DNA from: Gemmatimonadaceae bacterium
Lineage (GTDB): Bacteria > Gemmatimonadota > Gemmatimonadetes > Gemmatimonadales > Gemmatimonadaceae
Reading direction: 5' to 3'
DNA: 64,000 nucleotides
Assembly: GCA_020846935.1 (NCBI GenBank)
Contig: JADLCY010000006.1
Location: 62,001 to 126,000 of the forward strand
Part shown: piece after piece, positions 1 to 64,000 of the stretch
How positions within the stretch are numbered: position 1 is the stretch's first letter
Layout: each line of letters starts with the position of its first letter
The notes under the pieces: generated by a model
Seen by the model: only the letters and a program-made list of their open reading frames with translations
Told to the model about the DNA's origin: nothing
Database searches by the model: none
Translations under genes and position numbers: made by a program

Positions 1-33
1 TGGCCCCGGGGTTTCCTGCACTCGCCTGGTCCG

Positions 34-1617
34 TCAGCGGTTCTGGTAGTCCGACATCGGCCGGCATCCCGTCGGGACGGCCGTTCCGTTGAGGTTCCAG
101 ATCTCCACGCGGCGGTTGCGCAGGTGTTCGGCCTTTGGCCGCTGCGGGCGATCGTGATCGTCGTCGAGCAGCAGGCACGCTTCGCCAAAGCCCTGCTGCG
201 CAGCGATGCGCGAGGCTTCCACGCCGGCGCCGCGGCGCGTGAGGTAGGTGAAGACGCTCTGGGCGCGGGCCCGCGACAGGCGATCGTTGTAGGCATCGCT
301 GCCGTACGGATCGGTGTGGCCCTCGATCGAGACCACCCAGTTGGCGCCTGCGGCCGACTTGAGCTGGCCGAGCACCCAGTCAAGGGTGTCGCGGCCCGCA
401 CGCGTCAACGAGGACTGGTTGAAGCCGAAGTGCACGTCGCTGAGGCTCGCGACGAGGCGAGCCGGCGGGGGCGGTGGTGGCGGCGGCGCGTTGCAGGTGA
501 CCTGCACCGAGCCGGTGCGCGTTTCGTCTCCACGGGTCATCGTGGCGGTGATTGTCGCGGTGCCAGCGGCCACGCAGCGATACGCGCCGTTGTTGTCGAC
601 GGTCGCAACCGACGGGTTGCTGGACGTCCACGCCGTGGCGCCAGTGACCGGACGGTTGTCCTCGTCAGCGGCCGAGGCCGACGCGGTTCCACCCTGGCCC
701 ACCAGGTGCGTGCCACCACCGGTCACCGTCAGGCGCCACTCGGGGCGACGAACCGTGATCGTGTGCGTGCCCGACTGCGTCACCCCGTTCTTCATGCCCG
801 AGCAGGTGATCGTCGCCGTGCCGGGCGAGACGGCCGACACGCGACCGTTCTGATCGACCGTGGCGACGTTCGGGTTGTCCGACGAGCAACGGTAGTTGCG
901 CAGGCTGGAGAGTTCGATCGGGTTGCCTTCGCCGTCGCGTGCGGAGATCTGCAGCGCTTCGGTCTCGCCCACGCGGTGACGGCTGCTGGCCGGAGCCACC
1001 GCGAGCGCCCAGGTGTAGGGCGCGCCCGGGCACCTGCCACGGATCGCGGTCCCGAGGCCGGCGCGAATGCCGTAGTTCAGCGCCGTGCCGTCGAGCGGAT
1101 CATTCGCCGAACCGTTGAAGTTCGGCGACGGGTTGTAGTCCGCGACGCCATCCACCCGGAAGTTGAGGCGCTCGTTCATGCAGAACTTGAGGCCAACGAG
1201 TCCGGTGAACGCGTCTTCGTATTCGTTCGCGCTCACCACGCCGTTGAACAGGGCCTGCGTGCGGCCGACGTACTGGTTCTGCTGGTAGCCGGCGCCCACT
1301 TCCAGCCTTGTGCGCTCGCTGAGCGGAATGCCATAGATCAGGCGAACGGCCCACGGACGCAGCGTGAGGGACTTGGTCGACCCCGAGAAGTCCCAGTCGC
1401 TCTTGCCGAGCTGGCCGTCGATTTCGGTCGCGAGGTTGTGCAGCATGTAGATCGCGATGCGACCGCCGATCGTGGGACCGTTGCTGAGGTTCAGGTCCTT
1501 GTCGTGCATCGTGAACTGACCGAACGCGCCGACCTCGATGTTCAGCGGTCGTTGCGCCGAAACCGAGGGCGCGAACGCCGCCAGGAGCAGCGCGGCTCCA
1601 ACAAGTCGTTTGTGCAT
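34..1617 (-). CDS. OmpA-family outer membrane protein with N-terminal beta-barrel and Ig-like (BIG2) domains
   Basis: A 527-residue secreted protein. The signal peptide ends ...APSVSA before Gln, so the ATG at 1617 is preferred over longer upstream readings; an AGAGGAA ribosome site precedes it. Residues ~20-200 resemble an outer membrane beta-barrel. Two Ig-like BIG2 repeats follow, with the signature 'SDNPNVATVDQNGRV' and then 'SSNPSVATVDNNG'. A proline-rich linker (nine consecutive Pro) leads to a C-terminal OmpA domain with 'VSIEGHTDPYGSDAYN' and 'LSRARAQSV', which in this family binds peptidoglycan. It probably links outer membrane and cell wall. It is transcribed alone from a good sigma70-like promoter. 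BIG2 domains between barrel and OmpA domain are less usual. Function class is confident; any specific ligand is unknown. Confidence 0.9.
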   Translation of the reverse strand: MHKRLVGAALLLAAFAPSVSAQRPLNIEVGAFGQFTMHDKDLNLSNGPTIGGRIAIYMLHNLATEIDGQLGKSDWDFSGSTKSLTLRPWAVRLIYGIPLSERTRLEVGAGYQQNQYVGRTQALFNGVVSANEYEDAFTGLVGLKFCMNERLNFRVDGVADYNPSPNFNGSANDPLDGTALNYGIRAGLGTAIRGRCPGAPYTWALAVAPASSRHRVGETEALQISARDGEGNPIELSSLRNYRCSSDNPNVATVDQNGRVSAVSPGTATITCSGMKNGVTQSGTHTITVRRPEWRLTVTGGGTHLVGQGGTASASAADEDNRPVTGATAWTSSNPSVATVDNNGAYRCVAAGTATITATMTRGDETRTGSVQVTCNAPPPPPPPPARLVASLSDVHFGFNQSSLTRAGRDTLDWVLGQLKSAAGANWVVSIEGHTDPYGSDAYNDRLSRARAQSVFTYLTRRGAGVEASRIAAQQGFGEACLLLDDDHDRPQRPKAEHLRNRRVEIWNLNGTAVPTGCRPMSDYQNR

Positions 1618-1713
1618 GGATTCCTCTGGTGGATGGGGCGTTGTGTGCGCTGTCAAACACTCAGCAGCGCTGGTAGCCGCACACGTCAGGCGGGTCACGC
1701 CAGAAGTCGAAGC

Positions 1714-1743
1714 ATTATAACGCATTAGCCTGCCTTCGACCAA
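1714..1743 (-). promoter_or_regulatory. sigma70-type promoter of the OmpA-like gene
   Basis: On the minus strand TTGGTC (1743-1738) lies 18 bases before a perfect TATAAT (1719-1714). Transcription would begin near 1707, leaving a leader of about 90 bases before the ATG at 1617. This is one of the few AT-rich spots in the window. Confidence 0.65.
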
Positions 1744-1876
1744 GAGGCATCGTCAGGCGGTCCCGTGTCCGGAATCGAGAGGCACAGCGTCTGGCCGCGA
1801 GACGACTACGCACCGCCGGTTGCCAGTGAGCCAGCCGCGTCGGTGGCGCGTGCGCGCTTCCGCACCGGCCAGTTCA

Positions 1877-3145
1877 TCACGTGCCGCGAAGCACGCTCTC
1901 CACCGCGCTGAGGGTTGCATCGATCTTGATGGGGCGGTTTGAACGCTCCGGGCGAGGCTCCAGCTCCTGATGGTACCACTGCACCGTGCCCGGATCTTTC
2001 AACACATGCCCCGTAAGGATCGCCGCGACACGCTCCGAAGGTCGTATGTCGCCCCGCCGCACCAGCTGCCGCACTCCGGCCACGCTGGCCGCGCTGGCGG
2101 GCTCGCACCCGACCCCGGCCGCGTCGATCACGGCCTTCGCATCGAGGATCTCGGTATCGTTCACGCGCGCCACCACGCCGCGCGTGGCCCGCAGCACGCT
2201 CACCGCACGATCGTACGACGCCGGGTCGCCAATGCGGATGGCTGTCGCGACGGTTTCGGCCTTCACACGATGCCGAACGGCGAAGTTACTCACGTAACTC
2301 GCGTGAAACGGCGCCGCGCCTTCGGCCTGCACGAGCAAGAGCCGCGGCATCCGCGGGATGAGCCCCCAGGCATGCGCTTCTTCGAGCGCCTTCCCGAACG
2401 CCGCCGTATTGCCGAGGTTGCCGGCGGGGAGCGCGATCCAGTCCGGCGGATCCCAGTCGAGCTGCTGCAACAGTTCCAGGACGATCGTTTTCTGCCCCTC
2501 GACGCGCCACGGATTGATCGAGTTGAGCAGATAAACGCCGAGCCGGTCGGCGGACTCGCGCGCGAGGGCGAGGCAGGCGTCGAAGTCGCCGCGTACGAGC
2601 AGCGTGCGCGCGCCATATGCCATGGTCTGCGACAACTTGCCGAGCGCGATCTGCCCGTCGGGAACGAACACGAGCGCCTTGAGCCCGGCGAGTGCGGCGT
2701 ACGCGGCGAGCGACGCCGAGGTGTTGCCGGTCGATGCGCACGCCACCGCGGACGCGCCCACTCGTGCGGCCTGCGTGGCGGCGACGGTCATCCCGCGATC
2801 CTTGAACGATCCCGTGGGATTCATGCCCTCGTGCTTGAGCACAAGCCCCTCAACTCCGGCGTAGCGCGCCACGCTGCCGCGCGCGAGCAGCGGCGTGTTG
2901 CCTTCGGGCCAGCTGACCGGCGTGACGGCGGACGGGTGTACCACGGAACGGAAGCGCCACACGCCGCTGTCACCGGGACCACCGACGGGCCGCGCGAAGG
3001 TGGCGGCGAGTTTCGCGCCCGCAACCGTCGGCGCCGGATGCGCGACGTCGAGGAGTCCGCGACACCCCGGGCATGACGTGGCCGCGGCGGTGTCGGGCAG
3101 TTCGCTGGCGCAGCTCGCGCAGCGGAGCACTGGACCTGGAGTCAT
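1877..3145 (-). CDS. thrC: threonine synthase
   Basis: 422 residues; converts O-phosphohomoserine to threonine with PLP in the cytoplasm. The N-terminus carries a four-Cys zinc ribbon (CASC...CPGC) seen in one threonine synthase subtype. The PLP lysine lies in 'GSFKDRGMTVA', followed by 'STGNTSAS' and the glycine-rich 'PAGNLGN' phosphate loop. It is the last gene of thrA-thrB-thrC and starts 2 bases after the thrB stop, so translation is probably coupled. Length is normal. Confidence 0.95.
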   Translation of the reverse strand: MTPGPVLRCASCASELPDTAAATSCPGCRGLLDVAHPAPTVAGAKLAATFARPVGGPGDSGVWRFRSVVHPSAVTPVSWPEGNTPLLARGSVARYAGVEGLVLKHEGMNPTGSFKDRGMTVAATQAARVGASAVACASTGNTSASLAAYAALAGLKALVFVPDGQIALGKLSQTMAYGARTLLVRGDFDACLALARESADRLGVYLLNSINPWRVEGQKTIVLELLQQLDWDPPDWIALPAGNLGNTAAFGKALEEAHAWGLIPRMPRLLLVQAEGAAPFHASYVSNFAVRHRVKAETVATAIRIGDPASYDRAVSVLRATRGVVARVNDTEILDAKAVIDAAGVGCEPASAASVAGVRQLVRRGDIRPSERVAAILTGHVLKDPGTVQWYHQELEPRPERSNRPIKIDATLSAVESVLRGT

Positions 3146-3147
3146 AC

Positions 3148-4113
3148 CTAGCGGGCCGCAGCAGGTTCGGCGTCGACGCGCACGCCCTGCACGTCGACGC
3201 GCGCGACGCGCACCTGCGCCGCGACCCCGGCCCGTTCGTACGCCGAGCGCATGCCGTGCGCCACGCGGTGCGCACCGACGTCGCTGTCGCAGAGCGCAAA
3301 GGTCGTGGGTCCCGCGCCGGAGATCGAGGCGCCCAGCGCGCCCGCTTCGAGGGCGGCTTCCTTTGCCTGGTCAAATCCGGGGATCAGGCAGCGACGTGGC
3401 GGCTCAGCGATCTGGTCGTGCAGGGCACGCCCGAGCAACGGGAGATCGCCCGTGTGGAGCGCGGCCACCACGGCCGCGACGTTCGCCATCTGTTCGACGG
3501 CAATGCGTCGGTCGAGTGTGGCAGGGAGCACGGCGCGCGCCTCGGCGGTGCGCAGGTGCTGGTCAGGGTGCGCGAGCACGACGCGAAGGCGCGGGGGGAC
3601 CGGAAGCGAGACGACGTCCATCGGGTCGAGGCTGCGAATGAGACAGATACCGCCGATAAGCGACGGAGCGATGTTGTCGAGATGCCGCCCCGCCAGCGCC
3701 TCCTCGGCGGACAGGCACGCAGAGAGCAAATCGTGTCGCTCGAGCGGTGACCCGATGAGCGCGTTCACCGCGACCGCTCCGGCGACCGCACTCGCGGCAC
3801 TACCGCCCTGACCGCCGGACAGGGGAAGTCCCTTGCGGACGGTGAGCGCGATGCCGCGTGGCGGCAGTCGCAGCTCGAGGGTTTCGGCCATGCGCAGGAC
3901 GGCGCGCGCCGCAAGCGCCGAAGCATGGCGCTCCACGTCAGTGGGAAGGTCGGGATGGCCGCTGTCGAGCACGACCACGCCGGGCGTGGCCCACCACTCC
4001 GCCGTGACCGAGTCGCCGGCGCCGGTAATCGCGGCGCCCAGCACGTCGAGGCCCGGCCCGAGGTTTCCGATCGAGCCGGAGGCGTGTGCGGTCGCACGCA
4101 GGAGGAACGTCAT
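3148..4113 (-). CDS. thrB: homoserine kinase (GHMP family)
   Basis: 321 residues; phosphorylates homoserine with ATP. The GHMP ATP-binding loop is visible as 'PLSGGQGGSAASAVAG' near residue 95, and the N-terminal 'ATAHASGSIGNLGPGLD' is typical of homoserine kinases. The C-terminal motif 'GASISGAGPTTFAL' is the conserved GHMP motif 3. It sits between thrA (78-base gap) and thrC (2-base gap) on the same strand, which fixes its pathway role. Confidence 0.95.
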   Translation of the reverse strand: MTFLLRATAHASGSIGNLGPGLDVLGAAITGAGDSVTAEWWATPGVVVLDSGHPDLPTDVERHASALAARAVLRMAETLELRLPPRGIALTVRKGLPLSGGQGGSAASAVAGAVAVNALIGSPLERHDLLSACLSAEEALAGRHLDNIAPSLIGGICLIRSLDPMDVVSLPVPPRLRVVLAHPDQHLRTAEARAVLPATLDRRIAVEQMANVAAVVAALHTGDLPLLGRALHDQIAEPPRRCLIPGFDQAKEAALEAGALGASISGAGPTTFALCDSDVGAHRVAHGMRSAYERAGVAAQVRVARVDVQGVRVDAEPAAAR

Positions 4114-4191
4114 TCAGGTAAGCAACGGGAGAGGGGCGCTGGCGGGCAAGAGGGCCCGATGACATGCGCGCGTTTCGCGCGGCCTCAGCGA

Positions 4192-6690
4192 TCAGCCGGC
4201 GGCTTTGAGAATGTCGTTCAACACGCCGGCCGCGGTCACTGCAGGTCCCGCGCCCGGGCCCGTGATGATCATTGGGTTGTCGCGATAGCGGGTGGTGGTG
4301 AAGACGACCTGGTTGTCGGTGCCGCGCAGACCGGCGAACGGAGATGTCGATGGAACGGCGCGCAGGTCGACCGTGACCTTGCGACGCGTCGCGGTCGCGA
4401 CATAGCGGAGCACGAGCCCCGCCGTGGTGGCCTCGTGCACGCGCGCCGCCCACGCCTCATCGAGCTCGCCAAGTCGACGCACGAATTCGTCGCGCGACCA
4501 CGCGAGGGCCTCGTCAGGCAGGAGGGGCTGCACCCGCACGTCGCCGAGGTCGCCGCGAAAGCCGAGCAGGCGGGCGAGGATGAGCGCTTTGCGGGCCACG
4601 TCCATTCCGGAGAAGTCATCGCGCGGGTCGGGCTCCGTGTACCCGAGTTGCATCGCTTTGCGGACGACGTCCGAGAACCGGCGCCCGTGCTGCAGCTCGG
4701 TGAAAACGTAGCCCAGCGTGCCCGACGTGCAGCCTTCGATCCGGTGGATGGTGTCCCCGGACTCGAGCAACTTGTGCAACGTGTCGATGATCGGAAGCCC
4801 GGCGCCCACCGTGGTCTCGTGGAGCAGGCGTCGACCGTGTGCGTCGGCGGTATCGAGCAGGAGGCGCGCGTCGCCGATCGGGCCGCCGAGTGGACGCTTG
4901 TTGGCCGTCACCACGTCCATGCCGGCCTCGAGGGCGAACCGTTGTGTGGCCACGGTGTCATCGGCGGTGACGTCGACAAGGATGGGGTGCGAGAGCGCAT
5001 GGCGCGCCATCTCCTGGACGGCGTTGGCGGCGCCGTCACCGAGTCGCGGGGCGTTGGCCGGCGCGACACGCCCGGTCATCTCCTTGCGGCGCACCAGATC
5101 GGTCAGCGCGCGCGGGGTGAGGCCCGCGGGGTCGAACACATGGCCGGACCGGTCGATCACCCCAACGATGCGCAGCCGCACGCCTCGCGTCTTGGCTCGC
5201 GGGATCATTCGCGCGAGGGCGCGCCCGATCTGTCCAAAACCGAGCAGGATGACGTCGGACACCTCCGGGCGCGTGACGGCGCCTCCTCCAAGTCGATTGA
5301 GCTGGAAGGCGCCGTGCACGCGCCGCACCGCCGCCACGGCGTCGCGATCCCGCACAACGAACGAGATGTTGAGTTCCGACGAGCCCTGCGCGATCGCCAC
5401 GAGGTTGATGCCACCGGCAGCGAGCGACTCGAAGACGCGGGCGGCGATGCCCGGCGTGCCCGCCATGCCCATGCCCACGACGGCGATGGTGGTCATGCCC
5501 GACTCCACTTCGATGCCGTCGACCTCGCGATGGCGAAACTCGTTGGCGAAGGCCCGCTCGAGCGCGACCCGCGCCACCCCGGCGCTTGCCTGCGGCACCG
5601 AAAAGCAGATCGAATGCTCCGACGACGCCTGCGAAATCAGCGACACCGACACACCGGCGTCGTGCATGGCCGCAAAGGTACGCGCGGCGATGCCGGGGAC
5701 GCCGAGCATTCCGTTGCCGCTTACGGTCACCAGGGCCTGCTGACCGATCGACGACAACGCCTTGACCGGATAGCGTCGGAGCGTGCGCCGAGGTGAGACC
5801 TCGCTCCCCGTCGCCTCAGGGTCGCCGAACGGCCGCACCCGCACGGGAATGCGCCGGTCCCCGAGCGGGATCAGGGCGCGGGGGTGCAGCACCTTGGCGC
5901 CGTAATAGGCGAGTTCGGCCGCTTCGCGCGGCGTGAGCTGCGGAATGACGCGCGCGTCGGGCACGATACGCGGGTCTGCGGTCAGCAGGCCCGGGACGTC
6001 TTTCCAGAGGGTGACGTCGGAGGCGCCGAGGGCGCGGGCGAGCAGGGTCGCCGAAAGGTCCGAACCGCCCCGGCCGAGGGTGGCCACGTGACCCTCGGGG
6101 GTGCGGCCGATGAACCCGGGAACCACCGGGACCACGCCGCGCCGAATCATGGGGCCGAGGACCTTGCGGGCGGTACGGTCGGTGAGCGCTAGTTCGGGCG
6201 AGGCACTCCCGAAGTGCTCGTCGCAGGCAATGACGTCCACGGCATCGACGTAGTCGGCGTCGACGCCCGCGGCCTGGAGCGCACCGGCCATCAGGCGCGC
6301 GCTGAGGCGCTCCCCGCGCGCGACCACGTAGTCGGTGGTCTTGGTGGTCAGTTCACGCAGAATGGCAAGTCCATGGGCGAACGACTGCAACTCGGTGAAC
6401 GATCGGGTGATCGCCTCGCGGAGGGCGTGGCGCGCGGGCCCGGCCGGGACGAGCGCGTTGCAGGCGGCGAGGTGCCGGGCCTGCAGGTCGTTCGCCGCGG
6501 TGACGAGGGCGGCCTCGTTGCCGGTGGCCGCCTGCCGGGCGGCGTCGAGCAGGATATCGGTCACCCCAGCCATCGCCGAGACGACCACGACGATGGGGCG
6601 CGGGCGCGAGGACAGGATTTCGACGGCGTGTCGAATCGCGGCGGTGTCGGCCAGGGAGGCACCGCCGAGCTTGTGGATGTGCAAGGGCAT
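4192..6690 (-). CDS. thrA: bifunctional aspartate kinase / homoserine dehydrogenase I
   Basis: 832 residues, close to the usual ~820. The N-terminal aspartate kinase half begins 'KLGGASLAD' and has 'GRGGSDLSATL'. Two ACT-type regulatory segments lie around residues 310-460 ('ALVTVSGNGMLGVPGI' and 'IAVVGMGMAGTPGI'). The homoserine dehydrogenase half starts near residue 480 with the NAD(P) motif 'GFGQIGRAL', and carries 'TANKRPLGG' and 'GCTSGTLGYVF'. It catalyses the first and third steps from aspartate to threonine; feedback inhibition by threonine is expected for the family. It is first in thrABC. A weak -10-like TAGATT (6704-6699) lies only 8 bases upstream of the ATG and no Shine-Dalgarno is evident, so the mRNA may be nearly leaderless. 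Confidence 0.95.
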   Translation of the reverse strand: MPLHIHKLGGASLADTAAIRHAVEILSSRPRPIVVVVSAMAGVTDILLDAARQAATGNEAALVTAANDLQARHLAACNALVPAGPARHALREAITRSFTELQSFAHGLAILRELTTKTTDYVVARGERLSARLMAGALQAAGVDADYVDAVDVIACDEHFGSASPELALTDRTARKVLGPMIRRGVVPVVPGFIGRTPEGHVATLGRGGSDLSATLLARALGASDVTLWKDVPGLLTADPRIVPDARVIPQLTPREAAELAYYGAKVLHPRALIPLGDRRIPVRVRPFGDPEATGSEVSPRRTLRRYPVKALSSIGQQALVTVSGNGMLGVPGIAARTFAAMHDAGVSVSLISQASSEHSICFSVPQASAGVARVALERAFANEFRHREVDGIEVESGMTTIAVVGMGMAGTPGIAARVFESLAAGGINLVAIAQGSSELNISFVVRDRDAVAAVRRVHGAFQLNRLGGGAVTRPEVSDVILLGFGQIGRALARMIPRAKTRGVRLRIVGVIDRSGHVFDPAGLTPRALTDLVRRKEMTGRVAPANAPRLGDGAANAVQEMARHALSHPILVDVTADDTVATQRFALEAGMDVVTANKRPLGGPIGDARLLLDTADAHGRRLLHETTVGAGLPIIDTLHKLLESGDTIHRIEGCTSGTLGYVFTELQHGRRFSDVVRKAMQLGYTEPDPRDDFSGMDVARKALILARLLGFRGDLGDVRVQPLLPDEALAWSRDEFVRRLGELDEAWAARVHEATTAGLVLRYVATATRRKVTVDLRAVPSTSPFAGLRGTDNQVVFTTTRYRDNPMIITGPGAGPAVTAAGVLNDILKAAG

Positions 6691-6844
6691 GGCGCGGCAA
6701 TCTATTGGAGCGGGGCAGCGGAGGCAGCGCGTCAGCGGGAAGGGGCCGCCGGGCGTAAGCGTGTCGAGCGCTCGACTGCCGGGGGTCCGGCCGGTAACGT
6801 AGGGCGCGGTGCCACCACCGTTTCACCCTTGCCCCAGGTTCGCC

Positions 6845-9667
6845 ATGCTGCACTTCCCTCGTTGGCGTCAGGTCGGGTTCGCGGCCGCTGCCCTCGCGCT
6901 GGTCGCCACGACGGCCGCCGCACAGGCCAAGGTCACCAGTCCGAAGGAGTTCTTCGGCCACAACGTCGGCGACGACTGGTACCTCTCCAACTACACGCAG
7001 TTCTCCGACTACTGGCGCAAGATCGACGGCGAGTCGGACAAGATGGTGGTGGAGGAAATCGGCAAGACGGCCGAGGGCCGGCCGCAGCTGATGGCCATCA
7101 TCACATCGCCGGAGAACTTCCGGAACCTGGCGCGATACAAGGACATCTCGCGTCGGCTCGCGCTGGCCGAGGGGCTCACGGACGAACAGGCCAAAGCGCT
7201 GGCCAAGGAAGGGAAGGCCGTGGTGTGGTTCGACGGCGGCCTGCACGCGACCGAGGTCCTTGGCGCGCAGCAGCTGATCGAGACGACCTATCAGTTGATC
7301 TCGCGCAACGACGAGGAAACGCAGCGCCTCCTCAAGGACCTGATCATCCTCGCCGTGCACGCAAACCCCGACGGCATGGAGCTGGTGTCCAACTGGTACA
7401 TGCAGGAGAAGGACACGCTCAAGCGCAACACGAGCATCCCGCGCCTCTACCAGAAGTACATCGGGCACGACAACAACCGCGACTTCTACATCCTGAACCA
7501 GCCCGAATCGGTCAACATCGCGCGGATCCAGTACCACGAGTGGTTCCCGCAGATCGTGTACAATCACCACCAGACGGGGCCGGCCGGCACGGTGATGTTT
7601 GCGCCGCCGTTCCGTGACCCGTTCAACTACAACTTCGATCCGCTCGTGCCGCTGGGCGTGGACATGGTCGGCGCCGCGATGCACACGCGCTTTGCGGTGG
7701 AGAACAAGCCGGGCATCACCATGCGCTCGGGTTCGAGCTACTCGACGTGGTGGAACGGCGGCCTGCGCACGACGGTCTACTTCCACAACATGATCGGCCT
7801 CCTCACCGAGACCATCGGCAGCCCGACGCCGATGGACCTGCCGCTGGTGGTCAACAACCAGCTGCCGCGCGGCGACCTGCCGTTCCCGATCGCGCCGCAG
7901 AAGTGGCACTTCCGTCAGTCGATCGACTACTCCGTCACGGCCAACTACGCCGTGTTCGACATCGCATCCAAGCGTCGCGAGGACTTCCTCTTCAACATCT
8001 ACCGGATGGGGAAGAACATGATCGATCGCGGCAACCGCGACTCATGGACCACGACGCCCACCGAGGTCGCCAACCTGCAGGCCAAGATCGCGGCCGACCG
8101 CGCGGCCGCGAACGCCGTGGGCAACGGGCGCGATCGCATCTCGGCGGCACTCAATCCGTTCGGTGGCAGCGTCAACGCCAGCTACTACGCCGAGCTGCGC
8201 AAGCCCGAACACCGGGATCCGCGCGGGTACATCCTGCCGAGCGATCAGCCGGACTTCCCCACGGCGACCAAGTTCATGACCGCGCTGCGCAAGGTGAATG
8301 TGTCCGTGCAGCGCGCGACGCGTTCGTTCTCGGCAGGGGGCAAGACGTATCCGGCCGGCTCGTATGTGGTAAAGACCGCGCAGCCGTTCCGCGCGCACGT
8401 GCTCGACATGTTCGAGCCGCAGGACCACCCGAACGACTTTGCGTATCCGGGCGGGCCGCCGAAGCCGCCGTACGACAACGCGGGTTGGACGCTGGCCTAC
8501 CAGATGGGCGTGAAGTTCGATCGCCTGCTCGACGGTTTCGACTGCCCCTGCGAGCCCATCACGGGCATGGCCGTGGCCCCGGCTGGCGTCGTGGCCGGCT
8601 CGGGGCGCGGGTACTTCCTCGGTCACGCGGCGAACGACGCGTTCCTCGCCGTGAACCGCGCGATGAAGGCGGGGGCATCGGTGTACTGGACGCGCACGCC
8701 AGCAACGGTCAACGGTCGAACGTACCCGGCAGGATCGTTCTACATCGAGGGCAATCGTGACCTGGTCACGAAGGCCGCGAAGGACCTGGGCCTGGCGTTC
8801 GACGCGACCGCGGCCGGACCGGGCGCCGGGGCGGTGAAGCTCAAGCCACAGCGCATCGGCCTCTGGGACCAGTACGGTGGATCCATGCCGTCGGGCCACA
8901 CGCGCTGGCTGCTCGAGCAGTTCGAGTTCCCGTTCGAAGTGGTGTACCCGCAGGCGCTCGACGCCGGTGGCCTCCGCGCGAAGTACGACGTCCTCGTGTT
9001 CGTGACGGGCGCGATCCCGGCCAAACGACCCGACGCGGCCAACTCCGAAGCCGCGCAGATGGCCGCGTTCTTCGGCCGTCAGCCGCGGACGGACGACGTG
9101 CCCGCCGAGTTCCGCGGCTGGCTGGGCCGCGTGAACGAGGAAAAGACGATCCCCGAAATCAAGCGCTTCCTCGACGAAGGCGGTACCGTCATCACGATCG
9201 GGACCTCCACCAACCTGGCGCAGCACCTCGGCTTGCCGGTGTCGGACTACATGGTCGAGCGCTCGCCCACGGGTCAGGAGCGCGAGCTGCCTCGCGAGAA
9301 GTTCTACATCCCCGGGTCGATCATGAAGGTGAACGTCGACAATTCGCTGTCGGTGGCGGCGGGCATGGGTGCCGAGGCCGATGTCTTCTTCGACGAGTCG
9401 CCGGTGTTCCGCCTGGCGCCGGACGCCGCGGCAAAGGGTGTGAAGCCGATCGCGTGGTTCGGCTCGGATCACACGCTGCGCTCGGGTTGGGCGTGGGGCC
9501 AGAACTACCTCGAAGGCGGCGTGTCGATGGCCGAGGCCAGCTATGGGAAGGGGAAGGTCTACCTCTTCGGACCCGAAATCCTCTTCCGCGGTCAGCCGCA
9601 CGGCACGTTCAAGTTCTTCTTCAACGGCATCTACGCGCCTTCGGACAAGGTCGAGGCGGTGCAGTAG
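6845..9667 (+). CDS. secreted M14-family zinc carboxypeptidase
   Basis: 940 residues from the ATG at 6845, chosen because the signal peptide (VATTAAA|Q) begins there. An in-frame GTG at 6809 only adds a Pro-rich leader. The M14 metal motif HxxE is seen as 'GGLHATEVLG' (H134, E137). A later His lies in 'YNHHQTGPAG' and the putative catalytic Glu in 'GLLTETIGS'. The last ~270 residues look like a class I glutamine-amidotransferase-like fold, an arrangement common in large bacterial M14 proteins. It probably digests peptides outside the cytoplasm. It is divergent from thrA and ends at a strong shared hairpin. Confidence 0.9.
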   Translation: MLHFPRWRQVGFAAAALALVATTAAAQAKVTSPKEFFGHNVGDDWYLSNYTQFSDYWRKIDGESDKMVVEEIGKTAEGRPQLMAIITSPENFRNLARYKDISRRLALAEGLTDEQAKALAKEGKAVVWFDGGLHATEVLGAQQLIETTYQLISRNDEETQRLLKDLIILAVHANPDGMELVSNWYMQEKDTLKRNTSIPRLYQKYIGHDNNRDFYILNQPESVNIARIQYHEWFPQIVYNHHQTGPAGTVMFAPPFRDPFNYNFDPLVPLGVDMVGAAMHTRFAVENKPGITMRSGSSYSTWWNGGLRTTVYFHNMIGLLTETIGSPTPMDLPLVVNNQLPRGDLPFPIAPQKWHFRQSIDYSVTANYAVFDIASKRREDFLFNIYRMGKNMIDRGNRDSWTTTPTEVANLQAKIAADRAAANAVGNGRDRISAALNPFGGSVNASYYAELRKPEHRDPRGYILPSDQPDFPTATKFMTALRKVNVSVQRATRSFSAGGKTYPAGSYVVKTAQPFRAHVLDMFEPQDHPNDFAYPGGPPKPPYDNAGWTLAYQMGVKFDRLLDGFDCPCEPITGMAVAPAGVVAGSGRGYFLGHAANDAFLAVNRAMKAGASVYWTRTPATVNGRTYPAGSFYIEGNRDLVTKAAKDLGLAFDATAAGPGAGAVKLKPQRIGLWDQYGGSMPSGHTRWLLEQFEFPFEVVYPQALDAGGLRAKYDVLVFVTGAIPAKRPDAANSEAAQMAAFFGRQPRTDDVPAEFRGWLGRVNEEKTIPEIKRFLDEGGTVITIGTSTNLAQHLGLPVSDYMVERSPTGQERELPREKFYIPGSIMKVNVDNSLSVAAGMGAEADVFFDESPVFRLAPDAAAKGVKPIAWFGSDHTLRSGWAWGQNYLEGGVSMAEASYGKGKVYLFGPEILFRGQPHGTFKFFFNGIYAPSDKVEAVQ

Positions 9668-9708
9668 GAGACGAATCGCCGGGTCGCAGAACGACCTCGC
9701 GATGAAAG

Positions 9709-9740
9709 AGCGGCGGTGCGCCACCAGGCGCGCCGCCGCT
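9709..9740. terminator. bidirectional hairpin terminator
   Basis: A 14-base-pair stem (AGCGGCGGTGCGCC with GGCGCGCCGCCGCT, one T-G wobble) and 4-base ACCA loop sit between the convergent M14 and SGNH genes. AAG/CTT flanks it, but there is no long T-tract. Confidence 0.75.
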
Positions 9741-9771
9741 TCTTCATGTGCATCGTACTTGTACGGGTGTC

Positions 9772-11025
9772 TCAGCGTGCGGCAACCACGGTCGAGAACA
9801 CCCCCTGCCCGTACCGCCTCGCGATCGCGCTGCTTGCCGCGCGGGCGAGAATGGTGTGACCGGCGTTGGAGGGATGGATCCCGTCAAGGCTGATGTAGGG
9901 GCCATACGGTTGCTGGCTCGTCATCAGCTGCACGCTGGAGAACGCGGGCTTGAGACCATTGAGCCCGTACAGCGCATCGAGCGACGTGATCGCGAAGCCG
10001 GCGCGATCCGCGGCAACGCGGATGTACTGATCCATCTGGCGCATCTGCGTATTGACGATGCCGGCCTCGGCGGGCGAGAGCACCCAGTCCTGCGTGGTCG
10101 GACCGCCGTCCGCGCAGCTGAACGAATACGCGGGCAACCCGTTCTTTCGATGGGCCGCGCCCGTGGCGACCGCAACGGGAATGCGGACCGGAACAAACAC
10201 GAGGTTGCGGTTGTCGACGCAGTCGGACGAAACCGCGACGTGGAATGCATTCAGCAGGGCCGCGCGGTCGGCCCAGATCTCCGCGCCTCGCCGGAAGCTC
10301 GGGAAGGACGCCACGTCCCTGATCAGCGCCACGAAGAGTCCCTTCGGGGCCGCACGGGTGACGTTCGACACGACGACATCGAACAGCTGCGTCCATGGAC
10401 CATAGGGGAACATGGTCTGTCCCGGGATGGCGACGCCGGTACGCGCCCCCAGCAGCTCGTTGGCCCCGAGTTCCACGGAGACGAACGTCGGGGCTTGCGA
10501 GAGCGCCGCGGCCAGGGGCGTCATGCCGGGTGGCAGCACGCGTCCGAAGAGCTGCTGGTAGAACGGGTCCGTGATCGACGCCGGCGTGGACTGCACCACG
10601 TTCTGCGTCGTGGCCGAGGCGATGGCGACGTTCCGCGTCGGCAACGCGATGCCACTCTGCAGTGGGTCGCAGGCCAGCGTGACGCCAGGCGGCGGACTCA
10701 CCGGCTCTCCGCTTTCGCGTCTGCCCAGCGCAAGCGGCGCGGCGATCGGCGAACGGCATCCCACGCCGCTGATGAGCGGCAGCGACATTGGACGCCCTGC
10801 GGCGGCCGCGACCTGCGCGGGCCACGACTGTTGCTGGATGGATGCCGTCAGTCCATCGGACTGCCAGCCCATGCTCACGCTGGTGCCGATGGCCACGTAC
10901 CGATCGAACACGTCGGCATCCGTCGTGGTCGTCCGGGGAGCGGTGGGGCTGACGGCCCGGTCCGGTGCTTCGGCACACGCCGCCAGCACGACGCCCAGCA
11001 TGATGGTGAGGAGTCTCGTCTGCAT
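9772..11025 (-). CDS. SGNH/GDSL-type hydrolase lipoprotein
   Basis: 417 residues starting at ATG 11025, 8 bases after GGAGGG; a longer TTG start would contain that ribosome site and is rejected. Lipobox VLAAC indicates a lipoprotein. SGNH blocks are visible: 'YVAIGTSVSMG' (GTS in place of the usual GDS), 'VELGANELLG' and 'LDGIHPSNAGHTILA', which holds the catalytic Asp-His pair. Family members are esterases, lipases or polysaccharide deacetylases; the substrate cannot be read from sequence. It is convergent with the M14 gene. Confidence 0.8.
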   Translation of the reverse strand: MQTRLLTIMLGVVLAACAEAPDRAVSPTAPRTTTTDADVFDRYVAIGTSVSMGWQSDGLTASIQQQSWPAQVAAAAGRPMSLPLISGVGCRSPIAAPLALGRRESGEPVSPPPGVTLACDPLQSGIALPTRNVAIASATTQNVVQSTPASITDPFYQQLFGRVLPPGMTPLAAALSQAPTFVSVELGANELLGARTGVAIPGQTMFPYGPWTQLFDVVVSNVTRAAPKGLFVALIRDVASFPSFRRGAEIWADRAALLNAFHVAVSSDCVDNRNLVFVPVRIPVAVATGAAHRKNGLPAYSFSCADGGPTTQDWVLSPAEAGIVNTQMRQMDQYIRVAADRAGFAITSLDALYGLNGLKPAFSSVQLMTSQQPYGPYISLDGIHPSNAGHTILARAASSAIARRYGQGVFSTVVAAR

Positions 11026-11360
11026 ACGCGTACCCTCCAAGGTGTGGTGATCCTCGTCCGGAGTGGACGTGCGCTATTCTCGTGTAGGCTGCGCAGCGCC
11101 ACGATCCGTCGAATGACGTAGGAGGTCAGGCAGAGTCTCTCCACGGCGTGCGAGGCTGCCGTGGGACGCCGGCAGCGCGCTCGAGACGCTCCCGGCGGCG
11201 CGCCATTGGAGCCGTCGGGCGACGAAGGAGCGGCGGCACCGGTGATGACGGGGGGCAGACGCGCCAAAGCAAAGCGGCCCGTGAAGGCGGGCCGCTTTCG
11301 ACCGACGCATGCGGCAGCACCTGGATGCCGCCGACCGCGCCAACCGAAGAACAGTGGATG
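11026..11360. other. intergenic region with a terminator, no gene seen
   Basis: 335 bases between the SGNH start and the Omp85-like stop. Short open frames on both strands lack a ribosome site or recognisable protein. The only clear structure is the hairpin at 11271-11298; the rest presumably holds the SGNH promoter. Confidence 0.6.
11271..11298. terminator. hairpin terminator of the Omp85-like gene
   Basis: A perfect 11-base-pair stem (AAAGCGGCCCG with CGGGCCGCTTT) and 6-base loop. It lies 63 bases past the minus-strand stop at 11361. The A/T ends give short T-tracts in both directions. Confidence 0.8.
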
Positions 11361-12440
11361 CTAGAACGCCTCTCCCAGCGCGACGTAGAGCGCACCACCC
11401 TGGCGCCCGCGGGCATAGTCCACGCGGATGCGCGACCGGTCGGCTTCCGAGAGTCGGAACCGCAATCCGGCGCCACCGGCAAACACGGCACCGTGTGAGC
11501 CGAGGTCGCCGATGCGTGCACCCAGCGCGCCGGCGGAGCCAAAGGCGACGAACCCCACGCGCCCCACGAAACCCGAACGCCACTCGGCCTGCGCGGCCAC
11601 CGCCGCCTTGTCCCGGAAGCGGTCGCGAACGTATCCGCGCATCAGCGTGTCGGCGCCCAGTGCCGCGAAGTAGTCCGGGACATCGCCATCACGGAGCATT
11701 GCGGTTCCGGCCGCCTGAAGGGCCAGCACGCCGTGCGCGGGGAGCGACAAATAGCGTCGGAAGTCGGTGCTGAGTCTGGCTGACGTGCGTGTGCTGCCAG
11801 CGGAGCGGTCAGTCGCCGTACCTCCAACGACTTGCAGCAGGGCGCCGGCGCGAGCCGCTACCTGATGGTCCCGGGTGTCCCGAACCAGCATCGCCTGCGC
11901 CTTCACCTGCGGGTGTGTGCGCAGGGGCGGACGGGGATAGAGCGACTCCCAGGCCGAGAAATCTTCGTCCCGAGCGCGCAGCCCGTCATAGCGCAGCGTC
12001 GCACCGGCGTAGATCGGCCCGATGACCCGCTGCTGGAACAGCCACTGTGCGTCGATGCCCGTGGCGGTGTAGCGCCCCTCGGCCTCGTCAGGCGCTTCGG
12101 CGCCGATCCCAAATACGGGCAACGGGTAGTATTGGGCCTCGACGCTCACGCGGTGGCGTCGCGCATTGCCCGACGACCACGTATCCACGGACGCCGAGAT
12201 GCGCCGTTGGTGGTGCGTCGTCGCGATGAGCGCTACCTGGATGCGAGAGGGCCGGGTCGTCTCCCCTGGTCCGCGCCAGTAGGCTCGGAGCCACGTGGCG
12301 CCCAGCTGCAGTCCCGTTTCCGGGGCGGATCCGATGACGGGGAGGAACACGTCATGGCGCGAGGGGGCCGACCCCTGTGCGACGAGGATGCGCAAGGGGA
12401 GGCACGAGATCACGATCACGATGCCGACGGCGGCGCGCAT
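11361..12440 (-). CDS. Omp85/BamA-like outer membrane beta-barrel protein without POTRA domains
   Basis: 359 residues from ATG 12440, after GGAG and with a signal peptide ending RILVA|Q. An upstream start would add 19 non-signal residues. The C-terminal half has the Omp85 barrel hallmark 'LMRGYVRDRFRDK' followed by alternating strands ('AAVAAQAEWRSGFVGRVGFV'), and the protein ends in Phe as outer membrane barrels do. No POTRA repeat fits between signal peptide and barrel, so it is unlikely to be the main assembly factor BamA. It may be a channel or passenger-type barrel. Function is not certain. Confidence 0.7.
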   Translation of the reverse strand: MRAAVGIVIVISCLPLRILVAQGSAPSRHDVFLPVIGSAPETGLQLGATWLRAYWRGPGETTRPSRIQVALIATTHHQRRISASVDTWSSGNARRHRVSVEAQYYPLPVFGIGAEAPDEAEGRYTATGIDAQWLFQQRVIGPIYAGATLRYDGLRARDEDFSAWESLYPRPPLRTHPQVKAQAMLVRDTRDHQVAARAGALLQVVGGTATDRSAGSTRTSARLSTDFRRYLSLPAHGVLALQAAGTAMLRDGDVPDYFAALGADTLMRGYVRDRFRDKAAVAAQAEWRSGFVGRVGFVAFGSAGALGARIGDLGSHGAVFAGGAGLRFRLSEADRSRIRVDYARGRQGGALYVALGEAF

Positions 12441-12621
12441 ACTGTTCTCCGGGTGGAGGTCGCCCGAAGGTGCGCCGATTGGGGCCAGCCGCCCCATACG
12501 TCAGCCGACGTAGGAGCGGCAGTCCGTCGCAGAGGAAGCGCATCGCCGGACGCGCATCCGCGACGCCTGCCGCTCCAGTGCACGCGGCGGCGCCTCGCCG
12601 CGCGCGTCATTGTCCGTAGAG

Positions 12622-13851
12622 CTATTTCCGGAGCGTCACTCCCGTCAGCATTCCAAGCCCGCCAAGCGTGCTCTGGGCGGCGTTCAGCCCCAGCCGGAAG
12701 TCTTTGTCGCTATACGTGGCGAACAGGTCGGTGGGCTGGTGCCAGTGAGGGTTCCACCCATTGCCGGTGTGCGCACCGCGCTCGTTCTCGCGCAGGGAGA
12801 TGGACGCGACGATGTCCTGGAACGGCGCCGAATCGGTGTTGGTCATGTGCGGACCGACGGTCGCCGGGTAGTCCGTGGCGTAGCGCTCACTGGCGGTGTG
12901 CACGGCCCACGCCAGCGACTGTGAGGCCGCCGCCATTTTCGAGTTCGACTGGAACTCGATGTTCACGTCGGCCTCCGGCCGCTGCTCGGGCGCGAGGGTG
13001 CCGTCTGCGCGCGGCATCCCGTGGTCGAACATCATCATGTCGTGCTGGATCATGCCGAGCCAGCGCGGCTCCGGATACCTGCCGGATCCCGCCGGGTTCT
13101 CCTTTCCCTGCAGGGCCTGCCGCTGTTCCACGTAGGCGCGCGCGCCGTTGAGGCCGGTCTCCTCGTTGTTCCAGAGCACGAAACGGATCGAACGTTCCGT
13201 CTGTACGTCAGGGCTGCTGAAGATGCGCGCCAGCTCCATCACGATCGCCGTGCCCGAGCCATCGTCATTGGCGGCCTCACCCCAACCGATGCCGTCCATG
13301 TGGGCGCCCACGATGTACATCTCGTCGGGTCGCGTGGTCCCGATCTTGGTGCAGTACACGTTCTGGCGCTCGCCGGGCGTGCTGGGTTGCGCGTTGAGTG
13401 CGCGCAGCCGCGCATCGCGCTGGGCCAATGAGTCATTGTTGACGCCGGTCCGGGCCCGGGTGCCCCTGGGCCGGCTGCCTCCGGCGCCAAATCGCGGAGT
13501 TGGGCGTTGCCCTTGCGGTGGGGCTCCGGCGGCGCCGGCCGGTCGTGGCGTGGGCGCCGGTGGGTTGTACTGATAGGTGAGGCGCTCGGTGTTCGTGCAG
13601 CCCGAACTCTTGAGCTGGGCTTCGATCCAGTCGAGCGCCTGACGATTGCGATCCGTGCCCTGACGGCGGTCGCCGAACTGCGTGAGGCCCTTGATCGTGG
13701 CCTTGTAGCGCTCGAGGTCGAGTCGGGCAACGAGCGTCTCGATCGGGTCGGTTGAGTCGGCGGCCGCCGGTCGGCCCTGTGTCAGGGCAGGGGACGGGAC
13801 CATGGCGAGCAACGCGGCGCTCAGGGCTCGACGGACCACCATCTGCTTCAT
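12622..13851 (-). CDS. secreted M28-family aminopeptidase
   Basis: 409 residues; a GGAG site precedes the ATG and the signal peptide ends SPALT|Q. The M28 metal-binding pattern is intact: 'VGAHMDGIGWG' (H, D), 'ANDDGSGTA' (D), 'LWNNEETGLNG' (Glu pair), a later Asp in 'MIQHDMMM', and His in 'GPHMTNTDSAPF'. A Pro/Gly/Arg-rich insertion near residues 115-160 interrupts the fold and may be a surface loop. It would release N-terminal amino acids from peptides in the periplasm. It is followed by a weak GC hairpin near 12583-12602. Confidence 0.88.
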   Translation of the reverse strand: MKQMVVRRALSAALLAMVPSPALTQGRPAAADSTDPIETLVARLDLERYKATIKGLTQFGDRRQGTDRNRQALDWIEAQLKSSGCTNTERLTYQYNPPAPTPRPAGAAGAPPQGQRPTPRFGAGGSRPRGTRARTGVNNDSLAQRDARLRALNAQPSTPGERQNVYCTKIGTTRPDEMYIVGAHMDGIGWGEAANDDGSGTAIVMELARIFSSPDVQTERSIRFVLWNNEETGLNGARAYVEQRQALQGKENPAGSGRYPEPRWLGMIQHDMMMFDHGMPRADGTLAPEQRPEADVNIEFQSNSKMAAASQSLAWAVHTASERYATDYPATVGPHMTNTDSAPFQDIVASISLRENERGAHTGNGWNPHWHQPTDLFATYSDKDFRLGLNAAQSTLGGLGMLTGVTLRK

Positions 13852-14068
13852 ACAGGCTCCGGGAAAGTCGTCAGTCAGAAGTTAGCGGCGGACCCGACCA
13901 CGGTTACCCCATCGCGCATTGCGACCGTCGGCGCTGCACGGGCGCTCGGCGCCAGCGGACGCGGACTGCGCCAGTGGGTCGGCCCGGCCCCGCGTGGCTT
14001 CACCGTGCCCCTTTCGCGAGCAGGTACCGCGTGCGAGCATCGGACTGCACACTGACACGTCCAGACAC

Positions 14069-15139
14069 ATGCTGAATCTGTTCGAGTATGAACGCGCCGC
14101 GCGGGAGCAGACGGACGCCGCGGCCTGGGGATACCTCGTCGGCGGAGCCAACGACGAAATCACGGTTGGTGACAATCGCCGAGCCTGGGACGAGATCGCC
14201 GTGCGGTATCGGACCATGGTGGACGTGACGACGCGCTCGCTCGCGACGACTGTCCTGGGCACGCCCGTGTCGCTGCCGGTGCTCATTGCGCCGACCGCGA
14301 TGCAGAAGCTCGTGCATCCCGACGGTGAGCTGGGCATGGCGCGCGCGGCGGCGTTGGCCGAGACGCTGATGATCGTCAGCACCACGGCCACGATCGGGCT
14401 CGCGGACGTCGCGGCGGCGACGAGCGCGCCGAAGTGGTTCCAGGTCTACATCTATCAATCGAGGACGTATACGCAGCGGCTGGTCGAGCGAGCGGTGGAG
14501 GCAGGGTATCGCGCCCTCGTCCTTACGGTCGATGCGCCGATGCTGGGCCGTCGGGAGCGGGACATCCGCAACGCCTTCACGCTTCCATCGGGGCTCCACA
14601 TCGCGAATGCCGAAATCGCGGGCATGGAAGCCGTGCCATCGGCCACCGGCGACGCGTCGGGGCTCATGCAACACTTCCGTGGCCTGCACGACCCATCGCT
14701 CACGCCGCGGGACATCGCATGGCTGCGCGAGATCAGCGGACTGCCGGTGGTGGTGAAGGGGATCGTGCGCGGCGACGACGCCGCGCGGGCCATCGATCAC
14801 GGCGCGGCCGGGATCATCGTGTCGAACCACGGCGGTCGGCAACTCGACACGGCGATCGCCACGGCGCGTGCGCTCCCGGAGGTCGTGGCGGCCGCGAACG
14901 GTCGCGCCGAAGTCTACGTGGATGGTGGCATCCGTCGGGGGACCGACGTGCTCAAGGCCATCGCGTTAGGCGCGCGCGCCGTGCTCCTCGGCAGGCCGCC
15001 GGTGTGGGGACTCGCGGTCGGCGGTGCGGAGGGCGCCCGCCGCGTCCTCGATCTGTTGCGCAAGGAACTCGACCTGGCGATGGCGCTCGCCGGGTGCCGG
15101 ACCCTCGACGAAATCACGCCCGACCTGATCGCCCGCTGA
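14069..15139 (+). CDS. FMN-dependent alpha-hydroxyacid oxidase (lactate oxidase/glycolate oxidase family)
   Basis: 356 residues from ATG 14069, where family similarity begins ('MLNLFEYERAA'); an in-frame upstream extension to 13919 does not look like protein. Conserved FMN and catalytic features include 'LIAPTAMQKL', the Lys in 'PVVVKGIVRGDD', catalytic His/Arg in 'VSNHGGRQLD', and 'YVDGGIRRGTD' with 'ALGARAVLLGRP'. It oxidises L-2-hydroxyacids such as lactate or glycolate to 2-oxoacids; which one is undetermined. It is divergent from the M28 gene. One CGTTAGGC octamer (14964-14971) lies in the coding strand. Confidence 0.85.
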   Translation: MLNLFEYERAAREQTDAAAWGYLVGGANDEITVGDNRRAWDEIAVRYRTMVDVTTRSLATTVLGTPVSLPVLIAPTAMQKLVHPDGELGMARAAALAETLMIVSTTATIGLADVAAATSAPKWFQVYIYQSRTYTQRLVERAVEAGYRALVLTVDAPMLGRRERDIRNAFTLPSGLHIANAEIAGMEAVPSATGDASGLMQHFRGLHDPSLTPRDIAWLREISGLPVVVKGIVRGDDAARAIDHGAAGIIVSNHGGRQLDTAIATARALPEVVAAANGRAEVYVDGGIRRGTDVLKAIALGARAVLLGRPPVWGLAVGGAEGARRVLDLLRKELDLAMALAGCRTLDEITPDLIAR

Positions 15140-15214
15140 GGGGTTGATGTATCTTGCGGGTCGCTGCGGGGGGCGGTGGACGCCACCCTGTCTCCTTCAC
15201 CGTGGGTGCACCTG

Positions 15215-15682
15215 ATGTCGTTCGCTCGATCCGTACTCGCCGCCCTGTGCCTCGCGGCCTGCTCTCCCAACGATTCCTCCGCTCCCGTGCAGCCGGTCAC
15301 CTCGCTCGAGTCTCAGGTCTGGGCATCGTCGCTCAACATCAACCTCGCGGCCATGACCAAGTTGCCGTCGGGGGTCTACATCCTCGATTCCGTCGTGGGT
15401 GGCGGGGCGGCGCTTGCCGGGACGCCGCAAGTGCGTGTGTACTACAACGGATTCCTGGCCAACGGGTCCAGGTTCGACGGCAACGTGGGAACGGGTACGC
15501 CAGCATCGTTCCCGCTTGGCGGTCTGATTCCCGGATGGAAGGTGGGGATGCAGGGCATGAAGGTCGGTGGCAAGCGACGACTCGTGATTCCCTCGTCGCA
15601 GGGCTACGGGACGGTGGCGAACGGGCCGATTCCGGCGAACTCGAACCTCGTCTTCGACATCGAGCTGGTCGGCATCAACTGA
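15215..15682 (+). CDS. FKBP-type peptidyl-prolyl isomerase lipoprotein
   Basis: 155 residues from ATG 15215. The lipobox LCLAAC marks it as a lipoprotein and selects this start over an upstream ATG at 15176. The FKBP domain has 'VYYNGFLANGSRFDGN', 'FPLGGLIPGWKVGMQGMKVG' and 'LVIPSSQGYG'. It would catalyse proline isomerisation for proteins folding in the periplasm. Its stop lies 7 bases before the acetoacetyl-CoA synthetase start, so the two are probably co-transcribed although functionally unrelated. Confidence 0.88.
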   Translation: MSFARSVLAALCLAACSPNDSSAPVQPVTSLESQVWASSLNINLAAMTKLPSGVYILDSVVGGGAALAGTPQVRVYYNGFLANGSRFDGNVGTGTPASFPLGGLIPGWKVGMQGMKVGGKRRLVIPSSQGYGTVANGPIPANSNLVFDIELVGIN

Positions 15683-15689
15683 GCCGATC

Positions 15690-17774
<2,085 letters not shown>

Positions 17775-17884
17775 CGAGCGTCCCAGGGGTCGGGCGCGTT
17801 GCGGCCCGGCGCGCGCTGCGAGTCGTGTGCGGCACGATCGCGCTCGCTGGACCTGGCGAGGCTCGAGCGAACCAGCCCCCGAGG

Positions 17885-19567
17885 CTACGCCGCAGGACCC
17901 GCCAGCCGCCGCCGGGCATCCAGCAGTTCCTGCGCGCGCTGCACCAGTCGCTCCATCGATGTCACGATCTCGCGCTCCCGTCGGGCGATGACCGTGCGCA
18001 GGATCACTCGCGACGACGCGTAGGCGGCCGCCGCGACGCCCACGAACGCCAGTGGCGCGACGGCGATCAGCGCCCCCTTGGACGCGGCCATGACGGCGCC
18101 GAACGCGGCGCCCCCGAGCCCGCCACCCGCACCGCCCGTCACGCCCCAAACGATGCCGTGCGACATCTGGCGCAGGTCTTCATACGCGCGCAACGTCGTT
18201 CGCCCTCCCCGTGAGGTCACCGACACCTGCAGCCGGCGTGGAGAGCTCTCCGACCACGACGACTGCTGCGACGTGAACGTGAGGGTGCGACCCACCGTGC
18301 TCACGCTCCCGAAGACGCCGAGGCTCCGCCGCATCTCGTCGACGATCTCCTCGAGTTCCTCCTCGGTGAGATCGCCCTCGAGCACCGCCTCGTATTCGAG
18401 CTTCGTGCGCGCGCCGAGCCAGCGGTTGACCGGCTCCGACATCATCGCCCCGGGTCGCACGCGCAAGGTGGTCTCAGGCCGACCAGCGCGCTCGGCGAGA
18501 GCACGCTCCACATAGCGCGCATCGATGCCCGCCTGCTCGGCGGCTTCGCGCACCTGGTCGAGTCGGTAGCCCGTCGTCCCGGCGCTGGCGTCGGCCTCGC
18601 TCCGCATGGGCACTGGCGGCGGCGCCTCGCGTCCCGTGTACTCCTGCAGCAGCGCCGCGCGCTCCCACACCGCGGCGGCCGCTGCACTCGAAAGACGCGG
18701 CTGCGCGGCTGAGACCTGCGTACCGATCCCGGCCAGGGCGCCGCTCAGTGCCAGGCCGGCCTGCGCGGCGGACTCGTACCGGCGATGCGGATCGCGCGCC
18801 AGCAACCGATCGACGACCGCGGCGAGCGATGCCGGCACGTCGGGCGCCACGGTGGACAGCGCCGGCGCGTGAGACATCACGTGAGCCACCAGCACAGCCG
18901 ATGGCGCCGCGTGTTCGAAGGGAAAGCGACCGGAGAGCATGTAGAACGCCAGGACGCCCAGCGAATACAGGTCGCTGCGGCCATCGATCGTTTGGCCGGC
19001 CACCTGTTCCGGGCTCATGTAGTGCACCGTCCCCAGCACTGTCCCCGTGGCGGTCATCGGCGCCGCCTCGGCGAGGCGCGCGATCCCGAAATCGGTCACC
19101 ATCGCTCGGCCCTGATGCGGGTCGAGCAGGATGTTCTCTGCCTTCACGTCGCGGTGGATCACCCCTCGCCCGTGCGCATAGCCGAGCGCGTCCGCAACGT
19201 CGGCAAGGATCGCGATCGTCTCCGCGGGCGAGAATGGTCCCTGACGCATCCGTTGAGCCACGGACGGACCATCAACCAACCCCATGACGAAGTACACGAT
19301 CTCCTGTGCCTGCTCGGCGCGGTGGATCGGGACGATGTTCGGATGCGAAAGCGAGGCCGCGGTGCGCGCCTCGCGCAGGAAGCGTTCACGCACCACGTCG
19401 TCGAACGCGAGGTGCGCCGGGAGTGTCTTGATCGCGACCCGTCGATCGAGCGTGATGTCGCGGGCCAGGAACACCATGCCCATCCCGCCGCGGCCGATCT
19501 CGCGCTCGACTTCGTACTGGCCTGCCAACGCTTCTCGAAGACGGGTCAATTCCCAGGTGTGCGACAT
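17885..19567 (-). CDS. membrane-anchored Ser/Thr protein kinase
   Basis: 560 residues from ATG 19567. The kinase domain covers about residues 16-280: Gly-rich loop 'IGRGGMGMVF', Lys47 in 'VAIKTL', catalytic 'VIHRDVKAENILL' and 'VTDFGIARL', activation-end 'HYMSPEQVAG'. After it come a short helical segment ('GYRLDQVREAAEQAG', SHOCT-like), an unfamiliar ~120-residue domain, and two hydrophobic helices near the C-terminus with a basic coiled tail. The membrane segments follow the regulatory domain, so kinase and extra domain are probably both cytoplasmic. Substrates are unknown. Confidence 0.88.
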   Translation of the reverse strand: MSHTWELTRLREALAGQYEVEREIGRGGMGMVFLARDITLDRRVAIKTLPAHLAFDDVVRERFLREARTAASLSHPNIVPIHRAEQAQEIVYFVMGLVDGPSVAQRMRQGPFSPAETIAILADVADALGYAHGRGVIHRDVKAENILLDPHQGRAMVTDFGIARLAEAAPMTATGTVLGTVHYMSPEQVAGQTIDGRSDLYSLGVLAFYMLSGRFPFEHAAPSAVLVAHVMSHAPALSTVAPDVPASLAAVVDRLLARDPHRRYESAAQAGLALSGALAGIGTQVSAAQPRLSSAAAAAVWERAALLQEYTGREAPPPVPMRSEADASAGTTGYRLDQVREAAEQAGIDARYVERALAERAGRPETTLRVRPGAMMSEPVNRWLGARTKLEYEAVLEGDLTEEELEEIVDEMRRSLGVFGSVSTVGRTLTFTSQQSSWSESSPRRLQVSVTSRGGRTTLRAYEDLRQMSHGIVWGVTGGAGGGLGGAAFGAVMAASKGALIAVAPLAFVGVAAAAYASSRVILRTVIARREREIVTSMERLVQRAQELLDARRRLAGPAA

Positions 19568-19614
19568 GGCGGGACGGTAGCGTGACGAATCGGCGGCGGA
19601 ACGGCGCAACGGAA

Positions 19615-20538
19615 CTACGGCAGTCCGGCACCCACTGATTCGCTTCGAGCGGTCCGGACAGCGGCGCGAACGAGGTCAAGGAAGGCCCGCACCACGGGAT
19701 TGCTGTTGTCTGCCCGACGTGCGGCGTCGATGTGCGTGGTCGCGCCCGGCCCGGCAATCGGAAAGTAGCGCACGCCGCGCCAGCCCATCTTGCGCACCGA
19801 CGACGGAATGATCGTGACCCCCATTCCGGCCTCGACCAGGGACACGGTGGTGTAGAGCTCGCGGCTGACCTGCCGAATGCCGGGCGTGAAACCGGCCGCG
19901 GTGCACAGGGACAGCACCTGCGCGTGGAGCCCGGGGGCCAGGTCGCTCGGGAAAAGCACAAAGTCCTGCGTGGCAAGTTCCTTGAGCACCAGGCGCCGCC
20001 GGGTCGCGAGCGGGTGTCGGCGACTGACGGCGATCATGAGGGGCTCGGTCATGACGGTTTCGGTCACGAGCATGGGGTCCGGCGGGGGCTGCCGGAGGAA
20101 GCCGACGTCGAGTTCGCCGCTGCGGAGGGCGGCGAGTTGTGGCCCGGTCGCCAGTTCGCGCAGTTCGAGATGCACGCCGGGGAACTGTTCGCGGAACCGG
20201 CGGATGATGCGCGGCAGGGCGAGAAACATGACGGACGCGGCGAACGCGACCGACAGGGTTCCGGTCTCCCCACGTGCGGCGCGGCGCGCGGCGGTCGCGG
20301 CCTCACGGACGTCGCGCAGGACGCGACGGGCGTCGCCGAGGAGTTGGGCGCCGGCGGGGGTGAGGGCGACGTGCCGGCGGGATCGCTCGAGCAGGCGCAC
20401 GCCGAGGGCCTTCTCGAGCGCCTGGATCTGCTGGCTGAGCGGCGGCTGGGCGATGCCGAGCCGGCTGGCGGCCCGTCCGAAGTGGAGTTCTTCGGCGACC
20501 GCGACGAAGTATCGGAGGTGTCGGAGTTCGAAGCTCAT
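19615..20538 (-). CDS. LysR-family transcriptional regulator, probably of hppD/hmgA
   Basis: 307 residues. The N-terminal winged helix-turn-helix has 'LRHLRYFVAVAEELHFGRAA' and 'AQPPLSQQIQALE'; the effector-binding domain follows from residue 90. It is transcribed divergently from hppD across a 98-base gap that carries T-N11-A LysR-type sites, so it most likely senses an aromatic intermediate and controls hppD-hmgA. The 47-base gap to the downstream kinase gene suggests a shared transcript. Confidence 0.88.
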   Translation of the reverse strand: MSFELRHLRYFVAVAEELHFGRAASRLGIAQPPLSQQIQALEKALGVRLLERSRRHVALTPAGAQLLGDARRVLRDVREAATAARRAARGETGTLSVAFAASVMFLALPRIIRRFREQFPGVHLELRELATGPQLAALRSGELDVGFLRQPPPDPMLVTETVMTEPLMIAVSRRHPLATRRRLVLKELATQDFVLFPSDLAPGLHAQVLSLCTAAGFTPGIRQVSRELYTTVSLVEAGMGVTIIPSSVRKMGWRGVRYFPIAGPGATTHIDAARRADNSNPVVRAFLDLVRAAVRTARSESVGAGLP

Positions 20539-20539
20539 G

Positions 20540-20587
20540 ATACGCGAACGATATCACACAATGCCTGGCGATATATTGGACATTCAT
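20540..20587. promoter_or_regulatory. candidate LysR-type binding sites between the regulator and hppD
   Basis: ATACGCGAACGATAT (20540-20554) is an ATA-N9-TAT inverted repeat that fits the LysR T-N11-A rule and abuts the regulator start. A second T-N11-A match, ATATTGGACATTCAT (20573-20587), overlaps a possible TATATT -10 element for hppD. The pairing suggests autoregulation plus hppD activation. Confidence 0.45.
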
Positions 20588-20621
20588 TGATGCCGCGTGA
20601 ATCATGAAGGCATCCCGCTGA

Positions 20622-21758
<1,137 letters not shown>

Positions 21759-21760
21759 CG

Positions 21761-21835
21761 GCGGACGCAGGACGCGCGGACGGAGGGGCCCAGCCGCCGC
21801 GACCTTCGCCCGACCCTCTGTCCAGGCGTCCGCCC
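21761..21835 (+). repeat. imperfect hairpin between hppD and hmgA
   Basis: Right after the hppD stop, GGCGGACGC (21761-21769) pairs with GCGTCCGCC (21827-21835), and inner arms 21779-21788 and 21815-21824 pair with one mismatch. Together they form a roughly 75-base hairpin ending 38 bases before the hmgA ATG. It could act as a partial terminator or mRNA stabiliser. Confidence 0.5.
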
Positions 21836-21873
21836 GTCCGTCGATCCGTCCACACGTTCACTCGTCCATCAGG

Positions 21874-23064
21874 ATGCCGATCTACCACACGTTAGGCACC
21901 ATCCCCCGCAAGCGCCACATCGTCTTCCGTCGCCCGGACGGTGGGCTGTACGCCGAGGAGTTGATGGGGCACGAGGGGTTCACCGGGACGTCGTCCCTCC
22001 TGTATCACGTCCATCCTCCGACCACCGTGAAGTCGGCGCGCAGGGTGCGCGACGTGGTATGGGAGGCTGATGAGTCCACGTCGCTTCGACACCGCCACTT
22101 TCGCACCGCCCGTTCGGCCAAGGGGGGCAGCCCAACGCTCGACCGCATCCCGATGCTCTTCAACAAGGACATCGCGATGCTCTATGTCGAGCCGACCATC
22201 GTCGATGCGCACCACTACCGCAACTCACAGGCTGACGAAGTCGTGTACGTCGCCGAGGGGTCGGGGGTGCTCGAGTCCGTGTTTGGCGATCTGCCGTACC
22301 AGCCGGGGGACTACGTCGTCATCCACCGCAACATCCTCCACCGGTGGCGGCTCGATCCGGGCGTGGCGCAGAAGTTCGTGGTGTTTGAGAGCGCGGGGCA
22401 CGTGCGGTGGCCGCGGCGCTATCTCAACGACGTCGGCCAGCTCGTCGAAGGCGCGCCGTTCTCCGAGCGTGACATCCGCCGTCCGTCGGCGCTCGCGCCG
22501 CACGATGAGCGCGGCGACTTCCCGCTCCTCGTGAAGCAGTATGGCGCGCTCAACGAGCTGATCCTCGACCACCATCCGATCGATGTCGTCGGATGGGATG
22601 GCCATTTCTATCCCTGGGCGTTCAACATCCACGACTTCGAGCCGATCGTCGGGCGCATTCACCAGCCGCCGCCGGTGCACCAGACGTTCCAGGGCGATGG
22701 TTTCGTCATCTGCTCGTTCTGCCCGCGGCCGTACGACTTTGATCCGCAGGCAGTGCCCGCGCCGTACAACCACTCGAACGTCGATTCCGACGAGGTGCTG
22801 TTCTACGCGTCGAGTGAGTTCATGAGTCGCAAGGGCATCGAGTACGGATCGGTCACACACCACCCGGACGGCCTGCCGCACGGCCCGCACCCCGGCCGCG
22901 CCGAAGCGAGCATCGGTGCGACGTATACCAACGAGCTGGCGGTCATGATGGACTCCTTCCGGCCGCTCAAGGTCGCGAAGCTTGCCATGGAGTTCGAGGA
23001 TCACGCGTACCATCAGAGCTGGCTGGAACAGCAGCACGCCGCGTTCAACCCGCCAACGTCGTAG
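21874..23064 (+). CDS. hmgA: homogentisate 1,2-dioxygenase
   Basis: 396 residues, the shorter bacterial form (classical enzymes are ~430-450). It opens the ring of homogentisate to maleylacetoacetate with Fe(II). Conserved features include 'ADEVVYVAEGSGVLES' and 'YVVIHRNILHRW' in the cupin core, and 'VVGWDGHFYPWAFNI' and 'QTFQGDGFVICSFCPR' in the C-terminal half. The next enzymes (maleylacetoacetate isomerase, fumarylacetoacetase) are not in the window. An in-frame CGTTAGGC (21890-21897) supplies Leu7. Confidence 0.93.
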   Translation: MPIYHTLGTIPRKRHIVFRRPDGGLYAEELMGHEGFTGTSSLLYHVHPPTTVKSARRVRDVVWEADESTSLRHRHFRTARSAKGGSPTLDRIPMLFNKDIAMLYVEPTIVDAHHYRNSQADEVVYVAEGSGVLESVFGDLPYQPGDYVVIHRNILHRWRLDPGVAQKFVVFESAGHVRWPRRYLNDVGQLVEGAPFSERDIRRPSALAPHDERGDFPLLVKQYGALNELILDHHPIDVVGWDGHFYPWAFNIHDFEPIVGRIHQPPPVHQTFQGDGFVICSFCPRPYDFDPQAVPAPYNHSNVDSDEVLFYASSEFMSRKGIEYGSVTHHPDGLPHGPHPGRAEASIGATYTNELAVMMDSFRPLKVAKLAMEFEDHAYHQSWLEQQHAAFNPPTS

Positions 23065-23116
23065 CCTCGACTCCCGGCTCCACGGCCCATCCTCCCGCAG
23101 CGTCGCTGAGACTCCC

Positions 23117-24376
23117 ATGCGCCTTGCCTCGCGGTGCGTCCGCGTTCCGATCATCCTGGCGCTCCTCGCCCCTGTTGCCCTCGCGGCGCAGGGGCGAGAT
23201 GCATTTCTCCCGCGCGCTCGCCGCCTGATGCGTGAGGCACCGTTCATCGACACGCACAACGACCTGCCGTGGATGTCGTACCAGCGGTCACGGTACGACC
23301 TCGAGCGCTACGATCCCGATCGGCCATTGCCTGACCTCGACACGGACCTGCCACGCGCCGTGAAAGGGGGCGTTGGCGGACAGTTCTGGGCGGCGTTCGT
23401 GCCTTCTGCCTACGAGGGAAAAGGCGCCGGGACCATGGTGCTCGAACAGATCGACATGATCCACCGGATGATCGCGCGGTCGCCGCGACTCGCGTTCGCG
23501 TCGACCGCGGACGAGGTCGTGCGCATCCACCGGCGCCGGAAGATCGCGTCCCTCATCGGCATCGAGGGCGGCCACGCCATCGACAACTCGCTCGGGGTGC
23601 TGCGGCAGAGCTACGCGTTAGGCGTGCGCTACATGACGCTCACCCACGGGTCGACGACCGCGTGGGCGGACGCGTCCACCGATGCGCCCCGGCACAGCGG
23701 ACTCAGTGCGTTCGGCGAGGACGTCGTCCGCGAGATGAATCGGCTGGGCATGATGGTCGACCTCTCGCACGTCTCGGACGGCGTGATGAGCGATGTCGCG
23801 CGGATCAGCGAAGCGCCGCTCTTCTTCAGCCATTCCTCCGTCCGCGCCCTCGCCGACCACCCGAGAAACGTGCCCGACTCGATCCTTCGGCTCGTGAAAC
23901 AGAAGGACGGCGTGGTCATGGTCAACGCCTATCCCGCGTTCGTGGACTCCACGGGCGCGCGGCTCATGCGTGACGTGTTCGAGGTGGAGCGACGCCTGCG
24001 CGCGGAGTTCGCAGACGATCAGGCGAAGGCCGACTCGGCGTTCGGCGTCTACATCAACAACGTGCCCGGAACCACCCTCGAGCGTTACGTCGACCACATC
24101 GAGTACATCATCCGGTTCATCGGGATCGACCACGTGGGCATCGGCGCCGATCTCGGCGCCCTCGAGCAGCACCCCAGGGGCCTCGACGACATCTCGATGT
24201 TCCCGAACGTGGTCGCGGAGCTGCTCCGCCGCGGGTACACGGATGCACAGGTGAAGCGGGTGATGGGTGGAAACCTGCTGCGCGTGATGCGGAAGACGGA
24301 AGCGACCGCGCGTCGCCTCCAGCGCACCGGCAAGCCACTGACGACTCGCCTCGAGGGGTCAGGCGTCGTTCCGTAG
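23117..24376 (+). CDS. secreted M19-family (membrane-type) dipeptidase
   Basis: 419 residues from ATG 23117, where a signal peptide begins (ends PVALAA|Q). A longer in-frame reading from inside hmgA is rejected. Zinc ligands of the renal-dipeptidase family are visible: 'FIDTHNDLPWM' (HxD), 'GIEGGHAID' (Glu), 'LTHGSTTAWAD', 'DLSHVSDGVM' and 'FFSHSSVRAL'. 'IGIDHVGIGADLG' closes the barrel. It hydrolyses dipeptides and follows hmgA by 52 bases, so peptide breakdown may be coupled to tyrosine use. Confidence 0.9.
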   Translation: MRLASRCVRVPIILALLAPVALAAQGRDAFLPRARRLMREAPFIDTHNDLPWMSYQRSRYDLERYDPDRPLPDLDTDLPRAVKGGVGGQFWAAFVPSAYEGKGAGTMVLEQIDMIHRMIARSPRLAFASTADEVVRIHRRRKIASLIGIEGGHAIDNSLGVLRQSYALGVRYMTLTHGSTTAWADASTDAPRHSGLSAFGEDVVREMNRLGMMVDLSHVSDGVMSDVARISEAPLFFSHSSVRALADHPRNVPDSILRLVKQKDGVVMVNAYPAFVDSTGARLMRDVFEVERRLRAEFADDQAKADSAFGVYINNVPGTTLERYVDHIEYIIRFIGIDHVGIGADLGALEQHPRGLDDISMFPNVVAELLRRGYTDAQVKRVMGGNLLRVMRKTEATARRLQRTGKPLTTRLEGSGVVP

Positions 24377-24650
24377 GCCGACGCTCGGGACATGGACCGC
24401 CGAACGGAGCCGGGGGCCCGAAATCGTGCGCACCAGGCGGCTCGGTGGCTCCGTGAGCGTCGTCTCGAGCGGCAGCTCTCCACCGGGCCCCACTGCGTGG
24501 TGCGGGCACGACGCCTGGCGAGGGGGCGCTGGCCCACGCCTTGGATGCGCGCCGTGCGCGTGCCCTGGTCCACCAGGTCGCGTTCGCTCACCCGGATACG
24601 GTTCCCTGCCGCACGGATCCTCGTGAAGCGCACGCCGAGCCGAGGGGTAC
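24377..24650. other. non-coding gap, possibly with a decayed minus-strand gene
   Basis: No intact gene. On the minus strand a protein-like stretch runs from about 24630 to 24480 ('VRFTRIRAAGNRIRVSERD'). A second, in another frame, runs to a stop at 24359 ('LETTLTEPPSRLVRTIS'), overlapping the end of the dipeptidase gene. This could be a frameshifted relic, but no start or family can be assigned and chance is not excluded. Confidence 0.25.
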
Positions 24651-24679
24651 TTGCGTACAGTAACCGGCATATGTAGAAT
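24651..24679 (+). promoter_or_regulatory. promoter/operator of the padR-permease pair
   Basis: TTGCGT (24651-24656), a 17-base spacer and TAGAAT (24674-24679) make a good sigma70-like promoter. Start of transcription would fall at about 24686-24687, exactly on the GTG of the PadR gene. An inverted repeat TACA-N12-TGTA (24656-24675) covers the spacer and could be the PadR operator. Confidence 0.55.
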
Positions 24680-24686
24680 AACGACC

Positions 24687-24989
24687 GTGCAGCGACTCAC
24701 CCGCACGATGACGCGCGCGCTTGCCGCATTCCTTGAGGCCCCGAGGGGCTGGCGGTACGGCTACGACCTCATGAAGGTCGCCGACCTCTCGTCAGGCACG
24801 CTGTACCCGCTCCTGGCGCGCCTGACCGAAGACGGATGGCTCGAGTCGCGATGGGAAGAGTCCGAGTTCCCGGGCAAGCCGCCGCGACAGCTCTACCGGC
24901 TCACAGCGACCGGCCGGGCACAGGCACGCCGGGCGCTGGAACGGGCGCACGCATCCTGGTTGCCGGCTCCCTCAGCGCGCGAGACCTGA
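24687..24989 (+). CDS. PadR-family transcriptional regulator
   Basis: About 100 residues with the PadR winged-helix core: 'GWRYGYDLMKVADLSSGTLY' continuing 'PLLARLTEDGWLESRW', then 'RQLYRLTATGRAQARRALE'. The GTG at 24687 is chosen because the upstream promoter places the transcript start there (leaderless); ATG 24708 is the alternative. It ends 2 bases before the membrane protein gene, so it very likely controls its own operon. Related PadR regulators respond to small molecules or envelope stress. Confidence 0.85.
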   Translation: MQRLTRTMTRALAAFLEAPRGWRYGYDLMKVADLSSGTLYPLLARLTEDGWLESRWEESEFPGKPPRQLYRLTATGRAQARRALERAHASWLPAPSARET

Positions 24990-24991
24990 GC

Positions 24992-26059
24992 ATGAACGCA
25001 TTCACTCCGATGGAGCGTGCGACGCGCCGCCTGGCCGGGCTGGTGGACCCTCGCCACGAGGATCTCGTTCGAGGGATGCTCGCCGAGTCGGCCGCGATTC
25101 CCGATGAGGCCGAACGGCGGCGCTTTCGCGTGGGCGTCCTGTTCACCGTCTTGCGACTGGCGGTAAGCGCGCAGGCGACCGCTCTGCTGGTCGATATCGG
25201 CGTGTTCGCCCCGGAGGTGAGCGGCGTCGCGCGGGGCGGGGTGAACCCGACCCTTGCACCGAGGGAGCTTCTGAGGCGGCACGTGAGTCCGTTCGTTGCG
25301 TCGCTGGGTGTGCTCACGGCGCTCCAGCTCACGAACTACGCGACGCGCGCCGTACCTCAGCTGGGTGGCGGCGTGGCGGGGCCCGGCGCGATGGCCAGAC
25401 TGCTCATGCTCTCGGTGCCGTTCATCCTGGCGATGACCCTCCCGATGGGCGTCTACCTGGCGGTCGCATGGGTGTTCACGCGACTCGGTGACACAGAGCC
25501 TGGTGCTGACGCCACACGAGGCCGTGGCCGACTGCGACGCCTGCTCGCTCCAGTGCTTTCTGCGGCGGCTGCGCTCTCGCTGCTGGCGCTCATCTCCAAC
25601 ACGCAGGTCCTTCCCTACGCGAACCACCAGCTTCGTCTTGCGATGTCGCCGCGGCCATCCACAGCCCCGACGGCGCAGTTCAAAAGTGATCGCGAGATGA
25701 CCGTCGGCGAGCTGCGCGCGGCGGCCCGTGACGCGCGCGCATCAGTACACCCGAGCGCGCGCGCCATGGCGCCCGCGTATGAGGTGGAGATTCACAAGAA
25801 GTACGCGCTGGCGGCTGCGTGCATGGTGCTGGCACTGGCAGCTGCCGCGTTCGGCGTGCGGTTCCCCGGCGCCGGCCCCGTGCGTGTGGCCGCCTCGAGC
25901 CTCGTGGTATTCGTGGGCTACTACGTGTGCCTCGTAGCCGGCGAGCAACTCGTCGATGCGCGGAGGTTGCCGCCGGCAATGGGTATGTGGTTCGCGAACG
26001 TGGTGCTGCTCCTTGTTGCGGCCACCGTGCTCAGGCCGTCGCGATCGCCATCCGCGTGA
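24992..26059 (+). CDS. LptF/LptG-like permease lacking the periplasmic jellyroll domain
   Basis: 355 residues from ATG 24992. Six or seven membrane helices lie near residues 45-67, 98-115, 135-160, 185-203, 270-290, 297-318 and 330-347. LptF/G family marks are seen: 'AWVFTRLGDTEPGADA' with 'RLLAPVL' before helix 4, 'EMTVGELRAA' then 'EVEIHKKYALAAAC' before the C-terminal helices, and 'LPPAMGMWFANVVLLL' at the end. In normal LptF/G a ~120-residue periplasmic beta-jellyroll follows 'LPYANHQLRLAM'. Here only a ~55-residue linker remains, so it cannot form the usual lipopolysaccharide slide. Residues 1-44 are a soluble helical extension. It is paired with PadR; substrate unknown. Confidence 0.7.
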   Translation: MNAFTPMERATRRLAGLVDPRHEDLVRGMLAESAAIPDEAERRRFRVGVLFTVLRLAVSAQATALLVDIGVFAPEVSGVARGGVNPTLAPRELLRRHVSPFVASLGVLTALQLTNYATRAVPQLGGGVAGPGAMARLLMLSVPFILAMTLPMGVYLAVAWVFTRLGDTEPGADATRGRGRLRRLLAPVLSAAAALSLLALISNTQVLPYANHQLRLAMSPRPSTAPTAQFKSDREMTVGELRAAARDARASVHPSARAMAPAYEVEIHKKYALAAACMVLALAAAAFGVRFPGAGPVRVAASSLVVFVGYYVCLVAGEQLVDARRLPPAMGMWFANVVLLLVAATVLRPSRSPSA

Positions 26060-26150
26060 CCGTCGCGCGAACGATCCCGCGCGCACGGGAGAACGGCGAC
26101 CGCACGGTGGACGTCGGCGCGTTCCCCGAGCGTCATGCAGTCGGCGGCGG

Positions 26151-28337
26151 TCAGTGCTCGCCGCCTCGCCGCGGTGTATCGTCCCGTGACTCCTTCCTGA
26201 AGACACTGCCGATGGTCTTCCCGATCCGCTGCACGGCATCGATGCCCATCTGCAGTGGCTCGGCGTTGAAGTCCGAGTAGTCCTCGATGCCGTGTCGCCC
26301 GATGGGCTGATGCGGATAGATGACCACGCGGTTGTTCGAGGCAAAGTACTTCTCCAGCTTCGCCGGTAGGTTGTCCAGCACGCCGAGGTAGGACGTGGAT
26401 CCCTTTCGTGCCGACACGAGCACGAGGAGGTCCGACGGGCGCACGTCGCGCGCGAGAATCAGGAAGTCCTCCCAGTCCTCGAAGGGAATGACGCCGAGCG
26501 CCACGGTCGACCTGGCGCGCTCCATCGCTTTTGTCACCGCCTCGCCGGTCGCTGCGTTGCAGTGCACCACCACCGGCAATGACAGCTCCTGCGCCAGCTT
26601 CCAGAGCTTCCCCGTCCATTGCTCAAAGCCCTGCTCGTATTCAGCGAGCGGCGGCACCACGCACACGAGTCGCTTGTGCGTCACCAACGGCTCGGCGATA
26701 TGGGCCACGAACACCGCCTTATCCACGTTCTGCAGGATCGCGCCGAGCTTCGTTTCGCCCAGCAGGCGATCGAGAAACCCCGTACGCTTGGGCCAGCGCA
26801 GGACGATCAGATCCACCATCGCTTCGCGCGAGGTGCGCACGATGCCGCTGGCGATGTTGTGGTCGATCGTGGTCACGACGTTCAGCTTCACCTCGGACGC
26901 CGCCGCCTGCCTGACGAACTCGTCCAGCTTGTTGCGTACCTTGAGGATGTTGAGCTCGGCTTCGCTGTCGTTGGAGACCACGGTGAGGATCGACAGCGGT
27001 TCCGTGGACGCCTTGTCCTTGAGCAGGATTGCGAACTCCAGCTGCTTCTCGATGGTCGCGATGGCGGCGCTGGGGAGCAGGATGCGCTCCCCGGGCTGCG
27101 TGGTCGCCGGGAGCAGGTCGCTGCCGTCCTCGGGTGATTCCACCACCACGCGTCGTGCCGCGCGCTCGGTCGCAAAGGAGGCGACCGTGCAGGTGACCAG
27201 GATCAGCAGGATGGTGCCGTTGAGGATGTTTTCGTCGAGGATGTTCTCCCGGTACCCCACGAGGATTACGGCCAGCGTGGCCGCGGCGTGTGCGCCGCTC
27301 AGACCGAAGATCAGGCCGCGCTGCGACCGGCTGTAGCTGAACACGACCTGCGTGAGCCAGGCCGCCAGCCACTTGCCGGCGATCGCCACGACGGTCAGCA
27401 CCGCCGCGATGATGAGCGCGCGATTGCCGCTGGCGAGCACACCGACATCCACCAGCATGCCCACGCTGATGAGGAAGAACGGGATGAAGAGCGCGTTGCC
27501 GATGAACTCGATGCGGTTCATGAGCGCCGACGAATGCGGGATCAGCCGATTGAGCGCCAGGCCGGCCACGAAGGCGCCAATGATGGCTTCGATGCCGATC
27601 AGTTCGGCCATGAACGCGGCGAGAAAGACCACCGTGAGCACGAAGATGTAGTGCGAGTGCTTCTCGTTCTCGAGTGTGCGGAAGAACCACTTGGCCACGC
27701 GCGGCGCCACGAGGAACATGACCGCCGAGAACGCCGCGAGTGACAGGACGAGCCGCACCCAGAACTGCGAATCCAGCGTGCCGCGGTTGTTGCCCGCGAT
27801 CACCGCAAGCACGATCATGACCGCGGTATCCGTCAGGATCGTACCGCCCACGGTGACGGCAACGGCCTGGTTCTTGGAGACGCCGAGCCGGCTCACGATC
27901 GGGTACGCCACCAGCGTGTGCGTCGCGAACATGCTGGCGGTCAGGAGGCTCGCATTGAAGTCGTAGCCCAGCAGGTACCGGCACACCGGATACCCGATCG
28001 CGAGCGGGATGGCGAACGTGAACAGCCCGAAGAGCAGGCTCTTGTTGCGGTGCGCCCTGAACTCATTGAGGTCGAGTTCGAGTCCGGCGATGAACATGAT
28101 GTACAGCAGGCCGATCGTGGAGAACAGATTGATGGCCGCGTTGTTGTCGAGCAGGTTCAGCGCGTGCGGGCCGATGATGACCCCGGAGATGATGAGCCCG
28201 ATGATTCCGGGGATGTTCAGCCGCTTGAGGACGATGGGCGCGAGGAGGATGATCGAAAGGATCAGCGCGAACACCAGCACCGGGTTCTGGAGCGGGAGCT
28301 GGAACTCCTGGCCGAGGTGCGCGAGGAACTGACTCAT
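26151..28337 (-). CDS. Kef-type (CPA2) cation:proton antiporter with universal-stress-like C-terminus
   Basis: 728 residues. Residues ~1-385 form a 12-helix CPA2 antiporter domain ('PGIIGLIISGVIIGPHAL', 'LYIMFIAGLELDL', 'GTILTDTAVMIVLAV'). From ~400 on there is a soluble region resembling tandem universal-stress folds ('AILLKDKASTEPLSILTVVS', 'DLIVLRWPKRTGFLDRLLG'), not a TrkA-N domain. Na+ or K+ exchange for H+ is expected; the C-terminal part may bind a nucleotide and gate transport. It stands alone, convergent with the PadR-permease pair. Confidence 0.88.
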   Translation of the reverse strand: MSQFLAHLGQEFQLPLQNPVLVFALILSIILLAPIVLKRLNIPGIIGLIISGVIIGPHALNLLDNNAAINLFSTIGLLYIMFIAGLELDLNEFRAHRNKSLLFGLFTFAIPLAIGYPVCRYLLGYDFNASLLTASMFATHTLVAYPIVSRLGVSKNQAVAVTVGGTILTDTAVMIVLAVIAGNNRGTLDSQFWVRLVLSLAAFSAVMFLVAPRVAKWFFRTLENEKHSHYIFVLTVVFLAAFMAELIGIEAIIGAFVAGLALNRLIPHSSALMNRIEFIGNALFIPFFLISVGMLVDVGVLASGNRALIIAAVLTVVAIAGKWLAAWLTQVVFSYSRSQRGLIFGLSGAHAAATLAVILVGYRENILDENILNGTILLILVTCTVASFATERAARRVVVESPEDGSDLLPATTQPGERILLPSAAIATIEKQLEFAILLKDKASTEPLSILTVVSNDSEAELNILKVRNKLDEFVRQAAASEVKLNVVTTIDHNIASGIVRTSREAMVDLIVLRWPKRTGFLDRLLGETKLGAILQNVDKAVFVAHIAEPLVTHKRLVCVVPPLAEYEQGFEQWTGKLWKLAQELSLPVVVHCNAATGEAVTKAMERARSTVALGVIPFEDWEDFLILARDVRPSDLLVLVSARKGSTSYLGVLDNLPAKLEKYFASNNRVVIYPHQPIGRHGIEDYSDFNAEPLQMGIDAVQRIGKTIGSVFRKESRDDTPRRGGEH

Positions 28338-28430
28338 CAGGGTCGGCGAGCGGGTTCGTGATCAAGGTGTCGTCGGCGGTCGGGCACGTCCACGCGACCT
28401 GCCGGCGACCTGGCGAGCGTTCGCCCGGCC

Positions 28431-29201
28431 TCAGCGCGTGCCAAAGGCGGCGATGGCATCCCGGGTGAACTCGGACAGCACGAGGGCGCCGCTCATCGCC
28501 GCGCGTTCTTCGAGAAGTTCCGGCCAGTGGTCGGTGCCTTCCCAGAACACCTGCTTGAGCCGCGCCATCGCTGCGGGGTGACAGCGCGCCAGCCGCCGCA
28601 CCAGGCTCGTGACCGCGTCGTCGAGCGCCGGGATCGTGTCGCAGGTGCGCGCATAGAGGCCCACGCGATGCGCCCACGCGGCATCCCGCCAGTCGTGGTC
28701 CACCGTCAGGGCGGTGTAGTGCGCCAGGCCAATCCTGTGCGCGATCGGCGGTCCAACGACAAACGGTCCGATGCCGATCGCGAGTTCGCTGAGCCGCACG
28801 GACGCGCTCTCATGGGCGATGCAGTAGTCGGACGCGGCGATCAGCCCGACGGCTCCTCCGGCCGCCTTGCCGTGGACACGCGTGACGACAAAGCGCGGGC
28901 AGGCCCGCATCGCGAGGATTACGCTGGCGAATCCGGAAAAGAAGACCTGTCCCTGGTCGGGCGTGGCGATCGCCTGGAGTTCGTCGAACGAGGCCCCGGC
29001 GCAGAACGGCCCCGTGCCGCTGCTCTGGAGCCGCACGACCTGTACGTCGTGCCGATGTCCCGCCTCCTCGATCGTGGCCGCGAGCTTTCGCAGGAGCTGG
29101 CCGGGCAGGGAGTTGCCGCGTGGGTGGCCGAAGGTGATGGTACCGATGCTGTCGGCTACATCGAGACTGACATGACCGGCGTCGGGAGCGGTGGTGGACA
29201 T
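28431..29201 (-). CDS. enoyl-CoA hydratase/isomerase family protein of the phenylacetate cluster
   Basis: 256 residues from the ATG at 29201, preceded by AAGG; an earlier TTG at 29228 is possible. The crotonase fold is recognised by '[10 protein letters not shown]' (oxyanion loop) and '[20 protein letters not shown]'. It is divergent from paaABCD across 174 bases and has its own partner paaG at 40.3 kb, so it may fill the PaaF (2,3-dehydroadipyl-CoA hydratase) or an isomerase role. Sequence similarity to canonical PaaF is not obvious to me. Confidence 0.75.
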
Positions 29202-29276
29202 GGCGACCTTGGGGAGGGTGCTGGCCAATCAAGCGGCGGGGGCGAAGGGCGGCAACCGGGTTGCGCCCCCTCTCCG

Positions 29277-29312
29277 CGGCGGGTTTGCCCGCCGACGCGA
29301 CGCAGGTATTAC
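29277..29312 (+). promoter_or_regulatory. candidate promoter of paaABCD with overlapping inverted repeat
   Basis: TTGCCC (29285-29290), 16 bases, then TATTAC (29307-29312) resembles a sigma70 promoter 64 bases before the paaA ATG. A 7-base-pair inverted repeat CGGCGGG-TTTG-CCCGCCG (29277-29294) overlaps the -35 box and could be an operator, in a gap shared with the divergent hydratase gene. Confidence 0.4.
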
Positions 29313-29375
29313 ATTGGGGAAGCTGTTGTGGCGTCGAGAGTTGGGCGCCGAGCCCCCCGCAGTCCGGAGCCTGTC

Positions 29376-30344
29376 ATGTCCGTCGGGACCCCTCCCATGG
29401 AAGACCCGGTCAAGCTCGCCGAGTTCGAGGCAAGACTCAATCGCGGCGAGAGCATCGAACCCAAAGACTGGATGCCGGAGCGCTATCGCCGGCAACTGAT
29501 CCGTATGATGTCCCAGCACGCCCATTCGGAGATCGTGGGCATGCTGCCCGAGGGCAACTGGATCACGCGTGCACCAAGCCTGCGCCGAAAGATGGTGCTG
29601 ATCGCCAAGGTGCAGGACGAGGCGGGCCATGGCCTGTACATCTACTGCGGAACCGAGACGCTCGACATCTCGCGTGAAGAACTGGTCGACCAGTTCCTGA
29701 CCGGCAAGGCGAAGTACTCGAGCATCTTCAACTATCCGACGCTCACCTGGGCGGATATCGGCGTCATCGGATGGTTTGTGGATGGCGCGGCGATCGTGAA
29801 CCAGACGATGCTCGCCAAGACCTCGTATGGTCCGTACGCGCGCGCGATGGTGCGCATCTGCAAGGAGGAGAACTTCCACAAGCGACAGGGCTACGAGATC
29901 TGCACCGTTCTCTCCAGGGGGACGCCGGCCCAGCGGGAAATGCTGCAGGACGCGGTGAATCGCTGGTGGTGGCCGTCCCTGATGATGTTCGGGCCGAGCG
30001 ACGCGGTGTCGCCCAACTCGGCCGAACTCCTGCGATGGCGGGTGAAGCGGGAAACAAACGACGTGTTGCGACAGCGATTCGTGGATCTCACGATCCCCCA
30101 GGCCCGGGCCATTGGCGTGACGGTACCGGACCCTGACCTGCGCTGGGACGAGGCCGCCGAGCGCTGGAGTTTCGGCGCGATCGACTGGGCGGAGTTTCAG
30201 CAGGTGATTGCCGGCAACGGCCCGTGCAACCGCGAACGCATGGCGGCGCGTCGCAAAGCGCACGAAGACGGGGGCTGGGTGCGCGAGGCCGCCGCGGCGC
30301 ACGCGGAAAAGCAGGCCGCACGCGCGCGCGAGTCCGCCGCCTGA
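29376..30344 (+). CDS. paaA: phenylacetyl-CoA 1,2-epoxidase catalytic subunit PaaA
   Basis: 322 residues from ATG 29376, eight bases after GGAG; a much longer in-frame reading is a chance extension. This is the di-iron oxygenase subunit. Iron-binding helices include '[16 protein letters not shown]' and '[16 protein letters not shown]', and '[15 protein letters not shown]' is a family hallmark. With PaaC it forms the core that epoxidises phenylacetyl-CoA. First gene of paaABCD. Confidence 0.95.
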
Positions 30345-30377
30345 CTCACATCGCCATTCACTTTCTCCGTGACCCGC

Positions 30378-30665
30378 ATGTCCGATACGCAATGGCCGCT
30401 GTGGGAAGTCTTCACCCAGGAGGGTGAAGGGGCGCCCCACGAACACGCCGGGAGCGTACACGCCGTCGACGCCGAGCACGCGATGCAGAACGCTCGCGAC
30501 GTGTATGCGCGTCGCGGCAAGGTCCAGAGCCTGTGGGTCGTGCCGACCGAATCGATCGTCGCGTCGAGCCCTGGTGACGCGGGCCCCTTCTTTGACCCAG
30601 GCAGCGACAAGGCCTATCGCCACCCGCAGTTCTACAAGTCGCCGCGCGGCGTGAAGGTCTTCTGA
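30378..30665 (+). CDS. paaB: phenylacetyl-CoA epoxidase subunit PaaB
   Basis: 95 residues from ATG 30378 ('MSDTQWPLWEVFTQ'), the family's usual beginning; a GTG three codons upstream is less likely. Conserved 'HEHAGSVHAVDAEHAMQNAR', 'DVYARRG' and 'SLWVVPTESI' are present. PaaB bridges the catalytic PaaAC units. Its TGA overlaps the paaC ATG (TGATG), indicating coupled translation. Confidence 0.95.
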   Translation: MSDTQWPLWEVFTQEGEGAPHEHAGSVHAVDAEHAMQNARDVYARRGKVQSLWVVPTESIVASSPGDAGPFFDPGSDKAYRHPQFYKSPRGVKVF

Positions 30666-31498
30666 TGACCGTCGAGCCAACGCGCGTGACGGGAGCGCCG
30701 ACCGACGTCGCGGGGACGGTGCCGCGAGGGCCCACGTCCGGGACGGCGCAGCATCCGCTCTTCGAATACTGCTGCCGTATCGGCGACGACCGGCTCGTGC
30801 TGGGACACCGGCTTTCGCAGTGGTGCGGCCACGCGCCGATCCTCGAAGAGGACATCGCGCTCGCCAACTTCGCGCTCGACTTCATTGGGCAGGCGTCTGC
30901 CTTCCTTGGCCTGGCGGGCGAAGCCGAGGGCGCAGGGCGGGACGCGGACGCGCTGGCATTCCTGCGCGACGAGTTTCACTTCCGCAACGCACAACTCGTC
31001 GAGCTGCCAATCGGCGACTTCGCGTTCACCATCGTCAGGCAGTACCTGTTCGACGCGTTCGACGTCCTGTTCATGGCGCGCCTGGCCAGCTCGCGCCATC
31101 CGGTGATGGCGGGGATCGCCGCCAAGGCGCTCAAGGAAGCGACGTATCACGTGCGGCACAGCGCGGCGTGGGTCGTGCGGCTGGGCGACGGTACCGACGA
31201 GAGCCGCCAGCGCATGCAGGACGCCGTCGATCGCCTCTGGGCCTTTGCCGGCGAGCTGTTCGAGGGCGACGCGGTGGATGCGACGATGATGGAGCAGGGC
31301 ATTGGCGTCGACCTGCCCGCGCTGCGTGCGCCGTGGGAACTCGCCGTGCGCGAAACGATGGCTCAGGCAACACTCGTGGTGCCCGCCGATCCGCGCGTCG
31401 TAACCGGCGGGCGTCGCGGACGGCATTCGGAGTTCCTTGGCCACATGCTCGCCGAAATGCAGATCCTCCCCCGTTCGCACCCGGGCGCCAGCTGGTAG
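30665..31498 (+). CDS. paaC: phenylacetyl-CoA epoxidase structural subunit PaaC
   Basis: 277 residues, with an N-terminal Thr/Pro/Gly-rich tail of ~30 residues before the conserved 'LFEYCCRIGDDRLVLGHRLS'. Typical helices follow: 'LEEDIALANFALDFIGQA', 'RDEFHFRNAQLVELPIGDFA' and 'ALKEATYHVRHSAAWVVRLG'. PaaC is a ferritin-like partner of PaaA. It overlaps paaB by one base and ends 2 bases before paaD. Confidence 0.95.
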   Translation: MTVEPTRVTGAPTDVAGTVPRGPTSGTAQHPLFEYCCRIGDDRLVLGHRLSQWCGHAPILEEDIALANFALDFIGQASAFLGLAGEAEGAGRDADALAFLRDEFHFRNAQLVELPIGDFAFTIVRQYLFDAFDVLFMARLASSRHPVMAGIAAKALKEATYHVRHSAAWVVRLGDGTDESRQRMQDAVDRLWAFAGELFEGDAVDATMMEQGIGVDLPALRAPWELAVRETMAQATLVVPADPRVVTGGRRGRHSEFLGHMLAEMQILPRSHPGASW

Positions 31499-31500
31499 TC

Positions 31501-31998
31501 ATGGCGGCGCCGCTCACGCGCGAGCAGGTGCTCGCCTGGCTGGACGTGGTGAAGGATCCCGAGATCCCGGTGCTGAGCGTCGTGGAACTCGGCGTGGTGC
31601 GCGACGTGATCATCGGCGACGAGAGCGTCATCGTGGAGATCACACCCACGTACTCGGGGTGTCCGGCGATGCACGTGATGGAAGACGAGATTCGCGCGGC
31701 ACTCGGCGCCCACGGCATCATCGCGCAGGTGCGCCTCGTGTTTCGCGAGCCATGGACCACGGCGTGGATGTCGGACGCCTCGCGCGAGAAGCTGCGCGCG
31801 TACGGCATTGCACCGCCGGAGCCCGAAGCGATCGCGGCGCCCGGGCTCGTGGCGCTGCGTCGGCAGCACACCGTCGCTTGTCCACATTGCGGTTCACCGC
31901 GAACGGTGCTCAAGAGCGAGTTCGGATCGACGGCGTGCAAGTCGATCCATGTGTGCAGCGACTGTCGACAGCCGTTCGACCATTTCAAGGCGATCTGA
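31501..31998 (+). CDS. paaD: phenylacetyl-CoA epoxidase assembly protein PaaD
   Basis: 165 residues from ATG 31501. The N-terminal MIP18/SufT-like domain has 'VKDPEIPVLSVVELGVVRDV' and 'ITPTYSGCPAMHVME'. The C-terminus has a four-Cys ribbon (CPHCG ... CSDC). In known systems PaaD is needed for maturation of the epoxidase iron-sulfur or di-iron centres. The usual next gene, the reductase paaE, is absent: the following gene is glpD on the other strand. Confidence 0.93.
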   Translation: MAAPLTREQVLAWLDVVKDPEIPVLSVVELGVVRDVIIGDESVIVEITPTYSGCPAMHVMEDEIRAALGAHGIIAQVRLVFREPWTTAWMSDASREKLRAYGIAPPEPEAIAAPGLVALRRQHTVACPHCGSPRTVLKSEFGSTACKSIHVCSDCRQPFDHFKAI

Positions 31999-32185
31999 TC
32001 GGCGCCTCAGGGCCCGGACCGTTGGGCGGTGCCCCAACCGTGGGCCGCCGAGTATCGCGGGGTTCGAGCGGAAGCTGGTGGCCACGCGAGACAGGCACCG
32101 GGACCGCAAGTGCGCCGAGTACGTGGTCGCAACAGTGCCCAGGTCGTTACGCCATTCGTGCAGGCCGGAAGGCCATCGGTCGTGG

Positions 32186-32206
32186 CGATCGCGTCGATCG
32201 CGATCG
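32186..32206. terminator. possible hairpin terminator of glpD
   Basis: CGATCGCG-TCGAT-CGCGATCG is a perfect 8-base-pair stem with a 5-base loop, 3 bases past the glpD stop on the minus strand. It could also end paaABCD readthrough. No T-tract is present. Confidence 0.45.
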
Positions 32207-32209
32207 GGG

Positions 32210-33850
32210 TCACGAAGGAGCCATCGACACGCGCGCGTAGGCGGCTTCGACGTCCGCGACTTCCGCGGAACATCGTGCGTCGCTCCAGCCCAGCTCAGAC
32301 TGGGCGAGTCGCGCGACGTGGGATAACGTGGCGCGTGGGAGCGGCGCCAGGGTCGACAGTCCCGTGCGCCGGAAGACGATGTCGCCCAGCGTGCAGGCCA
32401 TCTCGTCTCGCACCGCGACGACGATGGCGGCGGCAAACGTGCGAGCGGCGATGACGGCGCCTAACGCTGGCGTGCCTCGGGCGAGCGCGAAGACCCGTTC
32501 CGCGTGCGAACCGAGCAGTCGCCGGGTCTCGTCGGCGGCGCGCCGATCGAGCGCGTCGGGCACGAGGGGTCCATCGTCCAGCGACGCACCGGGAAGTGGC
32601 GCTGTCGCGGTGTCACACGGACGCGCGGCGATGCCGAGGGATCCGATGACGGCGTCCACGCAACCTTCCGCGAGCGCCCGCGAGGTCGTCCACTTGCCGC
32701 CAATGGCTGAATGGAGGCCGGGACGCTCGCGAACGATGTCGGCGCGACGGCTTGCCCGATATGTGCCGCCACGGCGCGGCGCGATCAGCGGCCGCAGGCC
32801 GGCGTAGGCCCACCGCACGTCGGCGCGCGTGAGGCGCGCGGCCGGCAAACCGCGGTTGATCGTTCCGAGGAAGTCGTCGATGTCCGTCTCACTCACTCCG
32901 ACGTCATCGGGGGATCCGTCGTACGGGACGTCCGTCGTGCCGATGAGGGAGTGGTCGCGCCACGGGATCACAAAAAAGTGTCGCCCGCCCACCGGAACGG
33001 TGAGCGCGTGCCGACCGGTGATCGCGCGGGTCACGAGGTGGATGCCCTTCGATCGCACCAGTCGTCGCGGCGCGGCGACGCCGAGCCGATCGGCGATGAG
33101 GTCGCTCCACGGGCCCGTGGCGTTGACGATGTGCCGGGCACGTATCGTCAGGCGGGTGTGCGTCAGGCGATCGAGCACCTGGAGCTGTTGCGGCGCGTCT
33201 CCGGTGAGGCCGACAACCTCTACGTGGTTTGCCACACACGCGCCATGTGCGACGGCATCCATGACGCACCCGAGGGCCGCGCGCTCGGGCGCGAAGGCGT
33301 GGCAGTCGTCGTACCGGAGGCCGCCTCGCAGCGGTTGGTCGAGCACCGGCTCGAGGTCGATCAGGTCGCGGGCGGCGACGTGCGACGTGGGTCGCAGGTG
33401 ACGAGCCGACGCGGGGAGACGGTCGCGATCCCACGACAGACCATCGTACACCGAGAGCGCGAGGCGGTAGGTCCAGTCCTCCCGACGGGTGCGTGTGGGC
33501 AGGAGAAAGGTGAGCGGCTGTACCAGGTGCGGCGCCACGTGTTGCCAGGCACGCCGCTCCCGCAGCGATTCACGCACCACGCCGACGTCGAGCGACTGCA
33601 GGTAGCGAAGGCCGCCGTGGACCATCTTCGATGTCGCGGCGCTCGTCCCGCACGAGAAGTCGTTGCGCTCGACGAGCGCGACCGTGAGTCCCCGGCGCGC
33701 CGCGTCGCGGGCGATGCAGCATCCGGTGATGCCGCCGCCCACGATCGCGAGGTCGAAGACGGACGACTCGAACGCCTCGAGGGAGCGCTGCAGGGGAGAA
33801 TGGAAAGTGACTCGTGAACTTGGCCGCGTGCACGAAGCCGGGCAATCCAC
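32210..33850 (-). CDS. glpD: FAD-dependent glycerol-3-phosphate dehydrogenase
   Basis: 546 residues with a GTG start; no better start precedes the FAD motif 'LAIVGGGITGCCIARDAA'. Other marks: 'NDFSCGTSAATSKMVHGGLR', 'ARHIVNATGPWSD', 'LIGTTDVPYDGSPDD' and 'YAGLRPLIAP', with the GlpD C-terminal helical domain. It oxidises sn-glycerol-3-phosphate to DHAP at the inner membrane and passes electrons to quinone. No glpK or glpF is nearby. It carries one coding-strand CGTTAGGC (32466-32459). Confidence 0.93.
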   Translation of the reverse strand: MDCPASCTRPSSRVTFHSPLQRSLEAFESSVFDLAIVGGGITGCCIARDAARRGLTVALVERNDFSCGTSAATSKMVHGGLRYLQSLDVGVVRESLRERRAWQHVAPHLVQPLTFLLPTRTRREDWTYRLALSVYDGLSWDRDRLPASARHLRPTSHVAARDLIDLEPVLDQPLRGGLRYDDCHAFAPERAALGCVMDAVAHGACVANHVEVVGLTGDAPQQLQVLDRLTHTRLTIRARHIVNATGPWSDLIADRLGVAAPRRLVRSKGIHLVTRAITGRHALTVPVGGRHFFVIPWRDHSLIGTTDVPYDGSPDDVGVSETDIDDFLGTINRGLPAARLTRADVRWAYAGLRPLIAPRRGGTYRASRRADIVRERPGLHSAIGGKWTTSRALAEGCVDAVIGSLGIAARPCDTATAPLPGASLDDGPLVPDALDRRAADETRRLLGSHAERVFALARGTPALGAVIAARTFAAAIVVAVRDEMACTLGDIVFRRTGLSTLAPLPRATLSHVARLAQSELGWSDARCSAEVADVEAAYARVSMAPS

Positions 33851-33935
33851 GGAGCACCCGCCGGCGTAATCGAGGCGTGACGCCCAGCGCGCGCCTGCGT
33901 GGGCGGCTCCAACCTGCTACTCCCAAGGAGGTTCC

Positions 33936-34670
33936 ATGAGGTCCCCCTCGACGTTGCGACGGCTCGTTTCGCCGCGGCGTGTACTTGCGGTGGCCGCGTT
34001 CGCCGCCGTGGCGTCGGCCGGCGTCGTCCTGGCGTCAGATCACCAGGATACGCCCGACGTCGAACTGAGTCCGCGCATGGACATCAACGACGTGTATGCG
34101 TTCCCCGGCTCGGCTCCCGATCGCATCGCGCTCGTCCTGACCACCTCGTCCCCGATCACGCCGGCTGGCGCCGCGACCGCGGCCTTCGACCCCGATCTTC
34201 TCTACCAGATCAAGGTCGACAATACCGGCGATGGCGTCGAGGATCGCGTGCTGCAATTCACCTTCGACGGCAGCGGCACGAACCAGCGCGTGACCATGCG
34301 CGGGCCGGTGGCCCCGGCCATGACCGGTGCGACCTCCACCCTGGTAACGTCGGGTCCGACGCTCACGGGTGCCACCAATGTCACGTTAGGCAGCGCCGGC
34401 GGCGTGCAGCTGTTCGCCGGCATTCGCGACGATCCGTTCTTCCTCGATCTGGAGCAGTTCTTCCGCATCGTGCCGGATCGCAAGCCAGTGAGTGGCCCGC
34501 TCTCCCAGCTCCCGGACACACCAACTGCCACCGGGTTCCGCCCGGCCGGACAAGCTGCGGACTACCTCCGAGGGCTCAACACCCTGGCCTTCGTCGTGGA
34601 ACTGCCGGCGAATCAGCTCACGGGCGCCGGCACGGGCAAGATCGGCCTGTGGGCCACGATCTCCCGCTGA
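33936..34670 (+). CDS. DUF4331 protein, N-terminal half
   Basis: 244 residues after a perfect AAGGAGG. A Sec signal is followed by 'SDHQDTPDVELSPRMDINDV', the start of DUF4331 proteins (typically S-[HS]-[RH]-x-[DA]-[TA]-P). The protein contains the N-terminal part of the family fold: 'YAFPGS', 'VLTTSSPITP', 'DLLYQIKVDN' and 'LFAGIRDDPFFLDLEQFF'. It ends where the family usually continues into the 'RLGNPLVNE' segment, which is instead encoded by the next gene. Function of DUF4331 is unknown. One CGTTAGGC (34384-34391). Confidence 0.8.
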   Translation: MRSPSTLRRLVSPRRVLAVAAFAAVASAGVVLASDHQDTPDVELSPRMDINDVYAFPGSAPDRIALVLTTSSPITPAGAATAAFDPDLLYQIKVDNTGDGVEDRVLQFTFDGSGTNQRVTMRGPVAPAMTGATSTLVTSGPTLTGATNVTLGSAGGVQLFAGIRDDPFFLDLEQFFRIVPDRKPVSGPLSQLPDTPTATGFRPAGQAADYLRGLNTLAFVVELPANQLTGAGTGKIGLWATISR

Positions 34671-34701
34671 CGCCATGCTTCCCACCCACTCGACTCCATC
34701 C

Positions 34702-35235
34702 ATGCGCCGCCTCATCCTCAGTCTCGCCGCCGTTGGCGCGCTCTCCGCGTGCGGTTCCGATGACGACACCACCGGCCCGGGCAACACCCCCCGGGTGTAC
34801 AATCAGGTGGAGCGACTCGGCAACCCGCTCGTGAGCGAAGTGCTCCTCGCCAAGCGGAACCACGCCTTCCACAACGTCGGCAAGCCGTCGACCGACGTCG
34901 CCAACCACAGCGCCGAGGTCCGCGCATTCGTGAAGACCGTGGCCGGTCGCAACGACACCGTGGCGAACACGCTCGCCGCGGTCCTCCTGCCCGACATGCT
35001 CATCGTCCAGACCAACAAGCCGGCCAATACCGCCGGCTGGCTCACCTGGGCGCTCGCCGACGGCTACGGCGGTCGCAAGCTCGCCGACGACGTCGTCGAT
35101 GCGGGGCTCGCCGCGATCTTTGGCCCGCTCCTCAGCCCGGCAAACGTTTCGCCGGCGCTGTCGACCGACAACGTGAACGCGAACGACAAGCCATTCGGGA
35201 CGACCTTCCCGTACCTGGCGGCTCCGTCGCTCTAG
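34702..35235 (+). CDS. DUF4331-like lipoprotein, C-terminal half
   Basis: 177 residues from ATG 34702; an ATG nine codons upstream (34675) is an alternative. It has its own lipobox (LSACG) and a DDDTTGPG linker, then 'YNQVERLGNPLVSEVLLAKR', which matches the C-terminal section of full-length DUF4331 proteins. It follows the N-terminal half by 31 bases. The two presumably act together outside the cytoplasm. The transcript ends at a 17-base-pair hairpin. Confidence 0.75.
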   Translation: MRRLILSLAAVGALSACGSDDDTTGPGNTPRVYNQVERLGNPLVSEVLLAKRNHAFHNVGKPSTDVANHSAEVRAFVKTVAGRNDTVANTLAAVLLPDMLIVQTNKPANTAGWLTWALADGYGGRKLADDVVDAGLAAIFGPLLSPANVSPALSTDNVNANDKPFGTTFPYLAAPSL

Positions 35236-35250
35236 TCCCGAGCGTGACCC

Positions 35251-35293
35251 GATGGCGGACGAACGCGTGAACACTGCGCGTTCGTCCGCCATC
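35251..35293. terminator. long GC hairpin terminator after the DUF4331 pair
   Basis: GATGGCGGACGAACGCG (35251-35267) pairs perfectly over 17 bases with 35277-35293, loop TGAACACTG. It lies 15 bases past the stop and lacks a T-tract, as do other hairpins in this window. Confidence 0.75.
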
Positions 35294-35393
35294 GCGCGTC
35301 GTGGCGACATTTCGGTCCAGGCCGCAAGGTTTCGATGACGGGAACGCGCCCCGCATCGTGCATCGTGTGCCTCCACCCTTCGGAGGCGATCCC

Positions 35394-35876
35394 GTGCTCT
35401 CTCCGCTTACCGCTCCAGACCCGGCACACGCCGACACGGCTGCCGGCGCACGCATTCCGCGCGTACTGCACGATCGCGCAATCGGGATCGTCGTGGCCGC
35501 GTTCTTCGCCGTCCACCGCGAACTGGGCCACGGGTTCACGGAGCCCATCTACCAGCGCGCACTCGCCCTCGAGCTGGCCACTCGCCGCGTCGACGTGGAG
35601 CAGGACGCCAGCATCGGCGTGTTCTACAAGGGCACGCGCGTCGGGCAGCACCGCGTCCCGTTCATCGTCGAGCGGCGCGTCGTCGTCGACCTGCGCGCGG
35701 GCCACCGACTCGACCCGCTCGACGAGCGTCTGCTCGCCCAGGGGCTGCGCGCGACGGCGTGTGAGGCCGGGCTCCTGCTGCTTTTCGGTCCCGCGGCGAC
35801 GTTCCGACACATCGAACGGGATGGAGCCACGGGCGCGTCATGTCTGCCGACGCGCCGGCCTGTTGGTGCGAGTTAG
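35394..35876 (+). CDS. GxxExxY protein (PD-(D/E)XK-like fold), active site degenerate
   Basis: 160 residues from GTG 35394, nine bases after GGAGG; an earlier ATG at 35301 lacks a site. The family name motif is present in 'GHGFTEPIYQRALALEL'. The nuclease-like core normally reads roughly Y-K-G-x-x-V-G-x-x-R-x-D-x-x-V ... V-E-L-K. Here it reads 'YKGTRVGQHRVPFIVE' and 'VVVDLRA', so the Asp, Glu and Lys positions are Pro, Asp and Arg. Nuclease activity is therefore doubtful. Its stop overlaps the convergent E1 stop by 4 bases. Confidence 0.75.
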   Translation: MLSPLTAPDPAHADTAAGARIPRVLHDRAIGIVVAAFFAVHRELGHGFTEPIYQRALALELATRRVDVEQDASIGVFYKGTRVGQHRVPFIVERRVVVDLRAGHRLDPLDERLLAQGLRATACEAGLLLLFGPAATFRHIERDGATGASCLPTRRPVGAS

Positions 35877-38002
35877 GTCGTGGCGATCCGGTCCGCTGCT
35901 GCGGCGATCTGCTCCACCGAAGGCAGCACCGCCGCGAGGAGCGTCGGATGGTACGGCATCGGGACGTCCGCGACGGCCAAGCGCTCCACCGGGGCGTCCA
36001 GGTGCCAGAACGCTTCCCTGGCCAGCGTGGCGGCGATTTCCGCACCAAAACCCGCCGTGATCGTGTCCTCGTGCACCACGAGACAGCGGCCCGTGCGCCG
36101 CACCGAAGCGAGCACCAGCTCACGGTCCCAGGGCGCGATCGTGCGCAGGTCGATCACCTCGAGCGACGCGCTCGAGCGCGCCGCCGCTGCAACGCAGCGG
36201 TGCACCATCGCGCCCCAGCTGACGAGCGTCACGTCCGTTCCCTCACGCACGGTGCGGCCAACGCCCAACGGCAGTGCGTACGCGTCACCCGGGTACCGCG
36301 AGCTCCCGTCCGAGGTCATGAGCAACGAACGATGCTCAAAGAAGATGCTCGGATTGCGCGAACGCATCGCGGTCCGCAGGAGCCCGACCGCATCGGCCGC
36401 GTTGGAGGGCATGATCACCTGCCAGCCCACGGCGTGCGCAAACACCACCTCGGCGCTCAATGAATGCCACGGATCGCCGACGTCCTTCCCAAAGCCACCC
36501 GGCATGCGCACAACGATGGGCGCGCAAAAGCGGTTGGCCGTGCGCCATCGCATCGTACCGCAGTTGTTCAGCTGCTCCGTGGCCGGGTCGGCATACTTCC
36601 GGAACTGGATCTCCGCCACCGGCATGAGCCCCGAAATCGCGAGCCCGACTGATCGGCCGATGATGCCTTCTTCGGAAAGACTCGTGTCAAACACCCGCGA
36701 CTCGCCGAACTGCTTCTGCAGGCCCTCCGACACGAGGTGGACACCTCCCTTCAAGCCCACGTCTTCGCCAAACACGAGCACCCGGGGGTTCACGGTCAGT
36801 TCGTGGCGCAGCGTGCGGCGCACGCCCTCCGCGAACCGCACCATCGGGCCGTCGAGGTCCGGCTCCGTGGTCGCAGGGAGCGCGTCGGTCACTTCGCGCG
36901 GCAGGCCGCCAAACGCGTCGATGCCGCCGCGCAGGTCCGCCTCCTCGTACACGAACCGCGCAACATCGGCCGGATCGGGCGCGGATCGCTGGCGCGCCCG
37001 ATCGAGTGCGGCGTTCACGTCGCGCGTCACCTCCGCCTCCAGCGCGGACCACTCGCTCGCCGCCATGAACGCGGGCACGAGATAGTTCTTCAGACGCGGC
37101 AGGGGATCGCGCGCCCAGTCGCCGGCGATTTCGGCGTCGCTCCGGTAGCCCTTCTGGTTGTCCGGCCCCGAATGGCTCGACAGTCGCGGAACGGTGAGTC
37201 TGACGAGTGCCGGTCCGCGACCTTCGCGCACGTGCTCCACGCACTCGGCGAGCAGGAGCGCGCTCTGGTGCGGGTCCGTCCCGTCTCCATCGCGCACGAA
37301 GAGGTTGGCGAACGACGCGAGATTGCGCGCAATGTTGCCGCCGGGCGTCTGCATGTCCCCACGCACCGAGATGCCGAGGTCATTGTCCTCGATGTAGAAC
37401 AGCATCGGGAGCTCGAGCGTCGTCGCGATCGTGAGCGCCGACCAGAAACCGCTCGTGGCCACCGAGGCGTCGCCGCCCAGGGCGATGCCAATCGCGCCGC
37501 GCCAGGTCGGATCGGCGAGCGTATCGCGATGATAGCAGATGGACTGCGCCCAGCCGGCCGTGGGGGTGTACTGTGAGCCCACGTCGCCGGACATTGGCAG
37601 CACTGTCGGGCCCCCGCGATTCGGAAGATTGCAGACGATGCCGATGTCGCGCCCGTCGCTGAATCCGCCCGCGCGGCCGAGTGGACTGCCAAAGGCGTCG
37701 TCGAGCGTCAGGCCGAGGGCGAGCAGCGTGGGTCGCGACCGATAGTACGCACCAACGCCATCGTGAGGGTGCGTAATGAGCGAGCCCAGGATCGCCTGTG
37801 CCATGTCGTGGCCCCGCGCCGAAAACTGGTAGAGCACGACATGGTCCTTCGGGATGCTCGCGCGGTTCCGGTTCGTGTCCTCCTCGATATCGTCCAGGGC
37901 ACGGGACGCGAGCGTGAGGTAGGCAATGCGCCGCCAGTCGAAGTCAGGGTGGACCTTGGGGTCCGATGAGCGGCGGCGCTTTTCCCTGGGCTGAACAGGC
38001 AT
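35873..38002 (-). CDS. fused alpha/beta E1 subunit of a 2-oxoacid dehydrogenase (branched-chain/pyruvate type)
   Basis: 709 residues carrying both E1 subunits in one chain. Alpha half (~1-370): 'GDVGSQYTPTAGWAQSICY', and thiamine-diphosphate motif 'GGDASVATSGFWSALTIAT' with 'IEDNDLGIS'. Beta half (~395-709): 'VFGEDVGLKGGVHLVSEG', 'FDTSLSEEGIIGRSVGLAI' and 'EIQFRKYADPATEQL'. It decarboxylates a 2-oxoacid and passes the acyl group to E2. E2 and E3 are not adjacent, so the substrate cannot be fixed; branched-chain 2-oxoacids are the best guess given the protein-degrading context. Confidence 0.88.
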   Translation of the reverse strand: MPVQPREKRRRSSDPKVHPDFDWRRIAYLTLASRALDDIEEDTNRNRASIPKDHVVLYQFSARGHDMAQAILGSLITHPHDGVGAYYRSRPTLLALGLTLDDAFGSPLGRAGGFSDGRDIGIVCNLPNRGGPTVLPMSGDVGSQYTPTAGWAQSICYHRDTLADPTWRGAIGIALGGDASVATSGFWSALTIATTLELPMLFYIEDNDLGISVRGDMQTPGGNIARNLASFANLFVRDGDGTDPHQSALLLAECVEHVREGRGPALVRLTVPRLSSHSGPDNQKGYRSDAEIAGDWARDPLPRLKNYLVPAFMAASEWSALEAEVTRDVNAALDRARQRSAPDPADVARFVYEEADLRGGIDAFGGLPREVTDALPATTEPDLDGPMVRFAEGVRRTLRHELTVNPRVLVFGEDVGLKGGVHLVSEGLQKQFGESRVFDTSLSEEGIIGRSVGLAISGLMPVAEIQFRKYADPATEQLNNCGTMRWRTANRFCAPIVVRMPGGFGKDVGDPWHSLSAEVVFAHAVGWQVIMPSNAADAVGLLRTAMRSRNPSIFFEHRSLLMTSDGSSRYPGDAYALPLGVGRTVREGTDVTLVSWGAMVHRCVAAAARSSASLEVIDLRTIAPWDRELVLASVRRTGRCLVVHEDTITAGFGAEIAATLAREAFWHLDAPVERLAVADVPMPYHPTLLAAVLPSVEQIAAAADRIATT

Positions 38003-38165
38003 CGACTCGGGATGAGAGGCAGGTCAGGGCCGCGCGCGGCGCCGAACCGACTGATCGACTGCCGGAGGAGTCGGTAAGTTTCACCCTCGTCGGCGGGTCG
38101 GGTTCGTGAAATCTAGCCAGAGAGGGTGCATGTCAGGGGATGCTTCGATTGGCGGAGCGGCGCTC

Positions 38166-40295
38166 ATGCGAACCGCGATGTTCGCAGCCTGGCTCGGGCT
38201 CGCGCCTCACGTGGCAGGAGCCCAGTCATCGGTCTCCCAGTCACTGGCGACGGACCTTGCCCGCATCGCGTTGCTCGAGGACTCGCGCGGGACGCAGGGC
38301 CACGACCTGTCCGCGCTCACCACGTACCTGACGCGCCCGGACGCTACGCTGCGCGCTGCCGCGGTCCGCGCGCTCGGCCGCCAGCAATCCGAACGATGGT
38401 TGCCGGCGATCTATCCGTTGCTGCGTGACGCGTCGCCCGCCGTGCGCATGGAGGCCATGAATGCCGTCGGGCAGGCATTGCAGGGACGGCGCGGACCATC
38501 GGCGAGCCTCGCGCGACCGAACTTGCTCGCGGCCGTGGACTCACTCGCACGCGCCGCCGGTCCCCGCGCCTCCGACGCAGAAGCCGGCGTTGCCGCTCGC
38601 ACGATTGGTCGGCTCCCATACGGAGACTCGGCGCTCGCACGCCGCGGCGAAGCGGCCATCGTCGTGATCGCCTCGCCACGAGGGGAGGGGCGCCGTGCGC
38701 CCGCGCGCCTCGAAGGGAGCCTTCACGGTTTGTATACCCTCGCACGTCAGGCGCGCACGACGGGCGCTCCGGGAGCCGCCGCGGTGGAGGTGATGCGCCG
38801 CGGCCTTCGACTTGATGCTGGCGGGTTTGCCGAAGCGCCGGCCCGCGTACGACGCCTCGCGATGCTCGGCCTGACGACAGCGCGGGTCGCCAATGCTGCC
38901 GACGTGCAGCAGGCCCAGAAGGATCGTGATGAACAGGTCCGCCGTCTCGCGCAGCTCGCGTTGCCGCTGCTCGATGCCGCCACACGGCGGCCCACGCTGG
39001 CGCTGGGTCTGCGCGATGCCTCGCCGATGGTGCGCGTGGAAGCCGTCCGCGCGGCGCGGACGCTCGCTGGCACGGAGGGGTGCGGCGTCATCACGACGGC
39101 CATCGGGGACGACAATGCGCACGTGATGCTGGCGGCGATCGATGGCCTCTCGTCGACGTGCGTCGATCGCGATCGCGTGGTCGGCGTGCTCCTCGGGCTG
39201 ATCGATACGCACCGAAGCGACAGTCCGTCGCGCTCGTCGGGCCGCCCGGGGTGGCACGTTCACGCCCACGCGCTCATGGCGCTCGCGCGCACGGCTCCGG
39301 ACCGGGCCTTGCCGATCGTTCGTCGTGACGCCGCGGCCCCGGCGCCCTGGCCGCTGCGCACGTGGATTGCACGGGCGGCCACCGTGCTCCGTGACACCGC
39401 CACCCTGCGCGCACTCGCCGCTGACCGCAACGGCAACGTAAAACAGGCAGCGTTAGGCGGCCTTGCCGCCACCACCGGCCATGCGGACGATGCGCGCTTC
39501 ATCGAAGCGCTCAGCGCGCCGGAGAATCACGTGGTGATGGACGCGGCTGCACACCTGAAGGGGTCGCCGGGGCGCGACGCGGCCGTTGCCGCCCTCCTCG
39601 CCGCACTCGATCGCATCACCGCCGAGCGGCGCGAGAACTCCCACGATGCGCGTGTGGCGATCCTCGATCGCCTGGATGAACTCGGATCCTCAGCGCTGGT
39701 GCCGCGCATCGAGCCCCTCCGAAGCGACTTCGACTCCACGGTGGCCCGGAAGGCCGCGGCCGTCCTGTCGCACTGGTCCGGCCGCCCCGTGACCGCAGCG
39801 CCGAGCCCGCTCCCACTCCCGAGGGAGGATATCGCGACGCTGCTGCGTGATCGCTGGCGCGCGCGGATCACCATGGCCGCCGCCACGGGTGGCGGCACTT
39901 TCGAGATCGAACTGTTCGGCCGCGAAGCCCCGTATACCGTCGCCAGGTTCATCCGCCTCGCCCGCGCGGGCTACTACAACGGCCTCACGTTCCATCGGGT
40001 GGAACCGGGGTTCGTGATCCAGGGCGGGAGCCCGGCAGCGAACGAATACGTCGGCGACGCCGCGTACCTGCGCGACGAACTCGGCCTCCGGAGCCTGACC
40101 CGCGGCACGCTTGGCATCTCCACCCGGGGCCGCGACACGGGCGACGCGCAGATCTACGTGAACCTGACGGACAACTTCCGGCTCGATCACGACTACACAC
40201 CGTTTGCTGCCATCACGCGCGGGCGCGAGGTGGCGGAGGGCGTTCTCGAAGCCGATGTGATCGAGCGCATCGAGATCGTCCGCGTGCCCCGCTGA
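38166..40295 (+). CDS. secreted HEAT-repeat protein fused to a cyclophilin domain
   Basis: 709 residues from ATG 38166, eight bases after GGAG and at the start of a signal peptide ending PHVAGA|Q; ATG 38130 is possible. Residues ~45-560 are HEAT-like repeats ('LRAAAVRALGRQQSERWL', 'PAVRMEAMNAVGQAL', 'PMVRVEAVRAARTLAG'). The last ~150 residues are a cyclophilin ('EIELFGREAPYTVARFIRLA', 'YNGLTFHRVEPGFVIQGGSP', 'GDAQIYVNLTDNFRLDHDY'). It is probably a periplasmic folding factor in which the repeats hold the client. It precedes paaG by 16 bases and may be co-transcribed with it. One CGTTAGGC (39451-39458). Confidence 0.85.
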   Translation: MRTAMFAAWLGLAPHVAGAQSSVSQSLATDLARIALLEDSRGTQGHDLSALTTYLTRPDATLRAAAVRALGRQQSERWLPAIYPLLRDASPAVRMEAMNAVGQALQGRRGPSASLARPNLLAAVDSLARAAGPRASDAEAGVAARTIGRLPYGDSALARRGEAAIVVIASPRGEGRRAPARLEGSLHGLYTLARQARTTGAPGAAAVEVMRRGLRLDAGGFAEAPARVRRLAMLGLTTARVANAADVQQAQKDRDEQVRRLAQLALPLLDAATRRPTLALGLRDASPMVRVEAVRAARTLAGTEGCGVITTAIGDDNAHVMLAAIDGLSSTCVDRDRVVGVLLGLIDTHRSDSPSRSSGRPGWHVHAHALMALARTAPDRALPIVRRDAAAPAPWPLRTWIARAATVLRDTATLRALAADRNGNVKQAALGGLAATTGHADDARFIEALSAPENHVVMDAAAHLKGSPGRDAAVAALLAALDRITAERRENSHDARVAILDRLDELGSSALVPRIEPLRSDFDSTVARKAAAVLSHWSGRPVTAAPSPLPLPREDIATLLRDRWRARITMAAATGGGTFEIELFGREAPYTVARFIRLARAGYYNGLTFHRVEPGFVIQGGSPAANEYVGDAAYLRDELGLRSLTRGTLGISTRGRDTGDAQIYVNLTDNFRLDHDYTPFAAITRGREVAEGVLEADVIERIEIVRVPR

Positions 40296-40311
40296 CCGCT
40301 CTCCCCTGACC

Positions 40312-41091
40312 ATGCTGCGTACCGAACGACATGGTGGCGTCCTACGCCTTACGCTGGACCGTCCCGACGTCCTGAACGCGTTCAACCTCGACATGGCACG
40401 TGCGCTGCAGGCGGCACTCGACGACGCCGCGGCCGATGCGACGATACGCGCGGTGGTGCTGACCGGCAGCGGCCGCGGGTTCTGCGCCGGCCAGGACCTC
40501 GCGTCGGTGCCCATGGGCGAAGGCCAACCTCGCCCGGACCTCGGCGACGTGGTGAAGGCGCAATACAACCCGATCGTCACTCGACTGCGCGCCCTGGAAA
40601 AGCCCGTCGTCTGCGCGGTCAACGGCGTCGCGGCAGGTGCGGGGGCCAACATCGCCTTTGCCTGCGACATCGTGCTCGCGTCGTCCGAGGCGTCGTTCAT
40701 TCAGTCGTTCACGAAGATCGGCCTCGTGCCCGACAGTGGCGGCACGTGGCTGCTCCCGCGCCTTGTGGGGCTCGCGCGTGCCTCCTCGCTGATGCTGCTG
40801 GGAGAGAAGATCACCGCGGCGCAGGCGCGCGACCTCGGGCTGGTCTGGAAGGTGTGCGCGGCGGACACGTTGCTTGACGACGCGATGGCCCTCGCCGGGC
40901 AGCTCGCCACGCAACCCACGCGAGCGTTCGCCCTCACCAAGCGGCTCCTCAACGCGTCGTTTGACCACGACCTTGCTACACAGCTGAACATGGAAGAGTC
41001 GTTGCAGCGTGAGGCGGGCCATACCGCGGACTTTGTGGAGGGCGTGCAGGCCTTCCGCCAGAAGCGCGCCCCCGTGTTCGAGGGTCGATAG
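40312..41091 (+). CDS. paaG: ring-opening isomerase/enoyl-CoA hydratase PaaG
   Basis: 259 residues, crotonase fold. 'GSGRGFCAGQDLASVPMGEG' forms the oxyanion hole, and 'NGVAAGAGANIAFACDIVLA' with 'FTKIGLVPDSGGTWLLPRLV' matches PaaG, where the Asp is catalytic. It isomerises the phenylacetyl-CoA epoxide to oxepin-CoA. Its TAG overlaps the paaH GTG, beginning a tightly packed paaGHIJY run. Confidence 0.9.
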   Translation: MLRTERHGGVLRLTLDRPDVLNAFNLDMARALQAALDDAAADATIRAVVLTGSGRGFCAGQDLASVPMGEGQPRPDLGDVVKAQYNPIVTRLRALEKPVVCAVNGVAAGAGANIAFACDIVLASSEASFIQSFTKIGLVPDSGGTWLLPRLVGLARASSLMLLGEKITAAQARDLGLVWKVCAADTLLDDAMALAGQLATQPTRAFALTKRLLNASFDHDLATQLNMEESLQREAGHTADFVEGVQAFRQKRAPVFEGR

Positions 41092-42272
41092 TGATCGGGC
41101 CTGAGGCAATGATTGGCGTGGTGGGCGCCGGCGCGATGGGGGCCGGCATCGCACAGGTCGCGCTGGCCCATGGGCATCCCGTCGTGCTCGCTGACGCACA
41201 CGCTCCCACGCTGACGAAGGCACAGGAGACGATCGAGCGTGCGCTCTCACGCGAGATGGAACGGGGGCGCCTCACGGCTGACGCGATGGCCCTGGCCATC
41301 GAGCGTCTCCGGATCGCCGACGCCGACACGGGGTTCGACGACCTGGCCACGTGTAGCCTCGTGTTCGAGGCGATCGTCGAGCGCCTGGAGGCCAAACGCG
41401 AGGTGTTCCGCGCTCTCGAGTCCGTCGTCGGGCGCGACTGCATCCTCGCGACCAACACGTCGTCGCTGTCGATCGCGTCCATCGGCGCCGCGTGCGACGC
41501 GCCACATCGCGTGATCGGGATCCATTTCTTCAACCCCGCCCCGGTGATGCCCCTGGTCGAGATCGTGCCGGGGGTTCGCACCACCGAGGGGGTTACCGAC
41601 GATGCACGCGCCCTCATCGATGGGTGGGGAAAAGTCACCGTGCGCGCGGCGGACACGCCGGGATTCATCGTGAACCGCATCGCGCGTCCGTACTATGGCG
41701 AGGCGCTGCGCGTGCTCGAGGAAGGCGAAGCCGACGTCGCGACGATCGACTGGGCGATGCGCGAGCGTGGCGGCTTTCGCATGGGGCCGTTTGAGCTCAT
41801 GGACTTCATCGGCCATGACGTGAACTACCTCGTGACCGAGTCGGTCTGGACCGCGATGTACTACGATCCGCGCTACCGTCCCTCGCTCACGCAGAAGCGC
41901 CTGCTCGAGGCGGGACTGCTCGGCCGCAAGGCCGGTCGCGGGTTTTACGACTACGGCGAAGGCGCCACTCGGCCCGATCCTGTGCAGGACGCCGCCCTGG
42001 CGGATCGCCTGGTGCGTCGGATCGTCGCGCTGCTGGTCAACGAAGCGGCCGATGCCGTGAACCTGCGGATCGCGTCTGCGCGAGACGTCGAAGTGGCCAT
42101 GACGCGCGGCGTGAACTACCCGCGTGGACTCCTCGCGTGGGGCAATGCGATCGGCGTTGGGGCGATCCTGGAGGAACTGGAACGTCTCCAGTCCGACTCG
42201 GGCGACGATCGCTATCGGCCGAGCGCGCTGCTGCGCCGTTGTGTGCGCGATGGACTGCCCCTGCCCACATGA
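41091..42272 (+). CDS. paaH: 3-hydroxyacyl-CoA dehydrogenase PaaH
   Basis: 393 residues, with GTG overlapping the paaG stop by 1 base; ATG 41109 is an alternative just before the NAD motif 'IGVVGAGAMGAGIAQVAL'. It shows 'ATNTSSLSIASIGAA', the catalytic His in 'GIHFFNPAPVMPLVEIV', and 'DTPGFIVNRIARPYYGEALR'. It oxidises 3-hydroxyadipyl-CoA to 3-oxoadipyl-CoA. Its TGA overlaps the paaI ATG (ATGA). Confidence 0.92.
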   Translation: MIGPEAMIGVVGAGAMGAGIAQVALAHGHPVVLADAHAPTLTKAQETIERALSREMERGRLTADAMALAIERLRIADADTGFDDLATCSLVFEAIVERLEAKREVFRALESVVGRDCILATNTSSLSIASIGAACDAPHRVIGIHFFNPAPVMPLVEIVPGVRTTEGVTDDARALIDGWGKVTVRAADTPGFIVNRIARPYYGEALRVLEEGEADVATIDWAMRERGGFRMGPFELMDFIGHDVNYLVTESVWTAMYYDPRYRPSLTQKRLLEAGLLGRKAGRGFYDYGEGATRPDPVQDAALADRLVRRIVALLVNEAADAVNLRIASARDVEVAMTRGVNYPRGLLAWGNAIGVGAILEELERLQSDSGDDRYRPSALLRRCVRDGLPLPT

Positions 42273-42709
42273 TGACGGAAGCCGAGGAGCAGGGGCTGGC
42301 CGAGCGGGTCGTGGCGGCGATGCTGGCCCGGGACGCCCTGTCGCGCTGGCTGGGACTCGAGGTGTTGCGCATTGCCCCGCGTCACGCGACGTGCCGCATG
42401 ACCGTGCGGGATGACATGGTCAACGGCTTCGGGGTTGCGCACGGGGGCATTGTCTTTTCGCTGGCCGATTCCGCGTTTGCATTCGCGTGCAACACGCACG
42501 GTCGCGTGACGGTCAGCGTCGGGAACTCGGTCACGTATCCGGCACCGGTACGGCCGGGCGACGTGCTCACGGCGGTTGCCGACGAAGAGGCGGGCTCCAA
42601 TCGACTGGCGTATTACCGCGTCGACGTGCGCAACCAGGATGCGGCGCTCGTCGCCGCGTTCCGCGGGACGGCGTATCGAACGTCCCGCCCTCACTTTCCG
42701 GAAGGCTGA
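42269..42709 (+). CDS. paaI: hydroxyphenylacetyl-CoA thioesterase PaaI (hotdog fold)
   Basis: 146 residues; starts at ATG 42269, or at the adjacent ATG 42272. The hotdog thioesterase signature '[20 protein letters not shown]' contains the catalytic Asp, followed by '[18 protein letters not shown]'. It hydrolyses dead-end aryl-CoA intermediates to free CoA. It lies 2 bases before paaJ. Confidence 0.9.
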
Positions 42710-42711
42710 GC

Positions 42712-43926
42712 ATGGAGCAGGCATACATCGTGGACGGCGTGCGCACGCCGATCGGGTCGTTCGGTGGCTCGCTGTCCGGCGTACGCACGGACGATCTCGC
42801 CGCGCACGCGATCGCACAGCTGGTCGGCCGCCATCCCACGCTCGATCTCGCCGCCGTGACGGACGTGGTGCTGGGGTGTGCGAACCAGGCGGGCGAAGAC
42901 AACCGCAACGTGGCCCGCATGGCGCTGCTCCTGGCCGGGCTGCCGGTCACCGTCCCGGGCGAGACGGTGAATCGCCTGTGCGCGTCGGGATTGAGCGCGG
43001 TGGCGTCTGCCGCGCGAAGCATTCGCAGCGGGGAAGGCGACCTGTTTGTGGCCGGCGGCGTGGAGCACATGACCCGCGCGCCGTACGTCATGTCCAAGGC
43101 CGGCTCGGCGTGGGCGCGCGACGCACAGCTGTTCGACACGAGCCTCGGCTGGCGGTTTGTCAATCCGCGGATCCAGGCGCTACATGGGATCGACTCCATG
43201 GGACAAACGGCCGAAAACGTCGCGGCACTCATGACCATCAGCCGCGCGGACCAGGACGCATTCGCGTTGCGTTCGCAGCAGCGGGCCGCGGCGGCGCGGG
43301 ACGCGGGTCGCCTGGCGCCCGAGATCGTACCGGTGACGATCCCCGGCCCGAAACGCGGTAGCTCCGTTGAGTTCGCGACCGACGAGTTCATTCGCACCGA
43401 CTCCACGCTCGAGGGACTGGCCAGGCTGCGCCCCGCCTTCCGTAGCGACGGCGAAGGGTCGGTGACGGCCGGGAACTCGTCAGGTATCAACGACGGAGCC
43501 TGCGCATTGCTGGTGGCATCGGAGTCTGCCCTCCGTGCGCATCATCTCACGCCAAAGGCCCGGATTGTCGCGACGGCGGCCGCGGGCGTCGAGCCGCGGC
43601 TGATGGGGCTCGGCCCGGTGCCGGCGACCAGGCTCGCGCTCAAGCGCGCTGGGCTCGCCCTGGGCGACATGGCGGTCATCGAGCTGAATGAAGCGTTTGC
43701 TGCCCAGGCCATCGCCTGTACCCGCGAACTCGGGATCGCGGACGACGACGTGCGCGTGAACCCGAATGGCGGCGCGATCGCCCTGGGCCATCCGCTCGGT
43801 ATGTCCGGCGCACGGCTCGTGTTGACGGCCACGCACGAGTTGCACCGCCGCGCTGGTCGGTATGCCCTCTGCACCATGTGCATCGGCGTGGGGCAGGGGA
43901 TGGCCATGGTGATCGAGCGCGCCTGA
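42712..43926 (+). CDS. paaJ: 3-oxoadipyl-CoA/3-oxo-5,6-dehydrosuberyl-CoA thiolase PaaJ
   Basis: 404 residues from ATG 42712. Thiolase catalytic residues are present: Cys in '[17 protein letters not shown]', '[13 protein letters not shown]', His in '[19 protein letters not shown]', and Cys in '[15 protein letters not shown]'. It performs the thiolytic steps that give acetyl-CoA and succinyl-CoA. Gene-to-gene spacing on either side is 2 bases. Confidence 0.92.
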
Positions 43927-43928
43927 CG

Positions 43929-44534
43929 ATGGCCAACATCTTCGCCTTCGACGGCATGATCCCGGTGATCCACGAGAGCGCGTGGATCCACCCGAATGCC
44001 ACCGTGACGGGGCATGTCACGATCGGACGGGACGTGTACATCGGGCCGGGCGCCGCCATCCGCGGCGACTGGGGCGCCATCGAGATCCACGATGGTTGCA
44101 ACGTGCAGGAGAACTGCACGATCCACATGTTCCCCGGCGTCACGGTGGTGCTCGAGGAGTCCGCGCACATCGGGCACGGGGCCATCGTGCATGGCGCGCG
44201 CGTCGGTCGCAATGCCCTCGTCGGCATGAACGCGGTCATCATGGACAATGCCGTGGTCGGCGCGGGCGCCGTCGTGGGCGCGCTCTGCTTTGTGCCGACC
44301 GGCATGGTCATCCCCGAACGCAAGGTCGCGGTGGGCAACCCGGCGAAAGTCGTGAAGGACGTGACCGACGAGATGCTCGAGTGGAAGACCGAAGGTACGA
44401 AGCTCTATCAACGGCTGCCGCAGGCGCTCCGCGAGACGCTCGTGCCCGTCGAGCCGCTCCGCGAGGTGCCCATCAACCGGCGTGTGCCTTCCGCGGGCCT
44501 TCGCCCGTGGAAGGCGACGCGCGAAGCCCCATGA
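43929..44534 (+). CDS. paaY: PaaY, left-handed beta-helix (gamma-carbonic-anhydrase-like) thioesterase
   Basis: 201 residues from ATG 43929. Hexapeptide repeats run through residues 18-130 ('[20 protein letters not shown]', '[17 protein letters not shown]'), and the His-rich metal sites fit the gamma-carbonic anhydrase family. In paa clusters PaaY is a thioesterase or a PaaI helper. The C-terminal Arg/Pro-rich tail also fits PaaY. Its TGA overlaps the next ATG (ATGA). Confidence 0.88.
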
Positions 44535-45076
44535 CGACCGTCGCCAGGACCGGACGGCTCGAGCTGCGGCAGTTCACGAGCGACGATGCGCCCTTCATCC
44601 TGGAGCTGCTCAACGACGACGCGTGGCTGCGGTTCATCGGCGATCGCGGCGTGCGCACGCTTGCCGATGCGGTGGCCTACCTGCGCGCAGGCCCGTGCGC
44701 CAGCTATACCGCGAACGGCTTTGGCCTCTACATGGCGGCCCGTCATGACGGGACGAGAGTCGGCATGTGCGGACTCGTCAGGCGCGACACCCTCGACCAC
44801 CCCGACCTCGGGTATGCCTTCCTGCCGGCTCACCGGGCCCAGGGCTATGCCACCGAAGCCGGAGTGGCCGTCCTTGCACACGCCTGGCACGACATCGGGC
44901 TGGCTCGCGTGCAGGCCATCACCGATCCCGCCAACACGCGCTCGATCAACGTTCTGGAGCGTCTTGGCTTTACGTGGGAGCGCGACGCGGCGCTCACCGA
45001 CGGCGCTGCGCCGGTCAGGATCTACGGTCGGGGACGGGACGACGTGGGGTCTGGTGTGCGACCACCCGCGGGGTGA
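44531..45076 (+). CDS. GNAT-family N-acetyltransferase (RimJ/RimL-like)
   Basis: 181 residues from ATG 44531, overlapping the paaY stop. The fold is recognised by '[20 protein letters not shown]' at the start, '[20 protein letters not shown]' (acetyl-CoA loop) and '[20 protein letters not shown]'. Such enzymes acetylate amines of proteins or small molecules. No link to phenylacetate is known; it probably rides at the end of the paa transcript. Confidence 0.85.
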
Positions 45077-45328
45077 TCCCGCACCTCGGGTGCGTGCCGG
45101 ACCGTCAACGCGGGCTCGATAGGCGGGCACGGGCCCGATGTGACAGAGCCAGTTCCCGATCCGCGTGGTGCGTCCGACGAATGCCCGACCTGCGAGGCGG
45201 CGCGTGCTCGGTGGCCCGCCGCGCGCGCATGAACGCGATCCGGTTCGTATCCGGACCACGATGATCCTGCCATGAAGGTCTGCCGCACGGAACTGCAGCC
45301 GCGCGCCCGGATCCCAAACTCTCCGCCG

Positions 45329-47038
45329 CTAGCGTGGCACGCTGGCCTTCGCGTCCGGTGTGCGGCGATCCGCGGCGCCGTACGCCGTCTTTGTCGAGGC
45401 GTCCCACACGATGGAGTGCGCGTCGCCCTGACGGCCCCCCACGCGCACGGACTGGCCCTTCGCCTTGAGTGCGGCGAGGCCGAGCGAATCCACGGCGCCA
45501 GGCTCGAGACTCGCGACGTCCGGGAACCACTGGTGGTGCAGGCGCGGAAGATCGACCGCGTCACGCGCCGAAAGGTTGAACGCCGTGACGCCGAGCACCA
45601 CGCTCAGGACCGTGTTTGGGATGGTTCGGCCGCCGGGTGATCCAGTCACCAGGCGCAGCTGACCGTCCCGCGTGACGATCACCGGGGACATGGAGCTCAG
45701 CATCCGCTTTCCGGGCGCAATCAGGTTGGGCTTCGTGCCGATGTCGCCGGTCGTGTTGGTCTCGCCCGGCTTCTTGTTGAAGTCGCCCATCTCGTTGTTG
45801 AGGATGAAGCCGGCGCCCTGCACCACGACGCCGGACCCGTATCCGCCTTCGAGCGTGTAGGTATTGGAAACGGCATTGCCCTCGGCGTCCACCACGGAGA
45901 AATGCGTCGTCTCATCGGATTCCGCGACGGAGGACGAGACGATGCCGGCGCCCAGTTCCAGCGATGTGGTGGCGCGGGCGGTGTCGATTCGCGCGGCCAG
46001 CGTGCGGGCGTAGGCCTTTGACGTGAGTCGCGCAACGGGCACACGCACGAAGTCGGGGTCGCCCATCCACTGGGCACGATCGCGATAGGCGCGCCGTGCG
46101 GCTTCGATCCGCAGGTGGAGCAGCGCATGGTCATTGGCACTCGAGAACCGCTGCACGCCCAGCGCCTCCAGCATGTTCAGCGTCTCGATGACCACGGTTC
46201 CGCCCGAGCTTGGGGGCGCCATGCCGATGATCTCGTGGCCAAGGAACGTGCCTCGCACCGGCGCGCGCTCCACGGCGCGGTATGCCGCCAAATCGCGGCG
46301 CGTGATGATGCCGCCGTGTGCGCGCATCTGCCGCGCGATCGAGTCGGCGATCCAGCCGGTGTAGAACACGTCCGGCCCCAGTCGCGCGATGTCGCCGAGT
46401 GCCCGACCAAGGTCGCGCAGCTTGAGCGTGTCTCCTTCCTGCCAGGCACCGCCACCCGGTTTCCCGTAGGCGGCCGCGGACGACGGGTAGCGATTGAGCT
46501 GCCGTGTCAGCGCGCTGTTGAGGCTGGCGCTCAGGTCCCTGGAGAGTCGAAACCCGTTGGTGGCGAGATCCGCCGCCGGCTGCACGACATCGGCCCACGG
46601 CAGCTTGCCGAACTTGCGATGCGCCATGTACAGACCTCGCACCGTGCCTGGTACACCAGGTGCGAGCCAGCCGGTGGCGGTGAGCTGGCGGTTGATCTTT
46701 CCGTCCGCACCCAGGTACATGGTGCGCGTCGCACGGAGCGGCGCTTTCTCGCGGTAGTCAAAGCTCGTGGTCCGCCCATCGGCGAGTCGCACGATCATGA
46801 AGCCGCCACCGCCGATGTTGCCGGCACTCGGGTGCGTCACGGCGAGGGCGAATCCGGTGGCCACCGCCGCATCCACTGCATTGCCGCCCCTGGCAAGCAC
46901 CGCCGCGCCCACGTCGGACGCGAGGTCGGATGTGGAGACCACCACCCCACGCGTTGATGCCGGATCGGCCGACTGCGCGCCGACCGCGCCCGCCGAGTGG
47001 ACCAGCAGCGCGAGCAGTGCAGGCTTCAGGACGGACAT
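45329..47038 (-). CDS. ggt: gamma-glutamyltransferase
   Basis: 569 residues from ATG 47038 after GGAG, with signal peptide ending GAVGA|Q; a longer in-frame reading from within the DUF5916 gene is not real. Family marks: 'GGNAVDAAVATGFALAVTHP', 'GNIGGGGFMIVR', and the autoprocessing nucleophile Thr in 'DETTHFSVVD'. 'LNNEMGDFN' and 'SPGGRTIPNTVL' follow. It self-cleaves into two subunits and hydrolyses or transfers gamma-glutamyl groups from glutathione and peptides in the periplasm. Confidence 0.92.
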   Translation of the reverse strand: MSVLKPALLALLVHSAGAVGAQSADPASTRGVVVSTSDLASDVGAAVLARGGNAVDAAVATGFALAVTHPSAGNIGGGGFMIVRLADGRTTSFDYREKAPLRATRTMYLGADGKINRQLTATGWLAPGVPGTVRGLYMAHRKFGKLPWADVVQPAADLATNGFRLSRDLSASLNSALTRQLNRYPSSAAAYGKPGGGAWQEGDTLKLRDLGRALGDIARLGPDVFYTGWIADSIARQMRAHGGIITRRDLAAYRAVERAPVRGTFLGHEIIGMAPPSSGGTVVIETLNMLEALGVQRFSSANDHALLHLRIEAARRAYRDRAQWMGDPDFVRVPVARLTSKAYARTLAARIDTARATTSLELGAGIVSSSVAESDETTHFSVVDAEGNAVSNTYTLEGGYGSGVVVQGAGFILNNEMGDFNKKPGETNTTGDIGTKPNLIAPGKRMLSSMSPVIVTRDGQLRLVTGSPGGRTIPNTVLSVVLGVTAFNLSARDAVDLPRLHHQWFPDVASLEPGAVDSLGLAALKAKGQSVRVGGRQGDAHSIVWDASTKTAYGAADRRTPDAKASVPR

Positions 47039-47078
47039 GGTGGTTCTCCGCGGCGGGACGAGGCGCCGCACGCCCGAT

Positions 47079-49757
47079 CTACAGGCGCACCGGCAACCAG
47101 TAGGACACCTTGAGCGACAGGAAATTATCGCCTGCGGCTCGTGTGGTTCGGAAGAGTTCTCGGAACCGCACCACGTCGCCCATGGCTTCGCTCGCCCGGC
47201 GGTTCTGCTGCCACACCAGGAAGAGCGTGCTTCCCGGGTTCCACTCCCAGCGCAGCACGACGTTGGACCGGAACGAACGCACGTGGAAGTCCGGGTTGGA
47301 GAGCGTGAAGGTCTCGGACCCGTCCCGGATCGTTCGCTCGCCGTCCTCGTCGATCGCGACCGACGTGCCGCTGCTGCCATACAAGCGCAGGTCGCGACTG
47401 CGGGGTGCTTCAAGTTCACCAAACTGCGAGTAGACGCCACTGGCGACGAACGGCTCGGCGTATCCCTCGAGCGTCATCGTCGGAGAGAACGCGTAGTTGA
47501 GCCTGAGGCGCGTGGAGATCGTGGTGCGGTCGATCCAGGCAAAGACGTAACGCGTACCAAACGTGCGATCGCCACCGGTGATCTGCGTGACGTATTGCCT
47601 TGCGTCCTCCTGCTTTTGCACGTTGGGCTCCACGCTCAGCTGCCAGCGCGGCTGTGGCCGGATCGAGATCTGGCCACCAAAGGTGGACCGACGGGCGCCA
47701 AACACGTCGCCGCCAAGTGACCCGCCAAGGCGCCAGAACGTGCGCGCGCCGAATTGCGAGCTGAGCCGCAGCTCCTGGCGCCAGCGTTGCCCCGTCGCCA
47801 TGTAGGGGCCACCGCGCGTCAGGCCGTCGCTCAGCACCGGCAACTCCACCTCGGTGCTGGCGTTCAGGTTCCAGAAGTTCCGCAGCGTGAGCGAGGTGTT
47901 CGTTTCCCAGGAGTGGGCCTGCCTGATGCCCGCGTAGTTCCACCCACCACGGGTTTCCAGGCCGATGCGCCAGTTCTGGAACAGGCGCCCGGGCTCCGTA
48001 TTGCGGAACTGGATGTCGGCGTTGTAGTCGATGTCGTCCGTCGAGGTGAGACGACCCAGGTCGTTCACTTCGTACCCCGGCGACTTGGTGCTGACCTGCG
48101 CGCCCCACAGGATGTGCCGTCCGGCATCCTTGTCTGCTCGCAGTGAGGCCGTGTACCCGGACATCGAGGTGCGGCTCGAGTCGTAGGAGACGTGGTCGGC
48201 ATCCGGTCGCTGGAAGAAGCGCGCGCTGCTGCGCTGGAGCCGACCGATCGCACCCGTGTCACCGGCCACGTGGCTCGCGGCCACCATGCCGCTGATCGCG
48301 TAGCGGCCCTGCTGGAACCGGAGCCGCCAATCTGATCCCGCATAGTACGCCTCGCGCGTGAGCGCCGAGGACAGGCGGTCTTCGCCGCCAAAGTCGCGAC
48401 GCACCGCCGTCACCGCGGCGCCGACCGTCGACGCCTGACTCCCAACTTCCTGTTGCAGGCGAAGCACTGCGTACGCCGTGCGGGGTTCCACCGCGTGCCG
48501 CTGCGTGACCGATGAGTCGACGAAATACGCGCGTCCTGTCTCGGCAGCCGTCACGGCGACCAGTCCGCCCACCGACAGGCGGGACGGAAGCCGGCCGGTG
48601 AGCTTTGCCGCGCCCAGGATGGTGCTGGCCCGCGGGACGTCGACGAAGTCGCCGCTGACGCCCACGTGCGGGGCCGCGCCGACGCGCCGCGAATAGAAGT
48701 ACGCCGAGCCGCCTCCACCACCGCCACCACCACCACCACCACCACCGCCACCGCCACCACCACCGCTGCCGCGGAGCAGCTCGCTTCCCTCCGTGAAGAA
48801 CGGTCGGCGCTCTTCAAAGAAGGTCTCGAAACCGCTCAGGTTCACCTCGGCGGGATCGGCCTCGACCTGCCCAAAGTCCGGATTGACCGTGGCGTCCAGC
48901 GTGAGACTCGAAACGGCGAACTTGGCGTCCAGACCGATACGGCCCGTGTAGGGCTGATTGAACGGGTTCCCGGACATCGCCGTCGAACGTCGCGTGGCGT
49001 CGCCCGCGACGTAGGGCACCAGCTCGACCGGTCGCGCACTCCGGATCCCTTCGATGCCCTCGAGCGTGCCGAAGCGCGAGATGAACCCTGTCTCGTTCTG
49101 TGGTACATGAACCCAGTAGGCGTCTTCGTTGCGATCAGGCATGCGGCGCTCGAGCTGCAAGCCCCATCGCTGGCGTGGCGCGACCGGAAAGCGGAGCTGC
49201 GAGAACGGAATCCGCATCTCGGCCGTCCACCCCTCGCTGGACATTTCCGCGTCCGCGCTCCAGACGGGATCGAATTGGGACTCGCGGCCCCAGTCACGCG
49301 CATCCATCGTGTGACGATAGTCCGATCGCACGCCGGCCGCGGAGATGATGAACGAAACTCCGGTGCGGCGATCCAGCTGTGGGTCAAGGACCACGGCGAG
49401 GTACTCGGCGTTCCCCATCCCGTCTCGCCGAGTGAAGGTGCGCGAGATGCGATCCGGCTCAGCGCGCTGGAGCCGCGCGCCGACGTACAGGGCCTCGTCG
49501 TCGTACAGCAGGTAGACGACGGTCTTCTCGGAGACGGGGCTCCCCTCGTTTGGCCGGAGTTGGGTGAACTCGTCGATCGGGCGTGCCTGCGCCCATGCGG
49601 CGTCGTCGAGCCGTCCGTCCACTTCCGGCGAAGCGCCGGAGATGCGGACGGCCTTGGCGACCTTTGACGAGGGCTGAGCCCGGGCCAGGTTGGGGGTCGC
49701 AAACGAGCAAGTGGCGGCGACCGCCGCGAGGGCGATCCGTCGTCGGGTTTCGTTCAA
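47079..49757 (-). CDS. DUF5916 outer-surface protein with carbohydrate-binding-like N-terminal domain
   Basis: 892 residues. The start appears to be TTG 49757, the only start that keeps the signal peptide (PNLARA|Q). Residues ~40-220 resemble a family 9 carbohydrate-binding fold ('EVDGRLDDAAWAQARPIDEF', 'VYLLYDDEALYVGARLQ'). The rest is DUF5916, likely a beta-barrel ('DATVNPDFGQVEADPAEVNL', 'FFEERRPFFTEGSELL', repeated aromatic strands, C-terminal 'SYWLPVRL'). A run of 19 Gly interrupts it near residue 335. Function is unknown; an outer membrane location is inferred. Lies 40 bases upstream of ggt on the same strand. Confidence 0.8.
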   Translation of the reverse strand: MNETRRRIALAAVAATCSFATPNLARAQPSSKVAKAVRISGASPEVDGRLDDAAWAQARPIDEFTQLRPNEGSPVSEKTVVYLLYDDEALYVGARLQRAEPDRISRTFTRRDGMGNAEYLAVVLDPQLDRRTGVSFIISAAGVRSDYRHTMDARDWGRESQFDPVWSADAEMSSEGWTAEMRIPFSQLRFPVAPRQRWGLQLERRMPDRNEDAYWVHVPQNETGFISRFGTLEGIEGIRSARPVELVPYVAGDATRRSTAMSGNPFNQPYTGRIGLDAKFAVSSLTLDATVNPDFGQVEADPAEVNLSGFETFFEERRPFFTEGSELLRGSGGGGGGGGGGGGGGGGGGGSAYFYSRRVGAAPHVGVSGDFVDVPRASTILGAAKLTGRLPSRLSVGGLVAVTAAETGRAYFVDSSVTQRHAVEPRTAYAVLRLQQEVGSQASTVGAAVTAVRRDFGGEDRLSSALTREAYYAGSDWRLRFQQGRYAISGMVAASHVAGDTGAIGRLQRSSARFFQRPDADHVSYDSSRTSMSGYTASLRADKDAGRHILWGAQVSTKSPGYEVNDLGRLTSTDDIDYNADIQFRNTEPGRLFQNWRIGLETRGGWNYAGIRQAHSWETNTSLTLRNFWNLNASTEVELPVLSDGLTRGGPYMATGQRWRQELRLSSQFGARTFWRLGGSLGGDVFGARRSTFGGQISIRPQPRWQLSVEPNVQKQEDARQYVTQITGGDRTFGTRYVFAWIDRTTISTRLRLNYAFSPTMTLEGYAEPFVASGVYSQFGELEAPRSRDLRLYGSSGTSVAIDEDGERTIRDGSETFTLSNPDFHVRSFRSNVVLRWEWNPGSTLFLVWQQNRRASEAMGDVVRFRELFRTTRAAGDNFLSLKVSYWLPVRL
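48708..48764 (-). repeat. polyglycine codon tract in the DUF5916 gene
   Basis: Nineteen consecutive glycine codons, mostly GGT with interspersed GGC, placed just after the 'FFTEGSELLRGS' motif. Length change by replication slippage would add or remove Gly without changing frame. Confidence 0.85.
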
Positions 49758-50038
49758 GTGGCTGGCTCGCGAGTTCAGAGCGGGATCAGGTTCCCGACCC
49801 TGAAATTACGCGCGGGCGGGTGCCAGCGTTCAAGGTAGTGGCTGATCGATCGGACAGGAGCGACCCCGAGGATGGGGGGCGCAGGAACGGCGGATGCCCA
49901 CGGGGGTCGGACTTCGGCCAATCGACGCGGGACTGCTGCTCCGAAACGAGTTCGGCGCCCGTGAAGGCGTCGCGTGTGTCCGCGCGGCGCGATCAGCGAA
50001 AGATCCGACGTGTTGGGTACCCCGTGAGCTGCTCCCGC

Positions 50039-50548
50039 TCAGGTCGCCGGTGGGCGACCGGTGTGAAAGTGCGAATCGTTGGCCCGCTCCCAGTCCCAGT
50101 TGGCTTCCGGATGATGCCGTCGCCAGAGGTAGCGCCCCATGACGAGTGCGCCCAAGGCGTTTCCAACGAGGCCGTACACCCACGCCGCCGCGCCGAACAA
50201 CTCACTGCGGGCCGCGAGCAGGATGACCAGCAGGAACACCACCTCGAGCACGATCGCCAGCCCGATGAACGCGGTCCAGCGCGACGGTCGCGCCTCCGAC
50301 GCATTGTAGACATAGCTCGCGACAATGCCGATGGTGATCACACCGGCGAAGAGACTCACCAGATAGCCCGCCACATTGATGGCGAACCCCCGGGCGCCGA
50401 ACGAACTGAACAGCCACGCGCCGACCAGGGCGGGCGTGATCCCGATGCGATCGGTCAGCGCATCCGCGGCCATTGTCCACGCCGCAATGACACAGGCACC
50501 GAGCGCTCCGGCGACCAGTCCCTCTTTCAGTGGATGCCGACTGACCAT
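50039..50548 (-). CDS. small integral membrane protein of unknown function
   Basis: 169 residues after a strong GGAGGAGG. Four membrane helices are predicted by eye (about residues 10-31, 54-78, 92-112, 118-138), with a polar, His/Trp-rich C-terminal tail. I do not recognise the family. It is divergent from paaZ and separated from the DUF5916 gene by 281 bases in which no gene or clear hairpin is seen. Good ribosome site and codon use support a real gene. Confidence 0.7.
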   Translation of the reverse strand: MVSRHPLKEGLVAGALGACVIAAWTMAADALTDRIGITPALVGAWLFSSFGARGFAINVAGYLVSLFAGVITIGIVASYVYNASEARPSRWTAFIGLAIVLEVVFLLVILLAARSELFGAAAWVYGLVGNALGALVMGRYLWRRHHPEANWDWERANDSHFHTGRPPAT

Positions 50549-50766
50549 GGGGCCTCCTCCGCGTAGGGTCGTGCCCGCGACAGTCTCAACGCAACCCGGT
50601 CATCACCCATCGCGGACACGTCGTGCTTCTAGTTGGGATGATTCGTGAAAAAACGCAAGCGGACTGTTCCGGACTCGCCGGACGGCGCGCGTTTCGTTTG
50701 TTTACCATGCTGCACTGCGGCGGGCGTGGAGCACGCGCTCGCGTCGTCCCGGACATCGCCTTCGTC

Positions 50767-52812
50767 ATGCGACTGAAGAACCACGCCATGGGCGAGTGGG
50801 TGCTCGGCACCGGCTCCGCCACGGATCTCTTTCACGCGGTTACTGGCGAAAAGATCGCCGAAGCCTCGTCGGCCGGTCTCGACTTCGGTGCCATGGCGCA
50901 CCATGCGCGAACGGTGGGTGGTCCGGCGCTGCGTCGCATGACGTTTCACGAGCGTGCGCGCATGCTCAAGGCGATGGCGAAGTACCTCACGGAGCGGAAG
51001 GACGCGCTGTACGCGATCTCCGCCGCGACCGGAGCGACGAAGGCCGATTCGTGGATCGATATCGATGGCGGGATCTCCACGCTGTTTGTCTACGCGAGCA
51101 AGGGCCGGCGCGAGTTCCCCGACGAGTCGTTTCACGTCGACGGACCGATGGAGAACCTTTCGAAGACGGGCACGTTCGTCGGTCGCCACGTCTGCGTGCC
51201 GCTGGAGGGCGTCGCGGTCCACATCAACGCGTTCAACTTCCCCTGCTGGGGCATGTTGGAGAAGCTTGCGCCTTCGCTGCTCGCCGGCGTGCCGGCGATC
51301 GTGAAGCCCGCGACGCTCACGTCGTTCCTGACCGAAGCGATGTTCCGCCTGATGGTGGAGTCGCAGATCTTCCCGGCCGGATCCATTCAGCTGATCTGCG
51401 GCAGTGCCGGCGACCTGCTCGATCACCTCACGCTGCAGGACGTGGTGGCGTTCACCGGTTCCGCGGCGACCGGGCGCGCGCTCAAGGCGCATCCCGCCAT
51501 CGTGACCAACGCGGTCCGCTTCAACATGGAAGCCGACTCGCTCAACTGCGCCATCCTCGGTCCGGACGCGTCGCCGGGCACCGAGGAGTTCGACCTCTTC
51601 ATCAAGGAGGTCACGCGCGAGATGACCTCCAAGGCGGGGCAGAAATGCACGGCGATCCGCCGGACGATCGTGCCCGACGTGATGATGCCCGACGTTCTGC
51701 GTGCGCTCGCGGCGCGGCTCGGCGACGTGAAGGTCGGCAATCCTGCGGTCGACGGTGTGAAGATGGGCCCCCTCGCCGGACGGCAGCAGGTGGGCGAGGT
51801 GCAGCGATCGCTCGACGTGATCCGGGGTGGCGCCGAGATCGCTTTTGGCGGGCGCGATGACTTCGACGTGATCGGGGCCGATCGTGCGATGGGCGCCTTC
51901 TTCCCGATCACATTGCTCGCGAGCAACGCCCCGCACGACCGTCGGCAGCCGCACGAGGTCGAGGCCTTCGGGCCGGTGAACACGGTCATGCCCTACACAA
52001 AAGTTGCCGATGCGGTCGCGCTGGCACGTCTTGGCAGCGGGTCGCTCGTCGGCTCCGTGTTCACTGCGGACGACACGGTTGCGCGCGACGTCGTCTTTGG
52101 CGTGGCGCCCTACCACGGGCGGGTGTATGTGCTCAACCGACACAGCGCAAAGGAAGCGACCGGGCACGGTTCGCCCTTGCCGCACCTGGTCCATGGTGGC
52201 CCGGGACGCGCAGGGGGCGGTGAGGAAATGGGCGGCGCGCGCGGAGTGATGCACTACCTGCAACGCACGGCCGTGCAGGCGTCCCCCACGACGCTCACGC
52301 GCATCACGAACGACTGGACGAGCGGCGCCGCGCAGCGTGAGGACCGCGTGCATCCCTTCCGGAAGCACTTCGAGGAGCTGGAGATCGGCGAAGCGCTGGT
52401 CACGCATCGGCGCACCGTCACCGAGGCGGACATCGTGAACTTCGCGTGCCTCTCCGGCGATCACTTCTACGCGCACATGGATGACGTGGCGGCCAAGGCG
52501 TCCATCTTTGGACGCCGCGTGGCCCACGGATACTTCGTGCTCGCGGCCGCTGCCGGGCTGTTCGTGCATCCGGCGCCGGGCCCCGTGCTCGCCAACTACG
52601 GCATGGAGAACCTGCGGTTCACCAAGCCGGTGTACGCGGGCGACACACTGCAGGTCACGCTCACCTGCAAGACCAAGACGAGGAAGGAGACTCCGCCCGA
52701 CGGGCCGCCGCAGGGCGTGGTGGCGTGGGACGTCGCGGTGCGGAACCAGGACGGCGAACTCGTCGCCACCTACGTGATCCTCACCCTCGTTCGGTGCCAG
52801 GATCCGACCTGA
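50767..52812 (+). CDS. paaZ: oxepin-CoA hydrolase / 3-oxo-5,6-dehydrosuberyl-CoA semialdehyde dehydrogenase PaaZ
   Basis: 681 residues from ATG 50767, exactly the typical PaaZ length; an earlier start at 50623 adds an unrelated 48-residue leader. The aldehyde dehydrogenase domain (~1-520) has '[20 protein letters not shown]', Glu in '[10 protein letters not shown]' and the catalytic Cys in '[11 protein letters not shown]'. The MaoC-like hydratase domain (~550-681) has '[16 protein letters not shown]' and '[15 protein letters not shown]'. It opens the oxepin ring and oxidises the aldehyde. It is separated by 6 kb from paaGHIJY. Confidence 0.95.
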
Positions 52813-52855
52813 GCCCTCCGCGCCCCCGTTTCCCTCATTACTTCAGGGCTCCTGT

Positions 52856-54031
52856 ATGCCGCGTCTTGCCTCGCGCTTCGACACGCTCCCCGTCTATCCG
52901 CTGGCGCATATCCCGGGTCGCAAGCGGGAACTGCTGCAGCGCGGCGTCGACGTGATCGATCTGGGCGCCGGCGACGCCGACCTCGATCCACCGGCCCGGG
53001 CGATCGAGGCCCTGCAGCGCGCCGCAGCGACGCCGTCGATGAGCCGGTATGGATTCGGCCTCGGCTTCGTTCCTTACCGCGAAGCCATCGCCGGCTGGAT
53101 GCACACTCGCTTTGGTCAGTCGTTTGACCCGCTCACCGAGGTGGTGCCGCTCATCGGATCAAAGGAGGGGCTGGCGCACGTCGCCTTTGCGTTCCTCGGA
53201 CCCGGCGACATCGCGGTGATTCCCGAGCCGGCGTACCAGGCGTACCTCGGGGGCACGCTCCTGTCCGACGCCACGCCGCACGTCTATCCGCTGCGGCCGC
53301 GCACGAACTTCCTGCTCGAGCTCGAAGAGCTGCCCGCCAACGTGCGCTCGCGCACCCGCGTGGTGTACCTCAACTACCCGAACAACCCAACCACCGCGAT
53401 CGCGCCCCGTGACTACCTGGAGCGCGTCGTCGCGTTCTGCCGGCAGCACGACATCCTGCTGGTCTACGACAACGCCTATTCGGAGCTGGCCTTTGACGGC
53501 TACGTGCCTCCGTCGATCTTCGAGATCGAAGGCGCGCGCGACGTCGCCATCGAGTTCCACTCCCTGTCCAAGACCTACAACATGACGGGGTGGCGATCGG
53601 GCTGGGCGGTGGGTAGCCCGGCAGTCTGCAGCGCGCTCGCTCGTGTGAAGACGTTCGTGGACACGGGCACCTACATGGGGATCCAGGCAGCCGGCGTGGC
53701 AGCCATCGAGAGCTGGAGCACGTTCGTGCCGGGCAACGTCGCAACGTTCCGTGAACGCCGTGATGCCGCGGTCTCGGCGTTTCGTGCGGCCGGGTTCGAC
53801 GCGACCGCGCCCCGCGCCACGATGTACCTGTGGATCCCGCTGCCCGACGGCATCGCCAGCAAGACCTTCGCGGACCGGTTGATGGATGACGAGGGCGTGA
53901 TCGTCATGCCGGGTTCGGGCTTTGGCGCGGGAGGCGAAGGGTTCTTCCGCATCTCGTTCATCGTGCCCCCCGACCGCCTGTGTGAGGCGGCAATCCGTGC
54001 GGGTCGACTGCTGACCGCGATGCGTGGGTAG
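52856..54031 (+). CDS. PLP-dependent class I/II aminotransferase (LL-DAP aminotransferase/AlaC-like)
   Basis: 391 residues. The fold-type I aminotransferase signature is clear: 'LNYPNNPTTAIAPRDYLERV', 'DNAYSELAFDGY' and PLP Lys in 'EFHSLSKTYNMTGWRSGWAV'. The C-terminal Arg region is 'GEGFFRISFIVPPDRL'. Subgroup resembles DapL and alanine-type enzymes; substrate is not settled. It follows paaZ by 43 bases, ends at a GC hairpin, and could feed amino-acid nitrogen removal. Confidence 0.85.
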   Translation: MPRLASRFDTLPVYPLAHIPGRKRELLQRGVDVIDLGAGDADLDPPARAIEALQRAAATPSMSRYGFGLGFVPYREAIAGWMHTRFGQSFDPLTEVVPLIGSKEGLAHVAFAFLGPGDIAVIPEPAYQAYLGGTLLSDATPHVYPLRPRTNFLLELEELPANVRSRTRVVYLNYPNNPTTAIAPRDYLERVVAFCRQHDILLVYDNAYSELAFDGYVPPSIFEIEGARDVAIEFHSLSKTYNMTGWRSGWAVGSPAVCSALARVKTFVDTGTYMGIQAAGVAAIESWSTFVPGNVATFRERRDAAVSAFRAAGFDATAPRATMYLWIPLPDGIASKTFADRLMDDEGVIVMPGSGFGAGGEGFFRISFIVPPDRLCEAAIRAGRLLTAMRG

Positions 54032-54046
54032 ATACCAGCGGGTGCT

Positions 54047-54065
54047 GCGGCGACCTCGTCGCCGC
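54047..54065. terminator. GC hairpin after the aminotransferase
   Basis: GCGGCGAC-CTC-GTCGCCGC, a perfect 8-base-pair stem with 3-base loop, 15 bases past the stop. No T-tract follows. Confidence 0.55.
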
Positions 54066-54283
54066 CGGATGATCAGTACCCGGCGCACTGTTCCGCTGGG
54101 CCGCGTGACGGATTCCGGTTTCTCGGAGACTCCACGGAGAACGTTCCCGGCCTACCGGTCTTCGAGGGCGAAACGAACGTCGCCAGGCTGAACATCGCTC
54201 TCCCGACTGTCCCGGACCTCACGTCGACTGGCGGCGCGAGGCCGAGCGACGACACCTTTTCCTGCGAACCATTCGGAGCCCGC

Positions 54284-55156
54284 ATGCGCATTGATCCTCG
54301 GCAACGCAGCAGTGACCTCGAAGACCGTCGTGGCGGCGGTGGTGGTGGCGGCTTCGGTGGAGGTGGCGGAGGCTTCGGTCGTGGTCGCCTCGGCCTCGGC
54401 GGCCTGGTCATCCTTCTCGTGCTCAGCGTCGTCTTCAAGCGCGACTTTCTTTCGCTGGCCGGCGGTGGCGACGGTGCCGCGGTCGAGGCTCCGGCCGGCG
54501 AAGCGCCGGTACAGGATCCCAGCGAGGAGCCTGCCGTGCTGCGTTTGTCCGCGGTGCTCGACAGCACGCAGAACTTCTGGGCGCGCACGCTGCCGTCCAT
54601 GGGCACGCCCTACCAGCGCGCGCGACTGGTGCTCTTCCGCGACGCCACGCAGACGGCGTGTGGCTATGGTCAGGCGGCCACGGGGCCGTTCTACTGCCCC
54701 GGAGACCAGCGCGTGTACCTCGACCTGGCCTTCCTCGATGAGCTTGCGAACCGGTTTGGCGCGCCGGGTGACTTTGCACAGGCCTACGTGCTGGCGCACG
54801 AGATCGGGCACCACGTGCAGAACCTGCTCGGCACGAGCGACGAGGTGCATCGTGCGCAGCAGGGCGGGGACCAGGAGCGCGCCAACCAGCTCAGCGTGCG
54901 CCTCGAGCTGCAGGCCGACTGCTATGCCGGGGTGTGGGGGAACACGGCGGCGCGGCAGCAGCTCCTCGACCCCGGCGACGTGGAGGAGGGACTTGGAGCG
55001 GCGGCGGCGGTCGGCGACGATCGTCTGCAGCGACAGGCCACCGGGCGCGTGAACCCGGAATCATGGACCCACGGGTCGTCTGAACAGCGCATGCAGTGGT
55101 TCCAGCGCGGGTTCAGGGATGGCCGTCCCGAGGCGTGTGACACTTTCAGTCGTTAG
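54284..55156 (+). CDS. YpfJ-family neutral zinc metallopeptidase
   Basis: 290 residues from ATG 54284, nine bases after GGAG. The N-terminus is soluble with two Gly runs (7 and 6 Gly), then one membrane helix ('GLGGLVILLVLSVVF'). The zincin motif is 'AYVLAHEIGHHVQNLLG', preceded by 'ACGYGQAATGPFYCPGDQRV' and followed by 'VRLELQADCYAGVWGNTA'. It would be anchored in the inner membrane with the peptidase outside. Physiological substrate is unknown. It overlaps the P1 peptidase start. Confidence 0.88.
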   Translation: MRIDPRQRSSDLEDRRGGGGGGGFGGGGGGFGRGRLGLGGLVILLVLSVVFKRDFLSLAGGGDGAAVEAPAGEAPVQDPSEEPAVLRLSAVLDSTQNFWARTLPSMGTPYQRARLVLFRDATQTACGYGQAATGPFYCPGDQRVYLDLAFLDELANRFGAPGDFAQAYVLAHEIGHHVQNLLGTSDEVHRAQQGGDQERANQLSVRLELQADCYAGVWGNTAARQQLLDPGDVEEGLGAAAAVGDDRLQRQATGRVNPESWTHGSSEQRMQWFQRGFRDGRPEACDTFSR

Positions 55157-56303
55157 GGCCACTCGGCTCGCGCTGGCGCTCGGGCTCCTCGGCGCCGGCC
55201 CGGCAGGCGCGCAGGAGCGACCGCGCGCGCGAGACCTGGGGATTGCCCCCGGCATCTTTGCCCCGGGCACGCACAATGCCATCACGGACGTGGCGGGTGT
55301 GCGCGTCGGCCACGTGACCGTCGTCGAAGGCGATTCGGTGCGCACCGGTGTGACGGCGATCCTGCCGCACGCCGGCAACCCGTACGTTGACCGGGTGCCG
55401 GCCGCGCTTCACGTGGGCAATGGATTCGGCAAGCTCCTGGGCGCCACGCAACTCCGGGAACTCGGCGAGATCGAGACGCCGATCCTGCTCACGTGTACGC
55501 TCTGCGTATGGAAGGCGGCGGACGCGATGGTGGAGTGGATGCTCGCGCGGCCCGGCGTGGAGGGCGTCGGATCCATCAACCCCGTCGTGGGTGAGACCAA
55601 CGACGGCGGCCTCAACGCGATTCGATCACGCCCGATCCGCGCGGAGCATGTCCGCGTGGCGCTGGAGCAGGCCGCCTCGGGCCCAGTGGCCGAGGGAGCG
55701 GTTGGCGCCGGCGCCGGCACCATCGCGTTTGGTTGGAAGGGGGGCATCGGCACGTCGTCGCGCGTGTTGCCGGCCACCCTGGGTGGGCACACCGTCGGGG
55801 TACTCGTGCAATCGAACTTCGGTGGTGTGCTGCAGGTGATGGGTGCGCCCGTCGGCAAGGAGTTGGGGCGGTACTCCTTTCGCGGAGAGGTGGATCGCGA
55901 GCGCGGCGACGGATCGATCATGATCGTGGTCGCGACCGACGCACCGCTGTCGGACCGCAACCTCGCGCGGCTGGCCGCACGCGCCATCATGGGCCTCGCG
56001 CGCACCGGCTCGGCGGCGTCAAACGGGAGTGGTGACTACGTCCTGGCCTTCTCCACGGCTGCGTCGGTGCGGCGACTCCCCGGGGCGGCGAGCAGTCCAT
56101 CGGCAACCCAGCGCTCCACCACCGAGCTGACCAACGATGCCATGTCGGCGCTGTTCCAGGGCGTCGTCGAAGCCACCGAGGAAGCCATCTACAACTCCAT
56201 GCTCAGGGCGACGACGGTCACCAGCCGTGGCCGAACCGTTGAGGCGCTCCCCATCGATCGCCTGCGCGAGATTCTCAGGAAATACAATGTGGGGGCCCGG
56301 TGA
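55119..56303 (+). CDS. secreted P1-family (DmpA-like) self-processing aminopeptidase
   Basis: 394 residues from ATG 55119, which overlaps the previous gene by 38 bases; GTG 55137 is an alternative start inside the overlap. Signal peptide ends AGPAGA|Q. P1 marks: 'IAPGIFAPGTHNAITDVAGV', 'VVGETNDGGLNAIRSRPI', 'VGAGAGTIAFGWKGGIGTSS' near the self-cleavage region, and 'VLVQSNFGGVLQ'. Relatives cleave N-terminal D- or beta-amino acids. Its TGA overlaps the cyclophilin GTG. Confidence 0.88.
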   Translation: MAVPRRVTLSVVRATRLALALGLLGAGPAGAQERPRARDLGIAPGIFAPGTHNAITDVAGVRVGHVTVVEGDSVRTGVTAILPHAGNPYVDRVPAALHVGNGFGKLLGATQLRELGEIETPILLTCTLCVWKAADAMVEWMLARPGVEGVGSINPVVGETNDGGLNAIRSRPIRAEHVRVALEQAASGPVAEGAVGAGAGTIAFGWKGGIGTSSRVLPATLGGHTVGVLVQSNFGGVLQVMGAPVGKELGRYSFRGEVDRERGDGSIMIVVATDAPLSDRNLARLAARAIMGLARTGSAASNGSGDYVLAFSTAASVRRLPGAASSPSATQRSTTELTNDAMSALFQGVVEATEEAIYNSMLRATTVTSRGRTVEALPIDRLREILRKYNVGAR

Positions 56304-56968
56304 CGCGGATCCGGTGGTCCGTTGTCGCGCTGTTCGCCGTCGCGGTGACCGCTTCATGCGCCCGGCGCGCGTCGCTCCGCGATCCCGATGCGCGGGCCTA
56401 CACCGCCGTGGCGCCTGACTCATTCGAGGTGACGATGGTGACTACCCGGGGCATCATGATCGTCCGGCTGCGCCGCCCCTGGTCGCCGCTGGGCGTGGAC
56501 CGGTTTCATGCGCTCGTCCGGCAGCGGTTCTTTGACGACGTGGCCTTTCATCGCACGATCAGGAACTTTGTGGCGCAGTTCGGCATCCCTGGCGACACCG
56601 CCGTCACGCGGGCCTGGCGTGGTCGCGGGCTCGACGACGAGCCGGTCCGGGCGCCGAACCGCAAGGGCACGCTCTCCTATGCGCGTGGCGGACCGCGGTC
56701 GCGCGGCACGCAGCTCTTCTTCAACACCGTCGACAACACCCCGCGCCTCGATACCCTCGCCACGATTGGATTTCCGCCGATCGGCGAGGTCGTGGGTGGC
56801 CTCGCTGTCCTCGACTCGCTGAACTGGGAGTACAGCGGAACCCGAGGCGGGCAGACATTCCCCGGCCCATCCCAGGACTCGATCGGCCGACAGGGCAACG
56901 CGTATCTCCGGCGCGTGTTCCCGCGTCTGGACTACATCGTGACGGCTCGCGTCACCAGAACCTGGTGA
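56300..56968 (+). CDS. cyclophilin-type peptidyl-prolyl isomerase lipoprotein
   Basis: 222 residues with GTG overlapping the P1 stop (GTGA). Lipobox VTASC near residue 20. The cyclophilin domain has 'DRFHALVRQRFFDDVAFHRT', 'FVAQFGIPGD' and 'RGTQLFFNTVDNTPRLDT'. It is the third extracytoplasmic proline isomerase in the window and is translationally coupled to the P1 peptidase. Confidence 0.87.
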   Translation: MTRIRWSVVALFAVAVTASCARRASLRDPDARAYTAVAPDSFEVTMVTTRGIMIVRLRRPWSPLGVDRFHALVRQRFFDDVAFHRTIRNFVAQFGIPGDTAVTRAWRGRGLDDEPVRAPNRKGTLSYARGGPRSRGTQLFFNTVDNTPRLDTLATIGFPPIGEVVGGLAVLDSLNWEYSGTRGGQTFPGPSQDSIGRQGNAYLRRVFPRLDYIVTARVTRTW

Positions 56969-57056
56969 CCTGGGGAACAGGCCGAAGTCGACGCTGGAAC
57001 AACCCGGGCCAGGCGTGGTAACCTTTCGACGATCCCGTCCCCCTCGAGGAGGACCC

Positions 57057-57506
57057 ATGCGGCTGATTCACGTACTCGGCATGCTTATCGCTTCGGCAGG
57101 CACCGCGGAGGCCCAGGGGGTCTCGTTGTGGCTGGGGGCGGGACGACCGAACGGCGACTCCACCTCGATCACTCTGAGGAACTCGGAAGTCTACGTTGGG
57201 CTGCAGGTTGGGCTACCCGTGGTCCCCGTGGCCGTGCGTGTGGAGGGGATGACGTCGTTGAGCGACTTTGGCTCGGCGCCGCGGTCGTTCATCGCCAATG
57301 CCGTCCTGCCGCTGCGACTGCCGGGGGTGCAGCCTTACGTGATCGGCGGCTACGGAGCCTATTCGTACGGGGAACCGCTCGAAGTTCGTGGGGTTAACTA
57401 CGGAGCGGGCGTTCGATTCGGGCTCAGCCGCACCGGGGTGTTCGGTGAAGTTCGACGGCACCAACGGCTGGACCGAAACGTGGTGACGGTTGGTATCACG
57501 CTCTGA
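57057..57506 (+). CDS. small outer membrane beta-barrel-like protein
   Basis: 149 residues from ATG 57057 after GAGGAGG; signal peptide ends GTAEA|Q. The mature ~130 residues alternate hydrophobic and polar in eight short strands ('EVYVGLQVGLPVVPVAVRVE', 'YVIGGYGAYSYG', 'GAGVRFGLSRTGVFGEVR') and end 'VVTVGITL', as 8-strand barrels do. The family is not recognised. It stands alone and is followed by a hairpin. Confidence 0.7.
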   Translation: MRLIHVLGMLIASAGTAEAQGVSLWLGAGRPNGDSTSITLRNSEVYVGLQVGLPVVPVAVRVEGMTSLSDFGSAPRSFIANAVLPLRLPGVQPYVIGGYGAYSYGEPLEVRGVNYGAGVRFGLSRTGVFGEVRRHQRLDRNVVTVGITL

Positions 57507-57538
57507 CGCCGGAACCCCCTTCTCGGCGCAGAGATGAG

Positions 57539-57575
57539 ATGAGCGCATGTTCGCTGCCGGCGAGCATGCGCTCAT
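57539..57575. terminator. hairpin terminator after the small barrel gene
   Basis: ATGAGCGCATG (57539-57549) pairs perfectly with CATGCGCTCAT (57565-57575); the 15-base loop contains a further TCGC/GCGA pair. Two T bases follow. Confidence 0.65.
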
Positions 57576-57662
57576 TTGCGTGAGCACGTGGCGAGATAAC
57601 CTTGCGGGCCAGCGCTCCGGGTCGCATTACGGCGGATCCACGGACCCGAGCCCGAGACACGC

Positions 57663-59033
57663 ATGCGAACCAGCCGACCCGTCCTGTTGATCGTCGCCAC
57701 ACTGGCGCCGGTGCTCCTGGGCGCCCAGTCCCTGACTGATCGGTATCGTGCGACGGCGGATCGCATCATTGCGGCGGCCACCGCCGACAGCGCCGCCTGG
57801 AACCGGATCGCCGAACTGACGGAGCGATTCGGAGCCCGGTTCAGCGGGAGCCCCTCGCTGGAGCGGGCCATCGACTGGACCCTCGCAGAGATGCAGCACG
57901 ACGGACTCGACGGCGTACGCGGCGAGCCTGTGCTCGTGCCGCGCTGGGTGCGCGGGACGGAATCGGCGGAACTGGTGTTGCCGCGCCGGCAGTCGCTGCC
58001 GATGCTTGGGCTTGGCGGTTCGATCGCCACGCCGCCACAAGGCATTACGGCCGAGGTGATGGTGGTCGCTTCGTATGACGAGCTGAAGGCCCGTGCCGCC
58101 GAAGCGAAAGGCCGCATCGTGCTCTTCAACGTGCCGTTCACCAACTATGGGCAGACGGTGGCGTACCGCACGGGCGGGGCGGTCGAAGCTGCGCGCGCCG
58201 GCGCGGTGGCGTCGCTCGTCCGGTCCGTGACGCCCAACTCGCAGCGCACGCCGCACACGGGTTCGATGCGCTACGATCCCGCGGTCCGTCGCATTCCCCA
58301 TGCGGCCATCACTACGGAAGACGCCGACATGATCGCGCGGATGGTGGCCAGGGGCGAGCGCGTCCGTGTCAGACTTTCCATGTCGGCGCGCGTGCTGCCC
58401 GACGCCCCGTCGCGCAACGTGATCGGGGAGCTGCGAGGCAGCGAACGGCCCGAGGAAGTCGTGGTGATGGGGGGCCACATCGATTCGTGGGACGTGGGGC
58501 GCGGTGCGATGGACGACGCCGGCGGTGTGGTGGCGGCGTGGGAAGCCCTTCGCGTGCTCAAGGCGCTCGGACTGCGTCCGCGGCGCACGATTCGCGTGGT
58601 CGGCTGGACCAACGAGGAAAATGGCGGTCGCGGTGGCCAGGCGTATCGCGACGCGCATCGTGGGGAGGCAAAGCAGCACGTGCTGGCGATCGAGTCCGAC
58701 GGTGGCGTGTTTCGTCCGCTCGGGTTCGGCTTTACGGGCCCGGACTCGGCGCTGACCCTGATTCGACAGGTGGGTGCGCTCCTGGCCGGGATCGGCGCGG
58801 GCGAGATTCAGACGGGCGGCGGTGGGGCGGACATCGCGCCAATCATGGAGCTTGGCGTGCCGGGCATGGGGCTCAATGTTGATGGCACCAGGTACTTCTG
58901 GTACCACCACACCGATGGCGATACGGTGGACAAGCTCGACCCGCGCGAGGTGGCGCTGTGCGTCGCAACCCTCGCCGTCATGGCGTACGTGGTGGCGGAT
59001 ATGCCGGAGCGTTTGCCGACGGGCGTGAGGTAA
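57663..59033 (+). CDS. secreted M28-family peptidase (carboxypeptidase Q-like)
   Basis: 456 residues; signal peptide ends PVLLGA|Q. A PA-type insert lies around residues 100-220 ('VASYDELKARAAEAKGRIVL'). The metal site is intact: 'VVMGGHIDSWDVGRGAMDDA' (H, D, D), 'GWTNEENGGRGGQAY' (Glu pair), 'AIESDGGVF' (Asp) and 'FWYHHTDGDTVDKLD' (His). It resembles blood-plasma glutamate carboxypeptidase relatives that act as dipeptidases. Confidence 0.9.
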   Translation: MRTSRPVLLIVATLAPVLLGAQSLTDRYRATADRIIAAATADSAAWNRIAELTERFGARFSGSPSLERAIDWTLAEMQHDGLDGVRGEPVLVPRWVRGTESAELVLPRRQSLPMLGLGGSIATPPQGITAEVMVVASYDELKARAAEAKGRIVLFNVPFTNYGQTVAYRTGGAVEAARAGAVASLVRSVTPNSQRTPHTGSMRYDPAVRRIPHAAITTEDADMIARMVARGERVRVRLSMSARVLPDAPSRNVIGELRGSERPEEVVVMGGHIDSWDVGRGAMDDAGGVVAAWEALRVLKALGLRPRRTIRVVGWTNEENGGRGGQAYRDAHRGEAKQHVLAIESDGGVFRPLGFGFTGPDSALTLIRQVGALLAGIGAGEIQTGGGGADIAPIMELGVPGMGLNVDGTRYFWYHHTDGDTVDKLDPREVALCVATLAVMAYVVADMPERLPTGVR

Positions 59034-59165
59034 GATGACGTGGGGGCGGGCGCGGGTGGCGCGCTCCCTTGTGTCGAACACAGGCAAACGCCAAGCTTTT
59101 CGCCGTAGCCCGTCAGGGCCTGTGCGCCCCGGTCCGGGTTCCTGTCCGAATCGCGAGGAACGTGC

Positions 59166-59396
59166 ATGCCCAAGCAGGATGCGATCGAACTCGAGGGGCG
59201 GGTGACGGAAGTGCTGCCTAACGCGACATTCCGCGTGATGATCGACGGCGGCCACGACATCCTCGCGACCCTCGGCGGCAAGCTCCGACAGCACCGCATC
59301 CGCATCCTCGCCGGCGACGTCGTGAAGCTCGAGGTTTCCCCCTACGACCTGACGCGCGGGCGCATCACGTTCCGCTACACCAAACCGCCGTCCTGA
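59166..59396 (+). CDS. infA: translation initiation factor IF-1
   Basis: 76 residues after GAGGAA. It is a single OB-fold protein that binds the ribosomal A site. It has '[15 protein letters not shown]', '[17 protein letters not shown]' and '[20 protein letters not shown]', all typical. It differs from many IF-1 proteins at the second motif and stands outside any ribosomal-protein cluster, so a second infA copy elsewhere is possible. It carries the only antisense CGTTAGGC (59223-59216), and its stop touches a tandem repeat. Confidence 0.93.
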
Positions 59397-59660
59397 CGCG
59401 AGCCCGATCTCCCGCTGCCACCTCAGGAGGGAGCATCACCATCTGCTGTGCCGCGCCGGCGTCCGGACGCGAGCCCGGTCTCCCGCAAACACCTCACCCG
59501 CGGGGGCATCACCCTCCGCCGTGCCTCGACGGCGTCCGGATGCGAGCCGGGTCTCCCGCTACCACCTCAGGCGGGAGCATCACCATCCGCTGTGCCGCGC
59601 CGGCGTCCGGACGCGAACTCGGTCTCCCGCAAACACCTCACGCGCAAGCGACGCACGTTG
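59396..59660. repeat. tandem repeat array of ~71-73 bp units downstream of infA
   Basis: Four units: 59396-59466 (71), 59467-59539 (73), 59540-59610 (71), and a decaying fourth from 59611. Each begins with a GCGAGC- or GCGAAC-type box, then (C/G)TCTCCCGC, then ACCTCA, and ends near GCGTCCGG. Units 1 and 3 are most alike, as are 2 and 4, so the array grew as an A-B pair. Unit 3 can fold CTCCCGC with GCGGGAG. The gap 59397-59724 holds no other gene. Confidence 0.85.
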
Positions 59661-59724
59661 TGCCTGCGCAGCACGCGGCCCTGGCTGATGCACACGTTTT
59701 TCGGTGAGGAGACGACAGGGCCGG

Positions 59725-60258
59725 TCAGCTGCTCGTCGCTCGCATCACGAGCACGCCGTTCAGTACGAGCAGGACGGAGAACAGGGCGGCGAGGCCAAAG
59801 GCGCGCATCGCGGCGCCCGCGTTGGACCGATCGAACCGCGTGATCCGCAGCTGGACGTCGCCGGGGCTGACGGAATCCGGCGTAAGTCGCACCGTGTGCG
59901 TACCCGGCACGTCAACGCGAATCGTGAACAGGAGGTCGAGTGCCGCGCGGTTCTCGCGATCGCGGGCGCGCCGGCTTTCCGGGCGCGCAACCCGAGCGTC
60001 GGCATGCAGCGCGTCGTGGGTCACGCGCACCGCCCAGGTGGAGGACGCCTTCATCGCGTCCTGCGAGCCAGCGGCGAAGACCCAATACTCGCCCGCTTCG
60101 GGGAAGCGCACCTGCTGAGTACTCCGGGCCGCCAACGTGGCCAGCACGGCGTTGGCGTTTCGCGACGCGACGTCACCGACGGCGCGCGCTCCAAAGAACC
60201 CGACGATCAGGCACGCCGGAACCGTGACAACGAGCAGGTGGCGAGGCGTGAGCGCCAC
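59725..60258 (-). CDS. membrane-anchored hypothetical protein
   Basis: 177 residues with GTG start 1 base after the stop of the BNR protein gene, so translation is probably coupled. One hydrophobic helix at each end (about residues 7-27 and 148-170) frames a ~120-residue, mainly beta extracytoplasmic domain ('VRFPEAGEYWVFAAGSQ', 'DLLFTIRVDVPGTHTVRLT', 'GDVQLRITRFD'). I do not recognise the family; the central part resembles pre-peptidase or Ig-like sandwiches. Probably acts with the BNR protein. Confidence 0.7.
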   Translation of the reverse strand: MALTPRHLLVVTVPACLIVGFFGARAVGDVASRNANAVLATLAARSTQQVRFPEAGEYWVFAAGSQDAMKASSTWAVRVTHDALHADARVARPESRRARDRENRAALDLLFTIRVDVPGTHTVRLTPDSVSPGDVQLRITRFDRSNAGAAMRAFGLAALFSVLLVLNGVLVMRATSS

Positions 60259-60259
60259 C

Positions 60260-63200
60260 TCAGCGAGCCGGCGGCGCTGGAATGGGGATTGGTGACTGCC
60301 CCCGTGCCGCGAGCCGACGATTGAGCGCCGGAAGGTCGGTCTGTACGATCGTATCGATGACGCGCTGCTGCGCGGCCAGCGCGCGACTCAACGCGTCGAG
60401 CGTACGGCGGGTCTCGGCGTCGGGCAGTCCGTCGCCGATGTTGACCGTCCGCTGCAGCGCGGCGAGTCGGTCCATGAGGGCGCTTCCCCCCGATCGCGAA
60501 AGCGAGTCCTCGACCGTGCGGATGGCCCTGGTCAGGCGTTGAGCCTCCGCCGCGATGGCTCGGCTTCGGCTGTTTGGTGCGGGACTCGCGTCGATTGCCG
60601 CGCCGAGTGCGTGCGCGTGCGCGAGCAGGTGGATCCCCTGACGCACCTCGTCGCGCAGTTGCATGGCGAGGTCGAACCGCGCGCGCAGGTCCGCATCGCT
60701 GACGTCGGCTCGGCGCGGATCCCGCACCACGGCCAGGCGCTGCGTCTTCGTTTCTCCACCGGCCGCGATGCGAATCTGGTATTCCCCAGGAGGCGCGAGG
60801 GGCCCCGGGACCATGGCGTCCCGGACGTTCGTGTCGCGCGCCTCTGCGCTCGCGGAATAGCGCAGGTCCCAGACGAAGCGATTGTGCCCGGCGCGCCGCG
60901 TCGGCCGGCCATGCCCGATCGGTGGCACCTGAGCGTTACCCGCGAGCACCGGCGCTGGCGGAATGGCCGTGTCGGCGGCGGTCGAGACAACGCGCCTGAT
61001 GAGCGTTCCGGCGGCGTCACGAACCTCGATCGCGACGCTGTCGACCACTCGCGAGAGGTGGTAGTCGACGACGGCATCGGTGAGCCGGCGCGTGGCCGGA
61101 GGAGGCTCGAAGATGTGCAGCGGCGGCTTGAGCGCTTCGGCGTCGAGTTGGCGGAGCACGGTGATATCGTCCACGATCCAGATCGACCGTCCATGCGTAC
61201 CCACCACGAGATCGTTGTCGGCAATCTGCAGATCGGACACACGGACATCGGGGAGGTTGAGGGTCAGCGGCTGCCACCGCGCTCCATCATCGAAAGACAT
61301 GTACACGCCGTGTTCCGTGCCCGCAAAGAGCAGCCCCGCGCGAACCGGATCTTCGCGCACCACGTGCACGAACGCATCGCTTCGGAATCCATCGGAGATG
61401 TTCGTCCAGGTGGCACCAAAGTCCGACGTCCTCCACACGTGCGCGCTGCGGTCGCCGAGTTCGTCACGACGCGCGACGATGATGGCCTTTTCCGGCGCGT
61501 GCGGCGACGCTTCGATGCGCGAGATCCGTGAGAGTGCGGGGAGATCCTTTGGGGTGACGTTCGTCCAGGTCGCGCCGCCGTCACGAGTCAGGTGAACGAG
61601 CCCATCATCGGAACCGGTCCAGACGATCCCGCGCTCGCGCGGCGAGGGAGAGATCGTCGAGATCGTTCCAAACGATTCGGCCGCGTTCCCCGCTCCCAAT
61701 GCCAGGCCGCTGGGCGCTGGACGCGTGGAATCGGCGTGCAGCGTGAGGTCGGAAGACACGGACTGCCAGGACTGCCCTCCGTCGGTCGAGCGCCAGACGC
61801 GCTGCGACCCCGCATAGACGATGTTGGGCTCGAGCGGGGCGAAGCGCACCGGGAAGTCTCGGCGCCACCGCTCCGGTGTCGCCGACGCTCGCGTATCGGA
61901 TTGCGCACCCGGTCGCTCCTCGCGCGTCGTCATGGTGCGGCGATCAAGTCGCTGGATCACACCATCCGCGCCACCGGCAATGATGATGTTGGGGTCGGTC
62001 GGGTGGGCCTCCACCGCTCCACTGGTGCCGCCTCGCACGTCGAGTACCCAGTCGCCAAACGCGCCCTCGCGTGTGTCGAACCCGGTCGTTGCGCGCGGCG
62101 TGCCGGGCTGGCACACGGTCGTACCGCCCAGCCGCGCGCCGCACACCTGGTATGCGATGTCGTGTGTCGCGCTGACGTGGTCTGCCTCAGCGATCGGCAG
62201 GCGGGATGCGGTGAAGGAGCGACCACCATCCTCGGTGAGCGCGGTGCCGCGGTCGCCGGCCAAGGCAAGGCGCGCGGAGTTCTTTGGATCGATCCAGAGG
62301 TCGCGAACGCCGCCCCGCTGGCCGGCGCCAACAGCCGTGAATGTGCGGCCACCGTCGTCGGACCGACGCAGCTCCATGCCCAGCACATAGACACGTTCAC
62401 GCTCCTGGGGATCGGCCTCGACGCGCCCGCTCTCGATCGCGCGCGGATCCAGAGCCGACTCGCTGCTCGTGCGTCGCCACGTGGCCCCACCGTCGTCCGA
62501 AGCGAAGACGCCACCCGAGTCCGCGTCGACGATCGCATACACGCGATTGCCATCCACCGGCGAGACCGAAATGCCGATACGGCCGATGACACCGCGCGGG
62601 AATCCGGGATTACGCGTGAGTTCCGTCCAGGAGTCGCCGGCATCCACCGACTTGAAGAGTCCGGAACCACCCCCGCGCGAGGCCTGTGACCACGGCCGCC
62701 GCGCCGCCTGCCACATGGCGGCATACACCACGCCCGGCTTCCCGGCATCGATCGCAATGTCCACTGCACCCACCGAGTCGCCGCGGTAGAGCACCTTGTC
62801 CCAGGTGCGGCCGGCGTCGAGCGTCCGATACACTCCGCGTGCCGGATGTCGTTCCCACGGCCGACCAAATGCCGCGACCCACGCCATCGCGCCGTTCTTC
62901 GGATGCACGCGAATGCGGGCGATGGACTGCGTTTCCGTGAGACCCTGGTGTACCCACGTGCGGCCGCCATCAATCGACCGATAGATCCCATCGCCCAGCT
63001 GCAGGTCACCGGCCAGACCGGCCTCACCCATCCCGATGTAGATCGTATCCGGATGCGACGGCGCCACCGCGATCGCGCCCACGGCTGCGCTACGCAACTG
63101 CCCATCGGTCAGCGGTCGCCACGTCGTACCGCCGTCCACGGACTTCCACACGCCGCCGCCGAGTGCGCCCATCACGTATTCTCGCGGGCGCTGCGCGCTC

Positions 63201-63424
63201 CCGGACACTGCCATGGAGCGCCCTCCGCCGTTCGGCCCGATGTTCCGATAGGCGAGAGCAGCAAACGCGGAGGGCGGCGGCAGCGGCAGCGGAGTCGCCC
63301 GCTGCGGTTGAGTCGCGCCGGCCGGCGGTCGCGGCGGTGTGGCCTGGCCAGCGCCCTGCGAAGGCGGCACGGCACCCAGCAAACCGAGGAGCAGACCGCG
63401 GGTCCATCCGCGAAGCGCGATCAT
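60260..63424 (-). CDS. secreted VPS10/BNR-repeat beta-propeller protein
   Basis: 1054 residues; signal peptide ends SQGAG|Q, then a Pro-rich linker. Multiple Asp-box/BNR repeats (S-x-D-x-G-x-T-W) run from ~90 to ~800: 'VWKSVDGGTTWRPL', 'IYRSIDGGRTWVHQ', 'LFKSVDAGDSWTEL', 'VWRSTDGGQSWQSV' and 'VHLTRDGGATWTNV'. A C-terminal sandwich ('RFVWDLRYSASAEARDT', 'GEYQIRIAAGGETKTQRLAV') and helical end follow. Such proteins are often labelled glycosyl hydrolase, but no catalytic residues can be assigned; binding or processing of extracellular polymers is a guess. Confidence 0.85.
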   Translation of the reverse strand: MIALRGWTRGLLLGLLGAVPPSQGAGQATPPRPPAGATQPQRATPLPLPPPSAFAALAYRNIGPNGGGRSMAVSGSAQRPREYVMGALGGGVWKSVDGGTTWRPLTDGQLRSAAVGAIAVAPSHPDTIYIGMGEAGLAGDLQLGDGIYRSIDGGRTWVHQGLTETQSIARIRVHPKNGAMAWVAAFGRPWERHPARGVYRTLDAGRTWDKVLYRGDSVGAVDIAIDAGKPGVVYAAMWQAARRPWSQASRGGGSGLFKSVDAGDSWTELTRNPGFPRGVIGRIGISVSPVDGNRVYAIVDADSGGVFASDDGGATWRRTSSESALDPRAIESGRVEADPQERERVYVLGMELRRSDDGGRTFTAVGAGQRGGVRDLWIDPKNSARLALAGDRGTALTEDGGRSFTASRLPIAEADHVSATHDIAYQVCGARLGGTTVCQPGTPRATTGFDTREGAFGDWVLDVRGGTSGAVEAHPTDPNIIIAGGADGVIQRLDRRTMTTREERPGAQSDTRASATPERWRRDFPVRFAPLEPNIVYAGSQRVWRSTDGGQSWQSVSSDLTLHADSTRPAPSGLALGAGNAAESFGTISTISPSPRERGIVWTGSDDGLVHLTRDGGATWTNVTPKDLPALSRISRIEASPHAPEKAIIVARRDELGDRSAHVWRTSDFGATWTNISDGFRSDAFVHVVREDPVRAGLLFAGTEHGVYMSFDDGARWQPLTLNLPDVRVSDLQIADNDLVVGTHGRSIWIVDDITVLRQLDAEALKPPLHIFEPPPATRRLTDAVVDYHLSRVVDSVAIEVRDAAGTLIRRVVSTAADTAIPPAPVLAGNAQVPPIGHGRPTRRAGHNRFVWDLRYSASAEARDTNVRDAMVPGPLAPPGEYQIRIAAGGETKTQRLAVVRDPRRADVSDADLRARFDLAMQLRDEVRQGIHLLAHAHALGAAIDASPAPNSRSRAIAAEAQRLTRAIRTVEDSLSRSGGSALMDRLAALQRTVNIGDGLPDAETRRTLDALSRALAAQQRVIDTIVQTDLPALNRRLAARGQSPIPIPAPPAR

Positions 63425-63565
63425 GACAGGACGTCGTTGAAGAGGCTGGAGCGAGCGTCGGGAACGTTACGAATCGACACGCGCGCCCGGAATGCCGATT
63501 TTCGCGCTGGCCCCGAGGCGGCCACCCGCCCATCTTGCGCTCCCCCTCGCGCCAACCTGCGGTCC

Positions 63566-64000
63566 ATGTCGATCGTCGACGATCTCGAGCGCCAGCTCTC
63601 CACCACCTACGCCCTCCGCACGCCGTCCTCGCGCGCCCTCCATGAGCGTGCGCAGCGGGTCATGCCCGGCGGGGATACGCGCACGGGGACGTTCTACCCG
63701 CCGCACCCGACGTTCATGGACAGGGGCGAGGGACCGGAACTCGTCGACGTGGATGGCAATCGCTACGTGGACTTCCTCGGCAACTACACCTCGCTGATCC
63801 ACGGACACGCTGAGCCGCGCATCGCGGCTGCCATCGCCGAACAGGCGAGGGTGGGAACCGCACTCGGGTATCCGAGCGAGCAGCAGGTCGCGCTCGCCGA
63901 AGCCATCACGGAACGCGTGCCATCCGTCGAGCGCCTGCGGTTCTGCAACAGCGGCACGGAGGCCGTAATGCAGGCGATCCGGTGCGCGCGCGCGAGCACC
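63566..64000 (+). CDS. class III aminotransferase / glutamate-1-semialdehyde aminomutase-like, partial
   Basis: The first 145 residues of a gene that runs off the window. It begins 'MSIVDDLERQLSTTYALRT'. Typical N-terminal features are 'RAQRVMPGGDTRTGTFYPPH', 'VDVDGNRYVDFLGNYTSLIH' and the PLP-phosphate loop 'FCNSGTEAVMQAIRCARA'. The N-terminus resembles glutamate-1-semialdehyde 2,1-aminomutase and its many aminotransferase relatives; without the C-terminus the choice cannot be made. Divergent from the BNR protein gene. Confidence 0.85.
   Translation, partial: MSIVDDLERQLSTTYALRTPSSRALHERAQRVMPGGDTRTGTFYPPHPTFMDRGEGPELVDVDGNRYVDFLGNYTSLIHGHAEPRIAAAIAEQARVGTALGYPSEQQVALAEAITERVPSVERLRFCNSGTEAVMQAIRCARAST

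Follow-up and report, generated by a model that had tools for sequence, protein, structure and literature searches.

A gene at positions 24992..26059 (+ strand) of the 64,000-nucleotide stretch of Gemmatimonadaceae DNA analyzed here (referred to as the window) encodes a derived paralog of LptF, a 355-aa protein with an N-terminal helical domain and a six-TM LptF/G core without the periplasmic jellyroll. As judged from the sequence, the membrane core is kept and both the motor interface and the delivery domain are gone, which suggests the conversion of an exporter into a membrane sensor or an ATP-independent effector. At a probability of roughly 0.45, we favor a self-regulated pair of a PadR and a membrane protein, in which the latter is a duplicated and repurposed LptF that would serve as sensor or effector together with an autorepressing PadR. 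We know of no earlier description of an LptF-derived core devoid of both jellyroll and coupling helix.

The LptF/LptG-type core and its missing segments

The gene product had been described in a first-pass annotation of the sequence as an LptF/LptG-like permease without the jellyroll, and profile searches and structure prediction bear this out. Pfam LptF_LptG (PF03739) matched the protein with a whole-protein E of 2.7e-37 in two stretches, covering profile positions 3-127 and 236-352; positions 128-235, which correspond to the periplasmic jellyroll, were unmatched. The first stretch represents the first half of the core with TM1-TM3 (residues 90-218; 25259..25645, + strand; modelled helices 90-127, 131-168 and 178-218), the second the pre-TM4 segment together with TM4-TM6 (residues 230-348; 25679..26035, + strand), and the two abut at the jellyroll deletion point (residues 219-229; 25646..25678, + strand). 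The jellyroll columns are gapped in all 16 aligned family members. An AF2 model of the window permease, based on the 16-member alignment (pLDDT 84.3), contained no beta strands. In this model TM3 extends to residue 218 and TM4 begins at residue 260, so that 41 residues connect them instead of the approximately 55 originally estimated. The segment preceding TM4 is kept (residues 229-241; KSDREMTVGEL), and the same segment follows the jellyroll in the canonical LptF of the same genome. A jellyroll concealed by a frameshift was considered and rejected, because the two matched halves are only about 30 nt apart and the 15 other members agree.

The predicted fold is that of LptG rather than an unrelated one. 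In VIA-align, the modelled permease was superimposed on LptG (6mjp_G) with a Z score of 24.9 and an rmsd of 2.8 over 259 residues; many other LptF/LptG chains scored at Z 16-25, the next rows were far lower (MATE, Z 9), and Foldseek agreed on the LptF/G fold. The equivalog models for the two subunits of LptB2FG gave scores well below their cut-offs (TIGR04407, 91.5 of 230 bits; TIGR04408, 50.1 of 240 bits). About two dozen residues are invariant in the 16-member alignment, among them P208, N211, R234, E266, K269, G317, E318, W333 and N336. Several residues of the LptF/G jellyroll are essential for function (PMC6744409), and with this domain absent the earlier statement that the protein cannot bridge to LptC/LptA holds.

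A second segment has been lost in addition. The coupling-helix region between TM2 and TM3 (residues 167-180; 25490..25531, + strand) is degenerate and has lost its conserved glutamate and glycine. The glutamate is present in 35/35 canonical LptF sequences versus 0/16 jellyroll-less members, and the glycine eight residues further on, likewise found in 35/35 canonical LptF, is replaced or gapped in the jellyroll-less members, several of which also have a shortened loop. In E. coli, LptF E84 and LptG E88 are needed for affinity to LptB and for function, and they are described as strictly conserved even in distant homologs (PMC5082905). The term 'half-transporter', used in the first-pass annotation, is therefore apt with respect to the jellyroll and undersells the change, since the coupling helix that docks LptB is lost too. 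For this reason the window permease is probably not an ABC transporter subunit, and its sequence does not lead one to expect LPS export together with LptB.

Compared to the LptF and LptG permeases of LptB2FG (PF03739; TIGR04407, TIGR04408), the window family thus has the six-TM core in common and keeps most signature positions outside the jellyroll and the coupling helix, but it lacks the jellyroll, the coupling-helix glutamate and LptB, and bears an extra N-terminal domain and a PadR operon. The canonical LptF of Gemmatimonadaceae (L180 / C15:143855-145531 of the same genome) reaches about 617 aa, because a long stretch rich in Pro, Ala and Ser is inserted after the KSDREM segment, ahead of TM4; the length varies among relatives.

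Distribution and origin of the jellyroll-less family

Homologs were surveyed in 148 genomes at the family level and 395 genomes at the level of the phylum Gemmatimonadota. A strong long match (E < 1e-80) was obtained in 16 of the 395 phylum-level genomes, plus fragments. Carriers of the jellyroll-less permease occur in three families of the class, and the gene is absent from most genomes; scanning contigs with patterns from close relatives yielded one further jellyroll-less member. The family alignment comprises 16 sequences, all from Gemmatimonadota. This survey of PadR-adjacent homologs, which had been proposed at the outset, found a PadR gene next to the permease in every member with intact upstream DNA. 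In ten measured members the gap between padR and the permease gene was +2 or -4 bp, and in members added later the PadR frames end at or near the permease start. A tblastn search for plasmid copies of the unit returned none.

In a tree of the core regions, all 16 members formed one clade (100/100) placed within the LptF proteins of Gemmatimonadota (90/96); the canonical LptF sequences in this tree were retrieved through matches to the window protein, and the set is thus biased to that type of LptF. This nested position indicates, at the level of sequence, that the jellyroll-less permeases are descendants of a duplicated LptF. Pairwise dN/dS values, which are rough as synonymous change is high in some pairs, ranged from 0.23 to 0.36 and argue for purifying selection on genes that are not decaying. 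A decaying LptF pseudogene, as which the loss of two functional segments might be read, can be dismissed for practical purposes given these values, intact ORFs in many genomes, the invariant residues, the conserved promoter element described below and the adjacency to PadR.

Two relatives deserve mention in their own right. One of them (L162; G089:C702) carries a second copy of the PadR-permease unit, which is truncated by the contig end and nearly identical in its first part. In the other (L172 5768-7198; genome G181), an apparently truncated ADOP ORF of the perm_prefix_1-like kind runs convergently into the family member, with transposase-like and integrase-like ORFs, named by eye, nearby.

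The padR gene and the N-terminal prefix domains

The permease gene is preceded by padR (24687..24989, + strand), which encodes a 100-aa winged-helix regulator of the PadR family (PF03551, E 1.6e-14, above cut-off) from a GTG start. In the window, its stop codon lies 2 bp before the permease start, in agreement with the two-gene unit originally noted. The start codon, by contrast, had been placed at TTG 24651 and has to be revised: the ATG of the orthologs, which begin with MQRLTR, aligns with GTG 24687, and TTG 24651 is probably part of the -35 hexamer of a conserved promoter. This predicted promoter (24651..24679, + strand) would consist of a -35 element TTGCGT (24651-24656), a 17-nt spacer and a -10 element TAGAAT (24674-24679). 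The six members of subgroup A (see below) have the element CTTG...ATATGTAGAATAA conserved upstream of padR, with ATATGTAGAATAA being near-exact and one member (L096) differing, and the element is unique in the whole genome of the window with up to 3 mismatches allowed. The assignment is based on this conservation, as a generic sigma-70 scan reported no site at the element upstream of padR. With only 7 nt between TAGAAT and the start codon, the padR mRNA is possibly leaderless. Upstream of padR in subgroup B, AGTAT/ATACT repeats occur, often 13 bp apart (20 versus 1.8 expected from mononucleotide shuffles), as expected for the operator of a repressor.

The jellyroll-less family falls into two subgroups, A and B, which differ in their N-terminal domains and in their PadRs. 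The window permease belongs to subgroup A, and its extra N-terminus, already recognized in the first reading of the sequence, amounts to about 68 residues with three predicted helices (residues 1-68; 24992..25195, + strand; modelled helices 6-15, 20-34 and 39-68). This prefix had no Pfam match, and its profile (A3) found matches only within the jellyroll-less LptF family and no ADOP counterpart, ADOPs being PadR-linked orphan permeases of the MacB/FtsX type (prefix e.g. NF038403 perm_prefix_1; PadR relatives of TIGR03433). Two candidate identities were considered and found no support in profile comparisons. One common N-terminal domain in both subgroups was not supported by hhalign, in which the admittedly shallow profiles of the A and B prefixes showed no similarity. 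Nor did profile comparisons of either prefix with perm_prefix_1 and Pfam HAAS detect any similarity by which the window N-terminus could be assigned to one of these; Pfam HAAS (PF22564/DUF1700 type, GxP kink) matched neither A2 or A3 members nor anything in the window's own genome. The modelled three-helix shape of the subgroup A prefix resembles HAAS, which is only suggestive.

The prefix of subgroup B occurs in ADOPs as well. Its profile matched in 20/60 relatives, mostly at the N-termini of frames of 880-1050 residues; those inspected adjoin PadR genes, and the two checked for domain content were both permeases with MacB_PCD and FtsX, that is, of the ADOP kind. In the core of the window permease, only LptF_LptG was found and MacB_PCD/FtsX were absent. 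The PadRs of subgroup B group with the PadR of one ADOP (100/99), whose prefix is also the best match to that of subgroup B; the L096 entry of this PadR tree is a second, unrelated PadR of that locus and is to be disregarded. Seven of the nine PadR genes in the genome of the window directly precede ADOP-type permeases (one each on C7, C4, C12, C2 and C14, two on C11), six of which bear perm_prefix_1 and one the subgroup B prefix; another of the nine precedes the LptF-like permease of the window. The simplest reading of these sequences is that PadR and prefix form a transferable pair with an exchangeable membrane core.

Related systems and possible functions

As subgroup B shares both its PadR and its type of N-terminal domain with ADOP permeases, the arrangement of PadR, prefix and permease is of a known kind. 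The window unit resembles the ADOPs in the padR gene directly upstream and the prefix domain on the permease, with prefix type and PadR group being common to subgroup B; it differs in its LptF-derived core in place of MacB_PCD and FtsX, and in a prefix type that profile searches found only in the family. A similar comparison applies to HAAS-PadR dyads, in which a PadR is paired with a multi-TM core, of the MacB/FtsX type and others, that carries a helical domain at its N-terminus (Ravi et al. 2024, PMC11237479). The stand-alone PadR beside an N-terminal three-helix domain on a multi-TM protein is alike in both, whereas Pfam HAAS was undetected in the window family and LptF/G is absent from the cores named in the passages of that paper considered here. 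The paper mentions 'uncharacterized 6TM' cores among the dyads, so that an LptF-like core may have been sighted earlier without being named. The view that no described system has this layout was hence too strong, given these dyads and the seven PadR-permease pairs of this general kind in the same genome.

Two PadR repressors of Listeria act mainly on their own operons, and the LstR operon includes a non-canonical FtsW/RodA homolog, Lmo0421, which is unable to replace FtsW or RodA (Hauf et al. 2019, PMC6624303). Here, too, a PadR is combined with a non-canonical paralog of an essential membrane protein of the envelope; core (FtsW/RodA), Gram-positive host and an extra ECF sigma factor in the operon are different. 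The open-licence literature yielded nothing relevant on LptF together with PadR.

For layouts of this type, a membrane sensor has been proposed to bind and release PadR through its helical N-terminal domain (PMC11237479, PMC12419801). By analogy, the window PadR would repress its own operon, and the LptF-derived core, which may have kept a shape that can hold lipids or amphiphiles coming from the periplasmic side, would sense a membrane-active compound, LPS or one of its precursors. Once occupied, the core would alter the N-terminal domain such that PadR is captured or released, and derepression would yield additional permease, which would act as an ATP-independent buffer, scramblase or sensor in the membrane. 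The signal, the contact between PadR and prefix and the autorepression are inferred. Of the roles named in the first-pass annotation (lipid flippase, regulator of the Lpt complex, stress-sensing membrane protein), we favor the last, and a regulator of the Lpt complex appears less likely. The absence of profile similarity of the A and B prefixes to each other, to perm_prefix_1 and to HAAS, and the lack of an ADOP counterpart of the subgroup A pair in our profile searches, count against this model.

The strongest competitor, which we hold to be possible and less probable than the self-regulated pair, is a permease that works without ATP as a lipid scramblase, flippase or drug exporter and is expressed under the control of an inducer-binding PadR of the LmrR type, with the N-terminal domain serving only for membrane anchoring or assembly. 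The best-studied PadR case is indeed the control of a transporter by direct ligand binding (PMC6624303), and direct binding of a small molecule by PadR, which would then control a simple effector, would explain the operon equally well. The core, including several buried positions, is conserved among the jellyroll-less members, in line with such an activity; a weak fold resemblance to MATE and MurJ, which ranked below the LptF/G chains, probably just reflects a common helical arrangement. However, the PadR is minimal at 100 aa, and a different N-terminal domain goes along with a different type of PadR in the two subgroups, which suggests that they are partners. We know of no LptF/G core for which transport in the absence of LptB has been described.

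It is unlikely that the permease is a divergent half-transporter still driven by LptB or another ABC ATPase and extracting a different lipid, even though its closest relatives are LptB-dependent permeases. In addition to the loss of glutamate and glycine in all members, the shortened loops and the missing periplasmic acceptor domain, no ATPase gene adjoined the permease in any of 13 neighborhoods in a coarse motif search, and in two of the 13 an ATPase was located several kb away. An LptB profile search found no LptB-like ATPase gene anywhere in the 64-kb window; its sole match on contig C6, the contig of the window, lies about 97 kb away from the permease gene. The 59 ABC ATPase profile matches in the genome could in principle act from elsewhere. 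The genome, which has a size of 4.5 Mb, retains canonical LptF and LptG on C15 as well as LptB on C14 (351.6 bits, above cut-off).

We regard as similarly improbable that the protein is a decoy subunit which, upon relief of PadR repression, would associate with LptG or LptF and lower the activity of the house-keeping Lpt machine. Its descent from LptF could have preserved the dimer interface, and a member without coupling helix and jellyroll would make an inactive partner. Yet the gene occurs in few genomes (16 of 395), and subgroup B is tied to a cassette common to unrelated MacB/FtsX permeases, both of which argue for a stand-alone module.

Between 20637 and 31495 of the window, the unit is located among HPPD-like, homogentisate-dioxygenase-like, M19 dipeptidase, Na+/H+ exchanger, enoyl-CoA hydratase and PaaA/PaaC genes. 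Phenolic acids are the signal of the classical PadR, and a PadR that senses an aromatic acid, together with a permease that exports it, would fit the flanking HPPD-like, HGO-like and paa genes of aromatic-compound (phenylacetate) catabolism. The paa and enoyl-CoA hydratase neighbors are, however, shared with only two genomes, both from the same genus (L006, L179), and absent from the other tested neighborhoods, making this role very improbable.

Returning to the self-regulated pair, a more specific and rather speculative version, to which we give clearly less weight than to the general one, is that an LPS-extractor subunit became a one-gene sensor in the inner membrane, which perceives LPS or Lpt-targeting amphiphiles and signals to PadR via its N-terminal domain. 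This would amount to a compact PadR-based LPS stress response with interchangeable cores (LptF-like or MacB/FtsX-like) on a common PadR-prefix cassette. The layout of PadR, prefix and permease is of a known kind and close to HAAS-PadR dyads; the LptF-derived membrane core is new to us. A subunit of an essential envelope exporter has been stripped of the parts that dock the motor and deliver the substrate, yet selection maintains it in a regulatory cassette whose permease is otherwise of the MacB/FtsX type. As natural minimal cores, these proteins would be useful for testing LptF/G function without LptB, and they open the PadR-linked orphan permeases, which are poorly understood, to experimental tests. 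Should the LptF-like core sense LPS, this would be a novel mechanism by which bacteria keep track of LPS in the inner membrane.
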